A DNA stretch of 20,505 nucleotides from a virus, in IMG/VR virus record IMGVR_UViG_3300006751_003296, positions 1-20,505 of that record. The stretch is one strand, 5' to 3'. The position numbers and the translations under genes are program-made. Shown piece by piece: positions 1 to 20,505 of this stretch (its first letter is position 1; the number at the start of each line of letters is the position of its first letter). The notes below the pieces were generated by a model. It was not told where the DNA came from. It worked only from the letters and a program-made list of their open reading frames with translations, and searched no databases.

Positions 1-834
1 AAGCTCACAAAAGAGTTGATCGACAACTGCGAAGAACGTGCTGATGCGCTCGCAATTATTGACCTTGATAACACAGATAGAAGTGCATATCAGCCAGCAG
101 CTGAAAGCACCGATACTGAGAAAACTCGTGTTAATGATCAAAACATTAATACTCTTGTTACTAATCTAGATTCAAGAGAAATAAATTCAAGTTATGCTTG
201 TACATATTATCCATGGATACAGATTAGAGACGCAAACACTGAAGCTGTTCTTAAGGTTCCGCCTTCTGTAGCAGCCCTGGGAACCATGTCCTTTAGTCAA
301 GCTCAGCAAGCACTTTGGTTTGCTCCTGCAGGCTTCACAAGAGGTGGTCTCTCAAATGGTACCGCTGGAATAGATGTTCTCGGTGTTACACACAAATTAA
401 CATCTAAAGATAGAGATAAACTATATGAAGCAAATATTAATCCGATTGCTTCATTCCCGGCAGAAGGCCTCGTTATATTTGGACAGAAAACATTGCAGGT
501 GACACCATCTGCACTAGATAGAATCAATGTCCGCCGTCTTCTTATCTTCCTTAAAAAGGAAGTATCAAGAATCGCTGCGACAACATTGTTCGAACAGAAC
601 GTAAGATCAACATGGCTCGGCTTTAGCAGCAGAGTTAAATCACTCCTAAGTGGCGTTAAGAGCCAAGTAGGTATTGTTGACTACAAAGTTGTTCTAGACG
701 AGACAACAACCACTCCAGAAATGATAGACAGAAACATCATGTACGCCAAGATTTTCATCAAGCCTGCTAGGGCCATTGAATTCATCGCTCTTGATTTCAT
801 CATTACGGATTCCGGAGCATCTTTTGAGGATTAA
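1..834 (+). CDS. Contractile tail sheath protein, C-terminal part (5' end outside window)
   Basis: The reading frame is open from base 1, so this is the 3' part of a gene that starts upstream; about 277 residues are visible. The C-terminal half reads like the conserved sheath core of T4 gp18-type proteins: a stretch around FPAEGLVIFGQKTL, then INVRRLLIFLKKEV, a helix ending in FEQN, and a final beta strand with PARAIEFIALDF. In this family the C-terminal domain faces the tail tube and forms the mesh that links neighbouring subunits, so it is the best conserved part. The early segment (ERADALAIIDL) also matches the family's Rossmann-like inner domain. The tail tube gene follows after about 50 bases, the order seen in T4-like phages. 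A TTG at base 16 is in frame but is not a convincing start, since similarity continues upstream of it. Identification is strong. Confidence 0.93.
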   Translation, partial: KLTKELIDNCEERADALAIIDLDNTDRSAYQPAAESTDTEKTRVNDQNINTLVTNLDSREINSSYACTYYPWIQIRDANTEAVLKVPPSVAALGTMSFSQAQQALWFAPAGFTRGGLSNGTAGIDVLGVTHKLTSKDRDKLYEANINPIASFPAEGLVIFGQKTLQVTPSALDRINVRRLLIFLKKEVSRIAATTLFEQNVRSTWLGFSSRVKSLLSGVKSQVGIVDYKVVLDETTTTPEMIDRNIMYAKIFIKPARAIEFIALDFIITDSGASFED

Positions 835-886
835 TCAGAAAGTTTTTAAATCATTTACTATTTAATATTGAGGAGATAATAATAAA

Positions 887-1438
887 ATGGCAGCAAATAA
901 GTTTTGGAGTGACGCGAGTTTAGAACCGAAAAGGCAGCATAGATGGCTGCTGTATGTCGGCGGCGAACCTATCCCAGGCTCAACACAGGGCACAATCGGA
1001 ATCCCTACATTCGTAGTCAAGAAAGTCGCAAAGCCATCTGTAACAATCACCGAGACAACTCACAACTTTTTTGGTCATAAGTTTTATTATCCAGGAATGG
1101 TAGAATGGCAAACAACACAATTTACTCTTGTGGACTCTGTTAATCCAGATGTTTCTCAAAAAGTATACGAAGCAATCACAAGCGGCGGTTATAATGTTCC
1201 AGAAGCTCAACCAGTTAGCACTCCAACGAAGGATCTCAGTGTTAGAGCTTTAGGAAGTATTATTACACTTCAACAGCTTACGGCAGATGGCAACACTGTG
1301 GTTGACCAGTTCCAACTTTGGAACCCCTGGATTTCAGCTGTTGAATTTGGTTCTCTTGATTATGAAAGCGACGCTTTCGTAGAGCTTAATGTAACTGTTC
1401 GTTATGATTATGCTACTTTTGATACTGGCCAGGCTTAA
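887..1438 (+). CDS. Tail tube protein (T4 gp19-like)
   Basis: This 183-residue protein is the expected size for the T4 gp19 family, which polymerises as stacked hexamers to form the inner tail tube through which DNA passes. It shows the family pattern: an N-terminal HRWLLYVGG strand, a central segment with KPSVTITETTHNFFGHKFYYPG, an aromatic MVEWQTTQFTLVD strand, and a C-terminal strand ending in VRYDYATF. The ATG at 887 is preceded by AGGAG at 871-875, 11 bases away, which is somewhat long but acceptable. It lies directly behind the sheath gene, the canonical neighbour. I see no convincing terminator between them, so the two are probably co-transcribed at high level. Confidence 0.92.
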   Translation: MAANKFWSDASLEPKRQHRWLLYVGGEPIPGSTQGTIGIPTFVVKKVAKPSVTITETTHNFFGHKFYYPGMVEWQTTQFTLVDSVNPDVSQKVYEAITSGGYNVPEAQPVSTPTKDLSVRALGSIITLQQLTADGNTVVDQFQLWNPWISAVEFGSLDYESDAFVELNVTVRYDYATFDTGQA

Positions 1439-1463
1439 CATTTAATCAAAACGTTAGTATAAT
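1435..1463 (+). promoter_or_regulatory. Possible sigma-70 promoter before the gp26-like gene
   Basis: TTAACA at 1435-1440 (one mismatch to the -35 consensus) is separated by exactly 17 bases from a perfect TATAAT at 1458-1463. It overlaps the tail tube stop codon and would start transcription around 1470, just ahead of the start at 1484. It is the only good candidate seen in a gap of the structural module. In an AT-rich genome one such match could arise by chance. Confidence 0.4.
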
Positions 1464-1483
1464 ATAACTTTAACGAGGTAAAT

Positions 1484-2338
1484 ATGTCAGTCAGAAATAA
1501 TGAAGATCGTCTCGGATCGAAAGAATCGAGCGATTCAACATTAGAACAAGAGGTTATGAACTCTGGAGCCGGCTTGTCCTTCGCGACGCCAACAGAGATC
1601 GTTGAGATCCCTTCGAAAGGGCGCTATTATCCAAAAGGACACCCTCTACACAACCAAGATACAGTCGAAATAAGATATATGACTGCAAAGGACGAGGATA
1701 TCTTAACTTCTCAGTCTCTTTTGAAAAAGGGTTTAGCATTAGATAGACTTTTGCAGAATGTTATTGTTGATAAATCCATAAGACCAGAAAGTCTTCTTCT
1801 AGGGGACAAAAACGCACTAGTCGTTGCGGCAAGAATCACAGGATACGGATCTGATTACGATGCAAATGTCACATGTCCAGATTGTGAGGCTTCTTTTAAT
1901 CATGAGTTTGATTTGGTAGAGATTACAGAGCTGAATTATGGAAATCCAGAGAAATACGATATACAAATAACAGAAAATCGTACTTTCTTTCTTAAGCTCC
2001 CGCGTTCTGATGTTAAAATCGAAATTAAGTTATTGACAGGGGCTGACGAAAAGAAAATTACAGAACTCTCAGAAAGAAAGAAAAAAATGAAACTTCCACA
2101 AGCTGCGTTATCAGATCGCTTGAGAGCTATTATTGTTTCAGCTGAAGGTGAGACGGGAGACTCAAAGTTAAATATGTTGATAGATCATATGCCAGCTATG
2201 GACGCTAGATACATTAGAGATGTTTACTCCAATGTGTCTCCCGACATAGACCTAACCCACACGATTGAATGTTCAGAGTGTGGCTCAACGAACGAGGTGA
2301 ACGTGCCGCTTGCGGCAAACTTTTTTTGGCCTGGATGA
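1484..2338 (+). CDS. T4_baseplate family protein (gp26-like), tail assembly role
   Basis: This 284-residue protein resembles the T4 gp26 / T4_baseplate family. The recognisable core is VEIPSKGRYYPKGHPL, then EIRYMTAKDEDILTSQSLLKKG, LLGDKNALVVAARITGYGSDY, and a C-terminus ending in FFWPG. Two cysteine pairs, CPDC near residue 130 and CSEC near residue 258, could form a zinc ribbon; this is an inference from spacing. A charged helical stretch (KKITELSERKKKMKLP) separates them. In T4 the family member acts in baseplate hub assembly; proteins of this type sit just upstream of the tape measure gene in many phages, where they behave like tail assembly chaperones. The start has GAGGTAAAT upstream. 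The last codons run through seven T residues and overlap the next small gene in another frame, so part of the product may be extended by frameshifting. Confidence 0.8.
   Translation: MSVRNNEDRLGSKESSDSTLEQEVMNSGAGLSFATPTEIVEIPSKGRYYPKGHPLHNQDTVEIRYMTAKDEDILTSQSLLKKGLALDRLLQNVIVDKSIRPESLLLGDKNALVVAARITGYGSDYDANVTCPDCEASFNHEFDLVEITELNYGNPEKYDIQITENRTFFLKLPRSDVKIEIKLLTGADEKKITELSERKKKMKLPQAALSDRLRAIIVSAEGETGDSKLNMLIDHMPAMDARYIRDVYSNVSPDIDLTHTIECSECGSTNEVNVPLAANFFWPG
2294..2300 (+). promoter_or_regulatory. Ribosome binding site for the TTG start at 2310
   Basis: GAGGTGA lies 9 bases upstream of TTG at 2310, inside the end of the gp26-like gene. It supports independent initiation of the small overlapping gene at a non-ATG codon. 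That frame has a stop at 2298-2300 and no ATG before the conserved-looking part, so this is the only sensible initiation signal. Confidence 0.5.
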
Positions 2339-2513
2339 TAAATATATAGAGAACGTTTATGAACAGTTCTTTTTCCTTAAGTACTATGGAGGCTGGAGTT
2401 TTACCGAGGCATACAATTTGCCAGTTAAAATTAGGCTTTGGTTTGTTCAAAGACTGAACAAACAGTTGGAGAATGAAAAAGAGCAAATTGAAAATGCTTA
2501 TAAAAAGAAATAG
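2310..2513 (+). CDS. Small tail assembly protein overlapping the gp26-like gene
   Basis: This 67-residue protein starts at TTG 2310, or is reached by frameshift from the preceding gene. The central part (FFFLKYYGGWSFTEAYNLPV) has a compact, aromatic, conserved look, and the C-terminus is a lysine/glutamate-rich helix. It sits between the gp26-like gene and the tape measure, the position of the downstream member of tail assembly chaperone pairs such as lambda G/T. The first 28 bases overlap the preceding gene in the +1 (equivalently -2) frame. Separate initiation is supported by GAGGTGA 9 bases upstream. There is no in-frame ATG. I infer a chaperone or hub assembly function from position only; I do not recognise a specific family with certainty. 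Confidence 0.65.
   Translation: MRQTFFGLDDKYIENVYEQFFFLKYYGGWSFTEAYNLPVKIRLWFVQRLNKQLENEKEQIENAYKKK
2321..2327 (+). other. Seven-T run, possible slippage or frameshift site
   Basis: TTTTTTT is read as TTT TTT TGG in the gp26-like frame, five codons before that gene's stop (TTT TTT TGG CCT GGA TGA). Moving +1 or -2 here joins the gp26-like frame to the downstream small gene, giving a fused product of roughly 340 residues. A -1 shift would not reach it. The position, just upstream of the tape measure gene, is where programmed frameshifts are found in many tailed phages. Confidence 0.4.
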
Positions 2514-2548
2514 TCAACTAATTATAGAGCATACGGGAATCTTAAACA

Positions 2549-4699
2549 TTGGCTAATGACACAAAACAGCAGCAAGAGTTAAATAGACTACTGGACAGGT
2601 ATAACAAGGCTCTAGAAGAGACTGTTAAAAAACAAGAGTCTGTGTCTAAAGGAATGTCTCAAGAAGTAAGCCTGTTAGAGAAAAAGATGAAGCTGCTATC
2701 TCTTCAGAATAAAGAACTAGCTGGCGCTTTGAAGTTTGCCGAAAAAGAAGAGAAGATCAGGAATCAAGAAATAGCAGCCCGACAAAAAAAACTTAAAGAT
2801 CAAATCAAACTGGGCAAGCTTTCCAAGGAAGAAGTTGAACAAGCCGAAGCTGAATTAGCACTCAAGAAGGGGATCAACAAAGAAGGCGCCAACGCCATCA
2901 AGCAGCTTACTAAAAGAGAGAAACTGCAAAAATCACTTAAAAAATCTCTCAAAGAACAAGCAGAACTAGCAAAAGATTTCAGAAGTCAGATGGCGTCAAA
3001 CCTCGAGATATCTACAAAATTCAGTGAAACGATGACCGGTGGCCTCGCTGCCCAAGCCGGCGGAGCAGCCAATTGGGCTAAAGAATTTGCAAGTTCTAGT
3101 AATAAGGTTGGCGACGCAGGCAGATCAATGGGGAAAGCAATCGGTGGTGTTTTTGGATTCGTTATTTCTCAACTCGAGGAGTCGATGTTCGGAATTGATT
3201 CATTAAGAGCAAATATTACGTTTGCGACTCAAGCAACGAAAGATTTCACTGACACTGCAGCTGAAACTTACGCAACTATGAAAGGACTGGGACTGGAAAC
3301 ATCTAAAGTTGACAGCGCAATGATAGCTTTATATGAAAACACGGCACTTTTCAGAAGATCTCTCCCTGCCTCACAGACCGCCATGGGTGTATTTACGGCG
3401 AAAATGCAACAAGCGGGCATAGATGGTAAAATAACATCCGAAACATTTCAATTACTAAACAAAACTATGGGCTTGCAAGGCCAAGAACTTATTGATACCA
3501 CTGACAAACTTAAGAATTTTGGCCAAGCGATCAAAGTAAGTGTTGGTAAACTTCTTTTGGACATGTCCGCAGCCGCTCCAGTTCTTGCTGCTCACGGAAA
3601 AAATATGGTAAATGTATTCAAAGGACTCGCGGCGCAGGCAGAGGTCACTGGAATGCAGATGGGAGATCTTTTAGGTATTGCTGGGCAATTTGATACATTT
3701 GATCAATCAGCTGATGCAGTTGGTAAACTAAACAGTATTTTAGGCGGACCATACTTAAACAGTATTGAAATGGTGTATATGTCTGAAGAAGAAAGAATTC
3801 AGGCAATGAGAGATTCCTTGGAGCTTTCAGGCAAGTCTTGGGATTCGATGGGCAGGTTTGAGAAGAAAGCAGTAGCTGCAGCTGCTGGCATTAATGACGC
3901 GGCCAAAGCTAATGAATTTTTTGGTACGACATCGGAAGCCATGGCCGACGCAGCTGCTAAAGCAGAAGGGGACATGACGGAAGGAGAGAAGATGACCGAC
4001 CTTTCTGAAAGAGCCACAAGCTTCATGGCTAGAATGACGCAGATGGTTAAAGGAATTGTTCCCGTATTTGAAAACATGGACGACTTCCTCGAGAAAATTG
4101 AAACGACGTTTGGGAATTTTCAAAAAAATACACTTCCCAAACTTAAAGAAGGCATGACACAGATGCTGGAGATGATTAAAAAAATTGGACCGCTTCTTGA
4201 TAAGTTGGACGCGATGTCGGAAAAGTGGTTTGGTAAAGAAAAAGCGGACCTGGCGAAAGATACGGAGGAGAATTTAAAGAAAAGGGCGACCAGGGCGGCA
4301 GGAAAAAGAGGAAAGGGCGCGTCCGCCGCCGACACCGGATGGTCCTGGTCATCGTTATTTACTGGAGGAGGCCCGATTTCCCCCAAAGGTTACGCCTCCG
4401 GAGGATATGTAAAGGAGACCGCCCCTGCTTTAGTTCACAAGGGAGAATATGTTGTCCCAGCAAATCAAGTCGCTGCCGCTGGTATAGATCCTTCTGTAAG
4501 GCCCCCAAGTCTTAGCGTGGGAAACGAAAACGCACAAGCGACGGCTGCAGCAGTTAAAGAAGGTATCTCGCAGGTTCTAGCGTCTTTGGGAATGGGAACT
4601 GGAGCAAGCACAGTTGTGCAACTACACTTAGATGGAAAACGAATCCATGATGTTGTAGTCGATCATATGAAACAAAGAACAGTAGAGAGCCCAGCATAA
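2549..4699 (+). CDS. Tail tape measure protein
   Basis: This 716-residue protein has the architecture of a tape measure protein, which sets tail length and is ejected before DNA. The first 150 or so residues are an almost uninterrupted charged coiled coil (LLEKKMKLLSLQNKELAG and similar). A middle region is rich in Gly/Ala with hydrophobic helices (GKAIGGVFGFVISQLEE) and many Met and Ala residues. The C-terminus has the typical tape measure signature GYASGGYV followed by ALVHKGEYVVPA near residues 625-637. At about 1.5 angstroms per helical residue it would measure a tail a little over 100 nm long; this is a rule-of-thumb inference. The start is TTG at 2549 with only weak upstream purines (CGGGAA), so expression could be limited or coupled. 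The stop overlaps the next start as TAATG. Confidence 0.88.
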   Translation: MANDTKQQQELNRLLDRYNKALEETVKKQESVSKGMSQEVSLLEKKMKLLSLQNKELAGALKFAEKEEKIRNQEIAARQKKLKDQIKLGKLSKEEVEQAEAELALKKGINKEGANAIKQLTKREKLQKSLKKSLKEQAELAKDFRSQMASNLEISTKFSETMTGGLAAQAGGAANWAKEFASSSNKVGDAGRSMGKAIGGVFGFVISQLEESMFGIDSLRANITFATQATKDFTDTAAETYATMKGLGLETSKVDSAMIALYENTALFRRSLPASQTAMGVFTAKMQQAGIDGKITSETFQLLNKTMGLQGQELIDTTDKLKNFGQAIKVSVGKLLLDMSAAAPVLAAHGKNMVNVFKGLAAQAEVTGMQMGDLLGIAGQFDTFDQSADAVGKLNSILGGPYLNSIEMVYMSEEERIQAMRDSLELSGKSWDSMGRFEKKAVAAAAGINDAAKANEFFGTTSEAMADAAAKAEGDMTEGEKMTDLSERATSFMARMTQMVKGIVPVFENMDDFLEKIETTFGNFQKNTLPKLKEGMTQMLEMIKKIGPLLDKLDAMSEKWFGKEKADLAKDTEENLKKRATRAAGKRGKGASAADTGWSWSSLFTGGGPISPKGYASGGYVKETAPALVHKGEYVVPANQVAAAGIDPSVRPPSLSVGNENAQATAAAVKEGISQVLASLGMGTGASTVVQLHLDGKRIHDVVVDHMKQRTVESPA

Positions 4700-5511
4700 T
4701 GTCAAAATTATTTAAATCAGATTTACAAACAGACCCGACAGATTTCATAGCAAACAAAGGGTTTTGGATTGATATATTTCATGTTAATTCTGGGCAAAGT
4801 GTAAAGTTTAAGGCTATGCTAGAGAATTTCTCAGATACATTTAATTCAAGTTATGATGAGCAATATTTCGTAATGCAAACTCAGCCGATTAGAAAATGGA
4901 CAAATACTAGTAGAGAAATCTCAGTAGAATGGAAAGCAGTAGCAGCAGGTATATCAGAGGCTAAACAAAATATGGCGAGAGTCTCGATGCTGACAAATAT
5001 GCTTTACGCAGAACAGGAAAAAACAAAAGATGGAGTGATGATCACAAAGGCAGGAGGTTCTCCGTTGTTCAAAGTCAGACTTCAGAATTTGATTGGAGCC
5101 CCTGGCATGGACTTTGGCCCAGCCGAAACTGCTGGCCAGATGGGGTACATCGCCAATTTCCTTTACAAGTTTGATATGGAAAGTCCTTTTTTACACGCCC
5201 CGTCTTTGAGGGATAATGCCCAGAATGCTGGCCGCGCCGTTAGAAGATCTGAACAAGGGCAAGAAAATATGGTATACCCTCAAGCTATAAACCTTTCATT
5301 TACATTCTACCCTGTATATGAAAAGAGTCCATCTTGGATTAGAGACGAGTCGGGAGAAATTCAATTTAATATAAATTCACTTGCAGGAGATAAGACCAAG
5401 TTTCCTTACGGAGTTGAAACTACAACGACCAGAGGAAATATAAGTCTTCCATTAAAAACTCAGGCTCAACGCGATGGCGCAGAAGCAGCAGCAAAGAAAG
5501 TACTGGGATGA
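4699..5511 (+). CDS. Tail tube-baseplate junction protein (possibly gp48/gp54-type)
   Basis: This 270-residue protein follows the tape measure and overlaps it by one base. Residues 35-100 hold the most recognisable part: VKFKAMLENFSDTFNSS, an aromatic YFVMQTQPI segment, then TSREISVEWKAVAAGISEAKQN and a helix ending in TNMLY. I know this pattern from phage proteins that bridge the tail tube and the baseplate hub, built on a tail-tube-like fold. Later sequence (INLSFTFYPVYEKSPSW) looks like another exposed beta strand. The family assignment to T4 gp48 or gp54 is inferred from position and general character rather than from a diagnostic motif. It could instead be a hub adaptor protein. Confidence 0.6.
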   Translation: MSKLFKSDLQTDPTDFIANKGFWIDIFHVNSGQSVKFKAMLENFSDTFNSSYDEQYFVMQTQPIRKWTNTSREISVEWKAVAAGISEAKQNMARVSMLTNMLYAEQEKTKDGVMITKAGGSPLFKVRLQNLIGAPGMDFGPAETAGQMGYIANFLYKFDMESPFLHAPSLRDNAQNAGRAVRRSEQGQENMVYPQAINLSFTFYPVYEKSPSWIRDESGEIQFNINSLAGDKTKFPYGVETTTTRGNISLPLKTQAQRDGAEAAAKKVLG

Positions 5512-5521
5512 GGGTGACTAA

Positions 5522-5857
5522 ATGAGCGATAGATATTCAAATAGAAAAATTGTTACAAATAATAATCCCATGTATAAAGACATTTTCAAGGGAAGAAATT
5601 TAAAATTTGTAAACCACTATATGACTCCAAAGTTTAAATACCCCACAGTGGAACAGAGACAGGAGTTAATAGTTTCACAACATATTTGGGTAACAGGAGA
5701 TAGATTTTATAAATTAGCTGATAAATATTATGACGATTCAAGATACTGGTGGGTTATACCTTGGTATAATCAAACACCATTAGAATCTGATGTAGAGCTT
5801 GGAGATGTTCTGAACATTCCACTTCCCTTGGATAAAGTTTTGGAAATATTTTATTAG
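5522..5857 (+). CDS. Baseplate wedge protein, gp53-like with LysM-type C-terminus
   Basis: This 111-residue protein shows the pattern of short gp53-like baseplate proteins: WVTGDRFYKLADKYYDD, then SRYWWVIPWYNQTP, and a C-terminal GDVLNIPLPLDKVL. The last segment resembles a LysM-like tail segment that in many phage proteins (gpX/gp53 type) binds neighbouring baseplate parts rather than peptidoglycan. The gene begins 10 bases after the preceding stop with GAGGGTGA as ribosome binding site. T4 gp53 is longer (about 196 residues), so this is a reduced version. The role as wedge component is known for the family; its use here is inferred. Confidence 0.7.
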   Translation: MSDRYSNRKIVTNNNPMYKDIFKGRNLKFVNHYMTPKFKYPTVEQRQELIVSQHIWVTGDRFYKLADKYYDDSRYWWVIPWYNQTPLESDVELGDVLNIPLPLDKVLEIFY

Positions 5858-5870
5858 GTGAGAAAGTAAA

Positions 5871-8747
5871 ATGGCAAATCCCAAAAAAAAAGGCACTGAA
5901 AAGAAGCCGATTCAAAACAAGAAAAGAATTCCTGTGTATTCTGATCAGTCTCTGCTTTCTGAATTTATAGAACATTTCGCATCCTTGAAAGGGATCCATA
6001 TAAAACAAGATTATAGGAACTTTGTTTTAACAGATCCGCTTGCAGAAAGTTCCAATGTTTATTTAAACGCTTTGACTGGCGTTGCCGGCGGACAATCGTT
6101 AATAGAAGACGTTCCCAGATCAATCCTTGCTGATCTTAAACCATATTTGAGACTTTTTATAGTTCAGGGGATGGGCAAAACTTATAAACAAGTAGAGTTA
6201 CCATTTAGTAATTTTGACAATTTTAAGGATATAACCAGTTCCAGGCAAGGCTCCGCCGTAGGCCTTAGATCTTTTTCATATGATTATCTGGGAACTCACC
6301 CCGGAGATATAGACTATTGGATCAATTGCAACTTAAAGATTTATTTTGAATCTCCAGATGCTTTATTTAAAAAATATGGCAACAGATCTTCAGGGCAAAT
6401 TTCTTTTGCAGACTTAATCTCCAGACCAATTGGGAAAAAGAGAATTGACCCTAACCCTCCAAAGGGAGAGAAAAGAAGTAATCACTTGCAATATGATCAA
6501 AAAAATCATAGAATTAAAGTAGAGATTGGATACACTCCAATAAGCAGAAAAAGAGTATCAGAAGCCTATTCTTCAATAGGATTCGACGGTTCCACGGCTA
6601 GAAAAAAAACACAACAATTTCTGGACGCTCTCAGTGCAAGTAAGATAGTGTTCTTTCTAACATTAAAAAAGCACACTTTTGTTCCTAACTTTGATACGTC
6701 TGATATATCTTTTGAATTGGACATCGAATATAATGGTTCTGTTGAGCATGCCTTTTTGGCCCAACCATCAAACATTTTGATCAGAGAAGATACTCCTGAA
6801 GAAGAGCGTGAAAGGAAAATAATTCAAGATAGCATGGAGGAAGCACTTGCTAGTATAGGCCAGCTTAAGCATGTTGATTCTAGGGTGGCGGAAAAAATAA
6901 CTACAGCGTTGTCATCCATTAAGAGTCTAGAAAGCATCAACGAGTCTCGTGGTATCGATGTCAATACTAAAACGATCAATGGAGGAAACGCAGTTTCTGA
7001 ACTTCTAGGAAATATACAAAACCAGGCAGCGTTTGATGCTCTTGTTAGTAACGAACCAGAAATATCTTCTTTTGCAGACGATCCAGCTGTTCAGCAAGCA
7101 ACAGTCAGATATTTAAACAATATTAATAAGTTAAAAGAGTTTGAGGATGGAGTTAAGAAGTTGTCTTCCGAAAAATCTTTTAAAACTCTTTTAGACGCTT
7201 ACAGTAGGATACTAAGAAAGTTAGATGAAGAAGGAAAGATCTATAATATTGCGATTGAAAAGAAAAAATATGTGCAATGGGCTTGTAAAAACGACGAATT
7301 CAGGGAAAACAAAAAAGGACTATCTGATGTTTCAGTAAAGATTTTAAAAAGAAAGGCAAGGGAAGGAGATGAGGAAGCCAAGAAAAAATTGGAAGATTAT
7401 GAAAAAGAGTGGAAATCTTTATTGGAAATGAGAGAAGACTTTGAGTCGCAAATTGTAAACAAAACTGGACTTAAAAATGTTAAAAGTAATAAAGAATTTG
7501 TAAAGCAAAAATTAACAAAAATGGAAAAAGGAATTGCTAAAGTAGAGAGCGATAGAAAAAAAGGAATTGACGCTACTGAGCAATCAAAATATGTTAAAAA
7601 TTTATTTGACCCTGGGAAGAACGCTGCTAAAAAAGGCAATAAACAAAAACATGTACTCTATTGGTTCTACTTCGGAGATTTGATAGACATCGTAATGGAT
7701 GTCATTACAAACGATGAAGTTAGTAAAGACTTAGATTTAGAGTTCTGGACTGCATCTAATCAGGATGGGGTTTTAAAAGTCATTATGGGTGATATTGATT
7801 TTATTCATCCACAAACTCAAGAAAGAATAAGTATAAATATGGCAAAGGTACCAATATCTTTTGAGATGTGGCAAGAGTTTTGGAAAAAATTCGTTGTTAG
7901 GAGGATGAGAGAAAAGTGGTACTTCAAAGCATTTCTTAGAGACGTTTTAGTTCAGGTTGTGCAACAAGCATTAACAAACAAAAATAAAGTTCCAGGCCAG
8001 CCCATGGTAAAAGTGAGACCTGCTGTTGACTTTTTCACTTTATCCCCAAGCAAATCTATAGAGATCTCCCAGCCAGAGCCTTTTGAATTCAAAGGCGAGT
8101 CTATAAGTGTCGATCAGGCATATTATGCCGTCGCTAAAAATCGAGTAACTAAGAAACTTTCAGATTCAGGACCTTCTGATAATAGTGTTAAGGGTGAAGA
8201 GCAGATAATGTTTATATATGACACTTCTAATGATTTTGGGTTTTTGCAAGGAGAGAAAAATAAAGATAATGATATGGGAATATATCATATTGTGATAGGG
8301 CAGGAGAACTCTACCATTAGTTCAATTAACTTTAATAAAACAGATCAACCATTCTTTCTAGAGGCAAAGGTAGAGGAAGACGGTTATTTAAAGGGGAACA
8401 AACACCTTAGTGAGCCATACCATTGTAACTTTGCCATGTACGGCAACACTTTAATACGTCCTGGAAGGCAGATTTATATAAGGTTTCCTCTAGCATGGTT
8501 TGGAAATCCAGCTCAAGAAGGTTCTAAAGCTATGGCCCTAGGTTTAGGAGGTTATTTTCTTATAACTAAGGTTAGTAATCAGATAAACATTATGCCAGCC
8601 AGTGGCAGATTGGATTGGAATACTAGTGCAACTTGCAAGTGGACAACTTTCGGAAAAGAAATCAAAGCGCCTAAAAATATTGATCAATCCTTGCAAATGA
8701 CTCCGGAAGAATCATTTGACGACTTAGTGGGATCCATAAATAAATGA
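5871..8747 (+). CDS. Large baseplate hub-like structural protein
   Basis: This 958-residue protein is the largest in the window. The N-terminus is lysine-rich. Residues about 35-165 form a beta-rich domain with PYLRLFIVQGMGKTYKQV, ITSSRQGSAVGLRSFSYDYL and DIDYWINCNLKIYF. A long charged, helix-prone region follows (roughly 300-600) with repeated Lys/Glu runs such as EEERERKIIQDSMEEAL. The C-terminal third returns to beta character and ends with CNFAMYGNTLIRPGRQIYIRF and GLGGYFLITKVSNQI. That last pair resembles the closing domain of hub proteins of the gp27/gpD type, which cap the tail tube and carry the puncturing device. Position after the gp53-like gene supports a baseplate role. No lysozyme or peptidase motif is evident. 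The hub call is inference; the structural class is likely. Confidence 0.6.
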   Translation: MANPKKKGTEKKPIQNKKRIPVYSDQSLLSEFIEHFASLKGIHIKQDYRNFVLTDPLAESSNVYLNALTGVAGGQSLIEDVPRSILADLKPYLRLFIVQGMGKTYKQVELPFSNFDNFKDITSSRQGSAVGLRSFSYDYLGTHPGDIDYWINCNLKIYFESPDALFKKYGNRSSGQISFADLISRPIGKKRIDPNPPKGEKRSNHLQYDQKNHRIKVEIGYTPISRKRVSEAYSSIGFDGSTARKKTQQFLDALSASKIVFFLTLKKHTFVPNFDTSDISFELDIEYNGSVEHAFLAQPSNILIREDTPEEERERKIIQDSMEEALASIGQLKHVDSRVAEKITTALSSIKSLESINESRGIDVNTKTINGGNAVSELLGNIQNQAAFDALVSNEPEISSFADDPAVQQATVRYLNNINKLKEFEDGVKKLSSEKSFKTLLDAYSRILRKLDEEGKIYNIAIEKKKYVQWACKNDEFRENKKGLSDVSVKILKRKAREGDEEAKKKLEDYEKEWKSLLEMREDFESQIVNKTGLKNVKSNKEFVKQKLTKMEKGIAKVESDRKKGIDATEQSKYVKNLFDPGKNAAKKGNKQKHVLYWFYFGDLIDIVMDVITNDEVSKDLDLEFWTASNQDGVLKVIMGDIDFIHPQTQERISINMAKVPISFEMWQEFWKKFVVRRMREKWYFKAFLRDVLVQVVQQALTNKNKVPGQPMVKVRPAVDFFTLSPSKSIEISQPEPFEFKGESISVDQAYYAVAKNRVTKKLSDSGPSDNSVKGEEQIMFIYDTSNDFGFLQGEKNKDNDMGIYHIVIGQENSTISSINFNKTDQPFFLEAKVEEDGYLKGNKHLSEPYHCNFAMYGNTLIRPGRQIYIRFPLAWFGNPAQEGSKAMALGLGGYFLITKVSNQINIMPASGRLDWNTSATCKWTTFGKEIKAPKNIDQSLQMTPEESFDDLVGSINK

Positions 8748-10252
8748 GTATTATTAAAATATTTAAAGATAGAAAAAGCTATAAAGAATTCGACGGCGAC
8801 GCTCTCGGGATAGAATTTTTAGATGAATTTTACTCACCAGAACCTCTCGATTTATGGTACGATAAAATCCTTTATGGCAGAGTTGATCAAAGATCCGATT
8901 CTGTTTTCATACCAGACTCTCTAAACCGAACAAAGAAAAAGCAAATAAAAGGAACAAACTTATTTGCTCTCAACTTCGTGGCTGACGCATTCAACGACTT
9001 TAAAGCAAGAGTTGATAGAGTCTCCGCGTTAAGTGGTCCAAACAGTTACGCAGGAATAGAAGAAAGCAGCGTCATCAGGAACTTTACCGCTGTAAAGGCG
9101 CTCATCCCATTTGAGCCACTTTATTCGACTTACATAGACGGTGTTTTTGATATTTTTATGAAAGAATATTTAAGAAAAACATCAAGAGATCAGGATGTTA
9201 GAGATTATTCAGACTTTCTCAGACATTTCATCGATTTTACTAATTTATACGCAAGAAGAATGCCAATTACTAGAACAGCTGTGGTAAGATCTGGATACAA
9301 CACCATATTAACAAGCGGATTAGCCATAGAGATAGCTTTCGAAGATCATGACGATGATGATCTTAAAGCAAAATATATCGATGATCCAAACTTTTCTTAT
9401 TTTCATCAATTGGCTAAGAAATATGGCTTTTATATTGATAAAAATGCGCCTTGGAGACTAATAGCAAACATATCATCTCCTCAAATGCAAAGATACTGGC
9501 TTAAGGGGAACTTAGATCCAACTTTATCACCTCTTCAAAAATTTGATCCAACCTCTGCGGCGAATGTTGATTCAAAGTGTTGGGAACAATTTGAGCAGCA
9601 ACAAGCAGCAAACAGCTCTTATCAAAACTTAGATATGACAGGGAAATCAGGAAAAGATGTTTATTCTATGGTGCCTTATAGTGTCGAAAACTTTTTTAAT
9701 AGTTTTTACAGAAAAGGGTATTGGAGGGACATCGCCAATTTGATAAGCTTAACAGTTCAATTTTACAATCAATATGTTAATGATTTTCCAAAAGTTATGC
9801 TAATAAGACCTGAGTTTTGCCCAAACCAAACCAAGCCTGAAAAAATAACCAACTTATATACAGCCACAGCAAGTAAAGTTATTGTGAGAAAGCCTGTAAG
9901 AATATCAGATGTGAATCAGGATAATTTAAAATGGTTTCGTATATATTATAATATAAGACTAAAGGAGGAGGGGGAAAAGGTTGAGGATGCATATTTTTCT
10001 AATGTGATAAAGCAGTCGTTAAAAATATTTAAGTATGTTGATAAACAGGAGAATATTTCATCTATAGGATCAAGTAGTAAGGCTATGAGATATATTAATG
10101 AAGCTGTTAAGGGTTTTCCGAAGAGGGGGCAGCTTGCAGACTCTTTTGCAATTGATAATTTTTTAAACTTGACAAGCGAAGAAACATCTGGTAATATAGA
10201 GCCACTAAGTCAACAAGTCGGTTCAGATGGCGTAGATTACGCTGGAAACTAA
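8744..10252 (+). CDS. Structural protein of unknown role, baseplate-associated
   Basis: This 502-residue protein overlaps the hub-like gene by four bases (ATGA), so the two are probably translationally coupled and made in linked amounts. I do not recognise a specific family. Visible features are an N-terminal region with LFALNFVADAFNDFKARV, a helical aromatic-rich middle (DYSDFLRHFIDFTNLYARR), an aspartate run DHDDDD near residues 202-207, a tyrosine/asparagine-rich segment and a basic C-terminal part. There is no signal peptide or transmembrane segment. Its place as the last gene of the virion module suggests a baseplate or tail-fibre-attachment component. A candidate promoter for the next module lies within its last 30 codons. 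Confidence 0.6.
   Translation: MSIIKIFKDRKSYKEFDGDALGIEFLDEFYSPEPLDLWYDKILYGRVDQRSDSVFIPDSLNRTKKKQIKGTNLFALNFVADAFNDFKARVDRVSALSGPNSYAGIEESSVIRNFTAVKALIPFEPLYSTYIDGVFDIFMKEYLRKTSRDQDVRDYSDFLRHFIDFTNLYARRMPITRTAVVRSGYNTILTSGLAIEIAFEDHDDDDLKAKYIDDPNFSYFHQLAKKYGFYIDKNAPWRLIANISSPQMQRYWLKGNLDPTLSPLQKFDPTSAANVDSKCWEQFEQQQAANSSYQNLDMTGKSGKDVYSMVPYSVENFFNSFYRKGYWRDIANLISLTVQFYNQYVNDFPKVMLIRPEFCPNQTKPEKITNLYTATASKVIVRKPVRISDVNQDNLKWFRIYYNIRLKEEGEKVEDAYFSNVIKQSLKIFKYVDKQENISSIGSSSKAMRYINEAVKGFPKRGQLADSFAIDNFLNLTSEETSGNIEPLSQQVGSDGVDYAGN
10169..10197 (+). promoter_or_regulatory. Candidate sigma-70 promoter for the polymerase/tubulin-like pair
   Basis: A perfect TTGACA at 10169-10174 is followed, 17 bases on, by TAATAT at 10192-10197 (four of six to consensus). 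It lies inside the 3' end of the last structural gene and about 66 bases before the polymerase start, exactly at the change from virion to replication genes. It matches the layout of the stronger promoters at 12304, 17336 and 18961. Confidence 0.5.
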
Positions 10253-10262
10253 AAAGTAGAAT

Positions 10263-11462
10263 ATGTTATTTCAAACATTGGACAACAAACATAAATGCAT
10301 AGGAGTATATTATGATGGAGATCTTTACTTTAATAGTGAAGTTCCTGACGGAATTAGCAAAACATGGACTTATGCTTCTTTCCTCAAAGACAAAGAACTG
10401 TCGTTCGGACATTTGCAATGCGGTGGAAAGTCTCTTGATGATGTTTGCCCCGATGTCCTAAGAGATGATTGGGAAGAGATCAATAAAAAATTAAAAGCAT
10501 ATATGAGATCCTTTTTCACATCAAAAGTATCTCTGGACGACAACTGCTTTTATGATCTGGTCCCAGAAAAATTCTTGCTTGAATTCTGTGAGATCAAAAA
10601 CAAGATTACAAAACACGTTTTTGAAAATTTTTTGCCACCTAAAAATTTGAGATTTTTGACTTTATTAACAAAAGTGGTAGAAGATATAAATCAACAAAAA
10701 CTCAATATCGATATTGATGAATTCAAGCCACATCTTGCTGAATATAAAGCGAGACAGTGGAGAAAGAAGGTTGAGAAGCTTAAACCTTATATTAGATACG
10801 ATATTTTTGGGACAAAGACGGGAAGACTGACGACAAAGAAGTATAGCTTCCCTGTTCTTACTTTTCCAAAGGCATACCGATCCATTATTAAACCAAACAA
10901 TGACTTGTTTGTTGAATTGGACTATAATGGGGCTGAATTACGAACCTTGTTGGCCCTATCGGACAAGAAGCAACCACAAATGGACATCCACGAGTGGAAT
11001 AGGCGATATTTATCGGGAAACAAGATCTTGTCGAGACAACAAATAAAAAATTCTATCTTTGCTTGGCTATATAACTCAAAAAAGCACCCAAACGAAAATA
11101 TATTAATAAAAATGTATGATAAAGACAAAGTTCTAAACGAATATTGGGATGGAGAGACAGTGAAGACCTGCTTCAACAGAGAAATACCAGCAGACAAGCA
11201 CCACGCACTAAATTATATTATTCAGAGTACCTGCGCGGATCTTATTTTACAAAAAATGATTAAAATATATGATATACTAGAAGGTAGAAAGTCAAACATT
11301 GCCTTTTGCGTGCATGACAGTATAGTTATTGATTTACACGCAGAGGACAAGTTTCTAATGAAGGATATTATAGATGAGTTTTCAAATACAAGATTTGGCA
11401 AGTTCAAGACTAGCGTTAAGACTGGAAAAGATTTCGGAAACTTAAGGGAGTTATTATCGTAA
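10263..11462 (+). CDS. Family A DNA polymerase, polymerase domain only
   Basis: This 399-residue protein carries the family A polymerase motifs in order: TGRL at 186-189; motif A as LDYNGAELR with the metal-binding Asp at 220; motif B as R258, K262, F266 and Y270 in the R-x3-K-x3-F-x3-Y spacing of Pol I; a Q/ADL helix near 317-326; and motif C as VHDS with Asp 352. All positions needed for nucleotide addition are present. Motif C has HDS in place of the usual HDE. The N-terminal 170 residues are too short for, and lack the acidic motifs of, a 3'-5' exonuclease, so proofreading must come from another gene or be absent. The start has only a weak upstream AAAAGTAG. It overlaps the next gene by one base (TAATG) and is co-transcribed with the tubulin-like gene. 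A separate 5'-3' exonuclease gene is at 16388. Confidence 0.87.
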   Translation: MLFQTLDNKHKCIGVYYDGDLYFNSEVPDGISKTWTYASFLKDKELSFGHLQCGGKSLDDVCPDVLRDDWEEINKKLKAYMRSFFTSKVSLDDNCFYDLVPEKFLLEFCEIKNKITKHVFENFLPPKNLRFLTLLTKVVEDINQQKLNIDIDEFKPHLAEYKARQWRKKVEKLKPYIRYDIFGTKTGRLTTKKYSFPVLTFPKAYRSIIKPNNDLFVELDYNGAELRTLLALSDKKQPQMDIHEWNRRYLSGNKILSRQQIKNSIFAWLYNSKKHPNENILIKMYDKDKVLNEYWDGETVKTCFNREIPADKHHALNYIIQSTCADLILQKMIKIYDILEGRKSNIAFCVHDSIVIDLHAEDKFLMKDIIDEFSNTRFGKFKTSVKTGKDFGNLRELLS

Positions 11463-12295
11463 TGGATACTGTTATTGGATTAGGATCTGCTGGCTGCAAC
11501 ATAGCTGATGAGTTTACAAAATATAGTCAATACAAGGTATATAAGATAGATTGTAATTTGAAAGGGCTTAGGCAAGACGGGATATACGATATGCCTTGGC
11601 AAGATAGTCCCGAGAGATATGAAGAAAAGTGCCCAGACATGACTAATTTCTTTAAAGATGTCTATGGGGACGTTTTATTTGTTGTCGGAGGCTCCGGAAA
11701 CATATCTGGAGCAGCCTTATCAATTCTAGAGCACATAAAACATTGCAATATTAACATATTATATATCCGACCTGACTTGGAGTCAATAAGTATAACAAAA
11801 ATGAAACAAGAATGGGTTGTGTTTAACGTGTTGCAGGAGTATGCGAGGTCTGGAGTGTTTAATAGAATTTATCTTGTCGATAACTCAAAAGTTGAAGAAA
11901 ATTTAGGCAATGTTCCAGTTATAGGATATTATGATAGGCTTAATAGTATGATTGTGTCTTCCTTGCATATGATTAACGTCTATAATCATATAGAACCAGT
12001 TGTTGATACTTATTCGAAGCCACCGGCTGGACGAAGGATTTCAACGATTGGTTTTTATGATACAGAAAATAATGAAAATAAATTATTTTATTCACTTGAC
12101 AACGTTGGAGAAATGCGCTATTATTATGCTATCAACAAAGAAAAGTTGGAAACCGATGGAGATATTTTGAAGAAAATTAGAGAGCAAATTAAAAGCGAAA
12201 CAGAAACAAGTTACGGCATATTTTCAACAAATTATGATCAAGACTATGTTTATACAGTTGCTAATTCTTCAGAAATTCAAAGGCAAAAAAAATAA
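11462..12295 (+). CDS. Divergent tubulin/FtsZ-like protein
   Basis: This 277-residue protein has the order of elements seen in tubulin/FtsZ GTPases. The N-terminus TVIGLGSAGCNIADEF matches the first nucleotide-binding loop (FtsZ has a GGGG/GGNAVN-type loop there). Residues about 73-88, DVLFVVGGSGNISGAA, match the position of the tubulin signature GGGTGTG, followed by a helix. Next comes a strand with a proline (ILYIRPDLES) then a helix and strand (RIYLVDNSKVEE), as after the signature in FtsZ. The signature is degenerate, so GTP binding is likely but GTP hydrolysis is uncertain. The protein is shorter than FtsZ (about 380) or PhuZ (about 315). It lies one base after the polymerase gene, suggesting a role tied to replication or DNA positioning. 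The superfamily call is inference from motif order, not from a search. Confidence 0.65.
   Translation: MDTVIGLGSAGCNIADEFTKYSQYKVYKIDCNLKGLRQDGIYDMPWQDSPERYEEKCPDMTNFFKDVYGDVLFVVGGSGNISGAALSILEHIKHCNINILYIRPDLESISITKMKQEWVVFNVLQEYARSGVFNRIYLVDNSKVEENLGNVPVIGYYDRLNSMIVSSLHMINVYNHIEPVVDTYSKPPAGRRISTIGFYDTENNENKLFYSLDNVGEMRYYYAINKEKLETDGDILKKIREQIKSETETSYGIFSTNYDQDYVYTVANSSEIQRQKK
12096..12124 (+). promoter_or_regulatory. Possible second promoter upstream of the gp32-like gene
   Basis: TTGACA at 12096-12101, a 17-base spacer and TATTAT at 12119-12124 (five of six to consensus) lie inside the tubulin-like gene, about 270 bases before the gp32-like start. It may act in tandem with the promoter at 12304, but it is within coding sequence and could be a chance match. 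Confidence 0.35.
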
Positions 12296-12303
12296 AAAAA
12301 CAC

Positions 12304-12332
12304 TTGACAAACAGAATTCATTGTGTTATGAT
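12304..12332 (+). promoter_or_regulatory. Strong sigma-70 promoter for the gp32-like gene
   Basis: TTGACA at 12304-12309 and TATGAT at 12327-12332 are separated by exactly 17 bases, in the intergenic space 9 bases after the tubulin-like stop. Transcription would begin near 12339, giving a leader of about 50 bases that contains the hairpin at 12341-12364. This is one of the two best promoter matches in the window. Confidence 0.8.
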
Positions 12333-12340
12333 GGATACAG

Positions 12341-12364
12341 CAGAATGAGAGATTAGTCATTCTG
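12341..12364 (+). promoter_or_regulatory. Leader hairpin upstream of the gp32-like gene
   Basis: CAGAATGA pairs perfectly with TCATTCTG over 8 base pairs, closing an 8-base loop (GAGATTAG). It would lie at the very 5' end of the transcript from the 12304 promoter, before the AAAGGAG ribosome site. T4 gp32 represses its own translation through a structured 5' leader; this hairpin may stabilise the message or serve the same purpose, which is inference. Confidence 0.55.
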
Positions 12365-12390
12365 ACTTTACTCAACAAAAGGAGAAATTA

Positions 12391-13131
12391 ATGGGTATTG
12401 ATATGGAAAAAATGCGCGACAGGCGCACTGCACTAGAAAACAAAAACGGTAATAACCGAGAAGCTTTTTGGAAGCCACAAGATGGAGAGACAACAATTCG
12501 AATTGTCCCTACAGCTGATGGCGATCCTTTTAAGGACTTTTGGTTCCACTATAATGTTGGAAACAATCCTGGCTTCTTAAGCCCAAAGAAGAACTACGGA
12601 GAAGAAGACGCTCTAGACAGCTTTGTTAGAAAACTCTATAAAGAGGGCACAGAAGACAGCATTAAGATGGCAAAGTCTTTGTCCGCTCGTCAGCGATTCT
12701 TCGCTCCTGTGGTAGTTCGCGGAGAGGAAGATAAGGGTGTGCGTATTTGGGGCTTCGGCAAGATGGCTTATGAGAAGCTTCTTAATCTTGTTCTTAACCC
12801 TGAGTATGGCGATATTACAGATTCCGAAACTGGAACAGATCTCGTAATTCGTTATGGAAAGCCAGCGGGGGCTTCTTTCCCTCAAACGGAAATCACCCCT
12901 CGCCGCCGTCCTTCTCTACTATGTGAAGACGAAGCACAGTGTTCCGAATGGTTGGATACTATTCCAAACCTTGACGACATCTTTGAACGGAAATCTCCGG
13001 AAGATGTTGAAGTTCTTCTTGACGAATATTTGTCAGGCAACGTCGATGACGATTCTTCTGGCAACGTCGAGAAATATAATGCTGAGACTGGAGACTCAGT
13101 AGATAAAGCTTTTAGCGAGCTTCTATCGTAG
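12391..13131 (+). CDS. Single-stranded DNA-binding protein (T4 gp32-like)
   Basis: This 246-residue protein matches gp32-type single-stranded DNA-binding proteins, which coat replication and recombination intermediates and load the recombinase. The N-terminus has a short helix and FWKPQDGETTIRIVP, then HYNVG, the SARQRFFAPVVVRGEED block, IWGFGKMAYEKLL and the GTDLVIRYGKP strand, followed by a strongly acidic C-terminal tail (DEYLSGNVDDD) as expected for protein contacts. Only two cysteines occur, both near residues 173-179, and I see no counterpart of the zinc-binding Cys/His set of T4 gp32, so the core may be zinc-free. It is shorter than T4 gp32 (301). AAAGGAGAAATTA precedes ATG at 12391. 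Its own promoter and leader hairpin fit high, controlled expression. The UvsX gene lies downstream, a natural partner. Confidence 0.88.
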   Translation: MGIDMEKMRDRRTALENKNGNNREAFWKPQDGETTIRIVPTADGDPFKDFWFHYNVGNNPGFLSPKKNYGEEDALDSFVRKLYKEGTEDSIKMAKSLSARQRFFAPVVVRGEEDKGVRIWGFGKMAYEKLLNLVLNPEYGDITDSETGTDLVIRYGKPAGASFPQTEITPRRRPSLLCEDEAQCSEWLDTIPNLDDIFERKSPEDVEVLLDEYLSGNVDDDSSGNVEKYNAETGDSVDKAFSELLS

Positions 13132-13207
13132 GTTCTCTCTCACCCGCAGGGAGGCACGGGGCTACAGGTGTCTCAAATTTAATAATAAAAAAAGGATAAA
13201 ATTATAA

Positions 13208-13669
13208 ATGGCTAAAAAAACAAAAAACAAGAAAGTTAAGGTTGGTCAGACAGTAGAATTACATTATGTCGGCACTCTCGACGATGGAACTGAATTCGAC
13301 AGTTCTAGAACCCGCGAAGAAACTATCTCTGTTGAAGTTGGCTCAGGTCAGCTGATCACAGGCTTTGACAGTGCTTTAACAGGCATGAAGTTGGGAGAAG
13401 TGAAGAATATCAAGCTAAGTCCAGAGGAGGCGTATGGGGATGTGAATCCGGAAGCTTACGAAACAGTACCTCTCACTTCGTTTCCAGAGAACTTTGAACC
13501 AGTCGTAGGCGGAATGGTCCAAGGAGTAAGTCCAGCTGGTCAGCCGGTCGTAGCAAAAATCGATTCAATTGATGATGAGAACGTCAGTCTCAATTTTAAT
13601 CATCCTCTAGCTGGACAAACGCTAAATTTCGAAATTGAACTCGTGAGTATCCAAGAGGGAGAAGAATAG
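13208..13669 (+). CDS. FKBP-type peptidyl-prolyl isomerase, SlyD-like
   Basis: This 153-residue protein has the SlyD arrangement: an FKBP half with VELHYVGTLDDGTEFDSS and GSGQLITGFDSALTGMKLGE, followed by PEEAYGDVNPEAYETVP, then an inserted chaperone-like flap (residues about 82-125), and the closing NHPLAGQTLNFEIELV strand that completes the FKBP fold. Such proteins turn Xaa-Pro bonds and assist folding in the cytoplasm. The histidine-rich metal-binding tail of E. coli SlyD is absent, and the first 11 residues are lysine-rich. There is no signal peptide. It begins an accessory group between gp32 and uvsX. AAAGGA lies upstream of ATG at 13208. Phage-encoded FKBPs are uncommon; the gene was probably acquired from a bacterium and may assist folding of a virion or replication protein. 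Confidence 0.9.
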   Translation: MAKKTKNKKVKVGQTVELHYVGTLDDGTEFDSSRTREETISVEVGSGQLITGFDSALTGMKLGEVKNIKLSPEEAYGDVNPEAYETVPLTSFPENFEPVVGGMVQGVSPAGQPVVAKIDSIDDENVSLNFNHPLAGQTLNFEIELVSIQEGEE

Positions 13670-14137
13670 TTGAACATTCAAGACAAACTTAAAGAAGCAA
13701 ATTTATCAGGGGACACAAAAGTGACTCTAGTGTATTCAGCCGGCGAAGACGTGGTACACGCTTGGGATGGTTATGAAGAACAAGTTGTGGAGAACACAGA
13801 GATTGCTAAATATTTAGCAGAACTCGTAACTGATCCAAGCTTTAAAGATAATGAAGTCTTAGATGAAATGCGAAGCCAGTATCTTCTAGAGGACTATCCT
13901 CGTGATGATAGCGGCTTCGTTGACTATGTAGAAGGCGTAATTAAAGATAATTTATATGATTACGAATGGATCGAAAGATCAACAGAACACTACGACTACA
14001 AGCGTGGTTTTACAACTGTGGAAGCAAGAGTTGACACTACAGTGGAAGAAGTTCTTAACGCAAATTCGCATGCCGTTACTGGCTGGGATGCAGAAGTTAA
14101 GACAACTCTTGGAAATACTACTATTAAAGGAGGTTAA
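13670..14137 (+). CDS. Conserved-looking protein of unknown function
   Basis: This 155-residue protein starts at TTG immediately after the FKBP stop codon, with AGAGGGAGA at about 13654-13662 as ribosome site inside the FKBP gene, so the two are tightly coupled. I do not recognise the family. It is acidic and aromatic-rich, with alternating predicted strands and helices: VTLVYSAGEDVVHAWDGY, EIAKYLAELV, FVDYVEGVIKDNLYDYEW, and a C-terminal strand-rich end (FTTVEARVDTTVEEVLN). No membrane segment, signal peptide, cysteine set or catalytic motif is visible. Context next to a folding helper and before two lipoproteins suggests an accessory cytoplasmic protein. Confidence 0.7.
   Translation: MNIQDKLKEANLSGDTKVTLVYSAGEDVVHAWDGYEEQVVENTEIAKYLAELVTDPSFKDNEVLDEMRSQYLLEDYPRDDSGFVDYVEGVIKDNLYDYEWIERSTEHYDYKRGFTTVEARVDTTVEEVLNANSHAVTGWDAEVKTTLGNTTIKGG
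14126..14134 (+). promoter_or_regulatory. Consensus ribosome binding site of the first lipoprotein gene
   Basis: AAAGGAGGT, a full match to the 16S rRNA 3' end, is 7 bases before ATG at 14142. It shows that the short lipoprotein form, not a longer in-frame extension starting within the preceding gene, is the real product. Confidence 0.8.
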
Positions 14138-14141
14138 AAAA

Positions 14142-14414
14142 ATGAGATTATTTATTACTATTATGTTGATGATGGTTCTTGGTGCTTGCACTGGAAACAC
14201 AACAACTACTTCTAGCACAGAAGCAGCTAGTCCTACGACTAGTGTACCTTCAGCGGCAACAAGTCCAGCTTTTGAGGCAAAAACCCCAGAGTTGAATATT
14301 GTAACGACTGAAGAACAACCAAACGTGACACCACCCGTGGTTGTTACACCAGAAAATGTCGACGGTGAATCCTCACCAAAAACAATTGTTCCAGAAAAGG
14401 AGGTACAAAAATGA
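14142..14414 (+). CDS. Small lipoprotein 1, Thr/Pro-rich
   Basis: This 90-residue protein starts MRLFITIMLMMVLGAC: a basic start, a hydrophobic stretch and a lipobox (VLGAC) with the lipidated cysteine at residue 16. The residue after the cysteine is Thr, not Asp, which favours transport to the outer membrane in Gram-negative bacteria. The mature part is almost all Thr, Ser, Pro, Ala and Glu, with no aromatic core, and is probably unstructured. The start is fixed by AAAGGAGGT. The end overlaps the second lipoprotein gene by ATGA. Known phage lipoproteins of this size block superinfection (T5 Llp-like) or act as outer spanins in lysis; no inner spanin partner is seen nearby, so exclusion is the more attractive guess. 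Confidence 0.85.
   Translation: MRLFITIMLMMVLGACTGNTTTTSSTEAASPTTSVPSAATSPAFEAKTPELNIVTTEEQPNVTPPVVVTPENVDGESSPKTIVPEKEVQK
14395..14404 (+). promoter_or_regulatory. Consensus ribosome binding site of the second lipoprotein gene
   Basis: AAAAGGAGGT ends 6 bases before ATG at 14411, almost identical to the site ahead of the first lipoprotein. Together with the near-identical first codons it shows that the ribosome site was duplicated with the gene. Confidence 0.8.
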
Positions 14415-14641
14415 GATTATTAATCACTATCTTTATGGTACTTTTAATTGGTGCCTGTGCTGATGATGCGTCTGACGCTGAAGAAGCAACTAATGGTGAC
14501 ACACAAACATCTCAGGAAGACGTAGCTCTTCCGAATGATGATGTGGAAGCGTCTGAAGTAGAAACTGGTGATACGACATCGACTGATGTAACACCAACTG
14601 GCGACACAACGCCAGAAACAGATGTCCCAGAAGGAGAGTAA
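14411..14641 (+). CDS. Small lipoprotein 2, acidic
   Basis: This 76-residue protein begins MRLLITIFMVLLIGAC, nearly the same as its upstream neighbour, with a lipobox (LIGAC) and the lipidated cysteine at residue 16 followed by Ala. The mature 60 residues are strongly acidic (Asp, Glu, Thr) with repeated GDT/ETG-like units and no hydrophobic core. The two genes overlap by ATGA and both have consensus ribosome sites, so they are probably made in similar amounts. The signal peptides are alike while the mature parts have diverged, one Thr/Pro-rich and one acidic, which suggests duplication followed by division of roles, or recruitment of a shared export signal. Confidence 0.83.
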   Translation: MRLLITIFMVLLIGACADDASDAEEATNGDTQTSQEDVALPNDDVEASEVETGDTTSTDVTPTGDTTPETDVPEGE

Positions 14642-14653
14642 TAGGATTTAATT

Positions 14654-15823
14654 ATGGCGAGAAAAGCGAAAAATAAAGCAGGTAAACTTTCTATGTCGGA
14701 TATGCGTAGCCTTATTAATAAAAAGGCTGGTATGTCTGTCGCACACGATTTAACTAATAGTAACCCAACAGAGGTGAAGGATTGGATTCCAACCGGATCC
14801 CGATGGCTGGATTCTATTGTTAGTCGCGGAAAGCTCACCGGTATTCCAATAGGAAAGGTTGTTGAAATCGCTGGCTTAGAAGCAACAGGGAAGTCATATA
14901 TGGCTGCTCAGGTTGCCGCCAATGCTCAGAAGATGGGTATTGACGTAATCTATTTTGATTCTGAATCAGCGATTGATCCGACGTTCCTAGAAAGAACCGG
15001 ATGTGACCTAGAAAACTTGCTTTATATTCAGGCCCAGAGCGTTGAGTTCGTGCTTGAAACAATCGAAGATCTTCTCGCTAATAATGATAATCGTATGCTC
15101 TTTATTTGGGACAGCCTTGCTCTGACCCCATCCGTTAGTGATGTCGAAGGCGACTTCAACCCTCTCTCTTCGATGGCCGTAAAGGCCCGAATACTTGCCA
15201 AGGGAATGTCTAAACTAACCGTTCCAATTGCGAACAGTCAGTCTACATTCCTTGTTCTTAATCAACTTAAGACAAACATCACTAGAAGCCCCTCTGAGGC
15301 GATGGTTGAACCTTATATGACTCCCGGTGGAAAAGCCATGATCTATGCGTACTCTCTCCGTATTTGGCTCACAGGAAGAAAATCAAAGGCCAGCTATGTT
15401 CTCGATGAAAGAGGATTTAGGGTGGGGTCAGAGGTCAAGGCAACTCTTAAAAAGAGTCGCTTTGGCACCCAAGGAAGACAAGCAAGTTTTAAAATCTTAT
15501 GGGGAGAGGAAATCGGTGTTCAGGATGAAGAGAGTTGGTTCGAAGCAATCAAAGGTTCAGAACACCTTAAACAGAGCGGAGCGTGGTATACGCTACTCTA
15601 CAAAGATGGTACAGAAGAAAAGTTTCAGCCATCAAAATGGAAAAATATGTTGACAAATGAGAAGTTTCGTGATAGAGTGTTAGATATAATGGATGAAGAG
15701 GTCATCCTTAAATTTGATAAACGACAAGGCGAAGCAGCAGATTTTTATGACATTGAAAGCGAAAATATCGAAGAAAACTCGCGGCTATCTGTCGTTGGCG
15801 AAGAGGATGGCACAACAGAGTGA
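14654..15823 (+). CDS. uvsX: UvsX/RecA-type recombinase
   Basis: This 389-residue protein is a RecA-superfamily recombinase of the phage UvsX type, which forms filaments on single-stranded DNA and pairs it with duplex DNA during recombination-dependent replication and repair. Walker A is GLEATGKS at 74-81, the catalytic Glu lies in YFDSES near residue 104, and Walker B is MLFIWDS at 148-154. Further RecA-like parts are FLVLNQLKTNI and the TPGGKAMIYAYSLRIWL strand-helix (DNA-binding and filament region). The C-terminus is acidic. The length agrees with T4 UvsX (391). It starts 12 bases after the second lipoprotein with AGGAT as a weak ribosome site. Its last 77 bases also encode the N-terminus of the deaminase. 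It presumably acts with the gp32-like protein at 12391. Confidence 0.93.
   Translation: MARKAKNKAGKLSMSDMRSLINKKAGMSVAHDLTNSNPTEVKDWIPTGSRWLDSIVSRGKLTGIPIGKVVEIAGLEATGKSYMAAQVAANAQKMGIDVIYFDSESAIDPTFLERTGCDLENLLYIQAQSVEFVLETIEDLLANNDNRMLFIWDSLALTPSVSDVEGDFNPLSSMAVKARILAKGMSKLTVPIANSQSTFLVLNQLKTNITRSPSEAMVEPYMTPGGKAMIYAYSLRIWLTGRKSKASYVLDERGFRVGSEVKATLKKSRFGTQGRQASFKILWGEEIGVQDEESWFEAIKGSEHLKQSGAWYTLLYKDGTEEKFQPSKWKNMLTNEKFRDRVLDIMDEEVILKFDKRQGEAADFYDIESENIEENSRLSVVGEEDGTTE
15650..15678 (+). promoter_or_regulatory. Possible internal promoter within uvsX
   Basis: TTGACA at 15650-15655 with a 17-base spacer and TAGAGT at 15673-15678 (four of six) lies in the 3' part of uvsX, about 70 bases before the deaminase start at 15747. 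It could drive the deaminase, small protein and exonuclease separately. The weak -10 makes this uncertain. Confidence 0.3.
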
Positions 15824-16154
15824 TGAAGGCCGTGCCTGTCATGGAGCAGTTCTTGTTAGAGGCGGCAATATCATAAACGCTGGGCATAACAAGTGGGGCT
15901 ATTCTTCTTTTGGAAAAAGATTTAGACACAGAGATAGGGGCGTCTCGACCCTACACGCAGAACTAGCGACAGTGCTTAATTTAGATCGCTCCACTACACA
16001 GGGAGCAGATATGTACGTTGTGAGAGTAAATAATCAAGGTAAGTTCAAAATGAGTAAACCTTGCCCAATGTGCGAAACAGCACTTAAACACGTTGGAATA
16101 AAAAGAGTATATTATACAACAGATGAAGGAAGTTTAGAGTGCTATAAATTATGA
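15747..16154 (+). CDS. Zinc-dependent nucleotide/nucleic acid deaminase, 5' end nested in uvsX
   Basis: This 135-residue protein has the complete cytidine-deaminase-fold signature: HAE at 70-72 (zinc ligand and catalytic Glu) and PCPMC at 105-109 (two zinc-binding Cys). The preceding YLSLAKRMAQ...CHGAVLVRGGNIINAGHN part is the normal first helix and strand, so coding must begin upstream of the ATG at 15807 even though that region also encodes the end of uvsX. ATG 15747 is chosen; ATG 15693 is possible. The overlap with uvsX is 77 bases or more in a different frame. A dCMP-deaminase role in feeding dUMP to thymidylate synthesis is the simplest guess, but the substrate may be a base in nucleic acid; substrate residues cannot be judged by eye. 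Confidence 0.8.
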   Translation: MTLKAKISKKTRGYLSLAKRMAQQSDEGRACHGAVLVRGGNIINAGHNKWGYSSFGKRFRHRDRGVSTLHAELATVLNLDRSTTQGADMYVVRVNNQGKFKMSKPCPMCETALKHVGIKRVYYTTDEGSLECYKL

Positions 16155-16163
16155 GGGATTTAA

Positions 16164-16391
16164 ATGAGAGAGAAGTTACTTGCCAAGTTTAAAAAGAAGT
16201 ATCCATATGCTAGATTTAAATTTGTGTTTCTTCATATAAGTGAAGATCTAACAATAGAAACATTGAAAATTAATGAACAAAGATTAGATACAGCTTGGAG
16301 TCCTCCGATAGATAAATTAAAAGATCCGGATTATATGAAAATTGTTGGTAAAATTTGTTCTGACGGAGCTAAAGGAATATTAGGAATATGA
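16164..16391 (+). CDS. Small basic protein of unknown function
   Basis: This 75-residue protein starts 9 bases after the deaminase stop, with GAGGGATTTAA as ribosome site, and overlaps the exonuclease start by ATGA. It is basic at its N-terminus (REKLLAKFKKKYPYARFKF), then contains a short strand/helix and a region with WSPPIDKLKDPDY. No known motif is evident. Tight coupling with the exonuclease suggests a DNA-metabolism accessory role, which is inference from position only. Confidence 0.65.
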   Translation: MREKLLAKFKKKYPYARFKFVFLHISEDLTIETLKINEQRLDTAWSPPIDKLKDPDYMKIVGKICSDGAKGILGI

Positions 16392-17356
16392 GTAAAAGAG
16401 TATTAATAATTGATGCCCTCAACATTTATTTGAGAGCATATATATCTAACCCTTCAATCGCATTGAATGGTGAGCCCATCGGCGGAGCATTTGGATTTCT
16501 AAAATCACTTCAAAAATATTGTAGAGAGATGAAGCCAGATCACATTGTCGTTTGTTGGGACGGTCCTGATGGAAGTAGAAAAAGAAAGACAATGCACAAG
16601 GGCTATAAAGCCGGGCGCAAGCCCATTCGCCTTAATCGTAATGTCCGAGTAATGTCTGAGGAAGAAGAATTTAGAAACAAAGTATGGCAACAACAAAGGT
16701 TAATAACATATCTTAACTGTCTCCCAGTTTCTCAGATTATGATTGAACAAATAGAAGCAGACGACATTATTAGTTATGTTGCGCAAATGCCCCATTTCAA
16801 GGATGCTCAAAAAGTTATTATCTCTAGTGATAAGGACTTTTATCAACTTTGCGACGATAAAACGGTGGTATATAGACCCGTCCAAAATCAGTTCATAAAC
16901 GCCAGTAGGCTAGTTGAGATGTTCGGAATACACCCCAGCAACTTCGCCCTCGCAAGGGCCATTTGCGGCGATAAGAGCGACAATCTAGACGGAGTTGGGG
17001 GAGCGGGCTTAAAGACCGTTGCTAAGCGGTTTCCGTTCCTCTCAGAGGCTAATCCGCATGAGATCCAGACGCTCTTCGAAGCTTGCGAATCAGTGGAAAA
17101 GCCATTAAAAGTTCATCATAATATTTTGAGTGGAGAGAAAAAGATACAGAGAAATTACAAGATGATGCAGTTGTATACCCCTCTTGTTTCAGTGCAAGCG
17201 AGCCAAAAGATCAAATACGCGATTCATGAAATGACACCAGAGTTGAATAAGACTCAATGTATTGGGTTGATGATTGAAGATGGAATTGGTGCATATGATT
17301 GGTCAGAAATGTTTGCAACAATGAAAAGAATTTGCTTGACAACAAACGATAAATGA
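16388..17356 (+). CDS. 5'-3' exonuclease, FEN/T4 RNase H-like
   Basis: This 322-residue protein is a flap endonuclease-type 5' nuclease, the activity that removes RNA primers and flaps on the lagging strand. Metal-binding acids are visible in their usual order: D9 (LIIDALN), D58 (VVCWDG), E123/D125/D126 (IEADDII), D148/D150 (SSDKDF) and D195/D198 (CGDKSDN), followed by the glycine-rich DNA-binding segment DGVGGAGLKT. The length matches T4 RNase H (305). In this genome it may provide what the polymerase at 10263 lacks in Pol I-type organisation, because that polymerase has no 5' nuclease domain. The 5' end overlaps the small gene by ATGA, and the 3' end contains the -35 of the next promoter. 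Confidence 0.92.
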   Translation: MSKRVLIIDALNIYLRAYISNPSIALNGEPIGGAFGFLKSLQKYCREMKPDHIVVCWDGPDGSRKRKTMHKGYKAGRKPIRLNRNVRVMSEEEEFRNKVWQQQRLITYLNCLPVSQIMIEQIEADDIISYVAQMPHFKDAQKVIISSDKDFYQLCDDKTVVYRPVQNQFINASRLVEMFGIHPSNFALARAICGDKSDNLDGVGGAGLKTVAKRFPFLSEANPHEIQTLFEACESVEKPLKVHHNILSGEKKIQRNYKMMQLYTPLVSVQASQKIKYAIHEMTPELNKTQCIGLMIEDGIGAYDWSEMFATMKRICLTTNDK

Positions 17357-17364
17357 TGTATGAT
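17336..17364 (+). promoter_or_regulatory. Strong sigma-70 promoter for the nuclease-methyltransferase pair
   Basis: A perfect TTGACA at 17336-17341 and TATGAT at 17359-17364 are 17 bases apart. The -35 lies in the last codons of the exonuclease gene. Transcription would start near 17371, before AAGGAGAT and ATG at 17393. It has the same -35, -10 and spacing as the promoter at 12304. Confidence 0.8.
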
Positions 17365-17392
17365 AGGTAATATAAAAATAAGGAGATCTTAA

Positions 17393-18010
17393 ATGTCATT
17401 TTGGAATAAATATCTACCGCTAGCACTTGAAAACCTCAAAAGAGAGGGGAATACTCGGGATGTTGGAAAGCTTTTAGCGCTGCCAAATGAATATTTTCAG
17501 CAAGACACGATCAATAAAATGAAAATAGGTATTAAGGTGTTTCATAGAGACGACATGTCTGATGAGGCAAATTTTGAACAAGACCCTAATGAATCTGGAT
17601 ATGACCTGATCACAGAATCTGGAGTTAGGATTCAATCAAAATTTAGGGCAACGAGCCTTCATTTAGAAACGACTCGTAGGAATAGCAAGAAGAATGCAGG
17701 CGCAGCCTCTTCTAGCGGTCACGTTGCATATAGTATGGGCGAGACAGATGTATTTCTTCTTACAGTTCCAAGCGGCGGAAAGCCCTCGAAGAAGGGCAGA
17801 AGTTATGAGGATATTATATCATTTCTCGAGAATCCAGAAGGTGCGGAGTTGATCGCGATTCCCGAGTCCGCCCTAGAAGACCCTAAATCTCCTGGATTTA
17901 TTCGACCACGAGTCCCGATGAGTATTTTTAACAAATACAAGGGAAAACTAAAAGAAGTTTTAATAGATGCTGAAGAAGAGAAAAGAAAGGAGTCTGCTGT
18001 TGCAGCTTGA
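17393..18010 (+). CDS. Putative restriction endonuclease, PD-(D/E)xK-like (QxK variant)
   Basis: This 205-residue protein lies directly before a DNA methyltransferase and overlaps it by 11 bases. Residues 67-83 read as ESGYDL...IQSK: a glycine-Asp (D71) followed about ten residues later by Q81-x-K83, the D...QxK variant of the PD-(D/E)xK nuclease core found in Mrr-type and several Type II enzymes. Another acid lies in YSMGETDVFLL near 114-122, as often follows the core. Glu in the D-(D/E)xK triad is replaced by Gln, a known variant that remains active in related families. The protein has a lysine/glutamate-rich C-terminus and is small, like Type II enzymes. AAGGAGAT precedes ATG. With the methyltransferase it would form a restriction-modification unit; recognition sequence and activity cannot be inferred. 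It is not a clear match to any one known enzyme. Confidence 0.6.
   Translation: MSFWNKYLPLALENLKREGNTRDVGKLLALPNEYFQQDTINKMKIGIKVFHRDDMSDEANFEQDPNESGYDLITESGVRIQSKFRATSLHLETTRRNSKKNAGAASSSGHVAYSMGETDVFLLTVPSGGKPSKKGRSYEDIISFLENPEGAELIAIPESALEDPKSPGFIRPRVPMSIFNKYKGKLKEVLIDAEEEKRKESAVAA
17986..17992 (+). promoter_or_regulatory. Ribosome binding site deciding the methyltransferase TTG start
   Basis: AAAGGAG is 7 bases upstream of TTG at 18000, inside the nuclease gene. An in-frame ATG at 17967 lacks such a site and would add an unlikely lysine/arginine-rich extension, so TTG 18000 is preferred. Confidence 0.65.
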
Positions 18011-18971
18011 AAATAATTATGTTGTCGGTGACAATTTAGAAATTTTAAAACAAGTCAAAGATGAAACTTTTGATTTGATATACATGGACCCTCCCTACAA
18101 CACTGGAAGGAATTTTAGTGATTTTAATGATAAATTCGAGTCTATGAATGAATACGCTAATGCTTTTCTGAAACCAAGACTTGTCGAATGCCGCAGAGCT
18201 TTGAAAAAAGAAGGTAATATAGTCGTCCATGTTGAACCTCGTAATAGTCACCATGTTAGGATGGTTTTGGACGAAGTGTTCGGGGAAAGATACTTTAAAA
18301 ATGAAATAGCTTGGAAATCAGGCGGCAATGCAAAAAATAAAAAACAATTGGGTAGATATCACGATACGATAATCGTTTATGGAAAATGTAACGAATCAAT
18401 CTTCAATCCAGAGTATAAGCCATATGATGAAGAATATAAGAAAAGCTCTTCAGCAAAATATTGCGAAACAAGAAAAGATTGGTATGTTACTACAGCTATT
18501 CACAATTCACAGCCAGATGTAAACCCGAGAATGAATTTGAGATATGAATGGGGTGTGTTTGATCTCCGTCTTCTAACATGGAACAGCAATCACAAACAAT
18601 GGTACGTTTCAAAAGAAAAGATGCAGTTTTTGCACGAAGATGACAGACTGTTATATAACAAGAGGGGCATACCTAGAATAAAAAGATTCTTGTCTGAGAT
18701 GGACGGAATACCTGTTAGAGATTTATGGACAGATATAACTCAAATCCAGCACGGAGAAAAATTAAATTATGCTACACAAAAACCAGTCAAACTTCTGGAA
18801 AGGATTGTTAAAATGTATTCACAGGAAGGTTCTTTAATTGCAGATCCTTTTGCTGGTAGTGGGACATTAGGTCGTGCAGCAATGTTACACAATAGAAATT
18901 ATTTCTTGGTTGATATAAACCAGGAAGGAGAAAAAGTTTTTGTCGATAGCATAATAAATGTTGACAAATAA
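18000..18971 (+). CDS. DNA methyltransferase, amino-methylating, DPPY class (beta order)
   Basis: From the preferred TTG start this is a 323-residue N6-adenine or N4-cytosine methyltransferase. The catalytic motif DPPYNTG is at 30-36 and the S-adenosylmethionine-binding motif FAGSG at about 284-288, so the catalytic motif precedes the cofactor motif, the beta-class order used by Type III Mod and several Type II enzymes. VHVEPRNSHHVRMVLDEVFG and TQKPVKLLERIVKMYS are also family-typical. The intervening 250 residues, including ADPF upstream of FAGSG, hold a probable target recognition domain. It overlaps the nuclease gene and shares its promoter, so protection and cutting are coupled. It could protect phage DNA from host restriction as well as its own nuclease. 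Confidence 0.9.
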   Translation: MQLENNYVVGDNLEILKQVKDETFDLIYMDPPYNTGRNFSDFNDKFESMNEYANAFLKPRLVECRRALKKEGNIVVHVEPRNSHHVRMVLDEVFGERYFKNEIAWKSGGNAKNKKQLGRYHDTIIVYGKCNESIFNPEYKPYDEEYKKSSSAKYCETRKDWYVTTAIHNSQPDVNPRMNLRYEWGVFDLRLLTWNSNHKQWYVSKEKMQFLHEDDRLLYNKRGIPRIKRFLSEMDGIPVRDLWTDITQIQHGEKLNYATQKPVKLLERIVKMYSQEGSLIADPFAGSGTLGRAAMLHNRNYFLVDINQEGEKVFVDSIINVDK

Positions 18972-18989
18972 TAAAAATTTTGCTATATT
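18961..18989 (+). promoter_or_regulatory. Sigma-70 promoter for the ParB-like gene
   Basis: TTGACA at 18961-18966, a 17-base spacer and TATATT at 18984-18989 (four of six, in a very AT-rich surround). The -35 lies within the last codons of the methyltransferase gene. Transcription would start around 18996, before AAGGAGG at 19001-19007. Confidence 0.65.
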
Positions 18990-19011
18990 ATAAGAACATC
19001 AAGGAGGAATT

Positions 19012-20130
19012 ATGACTAAAACAAAGAAACAAATCGATATCATGCCTGACTATATGAAAGATGCTGAGAGGGAGGGTTGTGAACTTCCGCAAGATCTTGA
19101 GGACGGTGTAAGGATCACAGGCTTCAGTATGGAGGATCCCAATTCTATTACTCTTAACGAAAAGAGAAATCAACCTAGAACTCAGACATATGATCCAACG
19201 AATTTAAAAAGAGTCAAAAATCAACTAGAAGAAAAAGGCGTTAAAGGGATGGATCCGATGTACTGTACCAGAGATCCAATCACAGGTGTGCTCGTGGTAG
19301 AGTCAGGGCATCATAGGAAAAAAGCTGCCTCCGAGTTGGGGTTTCCAAAAATTCCAGTCATTATTATTGAATATTACGACCGGGCAGACGGCCTCGACCC
19401 CCGCGAAGAATTTTTGCAGGATCAAAATAACCATGAAGCATGTCAAAGTCATAATGAGCAAGACGGGTTACAATACCTTAACAAATATAAACAACTTGGT
19501 CATTTCGATGAATGTTTTAAGATTGAGGATGATAAGAAAAAAATAAGTAGCATTAGAAAGAAAGCGCATGAATTGCTGAAAAGACACTATGACAGATACT
19601 CTAAGCAAAAAAGGGGTGGTATAGTTACAAAGTTTCTTGGAGGGGCAACAACTAGCAAGCTTAAAACTTGGACAAATAAAGAAGCTGAAAGTTGGTTTAC
19701 CAACAACAACCACTTGGATAATTTGGGCAGCTATGACTACCCAAATAATCGGTTCGATGCAGTTACTCAGTCCACAACTATAAACCTGCAAAGTGGCATA
19801 ATGTTGGGCAAATTGCTTGAAGTTACAAATGCATGGAAGAACGATGGTTTAAATGATAAACAAATAAAACAGAAATTAAACAATCTGACGATTAGACTTG
19901 GAATTTATGTGCCAAGTACTAAAATTAGCACTTACGACGATCTTCAAAAAAAGCGTAAAGAATGTTTATCGGATGCAAAAAAGATTAATTTAGACAATTT
20001 GCATACTCCTAATTTAACCATATCAGAGATTATATTCGTTTACCAATCTTTGGTCGATCCCGAAGAAAAGCCCGAACCTCACTTCTACAAATGGGATGCC
20101 AAGAATAAAGAGTGGAGTCACATATTGTGA
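19012..20130 (+). CDS. ParB/sulfiredoxin-fold protein
   Basis: This 372-residue protein contains a ParB/sulfiredoxin-like domain at about residues 36-125. The diagnostic part is ESGHHRKKAASELGF at 97-111 (the GxHR pattern used for nucleotide or substrate binding in this fold) followed by PVIIIEYYD. Upstream is NQPRTQTYDPTNLKRV, similar to the start of ParB N-terminal domains where residues to be bound are listed. The rest (about 130-372) is helical and charged, and I recognise no family there. Possible activities in the fold are CTP binding, nuclease or ATP-linked chemistry; which applies is unknown. It follows the restriction-modification pair with its own promoter, so it may be a separate function. 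Confidence 0.6.
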   Translation: MTKTKKQIDIMPDYMKDAEREGCELPQDLEDGVRITGFSMEDPNSITLNEKRNQPRTQTYDPTNLKRVKNQLEEKGVKGMDPMYCTRDPITGVLVVESGHHRKKAASELGFPKIPVIIIEYYDRADGLDPREEFLQDQNNHEACQSHNEQDGLQYLNKYKQLGHFDECFKIEDDKKKISSIRKKAHELLKRHYDRYSKQKRGGIVTKFLGGATTSKLKTWTNKEAESWFTNNNHLDNLGSYDYPNNRFDAVTQSTTINLQSGIMLGKLLEVTNAWKNDGLNDKQIKQKLNNLTIRLGIYVPSTKISTYDDLQKKRKECLSDAKKINLDNLHTPNLTISEIIFVYQSLVDPEEKPEPHFYKWDAKNKEWSHIL

Positions 20131-20300
20131 TTGCTGATAAAGATAAAAAATTAGAAGAAGCGATCACAGGAATTTTGGAAGATTTCAACAGTTATTCAAC
20201 GAACATTTCTTCCGACATCGCCAGAGTCATGATTGCAAAAGCAATTATTAAAAAGATTAACAAGGAATATGATTTAAGTATAAAATACTATTATAGTTAA
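20127..20300 (+). CDS. Small helical protein of unknown function
   Basis: The preferred start is GTG at 20127, overlapping the previous stop as GTGA, with GGAG 9 bases upstream; GTG at 20112 is also possible. The 57-residue product is acidic then basic, with predicted helices (KLEEAITGILEDFNSY, IARVMIAKAIIKKINKEY). No motif is recognised. It is coupled to the ParB-like gene. Confidence 0.55.
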   Translation: MIADKDKKLEEAITGILEDFNSYSTNISSDIARVMIAKAIIKKINKEYDLSIKYYYS

Positions 20301-20305
20301 AATTT

Positions 20306-20379
20306 GTGCCCGTAGTTCAGTAGGTTAGAACGCCACTCTTATAAGGTGGAAGTCACTGGTTCAAGTCCAGTCGGGCGTA
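20306..20379 (+). tRNA. tRNA-Ile (anticodon UAU)
   Basis: A full cloverleaf can be folded: acceptor GTGCCCG with CGGGCGT (two G-U pairs at the end), D stem GTTC/GAAC, anticodon stem CCACT/GGTGG with loop CTTATAA and anticodon TAT at 20340-20342, and T stem ACTGG/CCAGT around loop TTCAAGT. Discriminator is A at 20379. The CCA end is not encoded (CTA follows). It reads AUA isoleucine codons, which are common in these AT-rich genes and often poorly served in hosts. Confidence 0.9.
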
Positions 20380-20395
20380 CTAGAAAAGAGAGATT

Positions 20396-20505
20396 ATGAC
20401 AAAAACAGAGAGAGTAGATTTTTCAAAATACGGCAAGGATTTCCAAGAGAAACTTTGCCAGCTGATCCTTAAAGACAGGATGTTCTGTGATCAGGTTGAA
20501 GAAGT
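20396..20505 (+). CDS. N-terminus of probable replicative helicase (DnaB/gp41-type), truncated by window end
   Basis: Translation from ATG 20396 gives about 36 residues, including DFSKYGKDFQEKLCQLILKD. This resembles the N-terminal start of phage DnaB-like helicases, which commonly open with a YGxxFQ-helix segment. AAAAGAGAGA is the likely ribosome site. The catalytic motifs lie outside the window, so the call rests on a short stretch and on the context of gp32, UvsX and exonuclease genes. Confidence 0.5.
   Translation, partial: MTKTERVDFSKYGKDFQEKLCQLILKDRMFCDQVEE

Follow-up and report, generated by a model that had tools for sequence, protein, structure and literature searches.

Results

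Organisation of the replication module

The window, that is, the whole 20,505-nucleotide stretch of virus record IMGVR_UViG_3300006751_003296 that was analysed, carries on its plus strand a replication module in the order polA, tubulin-like gene (hereafter A-type), SSB, uvsX and 5'-3' exonuclease. The first of these genes (10263-11462) encodes a family-A DNA polymerase of 399 amino acids (Pfam DNA_pol_A, 7.4e-14) with motif A ELDYNGAELR, motif B RQQIKNSIFAWLY and motif C HDS in place of the usual HDE, and in an alignment of 20 relatives the catalytic aspartates D220 and D352 as well as R258 and K262 are invariant. No 3'-5' exonuclease domain was detected in the window polymerase by Pfam. Relatives of this polymerase form a large uncultured group. 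The A-type gene follows at 11462-12295 and encodes a short, divergent protein of 277 amino acids, assigned to the tubulin/FtsZ fold by AlphaFold2, Foldseek, VIA and its conserved family; its ATG has one base in common with the TAA of the polymerase gene (junction CGTAATGG), so that both the position and the overlap are as described in the initial annotation. Downstream are a gp32-like single-strand DNA-binding protein (12391-13131; phrog_1192, 2.2e-23), a RecA/UvsX-type recombinase (14654-15823; Pfam RecA, 6e-34) and a 5'-3' exonuclease of the flap endonuclease type (16388-17356; Pfam 5_3_exonuc_N, 5.2e-29), all on the plus strand.

A sigma-70-like promoter match (TTGACA-17-TATGAT, 11 of 12 consensus positions) lies between the A-type and SSB genes at 12304-12332 on the plus strand and is treated as a lead only, given that the total of such matches in the region is near the shuffled mean. 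The module also includes an FKBP-type peptidyl-prolyl isomerase (13208-13669; 5.4e-23) that many relatives retain, and the segment 17393-18971 includes an N6/N4 DNA methyltransferase (3.7e-45) and, ahead of it and overlapping it, an ORF of 205 aa that matches no family, the two possibly forming a restriction-modification pair. The description of the virus as a T4-like phage holds for its tail genes (sheath, 1.3e-8; T4_baseplate, 2.1e-15) and not for its polymerase, which is of family A rather than the T4 family B.

The A-type gene belongs to a conserved viral family

Measured against six relatives that share 67-85% of their amino acids with it, the A-type gene has a pN of 0.07-0.18 against a pS of 0.66-0.80, which identifies its frame as that of a conserved protein gene, and at unsaturated dS the dN/dS is about 0.05 (at most 0.06), indicating strong purifying selection. 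A scan with the single sequence recovered 54 relatives from IMG/VR, and a profile scan found at least 587 stretches of viral contigs that encode related proteins. Together with the many stop codons on the opposite strand and the contrast between pN and pS, these related stretches argue that the ORF did not arise by chance.

Queries with three different members found no relative in 50,697 phage records, ten Klebsiella phage matches being dismissed as noise at E-values of 4-7, and the window protein as a single query had no sequence match in Pfam, PHROG or PDB. No description of the family was found in literature searches. The single match in a genome collection is a scaffold of a WOR-3 metagenome-assembled genome (CP070664.1), which carries the phage module; because runs of N join this scaffold, it was set aside as host evidence and is probably a binned phage fragment.

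The A-type gene is locked to the polymerase gene

Starting from the tubulin-like gene, 114 of 124 loci also include the polymerase gene, which is upstream in all 114. The two genes overlap or touch in 68 of these pairs and are more than 200 bp apart in 41, the gap being mostly around 300 bp and usually containing a MazG-like ORF. This ORF recurs at a length of about 100 aa (YNKLVRDKIPEI...; for example L026:3639-3950) and by eye resembles a MazG-type nucleotide pyrophosphohydrolase, with no match in Pfam. Starting from the polymerase instead, the A-type gene is found downstream in 79 of 80 loci, and the last one stops at the contig edge; thus, all 79 informative loci have it, in spite of an intervening MazG-like gene or a 2.4-kb insertion, and we regard it as a core gene of the replication module. 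In some genomes (L401:4818-7193, likewise L395, L402 and L405) the interval between polA and the A-type gene encodes a conserved protein that has about 790 aa and no match in Pfam. The coupling to the polymerase is tighter than could be gathered from the window by itself.

Within the module, the A-type gene diverges faster than its neighbours, as exemplified by locus L009 with identities of 81% for polA, 61% for the A-type protein and 88% for SSB. This faster evolution could reflect a host-facing role.

In a sister branch with a polymerase of 23-29% identity, an equivalent module lacks the A-type gene and has a protein of 165-195 aa in its slot. Among the genomes of this branch (L293:5295-6134 and equivalents in G028 and G026), the position between polA and SSB is taken in some by a 3'-5' exonuclease of the DnaQ type (RNase_T, 3e-17), which fits a slot for polymerase accessories, and in another by an HD-domain-like protein. 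The nearest cultured module, that of Flavobacterium phage immuto (Immutovirus), is collinear, with PolA (24% identical), two small genes, SSB, RecA, 5'-3' exonuclease and DnaB; its two small genes (456 and 516 bp) leave no room for the A-type tubulin, which is absent there. The A-type protein is thus not universally required by such polymerases, since the modules of the sister branch and Immutovirus do without it, and the strict linkage taken together with the content of these slots defines a core but lineage-specific gene at a polymerase-accessory position.

The A-type protein is predicted to adopt a complete tubulin/FtsZ fold

An AlphaFold2 model based on an alignment of 33 relatives was obtained with a pLDDT of 92.6 and a pTM of 0.91. 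Foldseek against the PDB placed FtsZ, TubZ and CetZ on top (1.8e-12 to 4e-12; FtsZ 4m8i at 1.8e-12), and VIA-align covered 255-274 residues, the best match being archaeal CetZ (PDB 3zid, 4b45; Z 24.2, rmsd 3.0 Å, 255 residues, identity at most 18%), with TubZ of Bacillus plasmids and phage c-st (PDB 4ei7, 2xka) at Z 22.9 over 274 residues. The model includes the C-terminal tubulin domain and shows the full two-domain fold with its connecting helix H7.

Profile comparison is in agreement with the structural matches and supports a shared origin at the sequence level. With 119 A-type sequences, hhalign against a combined profile of FtsZ and of a second tubulin found in related phages (B-type, described below) gave an E-value of 4.9e-4, and the T1 and T4 loops, the S6 asparagine and the H7 asparagine all fell into the expected register. 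The match was weak against FtsZ alone (P 0.014) or the B-type alone (P 0.03-0.06), neither E. coli FtsZ nor phiKZ PhuZ gave a valid match as a single target, and the alignment to the latter was confined to a 61-column chance segment.

The initial annotation had proposed the tubulin/FtsZ relationship and named a different fold, or a confident Rossmann match, as what would overturn it; the structure model and the fold searches spoke for the proposal. A nucleotide- or NAD(P)-binding protein of Rossmann type, with a GxGxxG loop and no kinship to tubulins, might seem to be suggested by weak Pfam matches of some members to the TrkA_N and saccharopine dehydrogenase domains (E about 0.01-0.03), and by the Pfam Tubulin model, which three of 33 members match at E about 0.04 and none above its cut-off. 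We consider this reading very improbable, as the tubulin/FtsZ fold extends over the whole length with Z above 20, includes the C-terminal domain and is matched by the B-type and FtsZ profile; in a viral structure library, FtsZ/tubulin-like proteins rank first at the level of 1e-12, and Rossmann enzymes reach about 1e-3. Judged by its modelled fold, the protein almost certainly belongs to the tubulin/FtsZ superfamily, within which it is a new family.

The nucleotide face is retained and T7-H8 is missing

Conservation was assessed in an alignment of 119 sequences. The GxxGxN loop noted earlier near the N-terminus was found as GSAGCN within IGLGSAGCNIAD and forms part of a T1-like nucleotide loop, residues 6-15 (GLGSAGCNIA; 11477-11506), in which G6, G8 and G11 are conserved at 96% and C12 at 94%; further along, D30 is conserved at 90%. 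The reported signature GGSGNISGAA is present at residues 76-85, and its residues 76-84 (11687-11713) are aligned by hhalign to the T4 loop; G77 (94%), G79 (89%) and S82 (86%) are conserved and the remaining positions vary. The T and most G positions of the PF00091 signature GGGTG(S/T)G are therefore unconserved in the A-type family. Two asparagines, N141 where strand S6 ends (11882-11884) and N161 early in helix H7 (11942-11944), are each 95% conserved and fall in the hhalign register on the asparagine pair through which FtsZ and tubulin contact guanine. On this alignment, the A-type protein is predicted to bind a guanine nucleotide, GDP or GTP.

Further conserved positions are particular to the family. 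These are the end of helix H5, residues 125-130 (QEYARS; 11834-11851), with Q125, R129 and S130 at 100%, and lower helix H7, residues 169-173 (HMINV; 11966-11980), with H169 and M170 at 100% and N172 at 96%; L86 and Y258 are likewise invariant, and E54 is conserved at 99%. In the tubulin fold, the connections that run from helix to strand are on the side away from the nucleotide face, and because of this topology the clusters at 125-130 and 169-172 are probably near the site that T7-H8 would occupy.

At that site, the T7 loop and helix H8 of FtsZ and TubZ are replaced by a loop, residues 177-192 (11990-12037, plus strand), which has no helix in the AlphaFold2 model and no conserved acidic position among the 119 sequences. 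A B-type model made identically does have H8, at residues 250-257. Within a protofilament, T7-H8 of one subunit activates the GTP of its neighbour, and the A-type protein would at most resemble a tubulin minus the activating half of the interface. The doubt previously raised about GTP hydrolysis is thus borne out, mainly through the missing T7-H8 and less through the T4 loop, which alone cannot exclude GTPase activity because the T4 loop of phiKZ PhuZ (GGASGST) also deviates. Lacking the T4 signature and T7-H8, the protein was not classed as FtsZ, TubZ, PhuZ or a PF00091 GTPase.

A second tubulin occurs in related phages

A scan of whole records of relatives with the Pfam Tubulin model turned up a second tubulin gene in the record G002 (103386-104480). 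This B-type gene, also found at L125:1027-2121 on the minus strand, lies outside the window and encodes an undescribed phage tubulin resembling TubZ and CetZ, with structural Z-scores of 32.4 for TubZ and 32.0 for CetZ2. Members of the family (L129-L208) have about 345-410 aa, a canonical AGGGGGTGSA, DxxD in T7 and a conserved N-terminal DDFDFV motif. At least 107 relatives were found, in records of up to 281 kb, and a search for relatives in cultured phages found none.

Six of the 19 large records with an A-type gene have a B-type gene as well. In G002 the B-type gene separates a sigma gp55-like gene from a 94-aa gene; in three other A-type records of 158-172 kb (G003, G005, G007) these two genes adjoin directly, identifying the B-type gene as an optional insertion. 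Its absence at this site in the three records means that it cannot be an obligate partner of the A-type protein, and that pairing was rejected. No divergent second tubulin was detected in them by motif and profile either; a weak match in G007 was recognised by eye as a 2-hydroxyacid dehydrogenase-like protein.

Discussion

Known phage tubulins form spindle or partition filaments and come from few cultured phages. Of the characterised systems, CetZ shares with the A-type protein the arrangement of T1, S6 and H7, but the latter is viral, shorter, degenerate in T4 and without T7-H8. TubZ is a tubulin of mobile elements that handles DNA, has the partners TubR and tubC, and possesses T7-H8 and a C-terminal tail; the A-type gene has polA and SSB as its neighbours at almost every locus, not tubR/tubC. 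PhuZ of the phiKZ-like jumbo phages is likewise a phage-encoded tubulin with a non-canonical T4 loop. However, in PhuZ the T7 loop supplies a catalytic acid and T7/H8/S9 make a canonical protofilament contact (PMC3678025), neither of which is found in the A-type protein, and the phiKZ PhuZ gene, as annotated, has no adjoining polymerase gene. FtsZl1, a cellular protein, is similar in being a superfamily member without recognisable elements for canonical filaments, but its GGGTG(S/T)G loop is intact and it is joined to a coiled coil (PMC2875224; Makarova and Koonin 2010), whereas the viral A-type protein has a degenerate T4 loop.

A cytomotive tubulin of the PhuZ or TubZ kind, which would position, cluster or segregate replicating phage DNA by means of a polymer with an altered interface, might be expected from the two-domain fold that matches TubZ and CetZ over almost the full length, from the conserved residues of the nucleotide face, from the location in a replication module and from the likewise non-canonical T4 loop of phiKZ PhuZ. 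We nevertheless consider it rather unlikely. T7-H8 is part of the canonical protofilament contact, also in phiKZ TubZ (PMC3678025), and its place is taken in the A-type protein by a loop without conserved acid; the long C-terminal tail is absent in most members; and PhuZ is dispensable, being non-essential and missing from a clade that makes up 24% of chimalliviruses (PMC11724907), whereas the A-type gene is never absent beside its polymerase. The DNA-centring role suggested earlier by analogy with PhuZ finds no support in this analysis.

A kept nucleotide face combined with the loss of T7-H8 on the opposite face is also how a capping protein would be expected to look. Such a one-sided mimic, capping or poisoning filaments either of host FtsZ, so that division is blocked while the phage replicates, or of the B-type tubulin encoded by the phage itself, would in addition be in line with the fast evolution of the A-type protein relative to its neighbours and with the coexistence of both tubulins in some of the large records. 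We regard such a mimic as improbable, to a similar degree as the cytomotive role. The B-type gene is absent at its own site in three records that carry the A-type gene, and genes for host takeover, which tend to be optional, would not be expected beside a polymerase gene at every one of 79 informative loci.

Here we propose that the A-type protein is a non-canonical, guanine-nucleotide-binding member of the tubulin fold that serves as an accessory or scaffold of the phage family-A polymerase, a reading to which we give about an even chance. A short, divergent tubulin-fold protein would have become the dedicated partner of this polymerase and might bind guanine nucleotide as a ligand with a structural or a switching role. 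It would make no ordinary treadmilling head-to-tail protofilaments, since the T7 acid is unavailable for a neighbour, and may instead act in the replisome by binding, tethering or regulating the 399-aa polymerase, perhaps in contact with it through the family-specific residues Q125, R129, S130, H169 and M170. Gene linkage and conservation, from which joint action with the polymerase is inferred, fall short of physical contact between the two proteins, and such contact is therefore a prediction. In twelve large A-type records, neither the T4 clamp family PF02916 nor the exonuclease families PF00929 and PF01612 were matched above the cut-off, which is consistent with an accessory role but is weak evidence, given the strong divergence of phage clamps and the possibility that parts of the records are missing. 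In a stronger form, which we put forward tentatively as the less probable version, the A-type protein could be an obligate polymerase subunit that has given up polymerisation and, sensing nucleotide, serves in processivity, in tethering or as a substitute for proofreading.

The A-type gene provides a large group of uncultured, bacteria-infecting phages with a tubulin-fold protein as a core gene locked to the polymerase gene, and it names a part for a module slot that is held by unknown genes in cultured relatives. Together, these observations suggest that a cytoskeletal protein has been converted into a component of the DNA-copying machinery. If the A-type protein is indeed a replisome subunit, this would mean that the tubulin fold is not confined to the cytoskeleton, and the A-type protein and its polymerase would offer a simple two-protein system in which this could be tested.
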